Notes under the pieces: model-generated
Databases searched by the model: none
What the model was told of the DNA's origin: nothing
The model's input: the letters and a program-made list of their open reading frames with translations, nothing else
Translations under genes and position numbers: made by a program
Origin: Promethearchaeota archaeon
Lineage (GTDB): Archaea; Asgardarchaeota; Lokiarchaeia; Sigyniarchaeales; SOKP01
DNA: 64,000 nucleotides
Direction: 5' to 3'
Assembly (NCBI GenBank): GCA_019057865.1
Contig: JAHLWP010000021.1
Coordinates: forward strand, 1-64,000
In this document: positions 1 to 64,000 of the stretch, one piece after another
Layout: each line of letters opens with the position of its first letter
Numbering within the stretch: position 1 is the stretch's first letter

Positions 1-37
1 AAATCTTTACTTTGATGTCCAAAATGATCAATTTTAA

Positions 38-268
38 CTAATTTTTGTAAAAAAAGGAAAAAAAAAGAGATTCAAAAGTAATTAATCCGACAAAAATTTG
101 AGTTTGTACTTTCTTTTCCAATTTGGTTTTAAATGGTTCGCCCTTCGTAAAAATTGTCTCATCCTTAATTCTTAAGACTTTTACGTTACAGGGTTTTTTC
201 TCCCTGTATTCCTTTTTGCCAAACTTAACAATTTCCTTTAAGACATTTCTATTGGAGATCATTATCAC
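38..268 (-). CDS. hypothetical small protein
   Basis: A 76-codon open frame with a charged Lys/Glu-rich N-terminal two thirds and a short hydrophobic Phe-rich tail. I do not recognise a family. The start could be either of two ATGs two codons apart, and neither has a clear ribosome site. The opposite strand also carries a short open frame here, but its composition (Phe/Leu/Ile-rich, few charges) looks like a shadow, whereas this one has normal charged composition. It diverges from the regulator gene at 408. It may be a real small protein or chance. Confidence 0.35.
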   Translation of the reverse strand: MIMISNRNVLKEIVKFGKKEYREKKPCNVKVLRIKDETIFTKGEPFKTKLEKKVQTQIFVGLITFESLFFSFFYKN

Positions 269-407
269 TATAAAATTATTTGAAAGATTAATTATATTTC
301 ATTTTTAATTTTTAGATTATTTAGTCAAAATAAGAAATTGTTAGACTCTGACAAATTTTTAATCTTGGAAAATTGTTAAATTTATTGATTTTTTAGAGGA
401 ATATATT

Positions 408-680
408 TTGGGTGAAAAATTTCTTATAGAAAATTTATTTGAATCAAAAGCTCGAATTAAAATCTTAAACATTCTGGTGAAAGAAAAAGAATTGAATATC
501 TCATCCCTCATTAATAAGACAAGACTAAATCATACTAATATTCTAAGACACCTAAATTTTCTTAAAACGCGAGACTTAATCCAAGAGAAGAAATTTGGAC
601 GTATACGAATATTTAGGTATAAAAATGAGAGCATAAAAGCAAGAGCATTAGAAAATTTCATACATATTTGGGAAGATTAA
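408..680 (+). CDS. small winged-helix (ArsR-like) transcription regulator
   Basis: Single-domain 90-residue DNA-binding protein. Residues about 10-75 have the helix-turn-helix layout of archaeal ArsR/MarR-like regulators: an N-terminal helix containing SKARIKIL, a recognition-helix segment HTNILRHLNFL and a basic wing around GRIRIFRY. It starts with TTG at 408, 8 bases after an AGAGGA ribosome site at 394-399, which supports the non-ATG start. No ligand domain or metal-binding cysteines are seen, so it probably works as a simple dimeric repressor or chromatin-type factor. The target is unknown; it stands alone with long AT-rich spacers on both sides. Confidence 0.75.
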   Translation: MGEKFLIENLFESKARIKILNILVKEKELNISSLINKTRLNHTNILRHLNFLKTRDLIQEKKFGRIRIFRYKNESIKARALENFIHIWED

Positions 681-913
681 TTTGATTTTTTTCACAGATT
701 CTATATTATGTTAATAGTGGTTTAAGTTAGGGCTTCGTTTAAATCCTGTTAATAGTTTTTTGAGAAATTATTTTTCATTTTTATTTGTTATAACAATTAA
801 TAAAAACTAAAAAAAGTAAATTCTTTTAAATTTTTTAGAAATATACAATTATCATAGATAAGTTATTTAAGCTAAACTAATCCTAATTTATTCAGAAGTG
901 TGGTTTGTTTTAA
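681..913. other. AT-rich intergenic spacer before gatA
   Basis: No convincing gene. It presumably holds the gatAB promoter, since T/A-rich stretches such as 827-835 could serve as TATA elements, but no clear ribosome site precedes the gatA ATG. A patch around 726-745 superficially recalls a T-loop but has no matching cloverleaf. Confidence 0.4.
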
Positions 914-2395
914 ATGGAATTCTATAAATTTATGGGATTTGAATTAATAGAAAAAATAAAAAGCAAAGAAATTACAATTCAAGAGGTTATCCAAAAGACT
1001 TATGAGAGAATTGAAAAAACTGAGGAATTAATACATTCTTTTGTGCATTTATCAAAAGAGAGAGCATTGAAGAGAGCTAAAAAATTAGATGCTCAATTAA
1101 AGGATGGTAAAACTACTGGAAAAATTTTTGGATTACCAATTGGTGTAAAAGATTGTATATGCATAAAAGACAGTCCTACTACATGTGGTTCTCAAATATT
1201 AGAAGGATATCGACCTCCTTATAATGCAACTGTTATAGATTATTTAATTGAAAGGGAAGGAGCTATTTCTGTAGGGCGTACAAATATGGATGAATTTGCT
1301 ATGGGTTCTTCAACAGAAAATAGCAGTTATGGTCCAACCTATAACCCATGGGATTTAGAGCGAGTTCCTGGAGGATCTAGTGGGGGCTCTAGTTCGTGTG
1401 TCGCATCAGGACAGACACCTGTCTCCTTAGGAAGCGACACCGGTGGTAGTATCAGGTGTCCTGCCGCATATTGTGGAATTGTTGGTATAAAACCCACCTA
1501 TGGAAGGGTCTCCAGATATGGATTAGTCTCTTACGCAAACTCCTTAGATCAAATTGGGCCATTAGCGCGATGCGTGTACGATGTAGCATTAATACTTGAA
1601 ATAATCGCAGGGTATGATCCTTTAGATTCAACAACCGTAGATATTGGAGTTGATGAGTATACAAAAGAACTAAATAGATCTATAGAAAAAAAGACTCTGG
1701 GTATCCCTATAGAATTTTTTGGAGAGGGTTTACAGAAGGATGTTAAAGAAAAAGTAAAAAATTCGATAGAAAAGTTGGAGAGTTTAGGGGCAAATACGGT
1801 AGAAGTTTCATTCCCTCACTTAGAGTATACAATTCCTACGTATTATTTAATAGCAATGAGCGAAGCTAGTTCAAATTTAGAACGGTATGATGGATTAAGG
1901 TATGGAAAGATGAGTGATGATTTAAAAGGAGATGTATACGAAGTATTTAGTAGAACACGCGGTGAAAGATTTGGATCAGAAGTAAGAAGAAGAATTATCC
2001 TTGGTACATATACACTATCAGCGGGATATTATGATATGTTTTATATTAAAGCATTGAAAGTAAGGACTCTAATTAAGAAGGATTTCCAAAACGCTTTTGA
2101 AAAGTGTGATGCAATAGTATGTCCAACAATGCCAACTACAGCATTTAAAATAGGGGAATTAGTTGATGATCCTTTGCAAATGTACTTAATGGATGTGTTA
2201 ACATGTCCGGTAAACCTCGCAGGATTACCAGGACTCTCCATTCCTTGCGGTTATGATAACAAAGGACTTCCTATTGGGTTTCAAATTATAGGAAATTATT
2301 TCGATGAAAAGACAATTTTAAATATCGGTTATCAGCTTGAACAAGAATTAAATATATATCGTAAAATTCCATCATTAACAATTAGAGGTAAATAA
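914..2395 (+). CDS. gatA: Asp/Glu-tRNA(Asn/Gln) amidotransferase subunit A
   Basis: Amidase-signature subunit that hydrolyses glutamine and supplies ammonia to convert misacylated Glu-tRNA(Gln) or Asp-tRNA(Asn) to the amidated form. Length (493 residues) is normal. The Ser-cisSer-Lys triad is visible: Lys79 in GVKD, Ser155 in the Gly/Ser-rich loop PGGSSGG, and nucleophile Ser179 in SDTGGSIR. The C-terminal amidase core with CPVNLAGLPG is complete. gatB follows after one base, so the two are surely co-transcribed. No gatC is visible nearby. The first ATG at 914 is used here; ATG 932 is an alternative. Confidence 0.96.
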   Translation: MEFYKFMGFELIEKIKSKEITIQEVIQKTYERIEKTEELIHSFVHLSKERALKRAKKLDAQLKDGKTTGKIFGLPIGVKDCICIKDSPTTCGSQILEGYRPPYNATVIDYLIEREGAISVGRTNMDEFAMGSSTENSSYGPTYNPWDLERVPGGSSGGSSSCVASGQTPVSLGSDTGGSIRCPAAYCGIVGIKPTYGRVSRYGLVSYANSLDQIGPLARCVYDVALILEIIAGYDPLDSTTVDIGVDEYTKELNRSIEKKTLGIPIEFFGEGLQKDVKEKVKNSIEKLESLGANTVEVSFPHLEYTIPTYYLIAMSEASSNLERYDGLRYGKMSDDLKGDVYEVFSRTRGERFGSEVRRRIILGTYTLSAGYYDMFYIKALKVRTLIKKDFQNAFEKCDAIVCPTMPTTAFKIGELVDDPLQMYLMDVLTCPVNLAGLPGLSIPCGYDNKGLPIGFQIIGNYFDEKTILNIGYQLEQELNIYRKIPSLTIRGK

Positions 2396-2396
2396 A

Positions 2397-3860
2397 TTGG
2401 ACGATGCTCCTGATGATGTTATTATAGGATTAGAAGTTCATATCCAACTTGCAAATTTGAAAACAAAATTATTCTGTAGTTGTAGTAGTGACTATCGAGA
2501 TGCTGAGCCAAACACTTATTTATGCCCAATATGTATTGGATTACCAGGGTCATTACCTGTAATAAATAAAAAGGCAGTCGAATTTGCTACTAGATTGGCA
2601 TTAGCGTTAAATTCCGAGATTAATCAATCGATGTATTTCTTCCGAAAAAACTATTTTTATCCAGATCTACCGAAAGGTTTTCAGATTACTCAATACAACA
2701 AGGCAGGAGGTAAAGCTTTTGCTGATGGTGGGAAAGTTACGATAAAAATAAACTCCTATAAGAAAGATATTCTTCTAAATCGAATACATCTTGAAGAAGA
2801 TCCGGCAAGATTGGTTCATAAGGGAAGTATAAGAGCATCCCCCTATACTTTAGTGGATTATAATCGTTCAGGAATTACTTTAATTGAAATAGTTACAGAA
2901 CCAGTTCTGAGTTCACCTGCAGAAGCAAGAGAGTTCCTAAATCAGCTTAAATTGATTGTTCAATATACTGGAATCTCAGATTTAAGTTTAGAGGGTGCCT
3001 TGAGGGTAGATGCGAATATTTCAATCAAAGGACACCCCAGAGCGGAAGTGAAGAATATAAATAGTTTTAAAGAAGTTGAAAGTGCCTTAATGTATGAAAT
3101 AACTAGGCAAAAACATGAAATAAAAAAAGGAAAAGAGATTATGCAAGAAACAAGACATTGGGATGGAAGAGTTACTATACTATTGAGAACAAAAGAGTTT
3201 GAAAAAGATTATAGATATTTTCCAGAACAAGATTTAGTTCCTATTGTAATCACGAAAGAATTTATTGACGAAATAAAAGACTATTTGCCAGAAATGCCAA
3301 ATGAAAAAGTTTTACGCCTTCAAAAACAATATATGTTATCCGAGTTTGACGCTGAAAATCTAATCCTGGACAAAACTATTGCTGATTTTTATGAAAACGG
3401 AGTTAACAAAGACCCTACATTTGGTCCTGATGAATATAAATTGTATTGCAATTGGCTTATGAATGATATTGTTGGTTGGTTAAATGAAAATAACAAAAAA
3501 ATCGATGAAACTAAACTAAAACCAAGTCACATTATAGATTTAATTTCGAATATTAAAAAGGGAAATACTACTACTAAAATTGCAAAAACTCTCATAGGTG
3601 ATATGATGAAAGGAAACTCTATCTCAAAAATGATTAAAGATAAAGGTAAAAAACGGATTTCAGAAGAATCTATACTTGAAAAATATTCCCGAGAAGTGAT
3701 TGATGAAAATCCTATGATTAAAGATGATTGTCGCAAAAACCCTAAAGCAATAGAAGCATTAATTGGTAGAGTCATGGGAAAGACTAAAGGGCAGGCTGAT
3801 CCTAAAATAACAAGACAGATAATGCTTAAACTTTTAAGGGATATGAGGATTATCGATTAA
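2397..3860 (+). CDS. gatB: Asp/Glu-tRNA(Asn/Gln) amidotransferase subunit B
   Basis: tRNA-binding and kinase subunit that phosphorylates the misacylated aminoacyl-tRNA and receives ammonia from GatA. It has the family N-terminus (GLEVHIQL), the Cys-rich zinc knuckle (CSCSSDY then CPICIG), the central HLEEDPARLVH and RVDANIS motifs, and the C-terminal YqeY-like helical tail ending near residue 487. The start is TTG at 2397, one base after the gatA stop, implying translational coupling. The GatB (not GatE) architecture is clear because there is no inserted AspRS-like domain. Confidence 0.96.
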   Translation: MDDAPDDVIIGLEVHIQLANLKTKLFCSCSSDYRDAEPNTYLCPICIGLPGSLPVINKKAVEFATRLALALNSEINQSMYFFRKNYFYPDLPKGFQITQYNKAGGKAFADGGKVTIKINSYKKDILLNRIHLEEDPARLVHKGSIRASPYTLVDYNRSGITLIEIVTEPVLSSPAEAREFLNQLKLIVQYTGISDLSLEGALRVDANISIKGHPRAEVKNINSFKEVESALMYEITRQKHEIKKGKEIMQETRHWDGRVTILLRTKEFEKDYRYFPEQDLVPIVITKEFIDEIKDYLPEMPNEKVLRLQKQYMLSEFDAENLILDKTIADFYENGVNKDPTFGPDEYKLYCNWLMNDIVGWLNENNKKIDETKLKPSHIIDLISNIKKGNTTTKIAKTLIGDMMKGNSISKMIKDKGKKRISEESILEKYSREVIDENPMIKDDCRKNPKAIEALIGRVMGKTKGQADPKITRQIMLKLLRDMRIID

Positions 3861-3886
3861 AAAAGAGAAAAAATTTTATTATATTA

Positions 3887-4249
3887 CTATATTAAGCTGC
3901 TTAGTGCCTTAGCAGCAGCAGCTAATTTTAAATTAATTATTCCTAATTTGGCATCTACAGTCGCAATTATTGTGAGAATATTTCCTTTAATTTCACTAAA
4001 AAGTATTTTACCCTTCTCAGATTCTATTATTGCGCTGTGAAATGATCCTTGTTCTAATTCTCTCGTAGCACGTTGACTTGCTTTTAGGATAAGTGTGACC
4101 ATTGCAGCCAAGGCTTCGGGATCTACCCATCCTGGTAAAGCACTACCTTTAATCAACCCAAATTTTTCTATAATAGCAGCTCCATGAACTCCTTTTATAG
4201 TTTTAAGAGAATCTAAAATATTTGATATTTGATCACTCATCGAACTCAA
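3887..4249 (-). CDS. Roadblock/LC7 domain protein
   Basis: A 120-residue single-domain Roadblock/LC7 protein. The family pattern is visible: an N-terminal helix (ISNILDSLKTI), the GVHGAAIIEKFGLIKGS strand pair, a long central helix rich in Ala (ALAAMVTLILKAS) and a C-terminal strand-helix (AKLGIINLKLAAAAKAL). Such proteins dimerise and act as platforms or regulators of small Ras/MglA-type GTPases; they are expanded in Asgard archaea. It is convergent with gatB with a 26-base gap. No GTPase is adjacent; the nearest one seen is at 62373, so a partnership is only speculative. Confidence 0.9.
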   Translation of the reverse strand: MSSMSDQISNILDSLKTIKGVHGAAIIEKFGLIKGSALPGWVDPEALAAMVTLILKASQRATRELEQGSFHSAIIESEKGKILFSEIKGNILTIIATVDAKLGIINLKLAAAAKALSSLI

Positions 4250-4355
4250 TTTATTTGATTATATTAAGATAATTAATTCTATAATTATATGTTAGATTTA
4301 ATATATTTAAGTATTAAAAGTTTTGAGATTAAGATTAGTTAAGAAAAGGATTCAT

Positions 4356-5501
4356 ATGGGAAACATTATTTATCGTCATTATAAATCGGGGGATGATCAA
4401 CAATTAGCTAATTTATTTAATATTACATTTCAACAGGGAGGTGGTGGATTTGTGAGAACTCCTAAAACTTGGGCTTGGAGATATGTTCAATCACCTGGAT
4501 TTGAACCCGAGATGTGTCAAATTGCAGAAGATGTTGATAAGAATCTAATTGTAGGTGCCGTTTATGCCAATTTAGTGGAAAGAATTCCTTTAGGTAATAG
4601 TGAATATTTGATAGGAGATATTAATGATGTATCATGTCATCCGGATTATGCAAAGAAAGGTATAGCAACCAATTTAATGAAAATGGCAATTGAATATATG
4701 CAAAAAAGGGGATGTGATTTATCGATACTATCAACAGGCTATAAGGGTTTTGCTCGGAAAAAGCTATACAAGAAATTAAATTATAAGGATGTGAATAAAG
4801 AAATATTTTTCATACACATCCCAAATATATTAAGGCTAATAAGAGACATGTATGCTTTTGCGATTTTATTCCCTGCCCTTTTTATTTATTCTTATATTCC
4901 ACGCTTTATTAACAGAATAAAAATAAAATCATATCCCTCTTTTAAGGATTTTACTTTTGACATTAATCACAATAAAAAACATTTTGAGTATATGAGAGCT
5001 GTTAATAAGATTCTTCCAAAATATTATACAGGTTTTCCTAAATATAATAAAGAAAAATTCCTATGGTCACGTGTTAATGTTCCTGCGAAAAGACAGAGAC
5101 CTACATATGTAATTATAAGAAAAAAAGAGATGATTATTGGCGGAGCAATAATAACCCACCAAAACTATTATGTTTTTAAATATGGAATAAAAATACGAAT
5201 TGGGTTAATTCATGAAATTTTTCTCTATAAAAATCAATTCAAAAATAAAAAAGATATGCAACTAGGATATATTTATTTAATTGATAAGATTTTAAAGGCT
5301 GCTACGCGTCGATTCTTAGGAATCATAATTTATGAATCTGCATCTAAAGATCATGATTTACATAGAGGTTTTAAAGCCTTTAATTTCTTAAAATTCGAAA
5401 ACGATATATTAATGATAAAAGTATTAAAAAAAAATATTAAACAACCAAGATTTAAAAAACCAATTTTTATTTCTCCAAGTGTCTCAATTGGTGTTCCTTA
5501 A
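4356..5501 (+). CDS. GNAT-family N-acetyltransferase, large form
   Basis: A 381-residue protein whose N-terminal 150 residues are a GNAT fold: the acetyl-CoA site reads HPDYAKKGIATNLM (variant of the R/Q-x-x-G-x-G/A loop), followed by the YKKLNYK segment that closes the fold. The C-terminal half is a second, divergent GNAT-like or lipid/peptide-binding half, recalling Eis-type enzymes. The frame is open upstream to a TTG at 4323, but ATG 4356 has an AAAAGGA site 6 bases before it and begins in register with the first GNAT strand, so I place the start there. The substrate is unknown. Confidence 0.75.
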   Translation: MGNIIYRHYKSGDDQQLANLFNITFQQGGGGFVRTPKTWAWRYVQSPGFEPEMCQIAEDVDKNLIVGAVYANLVERIPLGNSEYLIGDINDVSCHPDYAKKGIATNLMKMAIEYMQKRGCDLSILSTGYKGFARKKLYKKLNYKDVNKEIFFIHIPNILRLIRDMYAFAILFPALFIYSYIPRFINRIKIKSYPSFKDFTFDINHNKKHFEYMRAVNKILPKYYTGFPKYNKEKFLWSRVNVPAKRQRPTYVIIRKKEMIIGGAIITHQNYYVFKYGIKIRIGLIHEIFLYKNQFKNKKDMQLGYIYLIDKILKAATRRFLGIIIYESASKDHDLHRGFKAFNFLKFENDILMIKVLKKNIKQPRFKKPIFISPSVSIGVP

Positions 5502-5518
5502 AAAATTTTTGGAGAATA

Positions 5519-5803
5519 ATGATTATGGAATCATCTGAAAAACTTGAAACTGAAGCAGTATATTTAAGCGATAAAAAAGAGCCAAAAATATATGTTTATC
5601 AAGTTAATAAAGGAAAACCTTGTAATACAATTTTAACAAATTTCAAAGAAGTTGATTGGAATGGATACAAAAAAGTTGAAAAATACAAATCGTTAACAAA
5701 ATTTCTAGAAGACGCTTACAAAGAAGGAATATATTATAAAGGGGATAAAGAAAAAAAGGAAGAGGCTTTAAATAGATTAATAAAAGGACCTAAACATCTT
5801 TAG
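5519..5803 (+). CDS. hypothetical protein, charged
   Basis: A 94-residue Lys/Glu-rich soluble protein of unknown family. GGAG at 5511-5514 lies 4 bases before ATG 5519 and 10 bases before ATG 5525; either could be used. It starts 17 bases after the GNAT gene and is probably co-transcribed with it. Its stop lies inside a second open frame (5784 onward) that carries the next small protein without a good start codon of its own, so the two might be one gene with a frameshift near 5790-5805. Confidence 0.55.
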   Translation: MIMESSEKLETEAVYLSDKKEPKIYVYQVNKGKPCNTILTNFKEVDWNGYKKVEKYKSLTKFLEDAYKEGIYYKGDKEKKEEALNRLIKGPKHL

Positions 5804-5873
5804 AAGCTGTCAGGATGAAGAGAAGTCGAAAAAAGGAGATACCAGCCCAATTGCTAAGAAGATTGCAAAAGTT

Positions 5874-6104
5874 GTGGCTATAGCAGCAGTTAATATAGTT
5901 GTTTCAGTGGCATTAACTCCAGCAGCTGGTGTTATTACACAGGAACTTGCTGGTGGAGGTGCAATCAGCGGAGATGTACTTGGTCAAGCGGCAGATGCTG
6001 CAGTAGAAGGTCTTCAAAGTTTGGCAGATCCTACAAAATTGGTTAAGAAAGCTATATCAAAAGCAATTACGAAAGGAAAAGATCTACCGGGTGCAAATAT
6101 ATAA
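5874..6104 (+). CDS. hypothetical Ala/Gly-rich amphipathic small protein, start uncertain
   Basis: The frame encodes an Ala/Val/Gly-rich segment (KKIAKVVAIAAVNIVV, then ITQELAGGGAISGDV and a Lys-containing helical tail), suggesting one membrane-seeking helix. It recalls small holin- or bacteriocin-like peptides only in composition. GTG 5874 is the first ordinary start, but it has no ribosome site. The frame is open back to 5784, and an AAAAGGAG site at 5831-5838 sits ahead of an in-frame ATT at 5850, which would add SPIAKKIAKV-type residues that clearly belong to the same helix. The true start, or a frameshift join to the 5519 gene, is unresolved. Confidence 0.4.
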   Translation: MAIAAVNIVVSVALTPAAGVITQELAGGGAISGDVLGQAADAAVEGLQSLADPTKLVKKAISKAITKGKDLPGANI

Positions 6105-6191
6105 TGAAATAATAACTTTCTTAACATACTATTTTCTTATTTAATTATTCATATTAAAATTCTATTTAGGACTAATTAAAAAAAAAATTAA

Positions 6192-6680
6192 GTGATTTAT
6201 ATTCCTTTCATCTCAGATTTAATGAAAAACGCTAGAGAAAGAAATATTGAAGCAGGGATCGTTCTCTTTGCTTTATGTAGCCTTATTATTTACATACCAA
6301 CCGGATATGTTTATCCTGGAGTTATTCTTTTTGCTGATTTTCAACTTCTCATTGGAGCAATCATCGGATTAAGATTTACTTTAAAAAATCAGAAACCAGA
6401 GCAAGAAACTCTAAAAACTGGTGTTATAGCTGGAGTTGGTGGGGGTGCTTTATCTGCAATATTTATAGGTTTTTATGAATGGATTATCTTATCTATATTA
6501 GAGGGATTGTACCTTGTTGCACTTTTTTCGTTTATTTTTTACATTCTTATATCAGGAGTAGTTATTGGCTTAATAATGGGAGCATTAATGAGTACCTTCT
6601 ATATGTATAAAGAAATAAAAAGACCAGATGAAGATAAACATATTGATGAAGATTTCTTTAAAGATTTGATTGAAGATTGA
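6192..6680 (+). CDS. four-helix membrane protein with Gly-rich hairpins
   Basis: A 162-residue polytopic membrane protein. Four hydrophobic segments are seen at about residues 17-35, 38-58, 77-103 and 112-140; the third and fourth carry glycine zippers (AGVGGGALSAIF and SGVVIGLIMGAL). The layout resembles archaeal small membrane families such as DUF5518. A GTG at 6192 begins the frame; no strong ribosome site is visible. The C-terminus is acidic and cytosolic by the positive-inside rule. Function unknown. Confidence 0.6.
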   Translation: MIYIPFISDLMKNARERNIEAGIVLFALCSLIIYIPTGYVYPGVILFADFQLLIGAIIGLRFTLKNQKPEQETLKTGVIAGVGGGALSAIFIGFYEWIILSILEGLYLVALFSFIFYILISGVVIGLIMGALMSTFYMYKEIKRPDEDKHIDEDFFKDLIED

Positions 6681-6770
6681 GTTCTTAGCAGAATTTAAGA
6701 AATCAAAAATTGGACTCTTTAAGAGATTAATATCTCATTACTTTTTTTTACTTAAAAATAAACAAAGTGT

Positions 6771-7058
6771 TTGTACGAAATGAGTAAAGTAATAAAATGG
6801 AAATATGCTGATTTTTTTCAATCAAGAAGAGAAAAATTAATTAATCTGCTTTTTAGCGAGATAATTTTTCTAAATTCTCATATAAACAAATCTAAAATTT
6901 TAAATGAGCAACAATACCTTAGAAATGCATTAAACAAACTTGAATATACTTTAAACTTTTTGAAAAATTTTGAAAAAGATTTATCAGATAAAGAATTTGA
7001 TAAATTTATAAAGGTTATTTATGAAATTATTAAGGAAATTGTTGTAAATATTGAATAA
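6771..7058 (+). CDS. hypothetical helical protein
   Basis: A 95-residue, Lys/Glu/Asn-rich, probably all-helical protein with heptad-like Leu/Ile spacing in the C-terminal half. It starts at TTG 6771 or ATG 6780; neither has a ribosome site. No family recognised. It ends 58 bases before the convergent SDR gene, with a poly-A/T tract between them that could terminate both. Confidence 0.45.
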   Translation: MYEMSKVIKWKYADFFQSRREKLINLLFSEIIFLNSHINKSKILNEQQYLRNALNKLEYTLNFLKNFEKDLSDKEFDKFIKVIYEIIKEIVVNIE

Positions 7059-7090
7059 AAAAAATTGGAGTAAAAATATTTTTTAAAAAT

Positions 7091-7100
7091 AAAAAAAAAA
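7091..7100 (-). terminator. poly-T terminator of the SDR gene
   Basis: A run of ten A on the + strand, which is ten T in the sense of the leftward SDR gene, 15 bases past its stop. Archaeal intrinsic termination uses such oligo-T tracts without a required hairpin. Confidence 0.5.
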
Positions 7101-7115
7101 TAAATTAAAATAATA

Positions 7116-8057
7116 TTACATTTTAACCATATCGCCTAAAAGGGCATACAAATTTTCTCTTTTGGGTGCTCTTTTCATTAATTCTCTAATTCTTTCGGCT
7201 ATTAATTGTGGTGTAAATGGTTTGTGATCATTTTTGATTTGATTAACAGTATGCCATCCTTGGAATAGCATAACACGATCGCCTACGACTCTAAATACCT
7301 CTCCACTAATTCTTTTAGCTTTATCTGATGCTAAGAATACAAGCATTGGTGCTACATTAGCAGGATTGAAAACATCAAGTCCTGTTTCATCAAGTTTATT
7401 CATTATTTCAACCATTTGCGGAGTAGCATCTGTGGTTAAACGAGTTCTTGCCAAAGGAACGATACAATTAACAGTAGCATATTTTTTTAATTCTGCTGAA
7501 GCGTTCATAGTAAAAGCAGCAATGCCCGCCTTTGCTGCTCCATAATTGGTTTGTCCTACATTTCCGGTTAAACCAGCATCTGATGCAGTATTTATAATTC
7601 TACCGAAATTCCCTAGTGATTCATCTGCTTTACCTTTCTGCCTAAAATAAGCTGCAGCGTGTCGTGTCATATTGAAAGTACCCTTTAAATGTACAGCAAT
7701 TACATCATCAAATTCTGCTTCTGTCATATTAAAAAGCATTCTATCTCGGAGGATACCAGCGTTGTTTACAAGAATATCTAACTTCCCAAATTCAGATATT
7801 GCTTGATCAATCATTGCTTTAGCTTTATTAAAATCAGTGACAGAATCATAATTAGCAACAGCTTTGACTCCTAATTTTTGCACTTCAGCCACAACTTCAT
7901 CTGCAATCTTACTTTCTTGGCCACTTCCATCAAAAGCAGCTCCTAAATCGTTGATAACTAAATTGCATCCTTCTTTTGCCATAGCTAAGGCTTCTTCATG
8001 CCCTAAACCACGCCCAGCGCCAGTAATTATGGCTGCTTTACCATCTAACATTCCCAT
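7116..8057 (-). CDS. short-chain dehydrogenase, 3-hydroxyacyl-CoA dehydrogenase type
   Basis: Rossmann-fold NAD(P)-dependent SDR of 313 residues. It has the nucleotide loop TGAGRGLG, the NNAGIL motif, the catalytic Ser in INTASDAG and Tyr-x3-Lys in YGAAKAG. The N-terminal DLGAAFDGSGQES segment resembles the SDR half of peroxisomal multifunctional enzyme type 2 (HSD17B4) and related bacterial 3-hydroxyacyl-CoA dehydrogenases, so beta-oxidation or fatty-acid chemistry is the likely role. About 50 extra residues follow the core. It stands alone, but acyl-CoA dehydrogenase and crotonase genes lie within 4 kb. Confidence 0.85.
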   Translation of the reverse strand: MGMLDGKAAIITGAGRGLGHEEALAMAKEGCNLVINDLGAAFDGSGQESKIADEVVAEVQKLGVKAVANYDSVTDFNKAKAMIDQAISEFGKLDILVNNAGILRDRMLFNMTEAEFDDVIAVHLKGTFNMTRHAAAYFRQKGKADESLGNFGRIINTASDAGLTGNVGQTNYGAAKAGIAAFTMNASAELKKYATVNCIVPLARTRLTTDATPQMVEIMNKLDETGLDVFNPANVAPMLVFLASDKAKRISGEVFRVVGDRVMLFQGWHTVNQIKNDHKPFTPQLIAERIRELMKRAPKRENLYALLGDMVKM

Positions 8058-8200
8058 TTTTAATACTCACTTTAGATTTTTCTTATCATTTTTAAATTTA
8101 ACTTATTATGAATAATTAAGAACGATTTTTAAACTTAAAAAATTTTTATAATTTGATTTGATAATAATTCTTCTTTTCTATTTTACAAAGTGACGGGATT

Positions 8201-8695
8201 ATGAATTTAATCACTCATGTTTTAATTGGTATATTCATTCAAATTTTATGTTTTAAGTTTTTTACTTTTCCCTTTAACTATTTATTCACTTTACTCATTG
8301 CTTTTTTATCCCATTTTATAGTTGATGCATTTGCAAAAATTACATATCATACTCCTGAACCTTATTGGGATGATAAATTCTGGGTTTCTTGGAATATAAC
8401 TGTGCGTATTTCTGGTTATATTGCAATATTTCTTTTCTTTCCTTATTATTTAGGAATGTTATTTGCTAATTTACCAGATATTTGGGATTGGGTTATAATA
8501 AGACGAATTCAAAAGAGAAGAAATATAAATGGAAAAACAGATTACCACCATAGCAACTTTTTCCATAGAATTGTAGATAAAATCAGAGAAAAAACACTCT
8601 ATTGGCTTCCAAATTGGAACTATAAAAAGTTTGGAGTCATACCAGAAATCCTTGTAATAATAGTTTTAATTATTTCAATTATTTTACTAAGATAG
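8201..8695 (+). CDS. integral membrane protein, possible YdjM/DUF457-like
   Basis: A 164-residue membrane protein. Hydrophobic helices occupy about residues 3-22, 25-45, 68-92 and 142-163. The HFIVDAF motif at the end of helix 2, the NLPDIWDW motif and an HH pair (YHHSNFFHR) resemble the His/Asp pattern of DUF457/YdjM-type membrane metal-dependent hydrolases, but the match is loose. ATG 8201 follows a weak GACGGG site. Convergent with the DUF123 gene, 5 bases apart. Confidence 0.55.
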   Translation: MNLITHVLIGIFIQILCFKFFTFPFNYLFTLLIAFLSHFIVDAFAKITYHTPEPYWDDKFWVSWNITVRISGYIAIFLFFPYYLGMLFANLPDIWDWVIIRRIQKRRNINGKTDYHHSNFFHRIVDKIREKTLYWLPNWNYKKFGVIPEILVIIVLIISIILLR

Positions 8696-8700
8696 TCATT

Positions 8701-9099
8701 TTATTCTTTTCCTATACTATCAGAATTTTTAAAATAATACAAATGACTTTTGCAATTACAATCAGAAGATCCAAAATCTTTAATATAACCATCAGTACTA
8801 TCCATTAATTCGTTAGATATTGTACATTCCCATCTTTTGGTGGATGGAATGAGATATAAACGCCTTATATTTGAATTTTTATTAGCTAATAAGTAATCAA
8901 TGTGCCAATGGATCTTTTTATTATTTGTAGAAGATAAATGTCTTTTTACTCTATTCACTAAAGTTGATGAATTTGCAGTTCCCATCGCTGAACCTACATA
9001 AAAATAAAAACCTCTATTAAATAGAATGTAGCCTAAAGAGCCAATTTGAATCTCTGAATTTTTACGTAAATTAATAACTAAAATATAGGTACCTTTCAT
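8701..9099 (-). CDS. DUF123 / Uri-superfamily GIY-YIG-like protein
   Basis: A 132-residue single-domain protein. GTYILVI, GSLGYILFNRGFYFYVGSA and the HWHIDYLL box are the hallmarks of DUF123 proteins, which are distant GIY-YIG nuclease relatives (Uri superfamily) sometimes fused to endonuclease III and so suspected to act in DNA repair. The late SSDCNCKSHLYYF motif with Cys and His also fits. Its ATG follows directly on the stop of the upstream zinc-finger gene, so the two are translationally coupled. Confidence 0.85.
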   Translation of the reverse strand: MKGTYILVINLRKNSEIQIGSLGYILFNRGFYFYVGSAMGTANSSTLVNRVKRHLSSTNNKKIHWHIDYLLANKNSNIRRLYLIPSTKRWECTISNELMDSTDGYIKDFGSSDCNCKSHLYYFKNSDSIGKE

Positions 9100-9282
9100 T
9101 TATTTACATTTTTTTTTATGATGATGAAAACATCCGTCACATAAATATTCCCCACAATTCTTACAAACATTAGCACACATGTCACATATTGAATTCCCAC
9201 ATTCATAGCAAGAAAATATTTCATCCTCAACATTTTCGCCGCAGTTTTCACAGAACTTAGAATCTTCACTCATTTTTACCAC
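9100..9282 (-). CDS. small Cys-rich double zinc-ribbon protein
   Basis: Sixty residues with four CxxC pairs (CENC, CYEC, CKNC and the CDMC/CDGC pair) and a closing HHHKKKC, arranged like a treble-clef plus B-box-like zinc binder. It probably binds two zinc ions and mediates protein or nucleic acid contacts. ATG at 9282 or 9273 could start it. Its TAA is immediately followed by the ATG of the DUF123 gene, which suggests a shared function. No specific family is recognised. Confidence 0.7.
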   Translation of the reverse strand: MVKMSEDSKFCENCGENVEDEIFSCYECGNSICDMCANVCKNCGEYLCDGCFHHHKKKCK

Positions 9283-9504
9283 ATTATAAAATACTTTAAT
9301 TAAATATATCTAAGTAAGCTTAAAAACATCCATTATTCAATGGTAAATAATATCTTAGTAGATTAAACTACTAGTTTAAAAATTATTTCGTTATAACATT
9401 ACATATTTCCAATTAAAAAATTATGAAATATAAAAAAAATTTATCTTAGAACTTATTATTAATATTACTTAAAACAATTCAAAACACAAATAAAGGATGA
9501 TAAA

Positions 9505-10647
9505 ATGGATGATATATTCTTTTCAGAGAAACATCATACTTTACGAAAAGAGTTAAGAGAATTCTTTTTAAAAGAATTAGAACCATTAAAGGATGACATT
9601 AATCAGAAAAAAGAAATACCATTATCTTTAATTAAAAAAATTGGAGAAAAGGGATTATTTGGTCCATTAATTCCAAAAAAGTATGAAGGTTCAGAGTTAG
9701 GACTGATCGCTCATTGTATGATTACTGAAGAAATTTCTAAAATGAATGTAGCTGTTTCAGTTATTCGTACCCCGTGCATACTTGATGGGTATCTTCTCAA
9801 TAAATATGGTAATGAAATTCAAAAAGAGAACTATTTAATTAAAATTGCCACTGGAGAGAAGTTATGTGGTATATGTGTTACTGAGGAAGAAGCGGGATCC
9901 AACGTAGCAGGAATTAAAACTGTGGCACAAAAAAAGGGAGATATATACCTTTTAAATGGTTCTAAAAGATTTATAACAAATGCGGGAATTGCAGATTATT
10001 ATTTTATTTGGTGTGTAACAAATAAGAATGTAAATCCTCGGAATGGGATAAGCGTATTTTTAGTGGAAAAAGATACCACTGGGCTAACAATAGAAAATCC
10101 TTATGGACTAATGGGATTAAATGGAGTATATAACGGTATTATTACTCTTGAAAATGCAGAAATTTCAAAAGATAATCTTATTGGGGAGGAAGGGAGTGGT
10201 TTTCAAAGTTTAATGGATACTTTTAATATAGAAAGAATAACCCTAAGTTCTGAATGCAATGGTATATCTTTAGCAGCTCTAGAAGATTCAAAACGTTATG
10301 CAAAAAGCAAAATTCAATTTAATAAACCAATCTCAGAGTTTCAACTCATTAAATTAAAAATTGCTGAAATGGCTACAAAATTGCGCGCAGCACGATTATT
10401 AACCTATAGTGCAGCACAATTAAAGGAAATGAATAGAGATATTACTAAGGAAGCTTCAATGGCAAAAGCTTTCTCTAGTAGATCTGCAGTAGAGATTACT
10501 TCAGAAGCAGTTCAGATTCATGGTGGGGATGAATATACTGATATGTATTCTGTTGAACGGTATATGAGAGATGCAAAATTCTTTATGATCGGAGGGGGGA
10601 CTACAGAGATACAGAACCTAATTATTGCACGGGAAGAGTTAAAATAA
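9505..10647 (+). CDS. acyl-CoA dehydrogenase
   Basis: FAD-dependent acyl-CoA dehydrogenase (380 residues, full length). The N-terminal helical domain, the FAD-binding middle region (CVTEEEAGSN, FITNAGIADYY) and the C-terminal domain (QIHGGDEYTDMYSVERYMRDA) are intact. The usual short/medium-chain catalytic Glu of YEGT is replaced by Gly (IGGGTTEIQ, residues 362-370), but Glu243 in NIERI sits where the catalytic Glu of isovaleryl- and long-chain enzymes lies, so it is probably active as a branched- or long-chain type. ATG 9505 follows an AAAGGATGA ribosome site. No ETF genes are in the window. Confidence 0.9.
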   Translation: MDDIFFSEKHHTLRKELREFFLKELEPLKDDINQKKEIPLSLIKKIGEKGLFGPLIPKKYEGSELGLIAHCMITEEISKMNVAVSVIRTPCILDGYLLNKYGNEIQKENYLIKIATGEKLCGICVTEEEAGSNVAGIKTVAQKKGDIYLLNGSKRFITNAGIADYYFIWCVTNKNVNPRNGISVFLVEKDTTGLTIENPYGLMGLNGVYNGIITLENAEISKDNLIGEEGSGFQSLMDTFNIERITLSSECNGISLAALEDSKRYAKSKIQFNKPISEFQLIKLKIAEMATKLRAARLLTYSAAQLKEMNRDITKEASMAKAFSSRSAVEITSEAVQIHGGDEYTDMYSVERYMRDAKFFMIGGGTTEIQNLIIAREELK

Positions 10648-10664
10648 AGCAAGTTAGTTTCATT

Positions 10665-11168
10665 TTAAAGAAATTTTTCCATAAACAGCTCATTTTCCAA
10701 AATTCCTTCAATATTCACTTGCCGTTCTAATTCACCTTTAGTAATAAATCCTAAATTTTGATAGAATTTTATTGCTCTTTCATTTCCTTTTCTTACATAA
10801 ATAACAATTTTATTATAATCATTAACACGCGCAAAGTCAAAAGTTTGATTTGCCAAAATATAACTAATTCCCTTTCCTCTCAATTCAGGAAGGATAAAAG
10901 TGCCAATAGTTCCAACTTGTCTAAAGGAGTTAAGAACTTTAGACCAAAGATCCAAGGATTGGAACCCAACAATCTTATTATCTACTTCAGCAACGAAAAT
11001 ACCTTCTCTTTCAGATAACGACGAGATATACTCTCTTTCTTGTTGAGCGGTAAAAGCTTTGTCAACGGATGTGTAAATTCTCTCAGCGCATATTACTTCC
11101 CAAATATATGATATACTTTTTGCATCTTTAGGTGTTGCTTTACGGATTTTTAATTCCAAAAATTTCAC
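10665..11168 (-). CDS. GNAT N-acetyltransferase
   Basis: A 167-residue GNAT enzyme with the acetyl-CoA loop ELRGKGISYIL and the closing AIKFYQNLGF motif typical of small-molecule or protein N-acetyltransferases. It starts at GTG 11168, overlapping the stop of the upstream crotonase gene by 4 bases (GTGA), so the two form an operon. The acceptor is unknown; the coupling suggests an amine or thiol made or used in the same pathway, or simple convenience. Confidence 0.85.
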   Translation of the reverse strand: MKFLELKIRKATPKDAKSISYIWEVICAERIYTSVDKAFTAQQEREYISSLSEREGIFVAEVDNKIVGFQSLDLWSKVLNSFRQVGTIGTFILPELRGKGISYILANQTFDFARVNDYNKIVIYVRKGNERAIKFYQNLGFITKGELERQVNIEGILENELFMEKFL

Positions 11169-11956
11169 TTTTTTCGAAATTGATTGAAATCTGCTTTTCG
11201 TTTCTCGATAAATGCATTCTTTCCCTCTACAGCTTCTTCAGTACCATAGTAAAGAGACAATCCACCAACTCCTAGTTGAGTGATGCCAGTTACTCCATCA
11301 GTTTCAGCCAAAAAAGCATATTTTAGCATCTTCAATGCTGTTGGGCTCTTTTCTAATAGTTCTTGGCACCATTGTTCTACTTCTATATCCAACTTTTCGT
11401 AAGGCACAATAGAATTCACTAGTCCCATTTTCATAGCCTGCTGTGCTGTGTAACGTCGACAAAGAAACCAAATCTCTTTCGCACGTTTTATGCCCACAGC
11501 ACGCATTAAGTCACCAGTTCCATATCCAGGATCAAATGAACCTACACGTGGTCCTGCTTGTCCGAACTGTGCATGTTCTGCCGCAATACTGAGATCGCAA
11601 TTAACGTGCCATACATGTCCTCCTCCAATCGCATAACCATTCACACGAGCTATGACTGGTTTGGGTAATGTACGGATTAGAAATGTCACTCGCTGCCAAC
11701 CTACTTCCAAAGGCAACATATACTCTCCCTTATAACCGCCCTTCTCGCGTGTTGTTTGATCACCACCTGTACAAAACGCTTTATCGCCTGCACCAGTAAA
11801 TACCACAACTCCAATTTCATTATCCATGCATCGGTTAAAAGCGTCAATCAATTCATGGACAGTTTGTAGTGCACATGCATTATAACGTTGAGGTCGATTA
11901 ATGGTTATTCGAGCAATTCTATCTTTCTTTTCAAATATAATATCTTCATAATCCAT
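11165..11956 (-). CDS. crotonase-family enzyme, MenB/BadI-like
   Basis: Crotonase-fold acyl-CoA enzyme of 263 residues. FCTGGDQ, GYAIGGGH and GQAGPRVGSFDPGYG place it with 1,4-dihydroxy-2-naphthoyl-CoA synthase (MenB) and 2-ketocyclohexanecarboxyl-CoA hydrolase (BadI) rather than ordinary enoyl-CoA hydratases: the SFD Asp is the characteristic active-site acid of that group, and there is no Glu pair of hydratases. The DPGYGT wording is closer to my recollection of BadI. No other menaquinone genes are near. Third-position G/C and CGT/CGC codons look more frequent than in neighbours, hinting at later acquisition from bacteria. Confidence 0.8.
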   Translation of the reverse strand: MDYEDIIFEKKDRIARITINRPQRYNACALQTVHELIDAFNRCMDNEIGVVVFTGAGDKAFCTGGDQTTREKGGYKGEYMLPLEVGWQRVTFLIRTLPKPVIARVNGYAIGGGHVWHVNCDLSIAAEHAQFGQAGPRVGSFDPGYGTGDLMRAVGIKRAKEIWFLCRRYTAQQAMKMGLVNSIVPYEKLDIEVEQWCQELLEKSPTALKMLKYAFLAETDGVTGITQLGVGGLSLYYGTEEAVEGKNAFIEKRKADFNQFRKK

Positions 11957-12105
11957 TTTTCTGATTACCTTATGTTTTTAAAATTTCATTTTCAATGATT
12001 AATCACTAAAAATGATCGTATTGTATTTAAAACAAATCCTCTAGTCTGATAAATATATATATCATTTCAACATAAATATATACTAAACTCATAAAGGTGA
12101 GATTT

Positions 12106-12522
12106 TTGGCTAAATTTGAAAGAAAAGTAGAAATCAATTCATCTCCAAAGAAAATTTATGATATATTGAATGATGAAAATCTTGAGGAAAAGTGGAATAT
12201 TACGGTAAAAAAATTAACTACAATTGAACCAGATAAATATTCTGTAAAAACCACAATAGGAGACATTATTTCAACTGTTATTGAAAGAGATGAAAATAAA
12301 AAAATTACAATGGAAATAGAAGGAGGACCCTTCAGTAAGATGGGATACGTTCTTACTCCAAAAGGAGATTCGACTGAAGTAATGGGGTGGGCAGAATTCG
12401 AAGACCCAGAACAAGAGAGTATACTTGGTATGGCTGGTGATATGCTCTTAGAAAGTCTGAAAAAATACGCTGATTATCTTGAAGGTGGTGGAAATCCTGC
12501 TGAATATAATAAAAAGAAGTAG
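12106..12522 (+). CDS. SRPBCC (START-like) domain protein, paralogue 1
   Basis: A 138-residue START/SRPBCC-fold protein that should bind a hydrophobic ligand in a helix-grip cavity. The pattern is visible: the first strand, the SSPKKIYDIL helix, EKWN, and the long C-terminal helix MLLESLKKYADYLE. A GTG at 12097 opens the frame, but it lies within the AAAGGTGA ribosome site; TTG 12106 is correctly spaced and matches the TTG start of the close paralogue at 42967, so the start is placed there. Both paralogues share the ESILG-x-A core and a T10 terminator. Ligand unknown. Confidence 0.8.
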   Translation: MAKFERKVEINSSPKKIYDILNDENLEEKWNITVKKLTTIEPDKYSVKTTIGDIISTVIERDENKKITMEIEGGPFSKMGYVLTPKGDSTEVMGWAEFEDPEQESILGMAGDMLLESLKKYADYLEGGGNPAEYNKKK

Positions 12523-12547
12523 ATTGTGACTGAATTTTCAAATTCAA

Positions 12548-12557
12548 TTTTTTTTTT
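12548..12557 (+). terminator. poly-T terminator after SRPBCC gene 1
   Basis: Ten consecutive T about 25 bases after the stop codon, followed by further T-rich sequence; typical archaeal oligo-T termination signal. Confidence 0.5.
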
Positions 12558-12596
12558 AATTATCTTTTTGTTTTAAAAAGCTGGTTATATTTTATT

Positions 12597-13481
12597 ATGA
12601 TTTGGAAGACGAGAATTACTCAAATAACAGATGTTAAGTATCCCGTTATTATGGGGGCATTTGGTGGATGGGGTAAATCAGAATTTGCATCATCTTTTTC
12701 AAATGCTGGTGGATTAGGAATAATAGCGGCTTTAAATTTTCCAAATTTGGAGGATTTTAAAATTGATATGCAAAATATGAAAAATCTTACTGATAAACCT
12801 TTTGGAGCCAATCTTTCATTACCTCATCATACTTTAAGTGATACTAAAGAAGATATAAAGACAAAAAAAAGGTATTTAGAATATGTGGAAGTAGCTCTTA
12901 ATGAAAATATTAAGATTTTTACTACTTCCGGCTTTAAAGCAAAGTTTTTAGGAGATAGAATACATCAAGCTGGAGGATATTGGTTTCATAAATGCGTTCT
13001 AGTTAAACATGCCATTTCGGCAGAAAAAGATGGTGCAGATGCAGTTACTTTAGTCGGTTTAGAGGGTACTGGATTTAAAAATCCTTTTTCAAATACAACT
13101 TTAGTAAATATAACAATGGCTAAAAAACTGCTTAAAATACCTATTATTGCTGCCGGGGGGATTGGTGATGCGAGAGGGTATCTTAGCGCTTTAGCTATGG
13201 GTGCTGATGCGGTTTGTTTTGGAACAGCATTAATGATGACAAAAGAATGTCCAGTAGCTTTGAATATTAAAAAAAAATGGCTCAATATGGATATTTTTGA
13301 TGAACATTTTTATAATAGGATTTTTCATTATAATGTAAAAAATTTTATGTCTCCTTCTATGGCTTTAGGACACCGGAAAGAAATAGTGCCAGTTAAAGCG
13401 TTTATTGAAGAAATAATCGGTGGTGCAGAAAAGATCTTAAAATTATGGGGTTTTAAAAAGGAAGAATTTAGCACATTATAG
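12597..13481 (+). CDS. nitronate monooxygenase-like FMN TIM-barrel protein
   Basis: A 294-residue flavin TIM barrel of the 2-nitropropane dioxygenase / FabK group. The N-terminus PVIMGAFGGWGKSEFASSFSNAGGLG, read in parts as PVIMGA and AGGLG, and the phosphate-binding segment AAGGIGDARGYLSALAMGADAVCFGT are diagnostic. It is somewhat short, and the catalytic residue cannot be assigned. It could oxidise nitronates or be an FMN-dependent enoyl reductase. ATG 12597 has no ribosome site, and an AT-rich TTTTAAAAAG at 12570-12580 lies about 25 bases upstream, suggesting a leaderless transcript. Confidence 0.8.
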   Translation: MIWKTRITQITDVKYPVIMGAFGGWGKSEFASSFSNAGGLGIIAALNFPNLEDFKIDMQNMKNLTDKPFGANLSLPHHTLSDTKEDIKTKKRYLEYVEVALNENIKIFTTSGFKAKFLGDRIHQAGGYWFHKCVLVKHAISAEKDGADAVTLVGLEGTGFKNPFSNTTLVNITMAKKLLKIPIIAAGGIGDARGYLSALAMGADAVCFGTALMMTKECPVALNIKKKWLNMDIFDEHFYNRIFHYNVKNFMSPSMALGHRKEIVPVKAFIEEIIGGAEKILKLWGFKKEEFSTL

Positions 13482-13483
13482 CT

Positions 13484-14446
13484 TTACAAAAGGAAATAGA
13501 ATATTAAAGATATAGTACCTAAAATAATCATTGTTGCACCCATTCCTCTTCCCATCGCTTTAGCAGATAATCTTTGCACATAATTAGAAACAATAAATCC
13601 GGTTAAAAATGAACCAATTCCAAGATAGAGAGTAAATTCCCAATTATAATAGAATTGATCCTTAATAGTGAAACCTAAGATTTGGTATATTGAAAATGTA
13701 AAGAAACACATGAAGATACTTAAAAGTAATGCTGTACCAACAGATTTCTTTATTGGATAACCATAAAGGATTATTAAAACTAAAGTTATAATGAATCCTG
13801 AGCTTGCACCAAACATCCCTGAATTGATACCAACAAAAATTCCAAGTATGATCGCTAAAATATAAAACAATCTCGAATAAGGTTTAATAAAACCTTGAAT
13901 TTCTTCATTTTGAACAGGATCTGGTTCCTTAAAATTGTTTTGTATTTCATTATTACCTAAATTATTCGATTTATTCTTTGAAAACCTCTTAATGATATTA
14001 TTTACTGTTCTCTGAACCGATTCAGATGTAGGAAACCCTTTTCTAAGAATGGTTAATCCTAAAAAAATAATAAATATGGGAATCCCCCAACCAAAAACTG
14101 AACCTAAAGGAGTTGTCATTAATATAAAAACTCCCAAAAAAGCGGCAATACTGGCAATTAGCATTAAAATTAATATGTCACGACGGAAATAGAACTGCTT
14201 TTTTCTGGTATAATTAATGCTTACTGCGATTGCTGCTATTAAATCATTTAAAACACTGATAGCGATTGCTAAAAAAACATCTCCAGAAATTATAAGAATT
14301 AGAGGTACCACGATCCCTTGACCAGTTTGACCTATAAAGCTCATAGAAATTCCTACAAGTGAACCAATAATGATCATGAGAATTATTTGGTATAACTCTA
14401 AACTCAAAAAACACAATCCTCCTTTTATTGAAAATAAAATCTTCAT
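13484..14446 (-). CDS. TauE/SafE family anion exporter
   Basis: Integral membrane transporter (320 residues) of the TauE/SafE sulfite/sulfonate exporter family. Two repeats of about four helices each are separated by a hydrophilic loop (about residues 155-185); the conserved SFIGQTGQGIVVP-type entry and GINSGMFGASSGFII in the second repeat are the family Gly/Ser-rich hairpins. Substrate could be sulfite, sulfoacetate or another small organic anion. It converges on the nitronate monooxygenase-like gene with a 2-base gap. The first 20 residues before the first helix may be mis-started. Confidence 0.85.
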   Translation of the reverse strand: MKILFSIKGGLCFLSLELYQIILMIIIGSLVGISMSFIGQTGQGIVVPLILIISGDVFLAIAISVLNDLIAAIAVSINYTRKKQFYFRRDILILMLIASIAAFLGVFILMTTPLGSVFGWGIPIFIIFLGLTILRKGFPTSESVQRTVNNIIKRFSKNKSNNLGNNEIQNNFKEPDPVQNEEIQGFIKPYSRLFYILAIILGIFVGINSGMFGASSGFIITLVLIILYGYPIKKSVGTALLLSIFMCFFTFSIYQILGFTIKDQFYYNWEFTLYLGIGSFLTGFIVSNYVQRLSAKAMGRGMGATMIILGTISLIFYFLL

Positions 14447-14692
14447 ATAAGTGTAAACCAGATTTTATAATACAAACCATCATAAGTTAAAAATGTTCTT
14501 TTTCCAAATTTCTATAAGATATTTTTATTATTATAAGGATTTGTAAATTTGTAAGTAATAAGATTATACTACTTAGAAAAATAATTACAATAAAATTCAA
14601 AATATTTAAACGATTTAAGAAATTTTGTTTGATATTACTATTCATTGATTTACAAAAAATATTTTAAAAAACTTATAAAAATGTGAAAAATT

Positions 14693-16846
14693 ATGGATGT
14701 ACCAATAATTTTAATTGTTGCATTAATTGCTGGTATAATTTCAATTGGAATGGCTCTATATTTCGCCAAATTAGTTATGAAAGAAGATCCAGGCAATGAA
14801 AGAATGGTTGAAGTCTCGGGATATATCGAAGCTGGAGCTAAAAGATTTATTAGTGTACAATATAAAATGTTAGGAATATTTGTTGTAGGACTTTCGATCG
14901 CCTTATTATTTCTTCCATCTCCTCTTAAGGGAAGCGCAACTTATGATAGAATATTTCCTGATGCTCTAAATTGGGAACAAATGATTGCTTATCTTATAGG
15001 ATCTGTTGGATCTATGTTTGCTGGTTGGCTTGGAATGTTTGTTGGTGTAAAAGCAAACACTCGAGCAGCACAAGGTTGTACCATAAGTACTAAAAAAGGT
15101 TTTGATGTAGCTTTCTTTGGAGGTGCTGTCATGGGACTTGCCGTAGTTGGTGTTGCTTTAATCGGTGTTTCTATTTTATATTGGGTTATCCCTGATCCTA
15201 CTATTATTTTAGGTTTTAGTTTCGGTGCGAGTAGTATTGCGTTATTTATGAAATGTGGAGGTGGGATTTACACCAAAACTGCTGATGTTGGAGCAGATTT
15301 AGTAGGTAAAGCTGAATATAACCTTCCTGAAGATGATCCTCGTAATCCAGCAACTATAGCTGACAATGTCGGTGATAATGTAGGTGACATAGCTGGTATG
15401 GGAAGTGATCTTTTTGACTCATATGTAGCTTCTATCGTTGCTGCAATGATGTTAGCCGCTTCTTTTGCTGTTTTAGGTGTTATCGAATCACCGCTAGTAG
15501 ATGTAACATTATCAGATGCAGGAAAAGCCATTTTTGTGGTAACTCCAGTAGTTTTTTGTGGTGTTGGATTAATTTCCTCACTTATAGGGATATATCTAAT
15601 AAAATGGAAAGGTTCTGAAGAACCTGGAAAGGCTCTAAACACTGGAACCTATTTTGCTACTCTAATTTATTTTGGTTTATCTGCCTTAATTACTTTCTTC
15701 TTAACAATAGGATTGGAAAATGAAGAGATTGGTTTACTATGGCGAATTTGGGGTGTATCCGCGATTGGACTTTTATCTGGAATTGTAATTGGATTTACTA
15801 GCGATTATTTTACAAGAGCTGACAGGAAACCGACAAGAAATATGGCATATGCAGCACAAGAAGGACATGCTGTAGTTATTCTTTCAGGTTTCTCATATGG
15901 ACTAATAAGTGTTGTCCCTCCTGCTATTGGAATTATAATTGCGATAACTTTTGCATATTTGCTTGCTGGAGTTTTTGGAGTAGCATTGGCAGCTGTAGGA
16001 ATGTTAGCTATTGTAGGAACAATCGTTTCTAATGATGCATATGGACCTATAGTAGACAATAGTCGAGCTATAGCAGAACAAGGGGATTTGGGTGAGGATA
16101 TTATCCGAATTGCTGATAAATTAGATTCTGCGGGAAATACTGCTAAAGCTATAACTAAAGGTTTTGCAATAGGCGCAGCAAACTTAACGGTGCTTGCGTT
16201 ATTATTTTCTTTTGCAATTGAAGCTAATGAAATAGAACCTGGAAGTCTCTTACCTGAAGATATGAATTTATTATCACCAAATGTGCTAATAGGAGCGTTT
16301 ATTGGAGTTGTAATACCAGCATTATTTTCTGCTCTATTAATTTTAGCAGTACAGAGAAATGCAGCAATAATGGTGAAGGAAATACGAAGACAATTTGAAT
16401 CTAATCCAAAAATATTGTCGGGTGAAGAAGCCGCTGATTTTGGAAAAACTATTGACATAGCAACTAAAGGTGCTCTAAAAGAGCTTATATTACCGAGTAT
16501 TATTTCTATAGCAACACCTATAATAGTTGGTATTTTATTTGGAGTCGCTTCTTTAGGGGCATTCTTAGCTGGTGCTATCTTATCTGGATTTGTTTTCGCA
16601 GTTATGATGTCTAATGCAGGAGGAGCTTGGGATAATGCTAAGAAATGGATTGAAGATGGCAATTTAGGTGGTAAAGGTACAGAAATTCATAAAGCGTCGA
16701 TAACTGGAGACACAGTTGGAGATCCGTTTAAAGATACAGCAGGTCCAAGTATTAATACTTTATTGGTCGTAATGTCGCTAACAGCATCTATCTTTCTTGG
16801 ATTTCTATTGCTATTTAATGGTGGTGCTGGACTAATTAGATTTTAA
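14693..16846 (+). CDS. hppA: membrane-bound ion-pumping pyrophosphatase
   Basis: Pyrophosphate-energised ion pump of 717 residues and about 16 helices. Substrate-binding motifs are complete: DVGADLVGKAEYNLPEDDPRNP in overlapping pieces (DVGADLVGK, EDDPRNP), ADNVGDNVGD, and the C-terminal DTVGDPFKDTAGPS. Lys485 in GNTAKA occupies the position that is Ala in K+-dependent enzymes and Lys in K+-independent ones, so this is predicted K+-independent and probably H+-pumping. It hydrolyses cytosolic pyrophosphate to energise the membrane. Transcribed alone, with a T9 terminator. Confidence 0.97.
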   Translation: MDVPIILIVALIAGIISIGMALYFAKLVMKEDPGNERMVEVSGYIEAGAKRFISVQYKMLGIFVVGLSIALLFLPSPLKGSATYDRIFPDALNWEQMIAYLIGSVGSMFAGWLGMFVGVKANTRAAQGCTISTKKGFDVAFFGGAVMGLAVVGVALIGVSILYWVIPDPTIILGFSFGASSIALFMKCGGGIYTKTADVGADLVGKAEYNLPEDDPRNPATIADNVGDNVGDIAGMGSDLFDSYVASIVAAMMLAASFAVLGVIESPLVDVTLSDAGKAIFVVTPVVFCGVGLISSLIGIYLIKWKGSEEPGKALNTGTYFATLIYFGLSALITFFLTIGLENEEIGLLWRIWGVSAIGLLSGIVIGFTSDYFTRADRKPTRNMAYAAQEGHAVVILSGFSYGLISVVPPAIGIIIAITFAYLLAGVFGVALAAVGMLAIVGTIVSNDAYGPIVDNSRAIAEQGDLGEDIIRIADKLDSAGNTAKAITKGFAIGAANLTVLALLFSFAIEANEIEPGSLLPEDMNLLSPNVLIGAFIGVVIPALFSALLILAVQRNAAIMVKEIRRQFESNPKILSGEEAADFGKTIDIATKGALKELILPSIISIATPIIVGILFGVASLGAFLAGAILSGFVFAVMMSNAGGAWDNAKKWIEDGNLGGKGTEIHKASITGDTVGDPFKDTAGPSINTLLVVMSLTASIFLGFLLLFNGGAGLIRF

Positions 16847-16872
16847 AATAATAAAAAAATTTCTCTTTAATC

Positions 16873-16881
16873 TTTTTTTTT
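16873..16881 (+). terminator. poly-T terminator of hppA
   Basis: Nine T about 27 bases past the hppA stop, fitting an archaeal oligo-T terminator. Confidence 0.5.
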
Positions 16882-16960
16882 AGTTTTCTATTTTAATATT
16901 CTATATAGAGTAGAAATAAAATTCAATCTAAATTTTTCAGTAACATACCAATCTTGAAGA

Positions 16961-16976
16961 CAAAAGTTTAAATACT
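16961..16976 (+). promoter_or_regulatory. BRE/TATA promoter of the RNase P RNA
   Basis: CAAAAG followed by TTTAAATA (16967-16974) lies about 27 bases before the 5' end of the P1 helix at 16998, exactly where an archaeal TFB element and TATA box should be for a non-coding RNA whose 5' end is the transcription start. Confidence 0.55.
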
Positions 16977-16997
16977 TATTTTTCCTTTTAGAAGAAA

Positions 16998-17324
16998 GAC
17001 GAGTGAGATATGGAGCTGACGGTGGGTATATCCTGCTGAGGAACCTCGCCCCACTCTCCAAGCAAGGAGTAGAGAACTACTACGGTGAGAACCGTATTTT
17101 AGCTACTGAAACGGTACTGCCTTCTTACAGATATTAATGATTTGGATATAAGCTAATGAAATTGTAGGAAGGAATGGTTGAAACGAGCTAAAACCTTGGT
17201 GCAAGGCCAAATGAAAGCTATGAGTATTTTGGAGCGAGCTTTAGGTAGGCCGCTTAGTTTGATGCTCCAACTGTTCTCCGGTGACGGAAACAGTACAGAA
17301 GGGCGAGTATATATCTCAATCGTC
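16998..17324 (+). ncRNA. rnpB: RNase P RNA, archaeal type A
   Basis: Catalytic RNA that trims tRNA 5' leaders. The P1 helix forms between GACGAGTGAGATAT (16998-17011) and ATATCTCAATCGTC (17311-17324) with one mismatch. The P4 helix pairs CTCGCCC (17045-17051) with GGGCGAG (17301-17307). The conserved CR-I GAGGAA precedes P4, ACAGAA (CR-V) precedes its 3' strand, and the archaeal CR-IV signature GTGCAAGGCCAAATG is at about 17200. G+C is far above the surroundings, as expected for a structured RNA in an AT-rich genome. The small open frame inside it (17178-17366) is a shadow. Confidence 0.93.
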
Positions 17325-17385
17325 TATTTAAAATTAGTAATCAATCTCTACTTTTTTATTAAATAAAAATTAATGATTATTAACC

Positions 17386-18213
17386 ATGGAGAAAGTTAAT
17401 CTAATTGAGGGATCTGTTCAAGAAACGATGTTAGGACCATTGTGGGCTCGAGCAAAATTTAGTAAGTTATATCCTGAAATATTAGACGATCAAAAAGCTT
17501 GTGAAATAATTGAAAAACTGGAGTATGATTTTTCAAAAGTACAAGAATACCTTGGAGAATGGCGAGGGATTGGTCTCTTAGTTAGAGCTAAAAATTTTGA
17601 TAATGCACTTAAAGATTATATAGAAAAATTTCCAAATGCAACAATAATAAATATTGGGGCGGGTTTAGATACTACATTTTTTCGTGTAGATAATAGTAAA
17701 ATTAAATGGTATGATTTAGACCTATCTGATGCTATTGATTTTCGCAAGCAATATATACCAGAAACAAATAGATGTAAATATATATCGAAGTCTGCTCTTG
17801 ATTATTCTTGGTTTAATGAGATAGATTTTAGCCATGATAAGGGTATTTTTTTAATTGCCGGAGGATTTATCTATTACTTCCAAGAAAATGAGATTTCTGC
17901 ATTTTTTAGAGCTTTAGCTGAAAAATTCCCTGATGGTGAATTAATATTTGATTGCGTATCAAATTTAGCTATTAAAGTGGCTCATAAGAGAGCAAAAAAA
18001 GTTGGAGTGGAAACGCCTTTTTGGCATATAGGTATTGGTGACCCAGTAAAAAAAATTGCAGAATGGTCTGATAAAATTAAAGTAATTGATTGGTATACTA
18101 TGTATTCACGAGCCAAACCTAATCCAAAATGGAATAAAAAAACTGTAAAAATGGTAAAAATAGCAGAACGATTTAAAACAGCAAAAATTGTTCATGTAAA
18201 ATTTCTTAAATAA
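17386..18213 (+). CDS. SAM-dependent methyltransferase, leucine carboxyl methyltransferase family
   Basis: A 275-residue class I methyltransferase of the LCM/TcmP (COG3315) family. The N-terminal QETMLGPLWARAKF helix region, the SAM loop INIGAGLDTTFFR and the acidic WYDLDL strand end are characteristic. Substrate could be a carboxylate of a small molecule or protein. ATG 17386 lies just 62 bases after the RNase P RNA. It is not obviously linked to neighbours in function. Confidence 0.85.
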   Translation: MEKVNLIEGSVQETMLGPLWARAKFSKLYPEILDDQKACEIIEKLEYDFSKVQEYLGEWRGIGLLVRAKNFDNALKDYIEKFPNATIINIGAGLDTTFFRVDNSKIKWYDLDLSDAIDFRKQYIPETNRCKYISKSALDYSWFNEIDFSHDKGIFLIAGGFIYYFQENEISAFFRALAEKFPDGELIFDCVSNLAIKVAHKRAKKVGVETPFWHIGIGDPVKKIAEWSDKIKVIDWYTMYSRAKPNPKWNKKTVKMVKIAERFKTAKIVHVKFLK

Positions 18214-18237
18214 TATAATATTAAAATTTTAATAATT

Positions 18238-19065
18238 CTAATGTGGATAACCACAGACAGAACATTTCCAGTCTTGAGGTAAATCTACTTTTTCTTCATT
18301 TCCACATTCTAAGCATACTAAACATACTGAAATTCGTTCTTCTTTTGCTTTAGAGGGTTTTCGCTTAAAATATTCTTTAGAACGTTTACAAGATGGGCAC
18401 TTCCAATTTTCTGGTAATTTATCCTGTTCTATTTGATAACCACATTCCATACAAATCCATCCGCCTTGTTTCAAGTCCTTGTCAGCTTTTAAAATTTCTC
18501 TCTTGAAATACTGTTTAAGATGACCACATGACGGACAAATAAAGTCATTCGGAATTTCATCAACCGCAACCTCATATCCACATTCCATACATTTCCAAAC
18601 AATAATTTTATTCTTCTGAAATATTATATTATCTTGTAGCAATTTTGAAAGAGTTCTAAAACGATGTAGATAATTTCTTTTAATTTGGGAAATTTCTTTT
18701 AATCTAATTGCTACATCAGTATATCCTTCCTTATCCGCAGTATTAATAATGTCGTGGTATATTGGAACTCCATTATATTCTACTTCTTTAATAGCTGATT
18801 CCAAATTTTCAGCAGTTTTACCATAGGTAATAGGGCTTTCAATTTCTATTTTTACATTTTCAATAAGTTCTTCCTTTTTTAATTGTTCTAACATAAAAAA
18901 AATCCAATATGCATGTTCCTTTACTTGCTCTGCAATTTTTATAAAATTTGTAGAAATTAAAGGAAGTTCCTCTTTTTGTGCAATTCTAGCAAAAATTTCA
19001 TACTTCGTCCTCGCTTGGGCTTCATGTATAAAAGCTTTCATTAAATTTTTAGCAGTTTTTTTCAT
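18238..19065 (-). CDS. rubrerythrin-like protein with three rubredoxin modules and degenerate di-iron site
   Basis: A 275-residue protein: a ferritin-like four-helix domain (residues 1-145) followed by three rubredoxin-type Cys4 modules at about 157-190, 203-236 and 247-273, each CxxC-G then CPxC/CSVC. Rubrerythrins normally reduce peroxide at a di-iron centre fed by one rubredoxin. Here only Glu15 and His51 match metal ligands; the expected Glu of ExxH is Val48, the ExxE of helix 3 reads VEYN, and the ExxEH of helix 4 reads QIKRNY. So the di-iron centre is probably absent and the protein may serve as a multi-centre electron or zinc scaffold. Monocistronic. Confidence 0.8.
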   Translation of the reverse strand: MKKTAKNLMKAFIHEAQARTKYEIFARIAQKEELPLISTNFIKIAEQVKEHAYWIFFMLEQLKKEELIENVKIEIESPITYGKTAENLESAIKEVEYNGVPIYHDIINTADKEGYTDVAIRLKEISQIKRNYLHRFRTLSKLLQDNIIFQKNKIIVWKCMECGYEVAVDEIPNDFICPSCGHLKQYFKREILKADKDLKQGGWICMECGYQIEQDKLPENWKCPSCKRSKEYFKRKPSKAKEERISVCLVCLECGNEEKVDLPQDWKCSVCGYPH

Positions 19066-19218
19066 AATTTTAAACCATGTTGAAAATTAAGAGTCTTATG
19101 AAAACTTAAAAATTAAACGTAAAAGTTCAATTAGAGTTTCTAATATATGTTTTAAAAAATAAAAAATTATATATTATTATTTTCGTTTTTTGTTGTTTTT
19201 AATGGATCTTTTCTTTCT

Positions 19219-19950
19219 TTATAGTTTTTTTAGTAAGTTCCCTATTTCAGTAGGCATAAAAATTACAATTTTTTGAGATGGTTCTTTTGAAATATCTAGG
19301 ATTGTTTGTAAAGTTCTTAATTGAATCGCAGATGGAGATTGTGATAACAATTTTGCCGCTTCTGCTATATTTTTTGCAGATTCAAGTTCGCCTTGTGAGG
19401 CGATTATTGAAGCACGCTTTTCTCTTTCTTTTTCAGCCTCAACGGCCATAGCACGTTTCATAGTCTGAGGTAATTCAATTTGTTGTATTTTAATTTGACT
19501 GATTTCAATACCCCATTCTCTTGTTTCTTCATCTACTACTTTTCGAATTTCTTGTGAAATTTTTTCTCGTTGTGTTAGAATTTCATCTAATGCCATGCCT
19601 CCAATAACATCCCTTAGTGCACCTTGAGTATAGTTGAATACGGCCCTCACAAAATTTTCAATTTTTGTTGTAGCATATTGAGGATTTATAACTTTATAAA
19701 ATACACTTGTATCGGCGGTAACTGGTATATTATCTTTTGTGATAATATCTTGTTTAGAGATATCTAAGGTTTTAATTCTTAAATCAACTTCCATTGATTT
19801 TTCAATAAGTGGAAATTTATATATTATCCCGGGCCCAACAATTCTTTTATATTTTCCAAATCGAAAGATTATTAAACGTTTATATTCAATTACGGTTCTC
19901 AGTCCTGAAAGAATTATGATGGCAACGATAACTAACAAAAAACCTAACAA
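19219..19950 (-). CDS. SPFH/band 7 protein (stomatin/slipin-like)
   Basis: Membrane-anchored prohibitin-homology protein of about 243 residues or more. After one N-terminal hydrophobic helix come RLIIFRFGKYKR, the PGI-YKFPLIE turn, DISKQDIITKDNIPV and the coiled-coil EAEKEREKRA, all slipin hallmarks. Such proteins form ring-shaped membrane microdomains and often pair with NfeD, which is not seen here. The frame starts at TTG 19950, but it stays open upstream and a perfect GGAGGG site at 19987-19992 precedes an in-frame ATT at 19980, giving a longer, more natural membrane helix; the true start is uncertain. Confidence 0.88.
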   Translation of the reverse strand: MLGFLLVIVAIIILSGLRTVIEYKRLIIFRFGKYKRIVGPGIIYKFPLIEKSMEVDLRIKTLDISKQDIITKDNIPVTADTSVFYKVINPQYATTKIENFVRAVFNYTQGALRDVIGGMALDEILTQREKISQEIRKVVDEETREWGIEISQIKIQQIELPQTMKRAMAVEAEKEREKRASIIASQGELESAKNIAEAAKLLSQSPSAIQLRTLQTILDISKEPSQKIVIFMPTEIGNLLKKL

Positions 19951-20094
19951 AACACCTACTATAATAAATATTTCAGAAATTTCAATCCCTCCATAAAGAT
20001 TATTTCAATTTAAGTAACTTTAAGCTAATTATATCTTTTATCCTATATAATATTGCTTTTACAAAAATAGAAATTTTGTTATAAGTATTCAGTA

Positions 20095-21381
20095 TTAACA
20101 ATGAAGATATTTTTTTAATTCCCACTGTTTTTCATTGTCGTTTGATTTCGCGATTTCATATCCTTGAAGTTCAGTATATTTTATATCCAAATAAATTTCT
20201 CGGAATTCTTTTCCTAAAACCTTTTTTATAAATTCACTGCCTTCAAATGCGTTTAAAGATTCTTCTAAACTTCCCGGGAGTTTTTTAATTCCTAATTTTT
20301 CCCTTTCTTCATTAGTTAAATTATCAACATTTTTAGTAGTTGGCGTATTCGGTTCGATTTTATTTTTTATTCCCTCTAATCCAGCTGCAAGTAATATGGC
20401 ACTACCAAGATACATATTCATAGCTCCATCTCCAGCTCTATATTCAATTCGAGCAGATTTTTCATAACCTGGAACACGTATTAGTGCAGTTCTATTACCA
20501 ATTCCCCAAGAAGTATATACTGGTGCTTCATGATTAGGAATTAAACGTTTATAAGAGTTAGTAGAAGAATTTAATAGTGCAGAAATTGCGAATATATGTT
20601 TTTGAATTCCTCCAATATAATATCTAAGAATATCACTTATCCCTTTTTCTTTATCAGCAAAAAGATTTTCACCATTTTTAGAAAGGAATTGATGTATGTG
20701 AAGACCATTACCAGCCATTTCAGGAAATGGTTTTGGCATATAGGTACAAATAAGATCATTATGAAATGCTTTTACTTTTGTAATCAACTTTGCTGTTTGA
20801 ACATTATCCGCTTGGTGTAAAGCATTGTCAGTGGTTAATTCTACTTCTTGTTGACCAGAACCAAATTCATGGTGGAAAGTTTTAACACCAATACCCATTT
20901 GAATCATTTCATCAATAATTTGACGACGTAAATCTTGGAAGGGATCTTTAGGAAGCATATCCATATATGTACCCATGTCGCCTGGATTTTTATCTTTTGT
21001 AATAAAGTACCATTCTAATTCTGGTCTAGTTTTAAAAGTATATCCCAAAGATTTGGCCTTATCGATAATTTTCCTTAAAATTCCGCGAGGACATGTTGGA
21101 TATGGCTTTCCTTTATTATCGGTTAAATCGCAAATAAAGCGCCCAACTCTGGGATTAAATGAGAGTATTGCAAAAGTACTGAAATCAGGAACAGCACACA
21201 TATCACTTTGCTCGGTTTTAAGGAATCCAAGAGATGAACCATCTACTCCTGTACCTTCCTGCATCTCATTCCAGATTTTAGTAGGAAACTCAACAGCTTT
21301 AAATTCACCTAAAATAGTCGTAAACTGGAACTGAATGTAATCTAATCCTTTCTCTTCAAAAATTTTATTAAAATCTGTCAT
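20095..21381 (-). CDS. glnA: glutamine synthetase type I
   Basis: ATP-dependent synthesis of glutamine from glutamate and ammonia, 428 residues. The beta-grasp N-domain contains DGSSLGF; the catalytic domain shows PELEWYF, HHEFGSGQQEVE, the ATP-site GNGLHIHQ and the IPNHEAPVY/GNRTALIRVPG substrate motifs. The adenylylation-loop Tyr (NLYDLPP in enterobacteria) is replaced by NVDNLTNEE, so it is not regulated that way. It sits alone; the upstream DUF6485 gene may be in the same transcript (gap about 40 bases). Confidence 0.95.
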   Translation of the reverse strand: MTDFNKIFEEKGLDYIQFQFTTILGEFKAVEFPTKIWNEMQEGTGVDGSSLGFLKTEQSDMCAVPDFSTFAILSFNPRVGRFICDLTDNKGKPYPTCPRGILRKIIDKAKSLGYTFKTRPELEWYFITKDKNPGDMGTYMDMLPKDPFQDLRRQIIDEMIQMGIGVKTFHHEFGSGQQEVELTTDNALHQADNVQTAKLITKVKAFHNDLICTYMPKPFPEMAGNGLHIHQFLSKNGENLFADKEKGISDILRYYIGGIQKHIFAISALLNSSTNSYKRLIPNHEAPVYTSWGIGNRTALIRVPGYEKSARIEYRAGDGAMNMYLGSAILLAAGLEGIKNKIEPNTPTTKNVDNLTNEEREKLGIKKLPGSLEESLNAFEGSEFIKKVLGKEFREIYLDIKYTELQGYEIAKSNDNEKQWELKKYLHC

Positions 21382-21420
21382 TGTTTTCGTCAGTTATTTT
21401 TAAGTTATTTTTTTTTTATT

Positions 21421-21627
21421 TCATTTATTTAAGACTAGTTTCGCGAAATATTCAAAATCTCTATTATAAGACTTCTCTGCATTTTTTGAGATTTTAGCAA
21501 AAATGCATCCTGGTAATTGATTCATTGAAAGATGATATTCTATACATTCGCAACATTTTCCTCTTCTACTGCAATCATAAGTACAAGAACACCTATTTTT
21601 TATTTCTTCTTGATTACATTCTGTCAT
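21421..21627 (-). CDS. DUF6485 Cys-rich small protein
   Basis: A 68-residue protein with the pattern C-x-CTYDCSRRGKCCECIEYH followed by LPGC, which matches the DUF6485 family of small putative metal-binding proteins common in anaerobes. Seven cysteines and one His could bind iron or zinc. Function unknown. It precedes glnA by about 40 bases in the same direction and may be co-transcribed. Confidence 0.75.
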   Translation of the reverse strand: MTECNQEEIKNRCSCTYDCSRRGKCCECIEYHLSMNQLPGCIFAKISKNAEKSYNRDFEYFAKLVLNK

Positions 21628-21829
21628 AATTCAATCGATTATTTTGTATATTAGTATAGAAATTATAGAATTTAAATTAATCATACTTTAAAAAAATTAA
21701 AATATATGAAAAAAGGTGGGAAAAATATTAAAGATTATCTAATACTTTCTGAAACTTTAATATTTTTAGTTCCACTATTTACACTTAATAGTCATTCAAT
21801 TATAAGTAATATTTTAAGGTAAAAGTCGA

Positions 21830-22855
21830 ATGCAGAATGAAATAACTGAACCTTCTGATTTATTAGATGAGAATGGTGAATTAATTCAAAAAGGATGGGC
21901 TCGTAAGCTATTACTTAAGTATGATCGCTCAAAAATTAAAGCTGGATGGCTTAGAATCAAAGAATGGGATTATTATGCAATTTTAAATCCCGATTATGGG
22001 GTAACGTTTACCTTTTCAGATTTAGGATATGCTGGACTAATTGCAGTTGTGTGGTTAGATTTTAAAGAGAAAGTTTTTATACTTGATGAAATAATGGTCT
22101 GGTTCACTAAGGGGCATTTGAATTTACCTAACAGCTCTGAAACTGGAGATATCAATTTTTCTGAAAAGGGAATAACACTTTCATTTAAAAAAGAAGAAGA
22201 TATTCGCATTCTTAACTTTAATTTTCCCAATTTCGACAATGGTCGAGGAATTGAAGCAAATTTAGTATTATATCAAGATCCTAATATGGACACAATGGTA
22301 ATTGCTACTCCATGGAAGGAAAAACCAACAAGGTTTTATTATAATCAAAAAATCAATTGTATGCCTACTCAGGGATTTGTGCAATTAGGTAATCAGAAAT
22401 ATGATTTTACTGATTATAATAGTTTTGGGGTCTTGGATTGGGGTAGAGGAGTATGGACTTATAAAAATACATGGTATTGGGGTTCTGCTTCAGGTAAGTT
22501 AGAAGATGGTACTTCAATTGGATGGAATATAGGATATGGGTTTAGTGATAGAACTTATGCCAGTGAAAACGTGATTTTTTATGATGGCATAGCACATAAA
22601 TTAGATCAAATAACTTTTCATTTCGATCCAGAAAGTTATATGAAGCCATGGAAATTTACGAGTAATAATGGGCGGTTTGAGATGGATTTTGAACCTATAA
22701 TAGACAGAAATTCGAAAATTAATTTTTTAGTTCTAAAAAGCCTTCAACACCAAGTTTTTGGCTATTATACTGGATCGCTTATTCTTGATGATGGAACTAA
22801 AATTCAAATAAAACGCCTATTGGGCTTTGCAGAAGAAGTTTTTAACAAATGGTAA
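21830..22855 (+). CDS. DUF2804 family protein
   Basis: A 341-residue protein of the DUF2804 family. Recognisable points are the N-terminal DLLDENGELIQKGWAR, the IKEWDYYAILNPDYG strand, FGVLDWGRGVWTY and WNIGYGF. It is predicted to be a beta-rich lipocalin/AttH-like fold, which would bind or modify a hydrophobic molecule; no catalytic residues are established to my knowledge. It is monocistronic and starts with ATG 21830. Confidence 0.8.
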   Translation: MQNEITEPSDLLDENGELIQKGWARKLLLKYDRSKIKAGWLRIKEWDYYAILNPDYGVTFTFSDLGYAGLIAVVWLDFKEKVFILDEIMVWFTKGHLNLPNSSETGDINFSEKGITLSFKKEEDIRILNFNFPNFDNGRGIEANLVLYQDPNMDTMVIATPWKEKPTRFYYNQKINCMPTQGFVQLGNQKYDFTDYNSFGVLDWGRGVWTYKNTWYWGSASGKLEDGTSIGWNIGYGFSDRTYASENVIFYDGIAHKLDQITFHFDPESYMKPWKFTSNNGRFEMDFEPIIDRNSKINFLVLKSLQHQVFGYYTGSLILDDGTKIQIKRLLGFAEEVFNKW

Positions 22856-22910
22856 ATTAGAATTTGAATATTGGTATTAAAATTATAGAATTTTTGAAAA
22901 TATTAAATCC

Positions 22911-23018
22911 TTATTCTACTAAACTAAATGTTCCCTCACTTTCCCCACAATTGGGGCATTCTTCCGGAATATCATCCAGATCAAATTCAAATCCACATTT
23001 ATCACACTGCCAGGCCAA
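22911..23018 (-). CDS. rubredoxin-like mini-protein
   Basis: A 35-residue frame: MAWQCDKCGFEF, then DIPEECPNCG and a short acidic tail. The CxxCG-x(13)-CPxCG layout is that of the rubredoxin module of rubrerythrins, binding one Fe or Zn. It starts at TTG 23018 with a GGGGTAA-ATTTTC leader closely resembling that of the SRPBCC gene at 12106 (GGTGA-GATTTT then TTG). The + strand frame overlapping it (22864-23046) is its shadow. It converges with the DUF2804 gene. It may be an electron carrier or a stand-alone zinc ribbon. Confidence 0.65.
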   Translation of the reverse strand: MAWQCDKCGFEFDLDDIPEECPNCGESEGTFSLVE

Positions 23019-23176
23019 GAAAATTTACCCCATTGGGATGATTTAAATGTATTTTATTTAATATAAAAAAAAATTTATCTAAATTTAAAATTTTTTTGGG
23101 AATAATATTGATTTTATTATTTTAGGCGGTAATACCCTCTTTTCAATTATAAAAGGACAAGTATGATAAATTCTGA

Positions 23177-23710
23177 TTATTCAGAAATAATAGCAATTAT
23201 TCTTTGGAATATTTCTTGTTGATTTTGGCGACTTAAAGTAAATACTACTACTTCTGGTATCTTAAGAAGAGAATCCTTTAATGGATGCTCTATTTTTTGA
23301 CCAATTGTTGCTATAATTTTAGTATCTGAATGAAAATATTCATTAATTAGATTTTGAAATTTTCTAGAGAAAAGCTCCATTTTTCCAATTTCATCAATAA
23401 CTAATAATTCTCCTTTATGAAAAACCATATCTTCTAATTTTGAGATTAAATTCTCAAATTCTTCTATAAAGATGCAATATCGCCCTAATTTGTACTTTGT
23501 GTTATAGTTTCCAATCCTTGCTAATTTTCCTCTTTCTCTTGAATTAATATCTTCGAAATCAAAACCAATTCGATTGCCCTCTCTTCGAACTTCTGGAGTT
23601 AAGAAGCCACGAATTGTATAATTGCGCCCAGAGAAATATTCTATTAATTTTACTATTAAAGTCGATTTACCACTTCGAGGTGGACCTGTTATAAGGATTT
23701 TTTTATTCAT
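23177..23710 (-). CDS. THEP1-type nucleoside-triphosphatase
   Basis: A 177-residue P-loop NTPase of the THEP1 family (KAP/STAND-like), found in archaea, Thermotogales and animals. It has the Walker A GPPRSGKST, the Walker B LLVIDEIGKMELFS, and the GFLTPEVR strand typical of this family. It hydrolyses ATP/GTP slowly in vitro; the biological role is unknown, with RNA or nucleotide metabolism suggested. It diverges from the hydrolase gene at 23810. Confidence 0.9.
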   Translation of the reverse strand: MNKKILITGPPRSGKSTLIVKLIEYFSGRNYTIRGFLTPEVRREGNRIGFDFEDINSRERGKLARIGNYNTKYKLGRYCIFIEEFENLISKLEDMVFHKGELLVIDEIGKMELFSRKFQNLINEYFHSDTKIIATIGQKIEHPLKDSLLKIPEVVVFTLSRQNQQEIFQRIIAIISE

Positions 23711-23809
23711 TTGATTGATAAATCAAAATTTTAAATATAGTAAGAATTTAAATGAAATTATATAATAATTAATTAATTCTTTTTTAAAAATTATAAAGAG
23801 AGATGAAAA

Positions 23810-24757
23810 ATGAAAAGTTCTACATTTACTTTTACAGATCAAGATGGAATTGAGATTTTTGTGTATAAATGGGAACCAGAAACAGAACCTAAAGCTGCTG
23901 TACAATTTATTCATGGATTAGCAGAGCATGCTAGAAGATATGCTCGAGTAGCAGAAGCTTTATGCAATGAAGGATATATTTGTTATGCGAATGATACTCG
24001 TGGTCATGGAATGACTGGTGGCGATTTAACTGAAGCGACTTTAGAGGGGATTGCTGGAGTTTTAGGATCGAATGGATGGAGAGGAGTAGTAAATGATGTT
24101 TACGAGCTATCAAAAATAGTAAAGAAAGAAAATCTTAACCTTCCTTTATTTTTAATAGGACACTCCTGGGGTGCTATGATTGCACAAGATTATATTCAAG
24201 AATGGGGAAATGAAATCAAAGGGTGCATTCTAAGTGGTACTAATGGAAAAGTAAGAGCATTAGTGCTTAAAGCTGGTAAAGTGATTGTTAAAGGTGAGAT
24301 AAAAAAATTAGGACCAACTGCTCCAAGCGAAAAAATGCATAATATGAATTTTAAGTCATATAATCATGATTGGCAACAAGAAGAAGGCGCAACAGGATTT
24401 GAATGGCTCAGTAGAGACAAAACAGAAGTCCAAAAGTATATTGATGATCCTTGGTGTGGATTCATTAGTCCTGCAACCTTATGGTTGGAATTTATTAAAG
24501 GGAATAAAAAAATATATGATGAAAAAAATGAACAAAAAATACCAAAAAATTTGCCAATTTATTTTATTTCGGGATCTTTATGTCCAGTAGGAAATAAAAC
24601 TAAAGGAGTCATGGCTATGATTAATCGACTAAAGAAATACGGCATTAAAGATCTTAATTATAAATTCTATCAAGACGCCCGACATGAAATATTTAATGAA
24701 ATCAATCGTGAAGAAGTTTTTAAAGATGTTATTAACTGGCTAGATTCTCACTTATAA
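23810..24757 (+). CDS. alpha/beta hydrolase, lysophospholipase/monoacylglycerol lipase type
   Basis: A 315-residue serine hydrolase. The oxyanion-side FIHGLAEHARRYA, the DTRGHGMTGG loop, the nucleophile elbow GHSWGAM, the acid in PIYFISGSLCPVG (region near 255) and His in QDARHEIFNE form a Ser-Asp-His triad typical of the Hydrolase_4 (monoglyceride lipase, PldB) family. It may cleave monoacylglycerols or lysolipids; ether-lipid archaea use such enzymes on imported or atypical esters. ATG follows an AGAGATGA ribosome site. Confidence 0.88.
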   Translation: MKSSTFTFTDQDGIEIFVYKWEPETEPKAAVQFIHGLAEHARRYARVAEALCNEGYICYANDTRGHGMTGGDLTEATLEGIAGVLGSNGWRGVVNDVYELSKIVKKENLNLPLFLIGHSWGAMIAQDYIQEWGNEIKGCILSGTNGKVRALVLKAGKVIVKGEIKKLGPTAPSEKMHNMNFKSYNHDWQQEEGATGFEWLSRDKTEVQKYIDDPWCGFISPATLWLEFIKGNKKIYDEKNEQKIPKNLPIYFISGSLCPVGNKTKGVMAMINRLKKYGIKDLNYKFYQDARHEIFNEINREEVFKDVINWLDSHL

Positions 24758-24785
24758 CTTAATTTTTTTCTAAATTTTTCCAATT

Positions 24786-25919
24786 CTATTTATTTAATTC
24801 TTTAAATTTCAATAATAGTTCTTTTTGTTTATCAGATATTTTTTCAGGTACTTTAATATTCACTATGACATATTGATCTCCCCTTTCTTTTCCCCGTAGA
24901 TAAGTTGCTCCACTTTTTTTAATTCGAAATTCTGTTCCAGGCTGAGTTCCTGGAGGGATTGTCAACTCTTTTTCTGTCAGCTTCTTTTCTTTATAGTCTA
25001 AAGTTGGAACTTTTATTTTTCCACCTAAAATTGCAGTTATAATATCCAAATCTATTGGTGTATAAAGATCATAACCACGGCGAATAAACTTTTCATTCTC
25101 TTTAATTCTAATCCCCAAATAAAGATCACCAGGAATAGCATTTACAGAAGGTACATGGCCAGCACCTTGAACTTTCAAATGAACTCCATTTTCTATACCA
25201 GGTGGTATATTAACATGTATAGTTTTATGATCAGGAACCACCTTTTTACCATTACACATCTTACACTTCTTATTAATTACTTTACCTATACCATTACAAG
25301 CATAGCATTCTGACTCACGAATAATAGTACCAAATCCAGATTGCGTCATTTTCCTAATTCGACCCGTTCCTTGACACTCTGGGCAATTAGTGATACTTGA
25401 TGGATCTTCAGCCCCTGTTCCTTCACAGGCGTCACAAGGAGTATATCGTTCTATTGGGACATCTTTTTTTACTCCAAACATAGCCTCTTCAAAACTAATT
25501 TCTAAGAAATCTTCTATATCTTGTCCGACTTCTCGACGTGGTGCAGTTCTTCTTCTAGCTCTTGAACCAAAACCACTAAAACCAAAATCATCAAACCCTC
25601 CAAATGGACTAAATTCACCAAAGATGCTTCGAAATAACTCATTGATACCTGGTATTCCACCACGGAAAAAATCACTCATATCTATCTCTACTCCACTAAA
25701 ACCGAAGCGATCATAATTTCTCCTCTTATCAGGATCACTTAATACCTCATAAGCTTCCTGGAGTTCGATAAATTTTTCTTTTGCTTTAGGATCTGTTTTG
25801 TTCATATCTGGGTGAAGTTCCTTAGCTAATCTACGATATGCTAGTTTGATATCGTTCTGGGAAGCATCTTTACTTACACCCAATACCTCATAATAATCTC
25901 TTTTTTTGCTTGAACTCAT
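24786..25919 (-). CDS. dnaJ: co-chaperone DnaJ (HSP40)
   Basis: Full-length class A J-protein (377 residues): J domain (1-70) with HPD in KELHPDMN, a Gly/Phe-rich stretch (about 80-125), four CxxCxGxG-type zinc-finger repeats ([32 protein letters not shown]) and the C-terminal substrate-binding domain. The last repeat lacks the second and third Gly but keeps its cysteines. It stimulates DnaK ATP hydrolysis. It is about 3 kb from dnaK on the same strand, separated by unrelated genes, so regulated separately. Confidence 0.96.
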
Positions 25920-26121
25920 AATCTCTTAGATTCTTGTTGTGATCGAATAAGCTTAAAATTCAAGTAATTAAAATTGTTTCTGAAATTTAATTTTTTAGGT
26001 AATAGGTTATTAATATATGAAAGCTGTGATTATTTATGAATAATCTGAATAATCTATAAAATAATGTAGTTTATTAAAAATTCATAAAACCTTATATATA
26101 ACATTAACTTATCTAAATTCT

Positions 26122-26664
26122 ATGGAATCTAATGAAATTGAAATAACTGAAAATCTTAAAATTAGATATTATGTAGTCTCCGGTTGCTTAGTAATTCTCT
26201 TTATTATACTTACCTATTCGTTTAGTCAATTCCCAGGTAAAGCGTTTTTATATTTTCTCCTTTTTGAGGGAATTTTGGCGGCCATTATAGTTCCTCTTAT
26301 GATTTACGCCTATTCTAGAAACAAATGGGTAACCTATGCCTTATCAGAACAAAAATTTATGATTGTAAAGCCAAAAAAGATTCGCTTTGAAATTAGCTGG
26401 TCGGAATTTGATGTTATGAAATTCAAACTATTAGGGAGTGAGTTTGGCACACTTAAACCTAGAAAACTGGAAAGGAAAACCAATACATTTAAAATTAAAT
26501 TTTTACGTGGAAATGATCAGATTAAAGATATAAAATTTGGCGTACTCGATAAAGCTAAAGCGAGATATCTAGCCGAGACAATAGTTAATTATGCAAAAAA
26601 TATGGGTAAAGAAATCATCGTAAAACAACGTGATATAAAACTAAGAAATCTAGATACTGAATAG
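26122..26664 (+). CDS. membrane protein with PH-like C-terminal domain, paralogue 1
   Basis: A 180-residue protein: two N-terminal membrane helices (about 17-35 and 42-65) and a soluble C-terminal domain with WSEFDVMKFKL, then FKIKFLRG and a final helix YAKNMGKEIIVKQRDI. The layout resembles bPH-like membrane-tethered domains. The gene at 60886 is a clear paralogue (shared WSEFD and MGK motifs and size). A TTATATATAA element about 27 bases before ATG 26122 and no ribosome site suggest a leaderless mRNA. Function unknown. Confidence 0.6.
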   Translation: MESNEIEITENLKIRYYVVSGCLVILFIILTYSFSQFPGKAFLYFLLFEGILAAIIVPLMIYAYSRNKWVTYALSEQKFMIVKPKKIRFEISWSEFDVMKFKLLGSEFGTLKPRKLERKTNTFKIKFLRGNDQIKDIKFGVLDKAKARYLAETIVNYAKNMGKEIIVKQRDIKLRNLDTE

Positions 26665-26770
26665 AAGCTTAAATTAGATAATTTAGTTTTTTTCAATAAA
26701 AAAGATAAATTAAATCATTTTTTTTATTTAAAATAATTGTAAAAAAAAAGAGTTTTATTCTCTTTCTTAA

Positions 26771-26893
26771 TTATTCAAATTCGGTCGTGTTTGTACAGAG
26801 ACTACCATCCCCTATTCAAGAGAATTAGAAGACCAAGTCCTGCCGAATATAAAAAGGATTGTAAATGAAGCTCTTAAAATTCTAAAGATATGA
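26771..26893 (+). pseudogene. decayed C-terminal coding fragment
   Basis: An open frame of 40 codons with no start codon, beginning right after an in-frame stop. It reads like genuine protein (GRVCTETTIPYSRELE, then a helix ending NEALKILKI). It lies between the PH-like membrane gene and the FG-GAP gene, and is best explained as the tail of a gene that has been lost. Family not recognised. Confidence 0.35.
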
Positions 26894-26916
26894 AGAATTT
26901 GAAAGGTATAATTAAA

Positions 26917-28299
26917 TCAATCTTTTTTCTTAGTTTTAACGATTTTATTTGAAATGATAATTGTACTCACTACAGCTACTAAAGTTATTATTGTAACTGA
27001 GAATCCATCTATTTTAAATCCCTCTTCTTCAAAATTTAAATTGGCATTACCCTGGAAACTTCCCTCGACTGCAGCGATTCCCCCATCAAATAACATTATA
27101 TCTGGAGTACCATTACCATTAATATCTGGAACAATGTACATCTCTTCAGCACCATGGAAATGCGTTCCACTTATCGAAATTAATTGAGAACCATTATTTC
27201 CTGAAAAAACTTCATGGGGGTAGAAATCCCCAAAAATTCCATAATCATCATATCCATCAGCATTCACATCACCACAATATATTACTCCATGCATATAATT
27301 TAAAAGGTTTTGAGCAGTATGATTGCGGATTAATGTTCCATCCATTCCTGAACAAACGCCGACTTTATCACCTGTAGTGTATAAACCACCAAAATCTCCA
27401 AATCCATCATTATTTATATCACCCACATAATGCAATGAATGCATATCTAATATATTCGACCAGATAATAGTGTTATCAGATGCATTTATTAAAGTAACCC
27501 CCGCTCCTGTATTAGTTATAATTGCATCTGAGCCAAAACCGGCACCGTCTGGAATGACATCGAGCCCCCATCCAACTCCAGATCTATTCCATATTTCTAT
27601 GCCATTATGTGTTAATACTTGTAAAAAGCCCGAAATTATCAAAATATGTTGTGTTGAATTTATGTTTATAGATCGTATCCCGTTAGACACTTGTAAAAGT
27701 TCATATTCCCAAATCACCGATGCATTTATACTTTCAATACACTGAACAATAGCTCTTGGAGTGTAATCTATACCTGTAATGACATAGTCATTAACACCAT
27801 TACTATTTACATCGTGGTCTAAACCGAATCCACAATCAATAATAGGCCAATAAAAACCATATCTTCTATTTTCTTCATCGGGACTATCTAATGCAACCCC
27901 GTTCTCCCCATTAAGTAGATAATGATTATTCCAAACAGCTTCAAATATTAACTGTTCTGTAATACCATCCCCATTTGCATCAATTCCAGAATCACAGCCC
28001 CAGAGAACTTCATGATGTAACCCCCATTGATTCCAGATCTCTTTTGGACCACCATGTGCAGGATTCACGTCAAGAGCTTTTGTATAAATAGCGCCACATA
28101 TACCTATTTCTCGCCATCCATCACCATTAATATCATCCATAACCCACGCTCCCCACGTTCTTCCCTCTGTTTCCTTATATGCAAATAAGACACCTGTACT
28201 CGTAGCTGCTATACAAATTGGTGTATAACTTAGTAAAAGAGAATTAGGTATAAATAATGAAAGGAGAATTATTAGAGATAGTTTTGCTTTTAAGTTCAT
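26917..28299 (-). CDS. secreted/membrane-anchored FG-GAP (integrin-like) repeat protein
   Basis: A 460-residue exported protein: an N-terminal signal peptide (about 1-31), a beta-propeller-like body with repeated calcium-loop motifs (DINGDGWRE, DVNSNGVND, DINNDGFGD, DVNADGYDD, DINGNGTPD) as in FG-GAP/VCBS repeats of integrin alpha, and a C-terminal membrane helix (about 432-453) followed by a Lys-rich cytosolic tail. It probably forms a Ca-binding propeller outside the cell, for adhesion or surface structure. Decayed fragments lie on both sides on the other strand. Confidence 0.8.
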   Translation of the reverse strand: MNLKAKLSLIILLSLFIPNSLLLSYTPICIAATSTGVLFAYKETEGRTWGAWVMDDINGDGWREIGICGAIYTKALDVNPAHGGPKEIWNQWGLHHEVLWGCDSGIDANGDGITEQLIFEAVWNNHYLLNGENGVALDSPDEENRRYGFYWPIIDCGFGLDHDVNSNGVNDYVITGIDYTPRAIVQCIESINASVIWEYELLQVSNGIRSININSTQHILIISGFLQVLTHNGIEIWNRSGVGWGLDVIPDGAGFGSDAIITNTGAGVTLINASDNTIIWSNILDMHSLHYVGDINNDGFGDFGGLYTTGDKVGVCSGMDGTLIRNHTAQNLLNYMHGVIYCGDVNADGYDDYGIFGDFYPHEVFSGNNGSQLISISGTHFHGAEEMYIVPDINGNGTPDIMLFDGGIAAVEGSFQGNANLNFEEEGFKIDGFSVTIITLVAVVSTIIISNKIVKTKKKD

Positions 28300-28498
28300 A
28301 TTTATTAATATTTCATTTTCAAATATTTAAGCATTTTGCTCTATATTTGCTAACCATCTTCAATTTAAGACAGAATAGTCGATTTTTTTTAACAAATACC
28401 TTGAAATGATTTAGATGTTATTGTAAGTATTAGACTATTGATGGAGAAATAAAAAAAGCCCCTGCAATTTATTTCCGTTTAATTTCAAAAGGTAATAA

Positions 28499-28690
28499 AT
28501 TTGTGAGTATAAGACCAGAGATAAGTATAAAGCAGACCTATATGAGTTAACTGCTAAGAAAAATGAATTTAGAGTAGAACGGGAGACTCTAAATAAAAAC
28601 CTTCTTTTAAGAATTTTTGGAGATATTCAGGAGGAAGTAGATCAGTTCGTCACTTGTTTAGAAAATAACTTTCTTATAGATGATTATTGA
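28499..28690 (+). pseudogene. decayed coiled-coil coding fragment
   Basis: Sixty-three open codons with no ATG, GTG or TTG start in frame, preceded by two in-frame stops. The translation is strongly protein-like and helical (YELTAKKNEFRVERE, then a helix around FGDIQEEVDQFV). It is probably a fragment of a former coiled-coil gene. The 450-base space between the FG-GAP gene and dnaK otherwise holds nothing I recognise. Confidence 0.35.
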
Positions 28691-28753
28691 TAATTTTAGC
28701 AAAAAAAAGTGTTTTGAATTTAATTAAACTTTCTTCTCTTTAACCAGAATATT

Positions 28754-30790
28754 TTAATCTTCTGATTCCTCATCCCATTCAACGTCTACTACACGCTTTT
28801 TCTCTTTTTCATCTTTTTTCTTCTCTGCTTCAGTTTTGTATGTGGCACCACCCGCACCTGTCTCTCCCGTTCCATCAGGGGGTGCTTCACCCATACCACC
28901 TGGAGGAACACCTCCCATACCGCTTGCAGCACGTTGAGCTTGCTCGGCTGCTTGTTGATAAACTTGATCTTGAGCTTGTGAAGCGTAAATTCTTTCGGAA
29001 AAACTATACATAGATTTTTGCAGATTTTCTACTCCGAGTTTTATTCTTTGAACGTCATCAGTCTTAATATCTTCTTCTAGGGAATTCATTGCCGCTTCGA
29101 TTTCTTTCTTTTCATTTTCCTGGATCTTATCTTTATTATCTTCCATTAATTTCCTTGTTTGGTAGATCATAGAATCAGCATTATTTTTAACTTCGACTAA
29201 TTCTCTTACTTTTTTATCTTCTTCTTCAAATTCTTCTGCAATTCTAACCTTTTCCTGAATTTCTTCAGGAGATAAACCTCTAGCTCCAGTAACAGTAATT
29301 CCTGTTTCTTTGCCAGTTCCTAAATCTTTTGCAGTTACGTGGACTATTCCATCAGCATCGATTGAAAATTTAACTTCAATTTGTGGAATACCGCGGGGTG
29401 CAGGTGGAATTCCTGTTAAATGGAACATACCTAAAGAGATATTATCTTTTGCCATAGCTCTTTCTCCTTGAAGAACATTTATGGTGACCGCTGGCTGATT
29501 ATCAGCTGCTGTACTAAATACTTGGCTCTTCTCGGTTGGAATGGTAGTATTTCTTTCAATTAATTTTGTAAAAACACCTCCAAGGGTTTCAACTCCCAAC
29601 GAGAGTGGAGTAACATCTAGTAAAAGTAAGTCTTCAACGTCTCCCGCAATAATCCCTCCTTGGATTGAAGCACCAATCGCAACGCATTCCATTGGATCTA
29701 CTGAATGTTCTGTTTCTTTACCTCCAAAAAATTTCTTGAATCTTTGTTGTACGGATGGCATTCTCGTAGGCCCCCCAACTAAGATAACCTTATCGATGTT
29801 AGTAACTGATAATTTAGCATCAGAAACTGCTCTTTGCATAATAGGATCTAATCTCCTAAGAGTAGGCTCAATTAATGCTTCCAATTTTGCTCGTGTAAGT
29901 TCCATTGTTAAATGAACAGGATTTCCCCCCTTTTGGGAGATATACGGGAGGTTAATTGATGATGAAAGTGTAGTTGATAATTCAATTTTCGCCTTTTCAG
30001 CAGCATCTTTAATTCTTATCCATGCTTTGCTATCGCCCTTTAAATCAATCCCTTCCTTCTTTTTAAACTCCTCAATGACCCAGTCGATAATAGCATTATC
30101 CATATCGGTTCCCCCTAATTGGGTATCCCCTGCCGTTGACATAACTTCTACAACTCCCTCTCCATATTCAATAATTGTTATATCGAAAGTACCGCCCCCA
30201 AGGTCGAGAACGCATATTTTCAATAGCTTACCTTTAGCATCTTTATCTAGGCCGTAAGCCAGGCAGGCAGCGGTTGGCTCATTAATCATTCGCACAACCT
30301 CAAGACCTGCGATTTCACCGGCATCTTTAGTGGCTGTTCGTTGAGCATCATTGAAATAAGCGGGAACTGTGATAACTGCTTTTTTTACTTCTTCTCCAAG
30401 GTATGCAGAAGCATCAGTCTTAATTTTTTTAAGTATCATCGCGCTTATTTCCTCTGGCGAAAATTCTTGCCATTTCTCTCCAACTTTCAATTTTGCCTTA
30501 TAAGATGTGCCCATTTTCCGTTTAATTGCTGTGACTGTCCCATCTGGGTTAGAAACAGCCTGTCTTCTCGCTGGTTCACCAACTATTTTTCTACCGCTCT
30601 CATCAAAAGCAACATATGAAGGAAATGCTTTACCACCTAAGGTTCTTCCTTCTGCTGCAGGGATGATTTCTGGTTTGCCTGTGCCTGTTAAAATAGCACA
30701 AGCACTATTTGAAGTTCCGAGATCTATTCCTATAATTTTTTCCTTTCTAGTAGACTTTTCCTCCTTTTCTCCTTTCTTCTCATCACTCAT
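28754..30790 (-). CDS. dnaK: chaperone DnaK (HSP70)
   Basis: Bacterial-type HSP70 of 678 residues. The ATPase domain has GIDLGTSNS, the VPAYFND and LDLGGGTFD motifs and VGGPTRMP; the linker region [11 protein letters not shown] leads to the substrate-binding domain and lid. The C-terminus has a Gly/Pro/Met-rich stretch and then an acidic, Lys-rich tail ending in Asp/Glu, in place of the usual bacterial tail. It refolds proteins with DnaJ and GrpE. The promoter must lie in the 197-base region shared with the divergent grpE. Confidence 0.97.
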
Positions 30791-30987
30791 AGTTAAAATA
30801 TCACTTTTTATAGATATTTAATAATTCAATCTTCAAAGATTTTTTAGACTTTAATAATTTAATCTTTATAAAATTGTAAATTGTTCCTATTAAGTAAATA
30901 TATCATAAAAAATAAAATTGATTGTCAATTTTAAATCATAAAATAGTAAGTCATATAACATTCTAACGAATTATTAAGGGAACTGAT
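30791..30987. promoter_or_regulatory. shared dnaK/grpE divergent promoter region
   Basis: About 200 AT-rich bases between divergent dnaK and grpE. It must hold promoters for both; TATA-like runs such as TTTATAAAATT (30863-30873) and TTTTAAATCATAAAA (30930-30944) are visible. I could not identify a heat-shock operator (no CIRCE-type inverted repeat seen). Confidence 0.4.
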
Positions 30988-31839
30988 ATGGCAGAAGAAA
31001 ATAACGATGAAATAAAAGAAGAAGTTAAGCAAGAGGCTTCAGCAGATGAAAATATAACACCTAATGAAAAAATAGCCGATCAAACCAGTTCTGAAGGAGG
31101 ATCAAAAAGCGAAGAGGTCAAAAGACTAGAAGAAAAAGAACATTATGAATTAGAATACTTCTCGAAAGAAGTTCTCGTTAAAAAAAATGAAGATCTTGAG
31201 AAAGAATTAGGCAAACTTAAAGAAAGTGTCGAGAAATTACAAAAAGAAAACTCAGATTCGAAGAATAAGTTTATGAAATTACAAGCAGATTTCGAAAATG
31301 CTCAAAAGCGGTGGGATAAAAACCGCCAAAACTTACGAATTGAATATTCGGCTTCAGTTTTAAAAAATTTTTTACCCTTATATGATTCCTTCAAAAAGGC
31401 TATTGATAGTGATAAAGCAAATGAAACGGAGAAAAACATACTTACCGGGTTTTACAATCAATTTATAAACATTTTTAAGTCATATGGAGCTGAACCAATA
31501 GAAGTTAAAATTAATGATCCCTTTGATTATAGTATACATGAAGCGTTAAGTACGATTGAAAAAGAGGATCTTCCTGAAAATAGTATAGTAGAAATAATCC
31601 AAGACGGTTTCAAATATGGTAAAGAAGTTATAAGATACACAAAAGTTATAACTTCTCGAAAACCAAAACCTCCTGAACCAGAACCTGAACCTGAAGAAGA
31701 GAAAGTTGAAGAAGGAAAAGAAGAGATTATTGAAACCCAAGAAATCTCAACTGATAAAGAGGAAGTTAGGGAAGAAAAACTCAAGAAAAAGAAGTCTAAA
31801 AAAAAAAAGTCAAAAAAGAAAGACGTACAAGAAATATAA
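30988..31839 (+). CDS. grpE: nucleotide exchange factor GrpE
   Basis: GrpE homologue of 283 residues, long for the family. An acidic disordered N-terminus (1-45), a long coiled coil (about 55-110, including FMKLQADFENAQKRW), the four-helix dimer region and the C-terminal beta-wing (INDPFDYSIHEALS) are present. Unusually, it extends by about 60 residues into a Glu/Pro-rich and then Lys-rich tail (repeated KKKKSKK). It releases ADP from DnaK. It is transcribed divergently from dnaK, starting at ATG 30988 after an AAGGGAA ribosome site. Confidence 0.93.
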   Translation: MAEENNDEIKEEVKQEASADENITPNEKIADQTSSEGGSKSEEVKRLEEKEHYELEYFSKEVLVKKNEDLEKELGKLKESVEKLQKENSDSKNKFMKLQADFENAQKRWDKNRQNLRIEYSASVLKNFLPLYDSFKKAIDSDKANETEKNILTGFYNQFINIFKSYGAEPIEVKINDPFDYSIHEALSTIEKEDLPENSIVEIIQDGFKYGKEVIRYTKVITSRKPKPPEPEPEPEEEKVEEGKEEIIETQEISTDKEEVREEKLKKKKSKKKKSKKKDVQEI

Positions 31840-31953
31840 AAGATTAATAGTCTTGATAATCTACATAATATAAATATTGGATCTTTAATTATAAAGATTC
31901 TTTAAATCAATCAATCATTTAAAATAATTAAAAAATTGAGCTGAGATTGAAAA

Positions 31954-32208
31954 ATGAGTGAGGAGCCACAGCTGCCCCCAATACCTAGCATTACTGATGA
32001 CTGGGACCGTAAGAAATCATTTTTTGAGAGAAAAAATAGTGTCCTTAAATGTGGAGCATGTCAGGCTGATTATACGCGAGCTTTTAAACCAGGGGATTTT
32101 GTATTTAAAGAGTTAACAGACGAAGAGTGCGAGAAATGTCAAAGAAGAAGATTAACTATTATTGAAATTTATTCTGAATGGATAAATCCAAAAAAAGAAA
32201 AAAAATAA
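31954..32208 (+). CDS. small zinc-ribbon hypothetical protein
   Basis: An 84-residue protein with a Pro-rich N-terminus and two CxxC pairs (CGAC and CEKC) about 30 residues apart, forming a likely zinc ribbon. ATG 31954 follows a GCTGAGATTG leader. It is 115 bases after grpE, perhaps in the same transcript. No family recognised. Confidence 0.55.
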   Translation: MSEEPQLPPIPSITDDWDRKKSFFERKNSVLKCGACQADYTRAFKPGDFVFKELTDEECEKCQRRRLTIIEIYSEWINPKKEKK

Positions 32209-32274
32209 TAATTTACCTTACCACAATCCTTTTTTTAAAAAATTTTATTGAAATTATTCAAATCATGATGCTGA

Positions 32275-32805
32275 ATGTTAATCGGGAATAAACTTAATTT
32301 AAGGATTATGGAAAAAAAGGATATGCCCATCGTGAAGGAATGGGTGAATGATATTGATTTTATTGGTGATTTTGAACCAATAACTCAAGAAACCATAACT
32401 GATTTGGAAAAACAATATGAGAGTCTTACTGAAGGTCAGTGGTTTTTTATTGAAAAAAAAGATGGTACGAAGATTGGTTATGTAGCACATTTTATCTCAG
32501 GTTTAAAGCAAACAGCAATAGGTTATGCTTTACTACCTAATGAAAGAAGTAAAAGTTATGGTACAGAAGCAATCCAAATGATTGTAGATTATTTATTCTT
32601 ATCGAAAAGTATAATTCGCATTCAAGCTGAAATTCATCCAAATAATATTGGATCTCAGAGAGTCTTAGAAAAAGCTGGTTTTGATAAGGAAGGTATTCTT
32701 CGGAAATGTTTTTTTAGTAGAGGAGAGTGGAGAGACACTGCAATATTTAGTGTTTTACGAGAAGAATGGAAAGAACCAAAAATCTTAACAAAAGCTAATA
32801 TCTAG
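32275..32805 (+). CDS. GNAT N-acetyltransferase, RimJ/RimL type
   Basis: A 176-residue GNAT enzyme. Acetyl-CoA loop: LLPNERSKSYGTEAIQ; the closing segment NIGSQRVLEKAGFDKEG and the late FFSRGEWRDTAIFSVLREEW are typical of the RimJ/RimL/MshD-like group acting on protein N-termini, antibiotics or polyamines. ATG 32275 begins it. It converges on the deacetylase gene with a 2-base gap. Confidence 0.88.
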   Translation: MLIGNKLNLRIMEKKDMPIVKEWVNDIDFIGDFEPITQETITDLEKQYESLTEGQWFFIEKKDGTKIGYVAHFISGLKQTAIGYALLPNERSKSYGTEAIQMIVDYLFLSKSIIRIQAEIHPNNIGSQRVLEKAGFDKEGILRKCFFSRGEWRDTAIFSVLREEWKEPKILTKANI

Positions 32806-32807
32806 AA

Positions 32808-33704
32808 TTATCGAATTAAGTCGCGAAGTTCTCTATAACCAATTACTTTTAAGTCGAGTTCTTCAACACATTCCTTTATTGTCTTATCTGTAAAGACTTC
32901 ATAATCTTGATTTCGCCAATTTGCTGAATTTGGAGTTATAGCTCTCAATTCAGAACTCATTTTTGCTGGATGAAATAAAAAGTGCGTTAACCCAAGTTCT
33001 ATTTCCCTAATAAGCTTACAATAATAGTCTATTTTATCAGGTTGTTCCCCGCCTGTATCAATAATGATGTGATCTATAAGAGGAAAACCCCAAGATTCAA
33101 TAATTGAAAGGGTTTTTTCAAAAATTTTTATGTAATCTTTTAATCCTCTAGCAATCATTATTTCTCTATTTACTTTTGGAAATAATCCAGGGATCTGAAA
33201 CTCTTTAGCTAAATTTATATAGGATCTAATAAATTTAGGATTTACTATAGTTCCCATATGTGGATCAACGTGAGTTACATCTATTCCATTGTCTAAGGCC
33301 ATTTGGATTTGAGAACGCAATTCAATTTCGGCTGCGTCAGGAGTTACATTAGCAATTGCTTCTTCCGATGTACGCCAAAGAGAATTTTCTGAATCCAATA
33401 ATCCTGTTTTGGGATCAGTACTGCTTAATGCTCGCCACCTATAGAGTTCATATTCACAGGTGAGAGTTAAATGAACACCCAAATCATATTTTGGGTTATT
33501 CTTATAAATTGATGCCACTTCTAAAAACCAAGGAGCCGTCGTAATTATGGCTCCACAGCTGGCAATCCCAAAATCTAAACATTCGAACGATGCGACATTT
33601 GAAGCATGCGAGAACCCCATATCATCAATATGAAAAATAACTACTTTATCGGTGGCTTCATATCCCAATTTTTCAATAATTGATTGATTTTTCATTATAT
33701 ACAA
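32808..33704 (-). CDS. ChbG/YdjC-family carbohydrate deacetylase
   Basis: A 298-residue TIM-barrel-like metal-dependent deacetylase. Metal-site motifs: HIDDMGFS near the N-terminus, LGVHLTL, and HVDPHMGT (the family usually has a third His at the last position; here it is Gly). Members remove acetyl from N-acetylglucosamine-containing sugars. ATG 33704 or 33695 could start it. It lies downstream of the mutase operon on the same strand with a 40-base gap. Confidence 0.82.
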   Translation of the reverse strand: MYIMKNQSIIEKLGYEATDKVVIFHIDDMGFSHASNVASFECLDFGIASCGAIITTAPWFLEVASIYKNNPKYDLGVHLTLTCEYELYRWRALSSTDPKTGLLDSENSLWRTSEEAIANVTPDAAEIELRSQIQMALDNGIDVTHVDPHMGTIVNPKFIRSYINLAKEFQIPGLFPKVNREIMIARGLKDYIKIFEKTLSIIESWGFPLIDHIIIDTGGEQPDKIDYYCKLIREIELGLTHFLFHPAKMSSELRAITPNSANWRNQDYEVFTDKTIKECVEELDLKVIGYRELRDLIR

Positions 33705-33744
33705 CTTGTTCTTTTCATAAAAATAGATATCAATAATTTATTTA

Positions 33745-34737
33745 TTACTCTAAACCTAAAAATTCAATAATTTTATTTGCCATAGAATATGGATCTAAGG
33801 ACTTTTTCATTGCTTTTTCTAAATAAGGTTCAATTTTGTCACTATTATTTACAAGATCTTCAATTTTCTTTGTAAGCTTATGTTTTAGAATTTGTAGGGT
33901 TTCGGATTTTATCCTGTTTAACTGATAATTTTCAAGATATCCTGTACTTTCTAAGAAATTTTTATGAATATCGATGATTTTAAGTAATTCTTCAAAATTT
34001 TCCCCCGTTTTAGAGTTCACCTTAATTACTTGAGGCGTCCATCGTTTCATTTTCACAAGATTTTTGCTAATTTCTTGTGATTCATATACAAAATTCTTAT
34101 TTAATTCTAACATTTGCATAATATCAGCTACTTTCCTGTCTGCTCCCGCTAAATCCATTTTATTAACCACAAAAATATCAACAATTTCCATTATACCTGC
34201 TTTAATGGCTTGAATATCGTCGCCTAATCCTGGTACTAACAAAACTACAACTGTTTGAGCAGATTTGAAGATATCAACTTCAGATTGTCCTACACCAACA
34301 GTTTCTACTATAATAGTATCACATCCATATGCATCTAAAATTTTGATGGCATCTTCAGTTGCTCTAGCAAGTCCACCCAATTGTGATCTATTTGCCATAC
34401 TCCTAATGAAAACATTTTCAAGGGTAAAATTTTGTTTCATTCTTATTCTATCTCCAAGTAGAGCTCCACCAGTAAGAGGTGAAGAAGGATCCACACAGAT
34501 TATCCCGACCTTTTTACCCTTATCAACAAAAATTTTAGTTATTATAGAAATAAAAGTAGATTTACCACTGCCCGGTGCCCCAGTCACCCCTAAAATGTAA
34601 GCATTTCCAGTTTTATTGTAGATATCATTTACAATTTTTTCTGCTGCATCAATGTCATTTTCCACGATAGTAATTAAACGGGCAGCAGCACGAGTGTTTC
34701 CTTCAAATAACTGATCAATTAAATTAGAGTAATCCAT
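33745..34737 (-). CDS. MeaB/ArgK-type GTPase chaperone of B12 mutase
   Basis: G3E-family GTPase of 330 residues that guards and reloads adenosylcobalamin-dependent acyl-CoA mutases. Walker A GAPGSGKST, the switch region with DPSSPLTGGALLGDRIRM and the ETVGVGQSEVDI segment, and the guanine-specificity NKMD are all present. It is last of three co-directional genes; its ATG overlaps the stop of the B12-subunit gene by one base (TAATG), indicating coupled translation. Confidence 0.94.
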   Translation of the reverse strand: MDYSNLIDQLFEGNTRAAARLITIVENDIDAAEKIVNDIYNKTGNAYILGVTGAPGSGKSTFISIITKIFVDKGKKVGIICVDPSSPLTGGALLGDRIRMKQNFTLENVFIRSMANRSQLGGLARATEDAIKILDAYGCDTIIVETVGVGQSEVDIFKSAQTVVVLLVPGLGDDIQAIKAGIMEIVDIFVVNKMDLAGADRKVADIMQMLELNKNFVYESQEISKNLVKMKRWTPQVIKVNSKTGENFEELLKIIDIHKNFLESTGYLENYQLNRIKSETLQILKHKLTKKIEDLVNNSDKIEPYLEKAMKKSLDPYSMANKIIEFLGLE

Positions 34738-35138
34738 TATCTTTTCAAATTATTTTTGACAAATTCAACGATTGTTTTTAATTCAGTACCAGGACCGTGA
34801 AATCCTTTCAATCCATGTTTCTCTAAAAATGGTTTATCTTCATCAGGTATAATTCCACCTACTGCAATTAAAACATCATTAATACCGTTTTCTTTTAGTT
34901 TTTCCATAATTATTGGACATAAAACATTATGAGCACCACTTAACATTGATAGCATCACGGCGTCAGGATCTTCTTGAATGACGGTGTTTACAATATCATC
35001 AGGGGTTTGGTGAATACCAGTATAAATAACTTCCATACCTGCATCCCTTAAGGCTCTAGCGAGGACTTTTGCTCCTCGATCATGTCCATTTAAGCCTGGT
35101 TTGCAAACTAAAACTTTAATTTTTCTTTTTTCTACCAT
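34737..35138 (-). CDS. acyl-CoA mutase small, B12-binding subunit
   Basis: A 133-residue cobalamin-binding flavodoxin-like domain. The base-off/His-on signature GHDRGAKV holds the Co-ligating His, followed by GMEVIYTG, the Ser/Leu turn (LSMLSGAH) and GGIIPDED of the lower-ligand pocket. It pairs with the large subunit encoded directly upstream. Size matches both archaeal split MCM small subunits and IcmB (about 136). Confidence 0.94.
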   Translation of the reverse strand: MVEKRKIKVLVCKPGLNGHDRGAKVLARALRDAGMEVIYTGIHQTPDDIVNTVIQEDPDAVMLSMLSGAHNVLCPIIMEKLKENGINDVLIAVGGIIPDEDKPFLEKHGLKGFHGPGTELKTIVEFVKNNLKR

Positions 35139-35151
35139 AGTTTATACCCTA

Positions 35152-36786
35152 TTAAAAAACAGAATCTTCATGATAAGTACCAAATACATCCTTTAATGCT
35201 GAAATAATTTCTCCAATTGAAGCATATTCTCTAACAGCATCAATTATATAAGGCATTAAATTTTCAGAACCTTTGGCCATCTCTTTTAATCTATTTAGAT
35301 ATTCTTCAATTTTCTCGTTATTTCTTTCAGCTTTAATTTTAAGAAGCTTTTCGATTTGTTCTTCAGCTACCTTCTCATCAATCTTTAATAATGGTGTAGT
35401 ACAAGGTTCTCTCAATTGGAGATCATTCACTCCAACAATAATTCTCTCTTGATTTTCAATTTCTTGTTGATATTTGTAGGAAGCATTCGCAATTTCTTTC
35501 TGGAAAAAATTAGCTTTAATAGCAGGTATTACTCCTCCCAGTTCATCAATCCTTTCGAAATATTCTTCAGCTTCTTCTTCCATTTTATTCGTAAGCCATT
35601 CTACATAATAAGAACCTGCTAACGGATCTACAGTATCAGCAACTCCAGACTCATTAGCAATTATCTGTTGTGTTCTTAAGCCAATTTTTGCTGCTTTTTC
35701 TGTTGGAAGACAAAGTGCTTCATCAAAGGAATTTGTATGTAAAGATTGCGTTCCGCCTAATACTGCTGCTAATGCTTGTAAGGTTACTCTTACAATATTA
35801 TTTTCAGGTTCTTGAGCGGTTAATGAAACTCCTGCAGTTTGAGTATGAAAACGTAATCGCATTGATTCAAGTTCTTTTGCACCATATTTATTTTTCATTC
35901 TTTTCGCCCAAATTCTTCTTGCAGCTCTATATTTACAGACTTCTTCAAAAAAGTTATTATGAGAATTAAAAAAGAATGATAACCTTGGAGCAAAATCATC
36001 AATATCTAAACCTCTTTCTTTTGCAGCTTCAACATAACCAAATCCATCTGCTAACGTAAAGGCTAATTCTTGAACTGCTGTTGACCCTGCTTCTCTAATA
36101 TGATACCCTGATATGGATATAGTGTACCATTGAGGTACAAATTTCGTACAATACTCAATAGTATCAATAATTAATCGCATTGAAGGTTCAGGAGGAAAAA
36201 TCCAAGATTTTTGTGCGATGTATTCTTTTAATATATCATTTTGTATGGTACCACGTAGCTGATCCGGAGTATGTCCTTGCTTTTCAGCAGTTACAATATA
36301 CATCGCTAATAAAATAGAAGCTGGTGCGTTAATAGTCATCGAGGTGGATATCTTAGATAAATCTATTCCATCAAATAAGGTTTCCATGTCTTTTAATGTA
36401 TCTATACTAACTCCTTCTTTTCCGACTTCACCTAAAGCATTTTCATCAACAGCTTCAATGCCATATATTGTATGCAAACTGAATGCGACACTCAAACCAG
36501 TTTGACCATGCTCTAACAAGAATTTATATCTTTGATTAGTCTGATCTGCTGTTCCAAATCCTGCGAATTGTCTCATCGTCCAAAATCGCCCTCGATACAT
36601 ATTTGGATAAGCACCACGAGTAAAAGGAAATTTTCCCGAATCTCCTAAATCCATAACATAATTGAAATCCTTTATATCATCTGGTGTATATAATCGCTTA
36701 ATTTCAATGCCAGATAGATTTTTGAATTTTTCTTTTCTTTCTTTTTTAGTTGGTCTTAGAGTTTTTTGTTCATCAATTTCTGTCAT
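35152..36786 (-). CDS. acyl-CoA mutase large subunit, isobutyryl-CoA-mutase-like active site
   Basis: TIM-barrel subunit (544 residues) of a B12-dependent carbon-skeleton mutase, commonly annotated as methylmalonyl-CoA mutase. Catalytic features Gln182 (TIQND) and Tyr228-His229 (SGYHI) are kept. However, the two residues that define methylmalonyl-CoA specificity are changed: the Tyr of RQYAG is Phe74 (RQFAGF), and the Arg that binds the free carboxylate is Gln192 (IAQKSW). Phe plus Gln is the pair known in isobutyryl-CoA mutase. The loop SLHTIYGIEAV (103-113) also departs from the usual DLPTQMGYDSD. First gene of the operon with the B12 subunit and MeaB GTPase. Confidence 0.9.
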   Translation of the reverse strand: MTEIDEQKTLRPTKKERKEKFKNLSGIEIKRLYTPDDIKDFNYVMDLGDSGKFPFTRGAYPNMYRGRFWTMRQFAGFGTADQTNQRYKFLLEHGQTGLSVAFSLHTIYGIEAVDENALGEVGKEGVSIDTLKDMETLFDGIDLSKISTSMTINAPASILLAMYIVTAEKQGHTPDQLRGTIQNDILKEYIAQKSWIFPPEPSMRLIIDTIEYCTKFVPQWYTISISGYHIREAGSTAVQELAFTLADGFGYVEAAKERGLDIDDFAPRLSFFFNSHNNFFEEVCKYRAARRIWAKRMKNKYGAKELESMRLRFHTQTAGVSLTAQEPENNIVRVTLQALAAVLGGTQSLHTNSFDEALCLPTEKAAKIGLRTQQIIANESGVADTVDPLAGSYYVEWLTNKMEEEAEEYFERIDELGGVIPAIKANFFQKEIANASYKYQQEIENQERIIVGVNDLQLREPCTTPLLKIDEKVAEEQIEKLLKIKAERNNEKIEEYLNRLKEMAKGSENLMPYIIDAVREYASIGEIISALKDVFGTYHEDSVF

Positions 36787-37242
36787 GAGTTATTCCTTCT
36801 TATTTTAAATTTCTCTCGAAAATATTTTAATTGATTTATACTAGTTTTTTATAGGGATTTAAGTTTATTAACTTTTTTTGTTGAAATTTTTATAAGAATA
36901 CCGATTAAAGGAGTTCATTAAGGATTTATTAAAAAAAATATTATTAAAATTTATATAAATTGAATCAAATAAATTTTTTTAATTTTCAAATGATCACATT
37001 AATTTATTAAAAAAAATTGAATCAATCTTTGATTACATAAGAGTTCTAAAGATTTTACTTTTCTAAATCATCAACATTTCAATACTATGATTTTTATGAA
37101 ACCATTAATGTCCAATAAGAGTTCTTTATGTAAATATCCAAATTATCATATATTCATTCTAACATCAATTCTATTAGATATGAAGTTTATTAATTGAATT
37201 TATAAAGTAATAAATACAAAATAAAAAAAATAAATTTAAAAT
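36787..37242. other. AT-rich intergenic region upstream of the mutase operon
   Basis: About 455 bases of very low G+C between two leftward genes. The mutase-proximal part should hold its promoter (TTTTATAGGGATTTAAG near 36850, + strand, is AT-rich but not a clear TATA). No open frame, structured RNA, riboswitch or repeat was recognised, including no cobalamin riboswitch. Confidence 0.4.
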
Positions 37243-38073
37243 TTATGCAAAATAGCTATAATGATTTACATAGTAAGGTTCTGACCAAACAGTTCCAGAT
37301 ATACCACCAGTAAAAGTGTTCCAGATTTCATAATGAATAAAAGACACACTATTGATAACTACATACCATATAGTATCAGTTTGGGGTTCTATATAAAACC
37401 AATCATCAACAGAATCACCATTATAATCTTGGCATAATATTACATTGAAAGCATGTCCGTATGAACCATAAGGGTCAGCAGGGTCTTGCCAACCATCATC
37501 TCCATCATAACTATAAAACATACAAGCTATCCTCATTCTCCAATTCATTACTTTAGCTCTACCCATAAGCATCGCAGAAAAGTCTCCACACATAAAAAAC
37601 TGACTATATTCAAACTCATCTGTATTATCACTATCCAACCAATCGATAACTTGGCTAATAGTGGGAGTATCGGGATCTGTTAGAGGATTTCCAACAATCT
37701 CCAATATTGACTGATATTGAGCAAATAAGGCAAGTAGTTCATCATAATCATCTAATAAGTCATCATATTCCCTTTGTAATGCATCTATTTCATTTCTCTG
37801 GTTAGTTGTCATATCTGTATAAACTATATTAATAGATATACCACCAATAAAGAATCCACCAACAAGTCCAATTATTAAACAAATTATTGCTAATTTTTTC
37901 TTTTTTCTTTTAAATCTTGTTTCATTAGATATTTTTTGAGGAGTTTTAGTTTCTTGTTGTGGTATTATTGCTTTCTGTTCAGGTTCAATAATTCTTTTTG
38001 GTGATGCTCCACAATTAGGACATACAATCCAATGTTCTTCTAATTTATTTCCACAATATACACAAAATACCAT
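37243..38073 (-). CDS. membrane-anchored transglutaminase-like protein with zinc ribbon
   Basis: A 276-residue multidomain protein: an N-terminal zinc ribbon (Cys4, Cys7, Cys18, Cys21), a basic linker, one membrane helix (61-84), an acidic coiled coil (90-125) and a C-terminal domain outside the membrane. The latter has a plausible Cys-His-Glu triad, Cys162 (MCGDFSAML), His207 (GHAFNVI) and Glu229 (YIEPQTD), as in transglutaminase-like cysteine proteases. It could cleave or crosslink surface peptides. Zinc ribbon inside and enzyme outside is a striking topology. Transcribed alone. Confidence 0.65.
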   Translation of the reverse strand: MVFCVYCGNKLEEHWIVCPNCGASPKRIIEPEQKAIIPQQETKTPQKISNETRFKRKKKKLAIICLIIGLVGGFFIGGISINIVYTDMTTNQRNEIDALQREYDDLLDDYDELLALFAQYQSILEIVGNPLTDPDTPTISQVIDWLDSDNTDEFEYSQFFMCGDFSAMLMGRAKVMNWRMRIACMFYSYDGDDGWQDPADPYGSYGHAFNVILCQDYNGDSVDDWFYIEPQTDTIWYVVINSVSFIHYEIWNTFTGGISGTVWSEPYYVNHYSYFA

Positions 38074-38211
38074 TTTTTTAAACCTTTTTTATTACTTCCT
38101 TATTTTTTAATTTTTTGATGTTTACATAAATAACAAAATAAATTTCACACATCCTAAAGTTCTATTACTATTTAAATTTTTCTTTGAAAATTGTTTGAAG
38201 AAAAAAATTAA

Positions 38212-38359
38212 TTATCTTGCTTCCATTTCCAAAAGAATCTTTTGAACTTCTGTGAATTGGTGTTTACAGTCTTGACATGATATGTAGATTTATAATCTTC
38301 GATACAATCCATAACATATTTTCTTCATCTTTCATTTCTGCTTCTATTTCTTTGTTCAT
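38212..38359 (-). pseudogene. small CxxC gene interrupted by a frameshift
   Basis: From ATG 38359 one frame reads MNKEIEAEMKDEENMLWIV and stops near 38290; the frame one base away continues as SCQDCKHQFTEVQKIL, LEMEAR and a stop at 38212. Joined by a one-base shift, they give a 49-codon charged protein with one CxxC pair. The start overlaps the end of the 38325-38525 frame. It may be a decayed gene or an assembly indel. Confidence 0.35.
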
Positions 38360-38525
38360 CAGTTTCAAATAATTTATAAATCGGTATTAAGTAAAATAAT
38401 TTGCTGTTATTGGATAAATTGCGTAATTCCTTAGAATAATATTCGTTTATGTTATTCTTTCCATTCCTAAGTTTGAAAAGATATTTCTCTATATTTGAAA
38501 TTATATTTTGGTCAGTCATTTTCAA
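38325..38525 (-). CDS. hypothetical small protein, possibly truncated
   Basis: A 66-residue, Asn/Lys-rich frame (NIEKYLFKLRNGKNN, then YLIPIYKLFETDEQ). ATG 38525 or 38519 would start it. Its last ten codons overlap another frame (ATG 38359) whose translation looks more protein-like, so the gene may in fact continue there after a frameshift. No family recognised. Confidence 0.4.
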   Translation of the reverse strand: MKMTDQNIISNIEKYLFKLRNGKNNINEYYSKELRNLSNNSKLFYLIPIYKLFETDEQRNRSRNER

Positions 38526-38656
38526 TATAATATAATTTTGGATAATTTATAAATATATTTATTTGAAATCATCTATATATTTAGAATATATATTAATTCA
38601 TGAACTATGAATTTATTTTAATTTAAGGTTAATTTATGATTAAGTGATAAATATTC

Positions 38657-39394
38657 ATGACAAAACTCATTTATTTAGGTTGTTTAAGTCAAAAAAATTA
38701 TGAACCTACATGTAAAAATGCCATAAAAATTATTAAATTCCTCGATGATGAATATAAAGTGCTTGATGATGCACCATGTTGTGGGTCCTTAGCTTTTAAT
38801 ATTTCTTCAGATGAGGAATTAAAAACTCATGTTCAATATGTAAATAATTGGTTTAAAGAGAATGATATAACTGAACTTGTCACAATCTGCGCAGGTTGTT
38901 ATAGTTATCTTACGAAATATTATAAAGAATTCTTAGTAACTGATTTTAACGTTGAAATAAAACATTTACTCCAATTTATCGCTGAATCTAGGAATTTAAA
39001 AAAGTTAGATCTACAATATTCAGGAGAGAAATTAAATATAAATTACCATGATGCCTGTCATTTAAGAAATACCTCAAAACCAATCATAGAAGAACCAAGA
39101 ACTATCTTAAAAAGTATTAAAAATGTAAATTTTAATGAAATGAATTATAATAAAACAAATAGTATTTGTTGTGGAGCTGGCGGAGGGGTTTATTCTATCT
39201 TTAAAGAAAATAGTGATTTCAATGCTAAAGCTATTTTTGATAATATGAAAAAAGGAAAAATTTTGTTAACTGCTTGTCCATTTTGTTATACTGCCCTGAA
39301 ACGCATAAAGGAAGAAAATAATATAAAAAAATCTATTGTTAAATTTGAAGATTTTATTGCTAATCTAATGGAAGGAGTTGATCCCATCAATTGA
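38657..39394 (+). CDS. LutA/HdrB-like CCG-domain Fe-S oxidoreductase
   Basis: A 245-residue protein with two CCG domains: Cys9 region, CCGSLAFN and CAGC in the first; HDACHLRN, CCGAGGGV and CPFC in the second. CCG domains bind non-cubane 4Fe-4S clusters in HdrB, GlpC and LutA/LldE. The length and the downstream LUD-domain partner match LutA of the lactate-oxidising complex better than HdrB. The TGA overlaps the TTG start of the next gene by 4 bases, so they are translationally coupled. Confidence 0.85.
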   Translation: MTKLIYLGCLSQKNYEPTCKNAIKIIKFLDDEYKVLDDAPCCGSLAFNISSDEELKTHVQYVNNWFKENDITELVTICAGCYSYLTKYYKEFLVTDFNVEIKHLLQFIAESRNLKKLDLQYSGEKLNINYHDACHLRNTSKPIIEEPRTILKSIKNVNFNEMNYNKTNSICCGAGGGVYSIFKENSDFNAKAIFDNMKKGKILLTACPFCYTALKRIKEENNIKKSIVKFEDFIANLMEGVDPIN

Positions 39395-40695
39395 ATGATA
39401 AAGGAAATGAGTTATATGAAGAAGTTAAGGTTAAAATAAATAGATTAAAAGAAGAAGATAGTTTAGAAAGAAAGTATTGGGATCTCTGGAAAATAGGTTG
39501 TTTTTTAAAGACAAAAGCTCATGATTTAAAAAATGTATATGAAGATACCAGCCGAGAATTTGTAGAGAAATATAAAGAACAACTCATAAAAATGAGAGAG
39601 GAAGTTCTTGAAAACTTAGATTACTACGTAGAAAAATGTATTAATGTGATGCGTAAAGCAAATAATTTCAAAGTGCATTATGTTAAGACTAATAAAGAAG
39701 CCCACCACATTTTTATGGAAGAACTTGGAGATAATAATGTTGTTTACAAATCTAAATCAAATGAGGCAAAGGATATTGGGTTAATCGATTTCTTAAAGAA
39801 AAATGATGTAATTATTAAAGAAACAGACTTAGGAGATGTTTTAGTTCAATTATTCGGTTATAAATTACCTAGTTTTCAGGTAGGGCCTGGAGCTCATTTT
39901 TCAATTGAAGATATCGTAGCTAAAATAAAAGAAATGCATGGTGTAGAACTAGAACCAAAACCAAGTGCAATTGTTGATTATTATAGGAAAACATATAGGA
40001 AAGAATTACTTAATGACGTAAAAGTTTCTTTAACGTCTGCTAATGCAATATCGGCTGAGGACGGTACGATAATTTTGGGAGAGAATGAGGGCAATATAAG
40101 CCTTTTAACACGCGCAACTGAAAAACACATTGTAGTATGTGGAATTCAAAAAATTGTTCCAACAGTTTTAGACGCTGTACTTGTAGCAAAAATACAGTCT
40201 AGAATAAATAATGTACCTTTTAATTACATTAATCTTATTTCAGGCCCTTCTAGCACTTCAGATATAAGAGGGATAAATGTTTTAGGAATGTATGGAGCAA
40301 AAGAGGTTGTGGTTATTCTTGTTGATGATTGGAGGATAAAAGCAATAAAAGAAAACCTATTTTATAAGGATTATTTAAAATGCATTTCATGTAGAACTTG
40401 TAATTTTGTCTGTACCGCAGCACGTGCTTTTGGTAATATTTTTGCTTCTAAATATGGATGGGGTGCTACTGCTATTCTAACAGACTATATTCACAATGGA
40501 ATCGAAGCCGCTGTCAAAGATGGATTATTTTTTTGTACTAATTGTGAAAATTGTTATCATTGGTGCCCAGTTTCAATAAATATAGGTGAAATTATGAGAT
40601 CTATGAAAAAAGAAGCAAAATTAGCTGGATTATGTCCTCCACCTCTAAAGCAATATCAGCAAAAAATACTTAAAGATAAGAATCCGTTTAAATAA
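39391..40695 (+). CDS. LutB-like LUD-domain Fe-S protein
   Basis: A 434-residue protein with a LUD (DUF162) domain in the first two thirds (TNKEAHHIFMEEL, GVELEPKPSAIVDYYR, the GPSSTSDIRG loop) and a C-terminal ferredoxin module with two Cys clusters, CISCRTCNFVC and CTNCENCYHWCP. This is the architecture of LutB/YkgF, which with LutA and LutC oxidises L-lactate to pyruvate. LutC is not seen here. The N-terminal 100 residues are a helical extension. The substrate in this organism is inferred only. Confidence 0.85.
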   Translation: MNDKGNELYEEVKVKINRLKEEDSLERKYWDLWKIGCFLKTKAHDLKNVYEDTSREFVEKYKEQLIKMREEVLENLDYYVEKCINVMRKANNFKVHYVKTNKEAHHIFMEELGDNNVVYKSKSNEAKDIGLIDFLKKNDVIIKETDLGDVLVQLFGYKLPSFQVGPGAHFSIEDIVAKIKEMHGVELEPKPSAIVDYYRKTYRKELLNDVKVSLTSANAISAEDGTIILGENEGNISLLTRATEKHIVVCGIQKIVPTVLDAVLVAKIQSRINNVPFNYINLISGPSSTSDIRGINVLGMYGAKEVVVILVDDWRIKAIKENLFYKDYLKCISCRTCNFVCTAARAFGNIFASKYGWGATAILTDYIHNGIEAAVKDGLFFCTNCENCYHWCPVSINIGEIMRSMKKEAKLAGLCPPPLKQYQQKILKDKNPFK

Positions 40696-40701
40696 AAAAA
40701 A

Positions 40702-41583
40702 TTATTTAGAACGGGTTATAATAAAATCCACTAATTTTCCAAGGTTTTTAACGTTTTCATAAACTTTAGGAGCATTTTCTTCTAAAAAATCTTTAAAAAC
40801 CTCCCAATTCTCCTTCTTGCCTGAAGGTGCCTTATCTAGTAATTTTTTAACTTCATTAAAGTCGTAGGCAAAGATTAAAGCATTGTCAACTCTATTAGCA
40901 TCATTACATAATAGAAAAAGATAATAATCATTTAAATCCCAAGGATTTAAAACATGAGCAGGTTTGTTTCCATCCCCGGCACTCTTACCTCTTAATAAAC
41001 GTGTATCTACCTGTGTTGGTAATACCATATTAAAATTTATATTCTCTCGTTTATATTCCATTGTCATGGATTTTTGTAACCCTACGACAGCAAATTTACT
41101 TGCAACGTAGGCAGCGAGTTTTGATGGAGCATTTGGATATGCTTCGCTTCCAGTGATTATAAACCTTGCTTTTTCCTTCTTATCATCCTTCTTCAGGTAA
41201 GAATAAGCCGCTTTAAAAGTATAGAACACTCCTAGTATATTAACATTTAAGATTTCAGAAAATTTCTCATTGATAAACTCATGAGTTGTCCACATTCGAG
41301 AATATCCCGCATTGGCAACAATTCCATTAAGTAAACCTAATTCATTATGAAATGTTTGAAATGCCGCTTCAACTTCTTCAAATTTAGTTATATCTGCTGT
41401 TTTAGCAACAACTTTTACTCCAACTCCTAATTCTTCAATTTCCTTTTTCGAAATATTTAATTCTTCTGAAGTTCTAGAGACTAATCCAATATTAGCACCT
41501 TCTTTAGCGCATGCTATTGCTATCGCCTTCCCTATCCCTCTACCTGAGCCAGTAATTACAACATTTTTTCCTTTTAACAACAT
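40702..41583 (-). CDS. short-chain dehydrogenase/reductase
   Basis: NAD(P)-dependent SDR, 293 residues. TGSGRGIGK cofactor loop, NAGYS motif, catalytic Ser in ITGSEAYPN and Tyr-x3-Lys in YVASKFA. After the core comes an extra helical tail of about 45 residues. The acceptor cannot be told; there is no clear fatty-acid signature. It converges on the LutB-like gene with a 6-base gap. Confidence 0.88.
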   Translation of the reverse strand: MLLKGKNVVITGSGRGIGKAIAIACAKEGANIGLVSRTSEELNISKKEIEELGVGVKVVAKTADITKFEEVEAAFQTFHNELGLLNGIVANAGYSRMWTTHEFINEKFSEILNVNILGVFYTFKAAYSYLKKDDKKEKARFIITGSEAYPNAPSKLAAYVASKFAVVGLQKSMTMEYKRENINFNMVLPTQVDTRLLRGKSAGDGNKPAHVLNPWDLNDYYLFLLCNDANRVDNALIFAYDFNEVKKLLDKAPSGKKENWEVFKDFLEENAPKVYENVKNLGKLVDFIITRSK

Positions 41584-41676
41584 GATTTTTTATAAAAATT
41601 TGATTACAATTATTAATTTTATAAAAAAGTAATAAGAATTTTAAATTTTAAGGGAACTTTTGAGGTCTCCCATTAA

Positions 41677-42810
41677 TTATGAAACTTTATATGCTTCATT
41701 AATAGCAGAACACCCCCCACACCTCACACACCCTGCTACATTTTCTAAAGGATTAACTCCATATTGCTTCATTAATCTTCCAGCATTAAGATAAATTTCT
41801 AGTAAATTTTCATAATTAGTTATTGGAAGATCTTTTTTCCCCGGGATTGAGCGAACTGGAGTAATAAACGGAATAACGCCAAGCGAAATTACTTTTTCTA
41901 TATCCTTAATAAAATCCTCTTTAGATTCCCCAAAGCCAGTTAAAACATAAGTTTCTACTTGATTTTTTCCAAAAGCCTCTAAAGCCTGAATCCAATTTTT
42001 CTCAAACACGTCATATGGAATATGAGCCTTTCCAGGAGTAATTTCTTTTCTTAAATTCTCATCCAGAATCTCTATATGTATACCTATTGTATCAGCACCA
42101 GCTTCTTTCAATTTATTTATGTATTCTAAATCCTCTAAAGCTTCAATTTGCACATGCAATGGGATATCTGGATGATTTCTTTTTATACCCCCTAATAATT
42201 CAATATATCGATTAGCACCTTTATCAACTGTCTCTTCTGTGCCACTGGTTAATGTCATATGAGAACATCGACCTTCTTTTTTAGCGGCTGTAATAACTTC
42301 TGACATCTGTTTATAGTTCTTTTCTAAAATAGTAGTATCATATGATAAACTTAATTCAATGCCACAAAACTTGCACGCTTCCCCACATGCCCAATATACA
42401 CATTTTTGATATATTGTACTTGCTAAACAAGCAATTCCATGTACTAAAGCGATTCTCCTCATCTCAATGCCATCAGATGTTTTTAAATCATAAAATTGTG
42501 GATTATTAACTAGTTTTACTTTCCCAAAGCTTCTCTTTTTCTTCTCATCGTAAATTTCAAAGAATTCTTCCCTCTTTTGTTTTAAAATAAGACTGGTCTT
42601 TGTTTTGTCGTTCCATAAAACTGCATTTACTAAAGTTTTATTATCTTCTAGTAAAAAATACCTACCTCCAAGAGGACCAGCTCCACCTTTGCGACCAAAA
42701 TTAATTTCAATTCCTTGTTCTTTATAATACTCAATTAATTGTTTATCTAAGAAAATTCCTTTACATAATAATTCAGTCTTTTGTTCTAATGCTGTAAGAG
42801 GATCTATCAT
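41677..42810 (-). CDS. radical SAM protein, MSMEG_0568-like
   Basis: A 377-residue radical SAM enzyme with the 4Fe-4S/SAM triad CGEACKFC, a Gly-rich N-terminal motif GRKGGAGP, the ITPGKAHIP segment and a C-terminal CVRCGGC that probably ligates a second cluster. This combination matches the MSMEG_0568 family, found in many bacteria beside a nitrilase-type gene cluster whose product is unknown. None of those partners is visible here. Monocistronic, following a B12-independent design (no cobalamin domain). Confidence 0.78.
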   Translation of the reverse strand: MIDPLTALEQKTELLCKGIFLDKQLIEYYKEQGIEINFGRKGGAGPLGGRYFLLEDNKTLVNAVLWNDKTKTSLILKQKREEFFEIYDEKKKRSFGKVKLVNNPQFYDLKTSDGIEMRRIALVHGIACLASTIYQKCVYWACGEACKFCGIELSLSYDTTILEKNYKQMSEVITAAKKEGRCSHMTLTSGTEETVDKGANRYIELLGGIKRNHPDIPLHVQIEALEDLEYINKLKEAGADTIGIHIEILDENLRKEITPGKAHIPYDVFEKNWIQALEAFGKNQVETYVLTGFGESKEDFIKDIEKVISLGVIPFITPVRSIPGKKDLPITNYENLLEIYLNAGRLMKQYGVNPLENVAGCVRCGGCSAINEAYKVS

Positions 42811-42966
42811 ATTAATAAAATTAGATTATTATTAATCTTCATGGATTTAAATTATCTCGCTTATTTAATTTTAAGTGTTATTAAAAGAAAGAAAATTTTA
42901 TTAACTAATCTATAGTATTCATATTTAATCAATTTTTATAACTCAATATATAAAAGGTGTGAATTT

Positions 42967-43380
42967 TTGCCACGTGTTGAAAAAACAATAGATATTGCAG
43001 CATCCCAAGATAAAATTTTCGAGATTATAGACGATGATGATAATTATCCTAAGTGGAATATTGTTGTAAATGAAGTAACTAAACTTGGTGAAGGTAATTA
43101 TTTTTTTAAAACAAATGTTGGAGATATAACGTCTACTCGTATAGAAACAAATGCCCCTGAAAGTCTTTCTGCTACTCAAGAAGGAAGTCCAATGACAAGT
43201 TTAGGTTACGTTTTAAAACCTAAGGGAGAAAATGTAGAAGCGACAATTTGGGCTGAATTTGATGATCCAGGTCAAGAATCAATACTTGGAATCGCTGCAG
43301 AAATGCTCTTAAAAAGCTTGAAGAAATACGCTGAATATCTTGAAGCGGGTGAAAATCCAGATGAGTTCAGTAAAAAATAA
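42967..43380 (+). CDS. SRPBCC (START-like) domain protein, paralogue 2
   Basis: A 137-residue helix-grip protein, clearly paralogous to the 12106 gene (shared WNI, GD-I-ST, GYVL-PKG, WAEF-DP, QESILG and the C-terminal SLKKYAEYLE helix). TTG 42967 is preceded by AAAGGTG with the same spacing as in paralogue 1, and the gene is likewise followed by a T10 run. It should bind a hydrophobic ligand such as a lipid or polyketide-like molecule. Confidence 0.82.
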   Translation: MPRVEKTIDIAASQDKIFEIIDDDDNYPKWNIVVNEVTKLGEGNYFFKTNVGDITSTRIETNAPESLSATQEGSPMTSLGYVLKPKGENVEATIWAEFDDPGQESILGIAAEMLLKSLKKYAEYLEAGENPDEFSKK

Positions 43381-43405
43381 ATGAAATTTTAAAGCTTAAA
43401 TCATC

Positions 43406-43415
43406 TTTTTTTTTT
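43406..43415 (+). terminator. poly-T terminator after SRPBCC gene 2
   Basis: Ten T about 25 bases past the stop, the same arrangement as after the paralogue at 12106. Confidence 0.5.
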
Positions 43416-43534
43416 ACTTTTATAAGAATTACAGTTATGCATAACTATTTTACGAATTCTCTTTTTCTACGAAAAATTTTTTAATCATTCATTATTACTT
43501 CATGTGTATTTTAATTTAAAAAAGTGAAAAAGAA

Positions 43535-44167
43535 ATGGCTCATCGAAGACCTTGGAAATGTTATTCGAAATGGACTCGTAGACCCTATCAATACAAAAGA
43601 AGTTCAAATCGTAGGCGGGAATTTGCTCGGGGTGGAGCTCAGTCCAAAATAGTTCGTTTTTGGGGTGGAAACAAGGAAGCTCCATGGGAGGATTGGGAAC
43701 TTGTCGTTGGGTTGAAGGTTAATTCTCAAGTCCAGATCTCTTCAAACACGCTCGAAGCTATAAGAATTACTATAAATGGTGTTCTTCAAAGAAAACTAGG
43801 AAGACAGAATTATCGGCTTCGAATTCGTCCTAAACCATTTCAAAAGATTCGAGAGAATCGTATGTTGGCTTTTGCTGGCGCAGATCGGGTACAATCAGGT
43901 ATGAGGAATTCTTTTGGGAGATCTACTGGAGTATGCGCCCGAGTTAGAGCAGGTCAAATTATTGTTGATGTAGGTACTTATATAAGAAACCTTCCATTAG
44001 TAAGAGATAGACTTAGAGTAGCAAACATGAAAGTACCAAGTTCATGCCAAATTGTTATTCTTAAGTATAAGACTCCAGAACTCTTAAAACAGTCAGGATT
44101 GCCATTATATGACGATAAAAAAAGAAGAGAAATACCTCTTTATGAATTAGAATTTGCGACTGCTTAA
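43535..44167 (+). CDS. rpl10e: large-subunit ribosomal protein L10e (uL16)
   Basis: Archaeal/eukaryotic L10e (210 residues), the homologue of bacterial L16, near the tRNA path of the 50S subunit. MAHRRPWKCY at the start, the basic RRREFARGG segment, LQISSN-like strands and GVCARVRAGQIIVDV are family features, and the core is well conserved. A C-terminal extension of about 25 residues beyond the usual archaeal length is present. It stands alone rather than in a ribosomal operon, common for this gene. ATG follows an AAAGTGAAAAAGAA leader without a strong ribosome site. Confidence 0.96.
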   Translation: MAHRRPWKCYSKWTRRPYQYKRSSNRRREFARGGAQSKIVRFWGGNKEAPWEDWELVVGLKVNSQVQISSNTLEAIRITINGVLQRKLGRQNYRLRIRPKPFQKIRENRMLAFAGADRVQSGMRNSFGRSTGVCARVRAGQIIVDVGTYIRNLPLVRDRLRVANMKVPSSCQIVILKYKTPELLKQSGLPLYDDKKRREIPLYELEFATA

Positions 44168-44197
44168 TATTCAAATATAAGTGTAAATAAACTCTCT

Positions 44198-44346
44198 CTA
44201 TTTTTCATTACTTAAAACTTCTTCAGATTTTTTAAGAATTTGCATTAAGAAAATGCCCACAATAATTATTCCATGGCTTTTGCAAGATGAAGAATAAGAG
44301 TATTAATTATACCAAATAATAGACCTAAAGCAATAGAATCTACCAT
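44198..44346 (-). pseudogene. frameshifted small membrane protein gene
   Basis: ATG 44346 opens MVDSIALGLLFGIINTLIL, a good membrane helix, then runs LHLAKAME and stops. The frame one base over, joined within CATGG near 44272, continues as HGIIIVGIFLMQILKKSEE and ends at 44198. The sum is a roughly 49-residue two-helix membrane protein with a single frameshift. No family identified; decay or an assembly indel are both possible. The remainder of the 300-base spacer before 44470 is AT-rich with nothing seen. Confidence 0.4.
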
Positions 44347-44469
44347 GGAATCATTTGTAATGATTTTAATTCTAGTTTATTTAACTATGAAAAATTATAA
44401 ATTATAATTGATTTTAAGAAATTTAAAATTATCCGGTTTTGGGAAATTTTCCATTGAAATAACGTAATG

Positions 44470-45927
44470 TTATCCCCAAAATGGTTTCCAGCGATTCCAT
44501 ATATCCCATCGCTGTATATTTTTTATGTTATACCAGACTGCTTTTTGTCTATATCTACTTTTTAAGATTTTATAAATTTGGTGGGAGATGTAGCGGGGTC
44601 GCTGCATAAACTTTCTATGAGTTTCTTTTATACGTGCCATTAGTTCACTCAAAGGTATATTAAGAATAGCAGTACCAACTTCCCAACATTCATCCGGGTT
44701 AATTCGCTTTGCATCTACCATCTGATCCCAAATCCAATTTCCGGGAATTATGCCTAAAATATGAAATTGTGGAAAATCAATATCTAATTTAAGTGATAAA
44801 TTAAATGTATCAATTATTTCCTCACGTGTCTCAATTGGCGCACCCACTATAAAATTTGCTAGAATAATATCAATCCCAACTTTTTTCGAATTTTTTATTG
44901 CATCATAGACTTGATTTAGTGTAATCCTTTTATTGTACCAGTCTAAGACTCTTTGTGAGCCACTTTCGACGCCATAACTAATAATCTTGCAGCCCATATG
45001 TTTCATTGCAGTCAGAAGCTCCCTTGAGCTCTGAGTTACCCTCCCCTCAGCCATCCACTTTAAATCTATCTTTTCTTTTCTAATTAAATAAGATAGTTCC
45101 ATTAATCTTTTTTTACTTATAGTAAAGTTATCATCAACCCAATACAAATTTTGATAACCTTGATTCTCGAGAAGAGAAAGTTCTTCTACTATATTTTTAG
45201 GAGATCTTGGGCGCCATCTGCCCCAAAACATAGCGCTTGAGCAAAATGTACATTGAAATGCACAACCTCTTGAAGAAGAAGCAGTGGCAAAATTTCCTAG
45301 CGAAATATCAAGACCTTCTACTTCACTTTTATATTCTACATTTCCTAATAATTTCCTATTTGGAAATGGAAGTGTGTCAATATTTTCTATAAGGGGTCTA
45401 TCTTCATTTCTAATAATTCTACCATTATTTCGATACGACACACCTCTTATATCTTCAAAGCCATGACCTTTTTCAGTTTTTTCAGCAATTTCTAAAAGAG
45501 TGTTTTCCCCTTCTCCTCTAATGCAAGCATCAATGAATGGGTACTTATTTAATATTCTGGTATCATTGAAAGTTGCGTGATAATTCCCAAATAAAATCTT
45601 AACATTCGGATTTATTTCTTCCTTTACTCTTTTAGCAATTTCTGCTGATGTAATTCCAGTTCCTGAGGTGGTTATCGTTGAAAAACCTAAAATATCTGGA
45701 TCTTCGTGTTTTATCCGCTTTAGAGTATCATTAATCGAAGCCCCCCTAGCGAATTGATCATATATAGATACATCAAAATTATTTTCGCTTAGATAAGTAG
45801 CGAGGTATAGTATCCCCATTGGCGGAAATCCATAAAAATCTATTTTTTCTTTGACATACTGTTCGGCATCTTTAACGGAAAAAAATCCTTTTTCAGGTGG
45901 CTTTGGGAAAATTAAAGATACTTTCAA
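44470..45927 (-). CDS. B12-binding radical SAM enzyme 1
   Basis: A 485-residue class B radical SAM protein of the BchE/MpnM-like group. The N-terminal cobalamin-binding domain (about 1-150) has PPMGILYLATYL and GNYHATFND, and the radical SAM core carries the triad CAFQCTFC after SSRG. The C-terminal part contains the VGAPIETREEI and FPQFHILGIIPG segments. Such enzymes methylate or cyclise unactivated carbons. The target is unknown; with the divergent paralogue and the glycan genes it may modify a surface polymer or lipid. Confidence 0.88.
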   Translation of the reverse strand: MKVSLIFPKPPEKGFFSVKDAEQYVKEKIDFYGFPPMGILYLATYLSENNFDVSIYDQFARGASINDTLKRIKHEDPDILGFSTITTSGTGITSAEIAKRVKEEINPNVKILFGNYHATFNDTRILNKYPFIDACIRGEGENTLLEIAEKTEKGHGFEDIRGVSYRNNGRIIRNEDRPLIENIDTLPFPNRKLLGNVEYKSEVEGLDISLGNFATASSSRGCAFQCTFCSSAMFWGRWRPRSPKNIVEELSLLENQGYQNLYWVDDNFTISKKRLMELSYLIRKEKIDLKWMAEGRVTQSSRELLTAMKHMGCKIISYGVESGSQRVLDWYNKRITLNQVYDAIKNSKKVGIDIILANFIVGAPIETREEIIDTFNLSLKLDIDFPQFHILGIIPGNWIWDQMVDAKRINPDECWEVGTAILNIPLSELMARIKETHRKFMQRPRYISHQIYKILKSRYRQKAVWYNIKNIQRWDIWNRWKPFWG

Positions 45928-46124
45928 AAAATCACTTTAAATTTGAATTAAATTTAATTGTTCTTTTAATTAAAACATCATCATTTCAATTCTAGTTTAA
46001 TTATGTAAGTTAAATAAATCTTAAAAATAAAATCACTTTTAATGTATTTATTAGAAAAGAGATAAAAATTCGTAAAATTAAAACAAATAATATCATATAC
46101 AACCCTGTGAAAATGGTCTATTAA

Positions 46125-47585
46125 ATGAAAATAATTGATAAAAAAATCCAAAAAGTAGCGTTAGTAAATCCCAATTTTATTACAAAAAGCATTACAGATA
46201 AATTTACAATCCCTGCTTTAGGATTAGAATATCTTGCTGCTAATATTTTAGATTTAGCTGAAGTGAAGATAATTAATGGTAAAGTAAGGAATTTAAACCT
46301 CAAGGAAATTATGGAGGAAATTAATGAATTTAACCCAGATATTGTTGGAATTTCATGTTGTTTAACAACAGGAGTTAATTTTGCCTTAGAAATAGCAAAA
46401 GAGTCAAAAAAACTTGGATATTCAATCGTATTAGGGGGGTGGCATCCTAATTTTGCACCTTCTGAAGTTTTAAAATATCCATTTGTAGATATTATTGTCC
46501 GAGGAGAGGGAGAAGTCACCTTTCGGGAATTAATCGAAAACAAAAATCTAGAAAATATAAAAGGAATATCATATAAAAACAATGGGAGTATTATAAACAA
46601 TCCAGATCGCCCATTAATCAAAGATTTAAATAAACTACCATTTCCTGCAAGGGAATTAAGAAATAAAAAGTCTTATTTTCAAATCTTTCAGATGCCTATA
46701 GATGCGATTGAGACATCAAGGGGTTGCCTATTTAAATGCACTTTCTGTAATATTCATCTTTTTTATCGAGGAACCTATAGAACAAAAAGTCCAGAACGGG
46801 TTATTCAAGAGTTAAAAATTATTACAAATGGAAAAAAACATATAAATGTAATGATTGTGGATGATAATTTCACAACAGATATTAAAAGAGTAGAGAAAAT
46901 TTGTGATTTAATAATCAAAGAAGGAATTAAAGTGGATTTAACTTGTCAAAGTCGCATTGATGTTATAAAAAAGAATCCAAATGTAATCAAAAAAATGTCT
47001 AAAGCAGGGTTTTGGTGTTTTTTCCTTGGTATTGAATCATTTAACCAAAAATCTTTAAACAGTATTCAGAAAAGAGTTCAATTACGGGATATTTTTGAAG
47101 CAATTAAAATACTTCATGATAACGATATAGTAATAATTGGCAGTATGTTGGTGGGTTCAAATCTTGATGAGGAAGAGAAAGATACTGATTTAATGATAAA
47201 GGTTGTTAAAAAGTTAGGAATAGATTTTCCGTTATATTCGGTAATGACACCTTTACCAGGCACGAAATTCAGAGATGTATTGATCGAAAAAGATTATCTG
47301 CTATCTCATAATTGGAGTGAATACAATTTTACCACAGCAGTAAATCGATTAAATAAACTTTCAAAGGAAAAGTTAGACCAACTTTTATCTAAGGCATATT
47401 ATTATGGATATTTTCATAGGGGGTGGAAAGATACTTTTATGAGATTATATAGGAAAAAAGGAATTAATTTATTTTTAAATACAAGAAAATTTAGAGCTAT
47501 TAAGAATCTTTTAGGTTTTTTTAGAAGTATTAGAAGAATGAAAAATGAAATAGATTCAATATCCCCTACCATAAAATTTAATTGA
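46125..47585 (+). CDS. B12-binding radical SAM enzyme 2
   Basis: A 486-residue paralogue of the divergent 44470-45927 gene with the same plan: B12 domain (about 1-150, with PALGLEYLAANIL and GGWHPNFAPSE), radical SAM core with CLFKCTFC after ETSRG, and a long C-terminal basic tail. The two are about 200 bases apart and divergent. It is likely to act on a related substrate, perhaps a lipid precursor. ATG 46125 lies in an AT-rich leader. Confidence 0.88.
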   Translation: MKIIDKKIQKVALVNPNFITKSITDKFTIPALGLEYLAANILDLAEVKIINGKVRNLNLKEIMEEINEFNPDIVGISCCLTTGVNFALEIAKESKKLGYSIVLGGWHPNFAPSEVLKYPFVDIIVRGEGEVTFRELIENKNLENIKGISYKNNGSIINNPDRPLIKDLNKLPFPARELRNKKSYFQIFQMPIDAIETSRGCLFKCTFCNIHLFYRGTYRTKSPERVIQELKIITNGKKHINVMIVDDNFTTDIKRVEKICDLIIKEGIKVDLTCQSRIDVIKKNPNVIKKMSKAGFWCFFLGIESFNQKSLNSIQKRVQLRDIFEAIKILHDNDIVIIGSMLVGSNLDEEEKDTDLMIKVVKKLGIDFPLYSVMTPLPGTKFRDVLIEKDYLLSHNWSEYNFTTAVNRLNKLSKEKLDQLLSKAYYYGYFHRGWKDTFMRLYRKKGINLFLNTRKFRAIKNLLGFFRSIRRMKNEIDSISPTIKFN

Positions 47586-47652
47586 AATTCCAAATTTTCA
47601 ACAACAATTCCAATCCTTTCTATGAGATAATTCAAAACTACTTACTAATGCA

Positions 47653-48804
47653 ATGTTAAGCATTACACATAAATCGAAAAATCAATCTTTTCAATTGCCA
47701 ATATCAGGATATTTGGGATATACTATAAGTAAATTTTTTCATTTATGTACACCTATTACTTTTCTTCATGAGAGATTTGAAACTATAACATTATTTAATG
47801 ATATCCGTAAATTGAAAATAAATAAACCTATTTACATTACTGGTCTCGCTCGTGCAGGAACAACCATCGTATTGGAAATGTTAAGTAAGCACCCAGATTT
47901 AGCAACACATCAATATAAGAATCTTCTTATACCATATTTCCCTAATTGGTTATATAAACTTACCAATAAGGTTAGGCTTTTTTCAAAACCGACTGAAAGG
48001 ATTCATAAGGATGGTATAATGGTTACGCGTGATAGTCCCGAAGCAGTAGAGGAGATATTCTGGAGAAAATATTTTAAGCACACGAGTACTGAAAAATCTT
48101 CACATATAATAAATGGGAACATAATAAACCCCAAATTTGAGAGATTTTATCCAAATCATATCCGAAAGCTCTTAATTGCCCAAAAGCGTTCTCGTTATTT
48201 AGCAAAAAACAACTACAATATCACTAGATTGGAGTATTTGCTACGAATTTTCCCATCTACCAAATTTTTACTAATTATTCGTAATCCAGTAAATCATATT
48301 GCTTCATTAATTAAACAAACAAAACTTTTCATGAAGATGGAAAATCAAATACCTCTTTTACAAGATTGGTTGAAAATCCTAGGGCACCAGGAATTTGGCC
48401 ATCATAGCATTTGTATAAATGTAAATAACACAGAATCAATTCATAAAATTCGTAAATTGTGGAGCAATAAAAAAACATATGTAAAAGGATGGGCATATTA
48501 TTGGGTGTCCATTTACGATTTTATTGCCGATAGTCTTGAAGCAAATGAAAAACTCAGAAGTGCGACCTTTATAGTTAATTATAATGAATTATGCGAAAAC
48601 CCAGCAGATATTATTGATAGAATACTTGAACATACTGAACTGCCCTTAGATAAATTTCTGAAAGTTAGAGAATATTATATTAATCATTTACATAAACCCA
48701 CCTATTATTCTCCTGACTTTTCTGAACAAGAACTCTCAGATATTTACGAGATTACAAAGGACACTGCTTCTCGATTTGGATTAAAAATTTCTTTAGGCAA
48801 TTAA
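47653..48804 (+). CDS. sulfotransferase-family protein
   Basis: A 383-residue PAPS-dependent sulfotransferase-fold protein. The 5'-phosphosulfate loop is ITGLARAGTTIVLEML, and the 3'-phosphate region reads FLLIIRNPVNHIASL with Arg and Ser in place. It probably sulfates a carbohydrate or lipid. It follows radical SAM gene 2 in the same direction by about 70 bases, and its last 12 bases overlap the convergent deacetylase gene. Confidence 0.85.
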   Translation: MLSITHKSKNQSFQLPISGYLGYTISKFFHLCTPITFLHERFETITLFNDIRKLKINKPIYITGLARAGTTIVLEMLSKHPDLATHQYKNLLIPYFPNWLYKLTNKVRLFSKPTERIHKDGIMVTRDSPEAVEEIFWRKYFKHTSTEKSSHIINGNIINPKFERFYPNHIRKLLIAQKRSRYLAKNNYNITRLEYLLRIFPSTKFLLIIRNPVNHIASLIKQTKLFMKMENQIPLLQDWLKILGHQEFGHHSICINVNNTESIHKIRKLWSNKKTYVKGWAYYWVSIYDFIADSLEANEKLRSATFIVNYNELCENPADIIDRILEHTELPLDKFLKVREYYINHLHKPTYYSPDFSEQELSDIYEITKDTASRFGLKISLGN

Positions 48805-49539
48805 CTGTTTTAAAGTTATGAATTCCGCTTTTCTAGCTAGAGATTCCACAATAAAACCACGTAATGTTTCTAAAAATGTATTTCCTGTATGAAGCCAACG
48901 ATCTAGTCTAAATAAAATATTTTTTATTGTTTCAAACTTACTTGCATGCTTACGAATTAAATTTTTCATATTTATTGCTTCACAAGGATGAAAATATAAT
49001 ATAAGTAATTCATTTTTAAAGATCTTCCGTTTTAGAAAAGGATAAGGTAATCTCAAATAGATACTATATTTTGAAGGGTGAAATTCTTGGATTTTTTTGT
49101 TATCTATTTGGTAATGTGGTAATTTCTTGGGTGATACAATCGAGGAATCGTATCTAAATCCTAAATTACTTAATATTTCAAATAAAAATTTTGGTGGTTT
49201 TAAATAAGGAGCTCGAAAACCGATAATCTCTGAATTTTGACAAGTTTCTTCTAGAACCTTTTTATTCTGATAAATTACATCTTGGCATTTAATAAAATCT
49301 AAGAGATTTAATCGTTCATGAGTTAAGCCATGACAAGCAATTTCATGACCTTTTTGCTCGATTTGTCTTATATACTCTGGTAGATGCTCAACGACATTTC
49401 CAGTACAAAAAAAAGTCCCCTTGACATTGAAATTATCTAAGATATCCAATATTTTCAATAATCCAATTTCCACGCCGAAATAGGTATCCAAAACATTAGG
49501 AAGATCCCTTTCAATATCAAAAGTCAGTGCAATCTTCAT
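48793..49539 (-). CDS. polysaccharide deacetylase (NodB-like)
   Basis: A 248-residue NodB-homology carbohydrate esterase (CE4). Motif 1 TFDIERD (Asp-containing), motif 2 CHGLTHERL with the HxxxH metal pair, and motif 3 GFRAPYLKP are seen. The TFDIE form rather than TFDDG resembles the subgroup acting on exopolysaccharide or lipid-linked sugars. It removes N-acetyl groups. Oriented towards the sulfotransferase gene. Confidence 0.88.
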   Translation of the reverse strand: MKIALTFDIERDLPNVLDTYFGVEIGLLKILDILDNFNVKGTFFCTGNVVEHLPEYIRQIEQKGHEIACHGLTHERLNLLDFIKCQDVIYQNKKVLEETCQNSEIIGFRAPYLKPPKFLFEILSNLGFRYDSSIVSPKKLPHYQIDNKKIQEFHPSKYSIYLRLPYPFLKRKIFKNELLILYFHPCEAINMKNLIRKHASKFETIKNILFRLDRWLHTGNTFLETLRGFIVESLARKAEFITLKQLIA

Positions 49540-49672
49540 TATTTACGCAATAATCTTTGAGATATAAAATTTTATTTAAAAGCATTGTTATTAAATTTTA
49601 TTTAAAAGCATAAAACTGAAAAATTTATTAATAATTTCAATATTTAATTTCAGAAAAGTAGATTAAAAAACA

Positions 49673-50788
49673 ATGCGAGTTTTAATATTAGGTGCTGGGA
49701 TTACTGGGTGCACATTGGCAAGACTGATGAAAGATAAGGATTATCTTGTTTCAATTAAGGAAAAACAAGATCATATTGGAGGATTATGTTATACAAAAAC
49801 AAATCCTAACGGAATTTTATATGAGCCCTATGGTGGACATGCATTTCACACTAAAGATAGTCGTATTAAAAAGTTTGTTCTTAATTTTTCAGAGTTTAAT
49901 AATTACATTCACAGAAAGGGGATTTTTATCAATGGTGTATTGTGGCATTTTCCTCTCAGTAAGAAGACTATTTTTGAGATGGAAAGGAGCGAAAAAATTC
50001 TTAAGGAATTAGAAGAACGACCAACTACTCCTGATTTAACTAATTTTGAAACATTAGCTATTTCTCAATTTGGAAATACTTTATATAGATTATTTATTTA
50101 TAATTACTCCAAGAAAATGTGGGGTGTAGAACCCAAAGAATTAACAACTGAATATATCCAAAATCGTATTACACTGAAAGACTCTAATACTCAGTTATTT
50201 GAAGATAATTTTCAAGGACTACCTGTTAAAGGATATACAAAATTCCTTAGAAATATGATACATGACATCCCCATTGAATTAAATACTAGTGAATTTGACG
50301 AGTCTTTGTATGATCTCATTTTATACTCAGGTCGAATAGATGAACTATTTAAATTTAAATTTGGAATTTTACAATTTAGGTCTTTACGATTTGACTATAA
50401 GGAAAATGATGTTTGGGAAAATGATAATTATGGTTCAATTAACCTCCCTCAACATGCGAAATATATACGAAAAGTAAATTTTAAAATTATGTATCAACAG
50501 AAAATAAATAAATCATGGATCCAATATCAAGAACCGATATCATTCAATAATAATATGCCAATGTATCCAATATATACTAAACAAAATATTGAATTATTTG
50601 ATAGATATCTTATTGAAGCTTGCAAGTCTAACAAAATTATTCCCGTTGGTCGTTTGGGATTATGCAAATATTTAGAAATGGGTCAAGCTATTTCTTTAGC
50701 AATGAATATGATTCTTTTAATAAAAAAATGGAAAAAATTAAGCCCTAAAAATAGATATCTTGAAATTAAGAAGCTATTAAATAATTAA
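49673..50788 (+). CDS. UDP-galactopyranose mutase-like flavoprotein
   Basis: FAD-binding protein of 371 residues. The dinucleotide loop LGAGITG, the IGGLCYTKTNPNG and YGGHAFHT segments, FRSLRFDYKE and the C-terminal GRLGLCKYLEMGQAI follow the UDP-galactopyranose mutase fold, which interconverts pyranose and furanose forms of UDP-galactose. Some residues usual in the true mutase (the Tyr-Tyr-Asp of the final motif) are changed here to Cys/Leu/Glu, so the sugar substrate may differ or the activity may have been altered. Possible role in furanose-containing glycans. Confidence 0.78.
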   Translation: MRVLILGAGITGCTLARLMKDKDYLVSIKEKQDHIGGLCYTKTNPNGILYEPYGGHAFHTKDSRIKKFVLNFSEFNNYIHRKGIFINGVLWHFPLSKKTIFEMERSEKILKELEERPTTPDLTNFETLAISQFGNTLYRLFIYNYSKKMWGVEPKELTTEYIQNRITLKDSNTQLFEDNFQGLPVKGYTKFLRNMIHDIPIELNTSEFDESLYDLILYSGRIDELFKFKFGILQFRSLRFDYKENDVWENDNYGSINLPQHAKYIRKVNFKIMYQQKINKSWIQYQEPISFNNNMPMYPIYTKQNIELFDRYLIEACKSNKIIPVGRLGLCKYLEMGQAISLAMNMILLIKKWKKLSPKNRYLEIKKLLNN

Positions 50789-50803
50789 TAAGTCTAATTC
50801 TAG

Positions 50804-51574
50804 CTATAATTGTTTCTTCCAATTAATATCTTTTGCTAAATTATAAAAAATGTCTTTTTTTGAATGGTATTGGACAACACGTCCTAAACTACGACGAGTG
50901 CTTAAATATCTTCCACTTGTTAACACTGAAATAAAATTTAGAGTTTTAATTTTACCCTTTTTCATAATTCTACTTAGATATATTAACGAATCTGAGAATA
51001 CCTTGTCAATTCCCATTAAATTTGGCGGTAGTTGCTTAAATCCACCAACTTTAAAAAATATATCTCTTCTAACAATTATATTACACCCTAAAAGTTCAGG
51101 ATATCCAAGTAAAGTTTTAAAAAAATACCATAAGTGCATACTAAAGTTAAGAAAAAAATAGATCGTTATAGTAAATATCTGGGAACCCAAATTAAATGTA
51201 ATGGCTCTTCCATCATAATATTTAACTCTGGCACTACAAGCAAAAAGATTTTTATGTTTCTCAAAGATTCTATAGACTTTTTGTAAGAAATATGGATCTA
51301 TTAACGTATCTGCATCTAAAAATACAAGTAAATCACCAGAAGTTTTAGGTACAACAAAATTTAATTGAGATGACTTTCCTCTTTTTGGTGATATATACAC
51401 TTCTGCAAATTCTTTTGCTAAAGAAACGGTTTTGTCAGAGCTTTGTCCATCAACTACAATAATTTCATAAGGAATGTTGCAATTTTGCCTTTTAACGGCT
51501 GTTAATGCTTTTATTATGTGTGTCTCTTCATTATAGGTGGGAATAATAACTGAAATTTTTGGTTTATAATTCAT
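50804..51574 (-). CDS. family 2 glycosyltransferase
   Basis: GT-A fold inverting glycosyltransferase (256 residues). SVIIPTYNEET at the nucleotide-sugar site, VVDGQSSDKT, and the metal-binding DAD in VFLDADTLID are GT2 signatures; a hydrophobic stretch around residues 140-165 suggests membrane association. It probably adds one sugar to a growing glycan or lipid. Convergent with the UGM-like gene, 15 bases apart. Confidence 0.9.
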   Translation of the reverse strand: MNYKPKISVIIPTYNEETHIIKALTAVKRQNCNIPYEIIVVDGQSSDKTVSLAKEFAEVYISPKRGKSSQLNFVVPKTSGDLLVFLDADTLIDPYFLQKVYRIFEKHKNLFACSARVKYYDGRAITFNLGSQIFTITIYFFLNFSMHLWYFFKTLLGYPELLGCNIIVRRDIFFKVGGFKQLPPNLMGIDKVFSDSLIYLSRIMKKGKIKTLNFISVLTSGRYLSTRRSLGRVVQYHSKKDIFYNLAKDINWKKQL

Positions 51575-51685
51575 TTTAATTTTATCTATAACAATTGAGA
51601 ATAGAAAACCTATTTATTATTCTAAAATGATTTCATATTATTCTATAAAAATTTCAAAAGCATTAAAAAATTAATTGATTTTAGA

Positions 51686-52801
51686 ATGTCTAAAGCTTCC
51701 GGTAAAACGAAATTTTTTACTAAGGGATTCATAATTTCATTTATTTTTTTAATCTTAAGTTCTACAATTATCATTTTATTTATAATAAATAGAATTTTTT
51801 TTTCAATTTCATGGATTGATACAATTTATGATTATATAGCACCACTATTATCAAAAATTTTCTATAAATATAATATCTACGTCTATGGTGGAATTTTAAT
51901 CGCTTTTGTGTTTCTACTTCCATTATTTGTATTAGGATATAACCTAGCAAAAACGAGACAATTAACTGGGTCAATTTTGTATATTTTTAGTTTATTAGGA
52001 TTCGTAATGATTATTTTCATAGCATCTTATTATACCTATTTTAGTATCTTATTTAATCAAGATTTAACTCTAAATACCAGGTTATTGCTATTCTTACTTT
52101 TTTTACCAATTAATTTTACATTGAGTTTAATCTTGTTTCTTGTAAATATAGATTTCATCATTTTTTTTAAGGATTTGGTTAAAGCAAGGAAAATTTGGAA
52201 GCACAAAAGACCTAAATTTGAAATTGAAGTTAAAGGTAAAATAACTAATATCAATATAGAAACGGATGAATTTATTTTCACACCTGTACCAATGTTAATT
52301 ATTGCGAAATATCTTCAAACTAAAGGTTTTTCTGTATCGTGGTTTGTAAGAGGCGCTTTTAATCATTTAATATCTTTAGTTATTACATATTTGACAGGCT
52401 GGCCACGAGCTAGAAATGTATTATTTCGACTTACCGGAATGAAAATAGGTAAAAATTGTCATATTTCTCAAAAAGCAATACCTGATCCACTCTTACCAGA
52501 ATTAATTGAATTTGAAGATGGTAGTGGCTGTGGTATTGGTACAAAATTATTAACCCATAATGCAATGAATATAAAACATGGACGCTTCAGTTTTGGGCCT
52601 ATTAAAATTTGTAAAAATGCAAGAATAGGAGCATACTCACTTGTATTACCTGGAGTTACAATTGGTAAAGGATCGATTATTGGAGCACATTCAGTAGTAG
52701 CAGATGATATTCCACCATATTCTATCGCACATGGTTCACCAGCTAAAGTAGTACGGCGATTAACTGATGATGAAAAAAAGGAAGTAAATAAAAAATATTA
52801 G
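51686..52801 (+). CDS. membrane-anchored left-handed beta-helix acyltransferase
   Basis: A 371-residue fusion: four or five membrane helices in the first 165 residues, a linker, then a hexapeptide-repeat domain (about 225-360) with RNVLFRLTGMKIGKNC, ARIGAYSLVLPGVTIGKGSIIGAHSVV, read here in parts (PGVTIGKGS, GAHSVV), and the final GSPAKVVRRL that closes the coil. Such domains transfer acetyl or other acyl groups to sugars. Membrane anchoring suits acylation of a lipid-linked glycan. Starts at ATG 51686. Confidence 0.83.
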   Translation: MSKASGKTKFFTKGFIISFIFLILSSTIIILFIINRIFFSISWIDTIYDYIAPLLSKIFYKYNIYVYGGILIAFVFLLPLFVLGYNLAKTRQLTGSILYIFSLLGFVMIIFIASYYTYFSILFNQDLTLNTRLLLFLLFLPINFTLSLILFLVNIDFIIFFKDLVKARKIWKHKRPKFEIEVKGKITNINIETDEFIFTPVPMLIIAKYLQTKGFSVSWFVRGAFNHLISLVITYLTGWPRARNVLFRLTGMKIGKNCHISQKAIPDPLLPELIEFEDGSGCGIGTKLLTHNAMNIKHGRFSFGPIKICKNARIGAYSLVLPGVTIGKGSIIGAHSVVADDIPPYSIAHGSPAKVVRRLTDDEKKEVNKKY

Positions 52802-52890
52802 ATCAAAATTATCTAATTAAAATTTTAAAAAAATCTCAAGAACAAACTTTTTTAAGTAAATAAAATAAATTATAGAATGGGTGAATTAGT

Positions 52891-54075
52891 ATGGCATCCG
52901 AAATAATGCTTAGTGATATAAGGACTGAAGTAGAAGCAACTTCTAATGATTGTAAACTATATAAACAAATCTGTGAAGAAAAAGAATATGATTTTGATCA
53001 GACAATTAAAGGATCAAATCTTGATGAAATACCTTATGTAAATTGGAATTATTTTAAAGAATCAAATAAAAAATTTCAGGAATTATTACGAATTCCTTAT
53101 AATGAATTATCATATTGGACAATTAGTTCATCTACATCCGGAGATCCAAGTCTAGTAGGAAGAGATGCTGAAGACATTGAAGTATTTAAAAATAATTATC
53201 GAAAAGTATTTGAAGAATATTCAAAAATGCGCTTAATTAAACGCTTAATTTTATTTGCGCCATCAATTGAATTTATGAATAAAATGCCAGGAAGCTGGTT
53301 AGGAAAACGAGGTTTTCTTTTTTATCGAGATATTGCAGATATTTGGAAAAATTATGAGATAGATTATTTATTGAAATTTAAAGTTTGGAAGGTTCTTCTC
53401 TACTTAATTAGTCATTTTAAGGCAAAAGCATTTATCGAAATAAATGGAAAATTGATGGTGAAAAGTCTTAAAGAGGTAGAACACCAGAAAACCCCTACAT
53501 TAATCGCTAATTCAGTCCCTCTAATGTATCAAAATTTTGTAGATTATTACAAGAAACATAAAAAAGGCTTTAATATGCCTGAAACTTTCAGAATTCAGCT
53601 TGGAGGTGGAGGATGGAACGGTATAAAAGGGAGAGTAAAACTTGAGCATAAAATAGATAAAGTGGACTTTATGGAAAAGATGTCTGGTTTTTTCAACATC
53701 CCATATGATAATATTACAGATAATTATGGTGCAACTGAAGTTCCAATTGCTTGTGGTGGTCATTGGAGTAAAAATTATGAGGATTTTCTATTTCATATTG
53801 ATAAAGATGAAGCTTATATAATCATCCGTGATATAGAAAATCTCGAAAGAATTAAAAAAACAAAAGAACCCGGTATAATAGAGGTATTAACCCCTTATGG
53901 TGTTAAATCCTATGCTGGTGTTGCTGTCATGCTTGATGATATAGTTGAAATAGTAGATTTTAACAAATGTGTTGAATGTGGTAGAGAAGGATTAGTATTT
54001 AGAATAACAGGAAGAATGACACCAGAAATTGGAAAAGGATGTAGTTCTTTTACGAATTTGTTCCCTTTTAAATAA
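52891..54075 (+). CDS. LuxE-like acyl-activating enzyme 1
   Basis: A 394-residue adenylate-forming protein of the LuxE/PaaK-like superfamily. The phosphate-binding loop SSSTSGDPS (79-87), NYGATEVPIACGGHW, and a C-terminal CVEC (360-363) then GRM...GKGC (Cys384) are visible. LuxE of luminous bacteria activates fatty acid as acyl-AMP and moves it to a C-terminal Cys; the position of Cys384 fits that acceptor. A paralogue sits convergently downstream. With no LuxC or LuxD in the window, transfer to a glycan or lipid in this cluster is the likely use. Confidence 0.8.
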   Translation: MASEIMLSDIRTEVEATSNDCKLYKQICEEKEYDFDQTIKGSNLDEIPYVNWNYFKESNKKFQELLRIPYNELSYWTISSSTSGDPSLVGRDAEDIEVFKNNYRKVFEEYSKMRLIKRLILFAPSIEFMNKMPGSWLGKRGFLFYRDIADIWKNYEIDYLLKFKVWKVLLYLISHFKAKAFIEINGKLMVKSLKEVEHQKTPTLIANSVPLMYQNFVDYYKKHKKGFNMPETFRIQLGGGGWNGIKGRVKLEHKIDKVDFMEKMSGFFNIPYDNITDNYGATEVPIACGGHWSKNYEDFLFHIDKDEAYIIIRDIENLERIKKTKEPGIIEVLTPYGVKSYAGVAVMLDDIVEIVDFNKCVECGREGLVFRITGRMTPEIGKGCSSFTNLFPFK

Positions 54076-54193
54076 AGGGCTTCTCATTTTTTGTCTAATA
54101 ATTAGTATAATAGCGCTATTTATTCTTTTTGATGATCATGGCTACATATGGACAAAAATTAGAGAAAAACCCTAATAAAAATAAGTGGAGAAA

Positions 54194-55495
54194 TTAGTGA
54201 AGCCAATCTATTATAGAAGAACAACTTCTACCTTGAGCATCCGTTAACCTTCCAATTACTCTAAATGTAGCACCTTCATAACCACATTCTGGACATTTCC
54301 TTTTTGAAATAAGCTCTACAATATCGTCAACTAGAACTGCTTGATTTATGCTACCATTTACACCATAAGGAGTAATTACTTCGAGTAAACCTTCCATACC
54401 ATCATTTACTGGTTCTAACTTATCTAGATCTCTTACTATAATCCTGGCAGTATCAGGGCAATGTAATAAGAAATCTTGGTATTTTTCAGACCAATGTCCT
54501 CCAAAGAGAGTCGGACCCTCTGTAAATGCATAAATATCTGCAATATCTTTCGATTTAATGTTAAAAACTTTTTCATAATTTTCAATAAATTTAACTTTTT
54601 CTACTGCGTCTAACTTTGCTTCACCCTTAACGCCATCCCATCCTCCACCACCGCAACCAACGAAAGCTTTTCCATCAAGATCAAAAAAAATGTTTTCTTT
54701 TAATAATCTTTTCTCAAACATATTATTCATTAAAAGTGGACTCCCACCAAATATAATTTTGCTCACTTCTATTCCTTTCCAATGTCCAGTTTTTAGAATT
54801 GTTTTAACCATTTTCAGCATTTTACTTACATCTAAAATAAAACCCCCTCTTATTGAAAGAGATGAAATTATTGCCCCAATTGTTTTTAAAATTTTTCCTT
54901 TTATCATATATTCCTCATGCCCATAATATTCCCATGGTTTATTCATACATGCTGTGAAGTAGCGTGTTTTTTTAACATGTTCAAATCCTTTAGCATTTTT
55001 TTTCGCCATAAATGACATCATTAAACGATTTGGTGCAAAATTAAAAACAAGACATCTTTTGGGACCAACTTTTAAGTCCTTCCATCTAAAAAACTCTGTA
55101 AAAACTTTAATTGAATTATATTGTATCTGGTCAAAATCCTCTACTGTTCGAGGAACTATTGAGGGATCTCCTGTTGTAGAAGACGAACATGAAAATAATA
55201 CAATTTTATCAATAGGTACTTTTAGAAGTTGTGAGGTTCGACCTTCTGATTTTTTATAAATGTCAGTAGGAGTATATGGGATTGTTTCCAAATTATCGAT
55301 TGTTAAATCCTCTGGAATTGTAAAATCGAACTTCTTACAAAAGTTTTCTTTGTAATAAGTACAATTATTATAGGATAACTTTATTTGATCTAGCAAATCT
55401 TTGCAAAATTTTTCATCTGGGTAAGGAGTTGGTTTAAAATCAAAATATTTTGTCTGTAATTCTTCAGGTAAATAATCATGTGCTTTAAATACCAA
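54194..55495 (-). CDS. LuxE-like acyl-activating enzyme 2
   Basis: A 433-residue paralogue of the convergent 52891 gene: the loop SCSSSTTGDPS near residue 102-112, the IYAFTEGPTLFGGHW motif, the CPEC pair (401-404) and GRL...GRSC with Cys425 at the same distance from the end. The presence of two homologues suggests two acyl substrates or a heteromeric complex. It is transcribed away from the radical SAM genes and faces paralogue 1. Confidence 0.8.
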   Translation of the reverse strand: MVFKAHDYLPEELQTKYFDFKPTPYPDEKFCKDLLDQIKLSYNNCTYYKENFCKKFDFTIPEDLTIDNLETIPYTPTDIYKKSEGRTSQLLKVPIDKIVLFSCSSSTTGDPSIVPRTVEDFDQIQYNSIKVFTEFFRWKDLKVGPKRCLVFNFAPNRLMMSFMAKKNAKGFEHVKKTRYFTACMNKPWEYYGHEEYMIKGKILKTIGAIISSLSIRGGFILDVSKMLKMVKTILKTGHWKGIEVSKIIFGGSPLLMNNMFEKRLLKENIFFDLDGKAFVGCGGGGWDGVKGEAKLDAVEKVKFIENYEKVFNIKSKDIADIYAFTEGPTLFGGHWSEKYQDFLLHCPDTARIIVRDLDKLEPVNDGMEGLLEVITPYGVNGSINQAVLVDDIVELISKRKCPECGYEGATFRVIGRLTDAQGRSCSSIIDWLH

Positions 55496-55597
55496 AAAAA
55501 TGACCTAATTTCGAAATTTTTTGTATTAATTTAAAGAATTACAGTCTAATAATTAAATCTTATCCGATATCTATATTAAAAAAAAGTAGAAAATAAA

Positions 55598-56950
55598 TTA
55601 TTTTGTAGATAAAGCTACTATTTCTGCTTCTTGTCTTTCAAATAACATTGGTGTTTTTTCCCAACTTAAATCTTTAGGAAGTTTAAATTGACGTAAAAAC
55701 ATATAAAGATGAATAAAGCCACTTATTGGAAAAAATAATAAAAGACTGTAATGTTTATCGCAATATTTTCGTATCGCATTGAATATAAATCCAAATTGAA
55801 AGATCAAGCAGAAAAGGCTCCAACTTAGTAAATAAAATTCTCCAATCATAAAATAAAATATTGCAAAACCAATTATAATAGGGATCCACGTATCCAAATT
55901 CGCTATAACCATCATTGTCATATTTCTGGAGATAATTAGTGATTTCCCATTCTTTTCTTCGCTTTTCATTTGCATTAATTTTGGCATATCAAAAATAAAT
56001 CCTGCAAGCCAGCGTGTTCGTTGTTTTACTAAAATCTCCCAAGTATTTGGCACATATTCATAAATTTTTGCCTTGGGCGAAAAGTAAATTTTTACACCAT
56101 CTAAATTTAAAAGCACAGAAAGATATAGATCTTCTGTCATTGAATCTTCATTAAAACCTTCATACTTCAATAAATATTTCGTCCGAACAGCAAAATTTCG
56201 CCCAAATGAATAAGCTGATGACCCTAATCTGTTTTTAATTTCAAATAATAATCCGCCTCCAGAAACAATAGAATAATCAAGAAAGATACCTTTAGTCAAT
56301 TTATTATCTTTCCAATTTTTAACTAAAACAGGACCTATAACTGCATTATACTTATCATCTTGAAATGGTGAGATTAAATGTTTTAATGTATCTGGTTGTA
56401 AAATACAACCTGCATCATAAAGGACAACAATATCATTTTTTACATATTTTAAGCCATAATTCAGGGCTGGAGGTTTTCCCTTTTTAGGAAGATCCTCTGA
56501 TAACACTTCTATATCTATTGTGTTATGCTCTTTTGCAAAATTTCTACAAAATTCTGATGTATCATCTGTTGATCCACTTGTAATTACAATTATTTGGATG
56601 TTTTCTTCAGGATAATTTGACTCAATAATCGATTTTAAAGTTCTTTCTAATAATATTTTTTCATTTTTACAAGCAATTAATATACTTATATTTGTATAGT
56701 AAGGTGTTTTGGTTCGATAACCTTTCCCAAATGACGCTAAGAAATGTATTCCATAAAAAATAACAAATCCTAACAACATTATTAGACCAATTAATGGAAA
56801 TATGAACCACCAGTAAGTTAAAGGGTTAAGAATGAATCTATCAATTGCTCTTTTTACTCCAGATGACCAGAAAGGTGGAAAATATATGTGTAGTAGCACA
56901 AAAACTATTACCCATACTGATCCATATAACAAATATCTTGAGATTTTCAT
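55598..56950 (-). CDS. membrane family 2 glycosyltransferase (chitin/hyaluronan synthase-like)
   Basis: Processive-type membrane glycosyltransferase, 450 residues: two N-terminal helices, a GT2 catalytic domain (ILIACKNEKILLERTLKS, ITSGSTDDT, LYDAGCIL, TEDLYLSVLL, KQRTRWLAG) and three or four C-terminal helices. The Asp-x-Asp is DAG here, and the QxxRW motif of processive synthases is KQRTRW, retained. It may extrude a polysaccharide or glycosylate a lipid. The next gene upstream overlaps its operon by a 4-base gap. Confidence 0.88.
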   Translation of the reverse strand: MKISRYLLYGSVWVIVFVLLHIYFPPFWSSGVKRAIDRFILNPLTYWWFIFPLIGLIMLLGFVIFYGIHFLASFGKGYRTKTPYYTNISILIACKNEKILLERTLKSIIESNYPEENIQIIVITSGSTDDTSEFCRNFAKEHNTIDIEVLSEDLPKKGKPPALNYGLKYVKNDIVVLYDAGCILQPDTLKHLISPFQDDKYNAVIGPVLVKNWKDNKLTKGIFLDYSIVSGGGLLFEIKNRLGSSAYSFGRNFAVRTKYLLKYEGFNEDSMTEDLYLSVLLNLDGVKIYFSPKAKIYEYVPNTWEILVKQRTRWLAGFIFDMPKLMQMKSEEKNGKSLIISRNMTMMVIANLDTWIPIIIGFAIFYFMIGEFYLLSWSLFCLIFQFGFIFNAIRKYCDKHYSLLLFFPISGFIHLYMFLRQFKLPKDLSWEKTPMLFERQEAEIVALSTK

Positions 56951-56954
56951 TTTT

Positions 56955-57890
56955 TCATTCTCCTTTATTTTTATCCATTTTTTTTAAATTTTTCCAAATA
57001 TAATTAGCAAAAAGAATCACTGAAAGGGTCATAATAGCTAAAAGACTGATTTGATAAGTCAACATTGACCAAGTTATTATCCACTCGTGCGATGCAGACC
57101 ATATTGCTGTAGCATCGGGATTGATCAAATGTGTTATCAATACCACAAGACTAGAAGTACCATAGAGTGCAAAAAATGTAGTGATTAATAAGATTCGCGT
57201 TATTCTCTCACCAACAAACGGTTTTGTTTCATGTAAACCTAAACCTTCATGTCTTGCTCTCATATACTCATAAATAAATATCAGTAAGATATTGGTCCAA
57301 ACCATCCATGCAAAATCGAATCCATTCGATAAAACCACTAAATTAGTAGGAACTAAACATACCAACATTAATGTATCGCTTACTCTATCAATCACATTAT
57401 CTAACCAAGCACCACTTTTAGATTTTATATGCAATAACCTTGCTATTGCTCCATCAATCCCATCAATAACTCCTGTAAATAGTACTAAAGCAGCAAGAGC
57501 AAAAAACCAAGAGCCATAGCCTAGTTGGTCAGAAAATAAATCTAATGTGTGACCCTTACTAGCCATTATAACACCATAAAAGATGAGAAATGATAAAATT
57601 AAATTCATAAAAGATACCAAATTTGGAGTTAAGCCCCATCTTATAAAGATTTTTGCTCCGTGATATGTTGCAGGCATATAAAGTTTACCAGCGGGATCCT
57701 TTTTCATTTGTGCAAATTGTTCTTCTAACTTATGAGCTTGTCCATGATCATTAAGCCAATCTTTTATGAATTCATCCAAACTCATAAAATCTTGTTTTGG
57801 TTTTTTATTAAAGAGTCCACTAATGAAAATAATTAAAAGAATCCCTAGTAAAACTAGCGGAAATACTATCTCAAATATTAGATTTGTCAT
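56955..57890 (-). CDS. CDP-alcohol phosphatidyltransferase family membrane enzyme
   Basis: A 311-residue membrane protein with the complete CDP-alcohol signature DGIDGAIAR-x8-G-x3-D-x3-D: Asp143, Asp146, Gly147, Ala150, Arg151, Gly160, Asp164, Asp168. It transfers a polar alcohol (for example inositol-phosphate, glycerol-phosphate or serine) to a CDP-archaeol. About seven helices follow a soluble 70-residue N-terminus. It is in an operon with the GT2 gene downstream, pointing to the synthesis and then glycosylation of a lipid headgroup. Confidence 0.88.
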   Translation of the reverse strand: MTNLIFEIVFPLVLLGILLIIFISGLFNKKPKQDFMSLDEFIKDWLNDHGQAHKLEEQFAQMKKDPAGKLYMPATYHGAKIFIRWGLTPNLVSFMNLILSFLIFYGVIMASKGHTLDLFSDQLGYGSWFFALAALVLFTGVIDGIDGAIARLLHIKSKSGAWLDNVIDRVSDTLMLVCLVPTNLVVLSNGFDFAWMVWTNILLIFIYEYMRARHEGLGLHETKPFVGERITRILLITTFFALYGTSSLVVLITHLINPDATAIWSASHEWIITWSMLTYQISLLAIMTLSVILFANYIWKNLKKMDKNKGE

Positions 57891-58072
57891 AATTTTCGCC
57901 TAACTTAATTTTATTCTTTATTGTTCCTATAAATTTGAAATTGGTAATTTAATATAGAGTACAATATATTATTTAAATTTAGTGTTGAATTTATTATATG
58001 ATTAAATGAAAATTTATTATATTCAACTTGTATTTATAATATTAATACTATTGTCTAGGTAGAATAAATATT

Positions 58073-59422
58073 TTGAAGAACCTTGAACCTTTTTTTAACC
58101 CAAAAAGTATCTTAATTGTAGGCGTTTCAAGGAAAGCTTATACTTTTAGTTATACTGTATTGAAAAACCTTTTAGAGATTTTTTATCAAGGCAAACTCTA
58201 CATATTAAACCCAAATGCTAATGAGGTATTAGGTGTTAAATCCTATCATTCTTTAGAAGAATTACCTGAAATTCCAGAACTAGCAGTAATAGTTTTAGGT
58301 ACGAAAATATTAGACATTGTGGAAGAATTAGGGAAGTATGGTGTAAAATATGTAACAATTCAATCTGAATTAAAAACAGGAATTAATGATACTGATTTAA
58401 CATTAAAATTGCATAAAGTCTGTGAAAAATATGGGATAACATATTTAGGACCTTCAATGATAGGAATTATTAACTTTATTGATAACTTTACGACATCAAT
58501 TATTCCTGTTAGACAACATATAATGCGAGAAAATAAGAACATAACAGAGGGTATAGGTTTCATAGCACAATCTGGAGGGTTAGCAGGTGCTCTAGGGTGG
58601 TGGACTCCTTCACAAAAATTACCCATATCAAAAGTTGTACACTTAGGAAAAGGCTTTCACGTTAGTGAACAAGATATTATTGAATTCTTTCTTAATGATA
58701 AAACAGTCAAAGTTATTTCTTTGTTTTTAAGGGAAATTTCGGATGAATTAATAGACGCAGTAAAGAATGTCTCTCTATATAAACCTGTTCTTTTCTTTTA
58801 TGTAGGAAAAGATGAATTAAAAGAAAAAGAATTAGAAAAAGCAGGAGGAATATCAGTATTAAATTATATTGAGCTTTTTGAGATAGCTAAGATATTCTTA
58901 TGGTGTCCGGAGCCTAAGGGTCCCAATTTAGGGATTATTGGACCTAGTTCTGGTGCAATTCATCTAATTGTAAAAGAAATGAGAAAACAACATTTATCTT
59001 TGGCAAAGCCAGATAAAGAATCTCAAGACATAATTATAAATAAAATAGGTGGCTCTACTTGCGCATATGGTAACCCTGTTGATTATTGGCCCCCAGAGAA
59101 ATTTATAGGTATTAAAATCTGTGGTATATATAATACATCTGCCTCTACCTTATTAAAAGACGAACATGTTGATGGATTAATTATTGCCTTGGAATTTTTT
59201 ATTGAAATTGAATTTGATTTTAATATATTTGATAGTATAAGAAGAACAAATCCAGATAAACCAATTATCGCAATTCTTATACAAGCTGAACATGAAGGAG
59301 CCAAACGAGTATTCAAATCTGCTTCTGAGATAAAGATTCCCGTCTTTGAAAATGAAATAGAGCGCGCTGTACGAGGATATAGATTGTTATATGACTATTA
59401 TTCAAAAATAAAAAAGAAATAA
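58073..59422 (+). CDS. acyl-CoA synthetase (ADP-forming) alpha-like protein lacking the phospho-His loop
   Basis: A 449-residue protein with the CoA-binding Rossmann domain (PKSILIVGVSRKAYTF) and the two succinyl-CoA-ligase-like flavodoxin domains (TYLGPSMIGIINF, IAQSGGLAGALGWW, NPVDYW) of ADP-forming acetyl-CoA synthetase alpha. The stretch that normally carries the catalytic His in a SHTGALAG-type loop is shortened to KDELKEKELEKAGGIS, with no His, so activity as an acyl-CoA synthetase is doubtful. No ATP-grasp beta subunit is near. TTG start at 58073 after AGGTAG. It may be regulatory or bind CoA. Confidence 0.75.
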   Translation: MKNLEPFFNPKSILIVGVSRKAYTFSYTVLKNLLEIFYQGKLYILNPNANEVLGVKSYHSLEELPEIPELAVIVLGTKILDIVEELGKYGVKYVTIQSELKTGINDTDLTLKLHKVCEKYGITYLGPSMIGIINFIDNFTTSIIPVRQHIMRENKNITEGIGFIAQSGGLAGALGWWTPSQKLPISKVVHLGKGFHVSEQDIIEFFLNDKTVKVISLFLREISDELIDAVKNVSLYKPVLFFYVGKDELKEKELEKAGGISVLNYIELFEIAKIFLWCPEPKGPNLGIIGPSSGAIHLIVKEMRKQHLSLAKPDKESQDIIINKIGGSTCAYGNPVDYWPPEKFIGIKICGIYNTSASTLLKDEHVDGLIIALEFFIEIEFDFNIFDSIRRTNPDKPIIAILIQAEHEGAKRVFKSASEIKIPVFENEIERAVRGYRLLYDYYSKIKKK

Positions 59423-59432
59423 AAAAATTAGC

Positions 59433-60686
59433 TTAAGAAAAAATTTCCTTTAGTTCTTCAGGTACCTCATCTGATTCATCCATTAAGGAAAGAGCATAGA
59501 TAACTTCTCCACATTTACACTCTTTTCCCTCAAATAAGTAAAATCTAAACTGATTTTTCCAATTGCAAATTTGAACATTACTAATATTAGCAACATCACC
59601 ACAAAGACAAAATATTGCCAAATTTGGCGAATAAGCTGGAATTATTGTCTTGAAATCTTGGGGTGCTTTGCTAAATTCACATTCATTTAACATATCATTA
59701 ATTTTTTCCGCTAAAGTATCTTTTAGAGTTGGAATAAAGCTATTTATTATTCCACTGCTCCCTTTCATTTCTGTAAGAACAATGAAATTTTTTTCGCGCT
59801 TTTCTGCTTTAGCTTTTTCTGGAAAAATTGGCTGTTGGTATTGCAGAAGGTTCTCAGGTACAGGAATTGGTTCCACATCAGGAGGATAATCAAAAGTATA
59901 GAAAAATTGATTAGTACCTTTTACACTTTTATGGCTAATCATTTTTAGATTTTCATAATCTCTACTAGATAATGTAAATTTTATCAATTGAAGTGGAACT
60001 TTCAATTCAAGAAGTTTTGATCTGACATTATCTAAGACTTCGCCTGCAAAACTTTTTAGAATCACAATATCTTCTCTATTCTCTGCATACATCTGATTTT
60101 TATTTTGCTCTTTAAATTTAAACCATTTTTTAACAACACTTCCCTTTATCAATTGAGGAACCATACAAAACACACATAAGAGTGGAAAGATAAAGAAGAG
60201 GATTCCCTCTATAAATGATAACCCAATGATAAGAACAAACATAGGGATTAAAAGTAAGAAAGTTAACTTCCGTAATCGCTTATCCATTGATGATTTAATT
60301 CCTTTGCTAAATGCAAGCTCTTCAGAATTAGATTTTAATTTTTTTACAATTTCAATAATTTCTTTTGATTCAAAGCTTTGTACCAATAATTTATCTTCTT
60401 CCCCTGCTTTAAAAGTTGTCATGTGACTTCCTATTTGATTAATATATTGACCTATGGCACGTTCTTTATAGATAAAATCTAAGGTCTCTTCAGAAAAATA
60501 ATCTAAAAATCGTGCTATAAAAAGTTTTTTCTCAACATCTTGGATGGCTGTTGGACTTAAACCAAGAGCTTCTTGAATCAGTTGACCCTGCGTTTTTCTA
60601 ACCTGTTTTTTAGATCTTCTCTTTTCTTCAGTTTGCGTTTTTGAAACTTCAGATTCTACTTCTTTATCGCTATCAGTTTCACTCAT
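59433..60686 (-). CDS. hypothetical membrane protein
   Basis: A 417-residue protein with a charged, coiled N-terminus (1-35), a helical region, two membrane helices at about 140-160 and 163-183 and a large soluble C-terminal part with Cys-x-Cys-G (CKCGEV) near residue 395. It does not look like a known family. It converges with the CoA-binding gene and diverges from the 60886 membrane gene. ATG 60686. Confidence 0.6.
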   Translation of the reverse strand: MSETDSDKEVESEVSKTQTEEKRRSKKQVRKTQGQLIQEALGLSPTAIQDVEKKLFIARFLDYFSEETLDFIYKERAIGQYINQIGSHMTTFKAGEEDKLLVQSFESKEIIEIVKKLKSNSEELAFSKGIKSSMDKRLRKLTFLLLIPMFVLIIGLSFIEGILFFIFPLLCVFCMVPQLIKGSVVKKWFKFKEQNKNQMYAENREDIVILKSFAGEVLDNVRSKLLELKVPLQLIKFTLSSRDYENLKMISHKSVKGTNQFFYTFDYPPDVEPIPVPENLLQYQQPIFPEKAKAEKREKNFIVLTEMKGSSGIINSFIPTLKDTLAEKINDMLNECEFSKAPQDFKTIIPAYSPNLAIFCLCGDVANISNVQICNWKNQFRFYLFEGKECKCGEVIYALSLMDESDEVPEELKEIFS

Positions 60687-60885
60687 AATCTAATCAATAT
60701 TAGAATTTTTAAGAAATATATACTATTAAATTATACTAAGATAATTAACTTTTCTAAAAATTCTATTAAATTTAGATGGCAATAAACCACTCTTCTAATA
60801 AGTTCTCTCCAAAAATTGCTAAGAATTTTCTTATTAAGTAATTCTTAGTTAAATTTTAAAAACCAGTCTACTTTATATAAAATCT

Positions 60886-61401
60886 ATGGAAGTCACAATC
60901 GATGAATTTCACAGGTTTAGAACTTATTCTTTTATTGGTCTTACACTCTGTTTTACAGTTTTCCTTATGATATTAACTGGTTTCGGAATTGCTGAAGGTG
61001 GTATGATGCTACAAGCATTTATTTTCATCGATTGCCTTGTACTTATACCTCTTGGTCTTGGTTCTTTTTATTTTTATTACTTTAAGCTTTGGATAAAATT
61101 TGTAATTAATGAAGAAAAATTTGAAATTGTTGGACCGCATTATACAAAATCGGTTTACTGGTCTGAGTTTGATCGTATGAGGTTGAAAGTAAAAGGCAAC
61201 AAAATAGGGCTTACTCAAGCTACATCCAGAGATAGAGTTAATTTTAGGATTCATTTCTATCGTAAGGATTCTAAAAGAATAGTGAAGTATATTAAGTTTC
61301 ATTTTTTTAAACAATGGAAGGGAAAACAAATTTTAGATCTTATACTCACTTATAGTCAAGATATGGGTAAAGACGTAATTTTAACGAAAAGGTATATATA
61401 A
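60886..61401 (+). CDS. membrane protein with PH-like domain, paralogue 2
   Basis: A 171-residue homologue of the 26122 gene: two membrane helices (about 14-32 and 43-65), YWSEFDRMRLKVKG and a terminal helix YSQDMGKDVILTKRYI. It diverges from the 59433 gene. TTAAAA elements about 28 bases before ATG and no ribosome site suggest a leaderless transcript, like its paralogue. Function unknown. Confidence 0.6.
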   Translation: MEVTIDEFHRFRTYSFIGLTLCFTVFLMILTGFGIAEGGMMLQAFIFIDCLVLIPLGLGSFYFYYFKLWIKFVINEEKFEIVGPHYTKSVYWSEFDRMRLKVKGNKIGLTQATSRDRVNFRIHFYRKDSKRIVKYIKFHFFKQWKGKQILDLILTYSQDMGKDVILTKRYI

Positions 61402-61405
61402 TTTA

Positions 61406-61415
61406 TTTTTTTTTT
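61406..61415 (+). terminator. poly-T terminator after PH-like paralogue 2
   Basis: Ten T starting five bases after the stop codon, followed by more T-rich sequence; typical archaeal termination tract. Confidence 0.5.
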
Positions 61416-61513
61416 ATTTTCTTTTTCTAAAAAATAAGGAAGAATCAGATTTGGACACAATAAACTTTATTTAAAAAGAGAATATAAAAAAACTAATTTT
61501 CTGTAATACTTTA

Positions 61514-61750
61514 TTATGGAACACTCACTACTTCTTTGACTTCGGGAATAAACTGCTTAAGAGCTCGTTCAATGCCTAATTTTACCGTCTGTTGACTATA
61601 AGGACAGCCTGCACAATGCCCTAATAGCTTAACCTTTACAGTACCATCATCTTCAATACTGAGAAGTTCCACATCTCCCCCATCCATCTGAAGTTGGGGC
61701 CTTATCTTATCGATTACTTGTTTAACTTTTTCTTTATCCATTCTTTTCAC
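61514..61750 (-). CDS. NifU C-terminal-domain Fe-S scaffold/carrier
   Basis: A 78-residue NifU_N-less single NFU domain: IRPQLQMDGGDVELLSI followed by GHCAGCPYSQQTVK with the CxxC that holds a bridging 4Fe-4S cluster between two subunits. It likely delivers clusters to Fe-S proteins such as the radical SAM and LutAB enzymes. Monocistronic. Confidence 0.92.
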   Translation of the reverse strand: MKRMDKEKVKQVIDKIRPQLQMDGGDVELLSIEDDGTVKVKLLGHCAGCPYSQQTVKLGIERALKQFIPEVKEVVSVP

Positions 61751-61909
61751 ATAAAAGTTATATATTTCTTAATATAGAATATAAAAACTAACTCTTAAAA
61801 CCTTTGTTTTATATTTTATTAATCTTTATTCAAAATATTTACAATTAACAAGAAATTATCCAATAAGATTAATAAAACAAAAATAGCTGCTTTAAAGAAA
61901 GGATTAACC

Positions 61910-62287
61910 ATGAAAAATCAAGAATTTATAGAACAATTAAGTGAAGTTCAGGACCTAATGAACCAAGAAAAATATAAGGAAGCCATTAAATTAATCCAAA
62001 AATTGAAGGAAATTGACAAAAAAGGTGATTTTGATTATGATCTTACTCATAAATTATATCAACTTGATTCTAACTGCAATTCTCTTTATAATCAACAGGT
62101 TATTTTGAACCACATTAATGAATTATCTAAAAAGCAGGAATCAATTTCTTTTCAAGAAATAAACTTATTAATAAAAAAAAGTACCAAATTAGACTTGAGT
62201 GATGATATTTTAAGGAGAGAAATTGAATTATTAATTTTAAGAAACCTTTTAAATTGCGAAATAGAGGGAGATCTATTGAAATTTTAA
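61910..62287 (+). CDS. hypothetical protein with helical N-terminus and winged-helix-like C-terminus
   Basis: A 125-residue protein: residues 1-65 are helical-repeat-like (EVQDLMNQEKYKEAIKL, as in TPR/PCI helices), and residues 70-125 (SFQEINLLIKK...LDLSDDILRREIELLILRNLL, read in parts) fit a winged helix. The order of helical repeats then winged helix is that of PCI domains, though far shorter than usual. It is 85 bases upstream of the small GTPase gene on the same strand and may be its partner. Confidence 0.45.
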   Translation: MKNQEFIEQLSEVQDLMNQEKYKEAIKLIQKLKEIDKKGDFDYDLTHKLYQLDSNCNSLYNQQVILNHINELSKKQESISFQEINLLIKKSTKLDLSDDILRREIELLILRNLLNCEIEGDLLKF

Positions 62288-62372
62288 AACCTGTTTTCTA
62301 AAAGTTCATCAAAAATTCTCGACTTTTATAAGTCTATATTTAGAATTAACTTAAAACAGATTAAATTAAAAC

Positions 62373-62966
62373 ATGATAATTGATCATCTTGATAGGGTAC
62401 TGGCTCTCAAGGTAGTTTATTACGGTCCGGCTCTGAGTGGTAAAACAACTTCTTTAAAAGCTCTTTTTAATCACTTTGGAAAAAAAGACAAAGTATTCAG
62501 CATTGAAAGTACGCGTAAAAGAACACTTTTTTTTGATTATGGGACTGTACTCTTCCAAAACGAATTATGGAAGATTAAAGTTCATATTTATAGTACAACA
62601 GGTCAGGATTTTTACCTTGTAACTCGTCCTATTACTTTAAGGGGGGTGGATGGAATTATTTTTGTTGCTGATTCTCAAAAAATTGTTTTTGAACGCAATC
62701 TTATTTCTTGGACTGAATTAGAAAAATATTTCCAGGATTCTTTATTAAGTCTTCCGAAAATTATAGCCTTTAATAAACAAGATTTGCCTGAAAAATTTAA
62801 TCCAGAGGATTTTTTGGATGAAATTGGCTATAAAAATTACGAAAATATTGATACTGAATATACTATCGCAATTAATGCAGAAGGAATTTTGGCATCGTTC
62901 GAGAATATTCTGAGACTGATTTTCAAGGAATACTCTGAAAATCAATTGATTTCAGCTATTAGTTAA
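62373..62966 (+). CDS. MglA-like small GTPase
   Basis: Ras-superfamily GTPase of 197 residues. G1 is GPALSGKT (18-25), the switch-I Thr51 in TLFFDYG, G3 is STTGQD (74-79) with Ser where most Ras proteins have Asp, and G4 NKQD (134-137). The G3 change and GVDGIIFVADSQ are typical of MglA, which controls bacterial polarity. There is no lipidation motif. GTPases of this type with Roadblock partners are abundant in Asgard archaea. ATG 62373. Confidence 0.9.
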   Translation: MIIDHLDRVLALKVVYYGPALSGKTTSLKALFNHFGKKDKVFSIESTRKRTLFFDYGTVLFQNELWKIKVHIYSTTGQDFYLVTRPITLRGVDGIIFVADSQKIVFERNLISWTELEKYFQDSLLSLPKIIAFNKQDLPEKFNPEDFLDEIGYKNYENIDTEYTIAINAEGILASFENILRLIFKEYSENQLISAIS

Positions 62967-63002
62967 ACTATCAATGTAGTTTATTATTTACTTCAATTTT
63001 TC

Positions 63003-63836
63003 TTAAAATCTTAATGTATTAGGCTTAATATCATTCTCTTTACCAAACGTTGGAATTATCCATAAGTATAAACAATAATTAAGAGTTTTATAATATGGTT
63101 TAGAAAAGTTGATATGACCTAAATTCCCAGGGAAAAAAACTCCTTCTCCATCAGTTAGATCCTTACAGACTGATTGACCTTTAGAATTAATAAGATATTG
63201 AGTCACAGCGTAATGCTTATCATCAATACAATATATATACACTTCAGGGTAATTTGGATGCACATGTGAATAGATTTCATTTTCTTCTAAATTTATACTT
63301 GTTACAACACCTTCTTTCATTGATTCATTTGGAATGTTTGTAAAACCAGACATGAAAAAACTATTTTTAATAGCTGTCCAAACAGTTCTATACGTTGCCA
63401 TTTTATGTTCTGAGCCAAGTTCTCCTCTTGGAATAAATTTTTCTAAATTAAAACGTTGAATTTCAAATTTTGCATCTACATCTTTCACTGAAAGGCTAAA
63501 AACCAGACAAATTTTATTTTTATTTTTATTTTTTGGTTTAATTCTAAATTCTTTTTCAGGAGGCATAAAGAATATATCAAATTGATTTAAATCAAATTTA
63601 GCATTATTATAAGTTAAAATTGCGTTTCCTTCTAATAACGAGCCATTTAATACTTCTTTATTCTTTGTTTTTAATTTCAATTCAGAATCAAAATAAAAAT
63701 ATTTCAATCTAACATTTTTAAATTCTCTTTCAATTGATTCTTTAGGATCATCAAAATAAAAAGAATTCATTGTTGATTTCGTTAACTCTTTATTCTGAAA
63801 TGAAGAATTGCCTAAACCTTTCAAATTTAAAACCAA
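63003..63836 (-). CDS. KduI/IolB-family cupin isomerase
   Basis: A 277-residue bicupin of KduI size. The metal-site motif SHVHPNYPEVYIY (His-x-His-x4-Glu), then GHINFSKP providing the fourth His, match 4-deoxy-L-threo-5-hexosulose-uronate ketol-isomerase; the GSEHKMATYRTVW segment corresponds to the family TxRTVY box. IolB (5-deoxy-glucuronate isomerase) is the alternative. It may act in uronate or inositol breakdown with the incomplete gene just downstream of the window edge. Confidence 0.8.
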   Translation of the reverse strand: MVLNLKGLGNSSFQNKELTKSTMNSFYFDDPKESIEREFKNVRLKYFYFDSELKLKTKNKEVLNGSLLEGNAILTYNNAKFDLNQFDIFFMPPEKEFRIKPKNKNKNKICLVFSLSVKDVDAKFEIQRFNLEKFIPRGELGSEHKMATYRTVWTAIKNSFFMSGFTNIPNESMKEGVVTSINLEENEIYSHVHPNYPEVYIYCIDDKHYAVTQYLINSKGQSVCKDLTDGEGVFFPGNLGHINFSKPYYKTLNYCLYLWIIPTFGKENDIKPNTLRF

Positions 63837-63866
63837 TTTTTAATTAATTAATTTTTTAATATGGAT

Positions 63867-64000
63867 TTAAAAAAAATCAGAAGAAACTGGCGATTGAAGT
63901 CTTATGTTCTTTTGTGAATTATCAGAAATTACAGAAATTAAAGCTGAAATATTTTGCTTGGTTTCATATACGATCTCTTTTTCTTCATCTTTTTTCCATT
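63867..64000 (-). CDS. partial CDS at the window edge, possible Gfo/Idh/MocA C-terminus
   Basis: The last 43 codons of a leftward gene that begins beyond 64000, ending 31 bases before the KduI-like gene start. The tail (YETKQNISALISVIS, then a Ser-rich end) recalls the final helix of Gfo/Idh/MocA sugar dehydrogenases, which often lie beside inositol or uronate isomerases, but the stretch is too short to be sure. Confidence 0.5.
   Translation of the reverse strand, partial: WKKDEEKEIVYETKQNISALISVISDNSQKNIRLQSPVSSDFF

Follow-up and report, generated by a model that had tools for sequence, protein, structure and literature searches.

LuxE is the fatty-acid-loading enzyme of glowing bacteria. 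Two LuxE-like genes lie side by side in a 64,000-nucleotide stretch of DNA from a Promethearchaeota archaeon (contig JAHLWP010000021.1, positions 1 to 64,000; this whole stretch is hereafter called the window), which raises the question of what such enzymes might load, and onto what, in an archaeon. An initial annotation of the window had proposed that they acylate a glycan or lipid headgroup through an acyl group held on the enzyme as a thioester. Here we compare the two proteins, their paralogues and their gene neighbourhoods across Asgard archaea.

Two LuxE-type proteins with a conserved C-terminal cysteine

The gene for protein A (394 aa) is located at 52891..54075 on the forward strand and that for protein B (433 aa) at 54194..55495 on the reverse strand. 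Both reading frames are open and, as originally annotated, convergent, with 118 bp between them. The two proteins exceeded the gathering score of the LuxE family PF04443 (cut-off 24.9 bits) with 65.2 bits (E = 6.4e-18) for A and 87.7 bits (E = 9.3e-25) for B, and no other Pfam family scored above its cut-off for either of them. A and B are paralogues sharing 35% identity (E = 2e-59).

A SSSTxGDPS motif occurs in both proteins, as SSSTSGDPS at residues 79-87 of A (53125..53151, forward strand; conserved in the alignments) and as SSSTTGDPS at residues 104-112 of B (55160..55186, reverse strand; S104, G109 and S112 invariant). The motif, which had been called P-loop-like, is the nucleotide-binding motif of the ANL superfamily and not a Walker P-loop. 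The adenylation-domain residues (SSST.GDPS, Y/F..TE, DD and GR) are conserved in the alignment of B, where S104, G109, E326 and D391 are invariant and T325 and G415 reach at least 90%. Their roles are presumably those of the corresponding residues in ANL enzymes. The annotated CxxC pair and C-terminal GR/Cys motif were found in both proteins. The former comprises Cys360 and Cys363 in A (53968..53979, forward strand) and Cys401 and Cys404 in B (54284..54295, reverse strand), the first Cys of each pair being invariant and the second nearly so, and the latter reads GRMTPEIGKGCSS in A and GRLTDAQGRSCSS in B.

The predicted acyl-accepting residues are Cys384 of A (codon at 54040..54042, forward strand) and Cys425 of B (codon at 54221..54223, reverse strand), which are followed by only ten and eight residues, respectively. 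Their column did not vary among homologues: it was invariant in alignments of 39 and 35 sequences, which include a LuxE encoded next to LuxC, and the tail Cys was seen in all inspected homologues whose sequence extends to the C-terminus, in members without LuxC and in LuxC-adjacent members alike. Homologues at contig edges or otherwise cut (e.g., L099 and L112) end before this position. A profile alignment placed the tail Cys of A and B on Cys364 of the solved LuxE structure 7XC6. Cys364 of Photobacterium phosphoreum LuxE is given as the mapped acyl-transfer site in PMC8301110, which cites Soly and Meighen 1991. The invariant column and its alignment with Cys364 indicate that the Cys motif is more than a chance occurrence. 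In the AlphaFold models of A (mean pLDDT 89.5) and B (mean pLDDT 87.1), the last 14 residues of A (381-394) and the last 12 of B (422-433), each including the Cys, are disordered. A disordered, Cys-bearing tail in otherwise confident models fits a flexible-arm mechanism.

LuxC, acyl carrier proteins and the origin of the clade

The genome that contains the window (G000; 4.26 Mb, 99.67% complete) encodes three LuxE-family proteins: besides A and B there is one further paralogue, C. The initial annotation had noted that LuxC is missing next to A and B, and this absence extends to the entire genome, as no PF05893 match was obtained anywhere in G000. Likewise, no acyl carrier protein (ACP; PF00550) was detected in G000 or in any of 18 relatives from the same genus. 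A marginal ketoacyl-synthase-like match (PF00109, 6e-4) was present in G000, and thiolase-like or CoA-based chain synthesis may take place in this organism. Neighbouring LuxE and LuxC genes were found in eight relatives (G012, G021, G023, G026, G027, G029, G033 and G036); in G027 and G033 a small PF00550 match of 85 aa lies ~3-4 kb from the pair.

A tree was built from 62 proteins, comprising 19 rows of A, 21 of B, 14 of C and 8 of LuxC-adjacent LuxE. A, C and the LuxC-adjacent LuxE each formed one side of a branch, and three distant members interrupted B. The 54 rows of A, B and C formed one Asgard clade that was split from the LuxC-adjacent LuxE with a support of 99/100. Contamination with bacterial DNA was ruled out by the recurrence of this clade in 34 Asgard genomes with conserved neighbourhoods. 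The closest sequence outside the clade was the LuxE of G026, which is encoded beside LuxC in the same type of cluster with a CDP-alcohol transferase, a GT2 glycosyltransferase and a peptidase U32-family gene; its placement (support 92/70, on a long branch) is not firm. This position suggests that the ancestor of A, B and C was a LuxE paired with LuxC in a cluster of this type and that the reductase was subsequently lost.

If the ancestral pathway was reductive, as the setting of the G026 pair would allow, an aldehyde dehydrogenase other than LuxC, encoded elsewhere in the genome, could still reduce the acyl-S-enzyme, and the resulting aldehyde or alcohol would be built into a lipid. Several relatives indeed contain weak scorers against the LuxC model, although these are probably generic aldehyde dehydrogenases. 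Reduction nevertheless appears rather unlikely, given that LuxC is absent from 26 of the 34 genomes with A, B or C, that LuxC, where it co-occurs with them, adjoins its own classical LuxE, and that the neighbourhoods compared revealed no oxidoreductase conserved next to A or B.

Paralogue C (L051, G000:C29) is located near corrinoid methyltransferase-type and MTHFR genes, and the same setting was observed in G005:C88. No glycan setting surrounds C in G000, and several copies of A and B, too, stand outside the glycan cluster. Hence, the acceptor of these enzymes is not necessarily a glycan.

A conserved glycolipid-type gene cluster

All neighbours named in the initial annotation (a hexapeptide transferase, two GT2 glycosyltransferases and a CDP-alcohol transferase) were recovered by Pfam or NCBIfam matches. 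Directly upstream of B, a membrane GT2 resembling PgaC/NodC (55598..56950, reverse strand; PF13641, 2.2e-34; TIGR03937, 3.3e-31, under cut-off) is followed by a CDP-alcohol phosphotransferase resembling archaetidylinositol phosphate synthase (56955..57890, reverse strand; PF01066, 4.7e-12; NF040950, 70 bits, under the cut-off of 180), beside which this GT2 is conserved and whose signature DGIDGAIAR...GAWLDNVID is intact. Upstream of A, a hexapeptide-repeat acyltransferase (51686..52801, forward strand; PF00132, 1.1e-10; NF058585, 77.6 bits, under the cut-off of 300) is preceded by a short GT2 (50804..51574, reverse strand; PF00535, 3.6e-28) and a protein similar to UDP-galactopyranose mutase (49673..50788, forward strand; PF03275, 6.9e-39; TIGR00031, 240 bits, cut-off 304). 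Farther from A are encoded a polysaccharide deacetylase of the NodB/XrtA type (48793..49539, reverse strand; PF01522, 1.6e-18), a sulfotransferase-like protein (47653..48804, forward strand; PF13469, 2.2e-19) and two B12-binding radical SAM proteins (46125..47585, forward strand, and 44470..45927, reverse strand), for which the best NCBIfam models were BchE/HpnR/HpnJ and BchE/HpnJ, respectively, all under cut-off.

By profile, the region 47653-56950 resembles a Nod-factor set, comprising a NodB-like deacetylase (TIGR04243, 1.3e-17), a NodC-like GT2 (TIGR04242, 1.4e-11) and a NoeE-like sulfotransferase (1.8e-6), each under its curated cut-off. On the other side, the cluster is flanked in many genomes by two genes (58073-60686), one resembling the alpha subunit of ADP-forming acetate-CoA ligase and one encoding an uncharacterised 417-aa protein.

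Co-occurrence was assessed in 228 Asgard genomes, in which A, B and C were sorted from classical LuxE by score. At least one of the three was present in 34 genomes and the CDP-alcohol transferase of the cluster in 28: both occurred in 26 genomes, only the LuxE-type protein in 8, only the transferase in 2 and neither in 192 (Fisher's test, p = 6e-25, a value inflated by shared ancestry). Within the window's own genus, both were found in 8 genomes, LuxE alone in 1 (a 58% complete genome), the transferase alone in none and neither in 10. The transferase-GT2 pair without any A, B or C was observed in G128 and G159. In the set of relatives, the hexapeptide transferase and the CDP-alcohol transferase were confined to exactly the same 14 genomes. 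The comparison of neighbourhoods that the initial annotation had called for revealed that the order CDP-alcohol transferase-GT2-B recurs in many Asgard genomes. With up to two inserted genes it was found in G000, G002, G003, G005, G013, G019, G020, G022 and G139 and, judged by coordinates, also in G136, G141 and G149, and B resides on a separate contig in G012, G147, G161 and G162. The transferase signature D..DG..AR...G...D...D was kept in 19 of the 24 copies examined, the others being distant or cut copies. A scan of genome contigs with two peptide patterns, which limit its reach, yielded 52 loci, none of them outside Lokiarchaeota, Helarchaeota and Sigynarchaeum. That A and B travel with glycolipid genes across Asgard archaea suggests that they may attach an acid to the glycolipid of this cluster.

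The neighbourhoods also contained other recurrent genes. Peptidase U32-family genes adjoin LuxE copies in several Asgard genomes (L059:14636-16180, L146:6945-8399 and L045:9205-10563) and also adjoin the CDP-alcohol transferase in genomes without LuxE. In several genomes, B is followed by three tandem B12-binding radical SAM genes (L043:5759-10234 and L178). An aromatic prenyltransferase (PTase_Orf2, 1.4e-52) and SPASM radical SAM genes lie near a B locus (L045:11080-16523), and the gene next to B at L044:7960-8454 encodes a small protein carrying a zinc ribbon at its N-terminus, with related small proteins in several clusters.

Such U32 and tandem radical SAM neighbours, together with the part that RfbN plays in making tetronate for the O-antigen (PMC4772473), are what might be expected if the substrate were not a fatty acid but a small organic acid or hydroxy acid, which would be loaded and then modified as a thioester by the neighbouring enzymes before its transfer to the headgroup. 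We consider this unlikely, as these genes adjoin only some of the copies and the window itself contains no U32 gene and has its radical SAM genes at least 5 kb away.

Relationship to PaaK-type CoA ligases

A search of the PDB with a profile of 39 homologues retrieved the LuxE structure 7XC6 first, with an E-value of 6.7e-18 over two stretches, whereas PaaK reached only 7e-6 and was restricted to an N-terminal stretch. 7XC6 was also the top PDB sequence match of B; A as a single sequence had no match in the PDB, and the match emerged with the profile. Neither protein belongs to the equivalog of the lux operon, as the scores of 21.4 bits (A) and 36.9 bits (B) against NF052244 were far under its cut-off of 550. 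Against the PaaK model TIGR02155 (cut-off 646.3), A and B scored 15.4 and 25.6 bits over the N-terminal ~100 residues only; FlxY also gave weak N-terminal NCBIfam matches. Apart from B itself, a search for PaaK-type CoA ligases in the same genome returned just one weak partial match.

In Foldseek searches, PaaK-type CoA ligases ranked top for both A and B (TM about 0.55-0.64) and 7XC6 was not among the best 50 rows. This ranking is expected, because the adenylating domain is common to the superfamily, and the fold alone thus cannot distinguish LuxE from PaaK. By manual count (MAFFT misaligned the C-terminal part with PaaK), the GR motif is followed by 20 residues in A and 17 in B, compared to ~108 in Escherichia coli PaaK, and neither AlphaFold model contains an ordered domain after GR. 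A and B are therefore devoid of the C-terminal domain seen in CoA ligases. That A and B are PaaK- or FlxY-like acyl-CoA ligases with an incidental C-terminal Cys is improbable despite the shared superfamily, the Foldseek ranking and the weak N-terminal matches, in view of the invariant Cys, the missing domain and PaaK scores of 15-26 bits confined to 100 N-terminal residues.

A possible route of acylation

By sequence, A and B are LuxE-family proteins with a conserved core and Cys, devoid of the CoA-ligase domain and linked to a glycolipid-type cluster in a genome without LuxC or ACP. It is quite plausible that they act as LuxE-like acyl-protein synthetases independent of LuxC, passing an acyl group from acyl-AMP via the tail Cys to a glycan or lipid headgroup with no reduction. 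ATP and a carboxylic acid would react to acyl-AMP in the ANL-type N-terminal domain, and the acyl group would then move to Cys384 of A or Cys425 of B on the short flexible tail; we infer these two steps from the conserved residues and the biochemistry of LuxE. From the Cys, the unreduced acyl group would be passed to a hydroxyl or amine of the headgroup. Gene linkage points to a glycolipid as the putative acceptor, which for B would be the product of the CDP-alcohol transferase and the membrane GT2 and for A that of the hexapeptide acyltransferase, the short GT2 and the UDP-galactopyranose mutase-like protein. The final transfer might be carried out by the hexapeptide protein or directly by the LuxE-like protein. 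As no ACP is detectable, an enzyme-held thioester would be a sensible acyl donor and could take the place of acyl-ACP. More tentatively, the locus may represent a carrier-free archaeal acylation system, in which free acids are loaded onto the enzyme's own C-terminal Cys and delivered to a surface glycan or a glycolipid of the inositol type, in place of a route through ACP, CoA and reduction by LuxC.

Acylation of Asgard lipids or glycans would require an ACP-independent route, and whether it takes place is relevant to the question of how membranes of the archaeal and the bacterial type came together as eukaryotes first evolved. A LuxE-type enzyme operating without a reductase would, if confirmed, mean that the acyl-S-enzyme itself is a usable acyl donor. 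The prediction is concrete, as it concerns one Cys in each of two small soluble proteins.

Comparison with known systems

LuxE of the lux operon (P. phosphoreum, Vibrio harveyi) and A/B have in common PF04443, an ANL-type core without the C-terminal domain of CoA ligases, and a C-terminal acyl-transfer Cys at the position of Cys364. A and B differ from it by the lack of LuxC in the genome, by scores of 21 and 37 bits against an equivalog cut-off of 550, by the CxxC motif and by their membership in an Asgard archaeal clade tied to a glycolipid-type cluster. PaaK resembles A and B in the fold of the adenylating domain, but continues for ~108 residues after GR instead of 17-20. The LuxE-LuxC pairs of Asgard archaea (G026:C133, G012:C28 and G021:C231) belong to the same family and possess the tail Cys, and that of G026 also shares the CDP-alcohol transferase-GT2 cluster; in contrast to A and B, these LuxE adjoin LuxC and fall outside the A/B/C clade. 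Searches of the open-licence literature did not turn up any publication about LuxE from Asgard archaea.

LuxE-family proteins in glycan clusters are already on record. RfbN of Vibrio cholerae contains a LuxE domain and serves the synthesis of the O-antigen tetronate (PMC4772473), and flagellin glycosylation islands of Aeromonas and Enterobacteriaceae encode LuxE with LuxC, an ACP and an AMP-ligase (PMC7874193, PMC4875605). As in the window, a LuxE-family protein is encoded there among acyl- and glycosyltransferases that serve a surface glycan. The proposed acylation via an acyl-S-enzyme gains from the LuxE architecture, the absence of LuxC and the tight cluster linkage, but its full novelty cannot be upheld. 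While the flagellin islands have the glycan-type cluster in common with G000, they carry LuxC and ACP, both of which G000 lacks. The present case is set apart by the lack of the two together, by its occurrence in archaea and by its close genomic association with a CDP-alcohol transferase.
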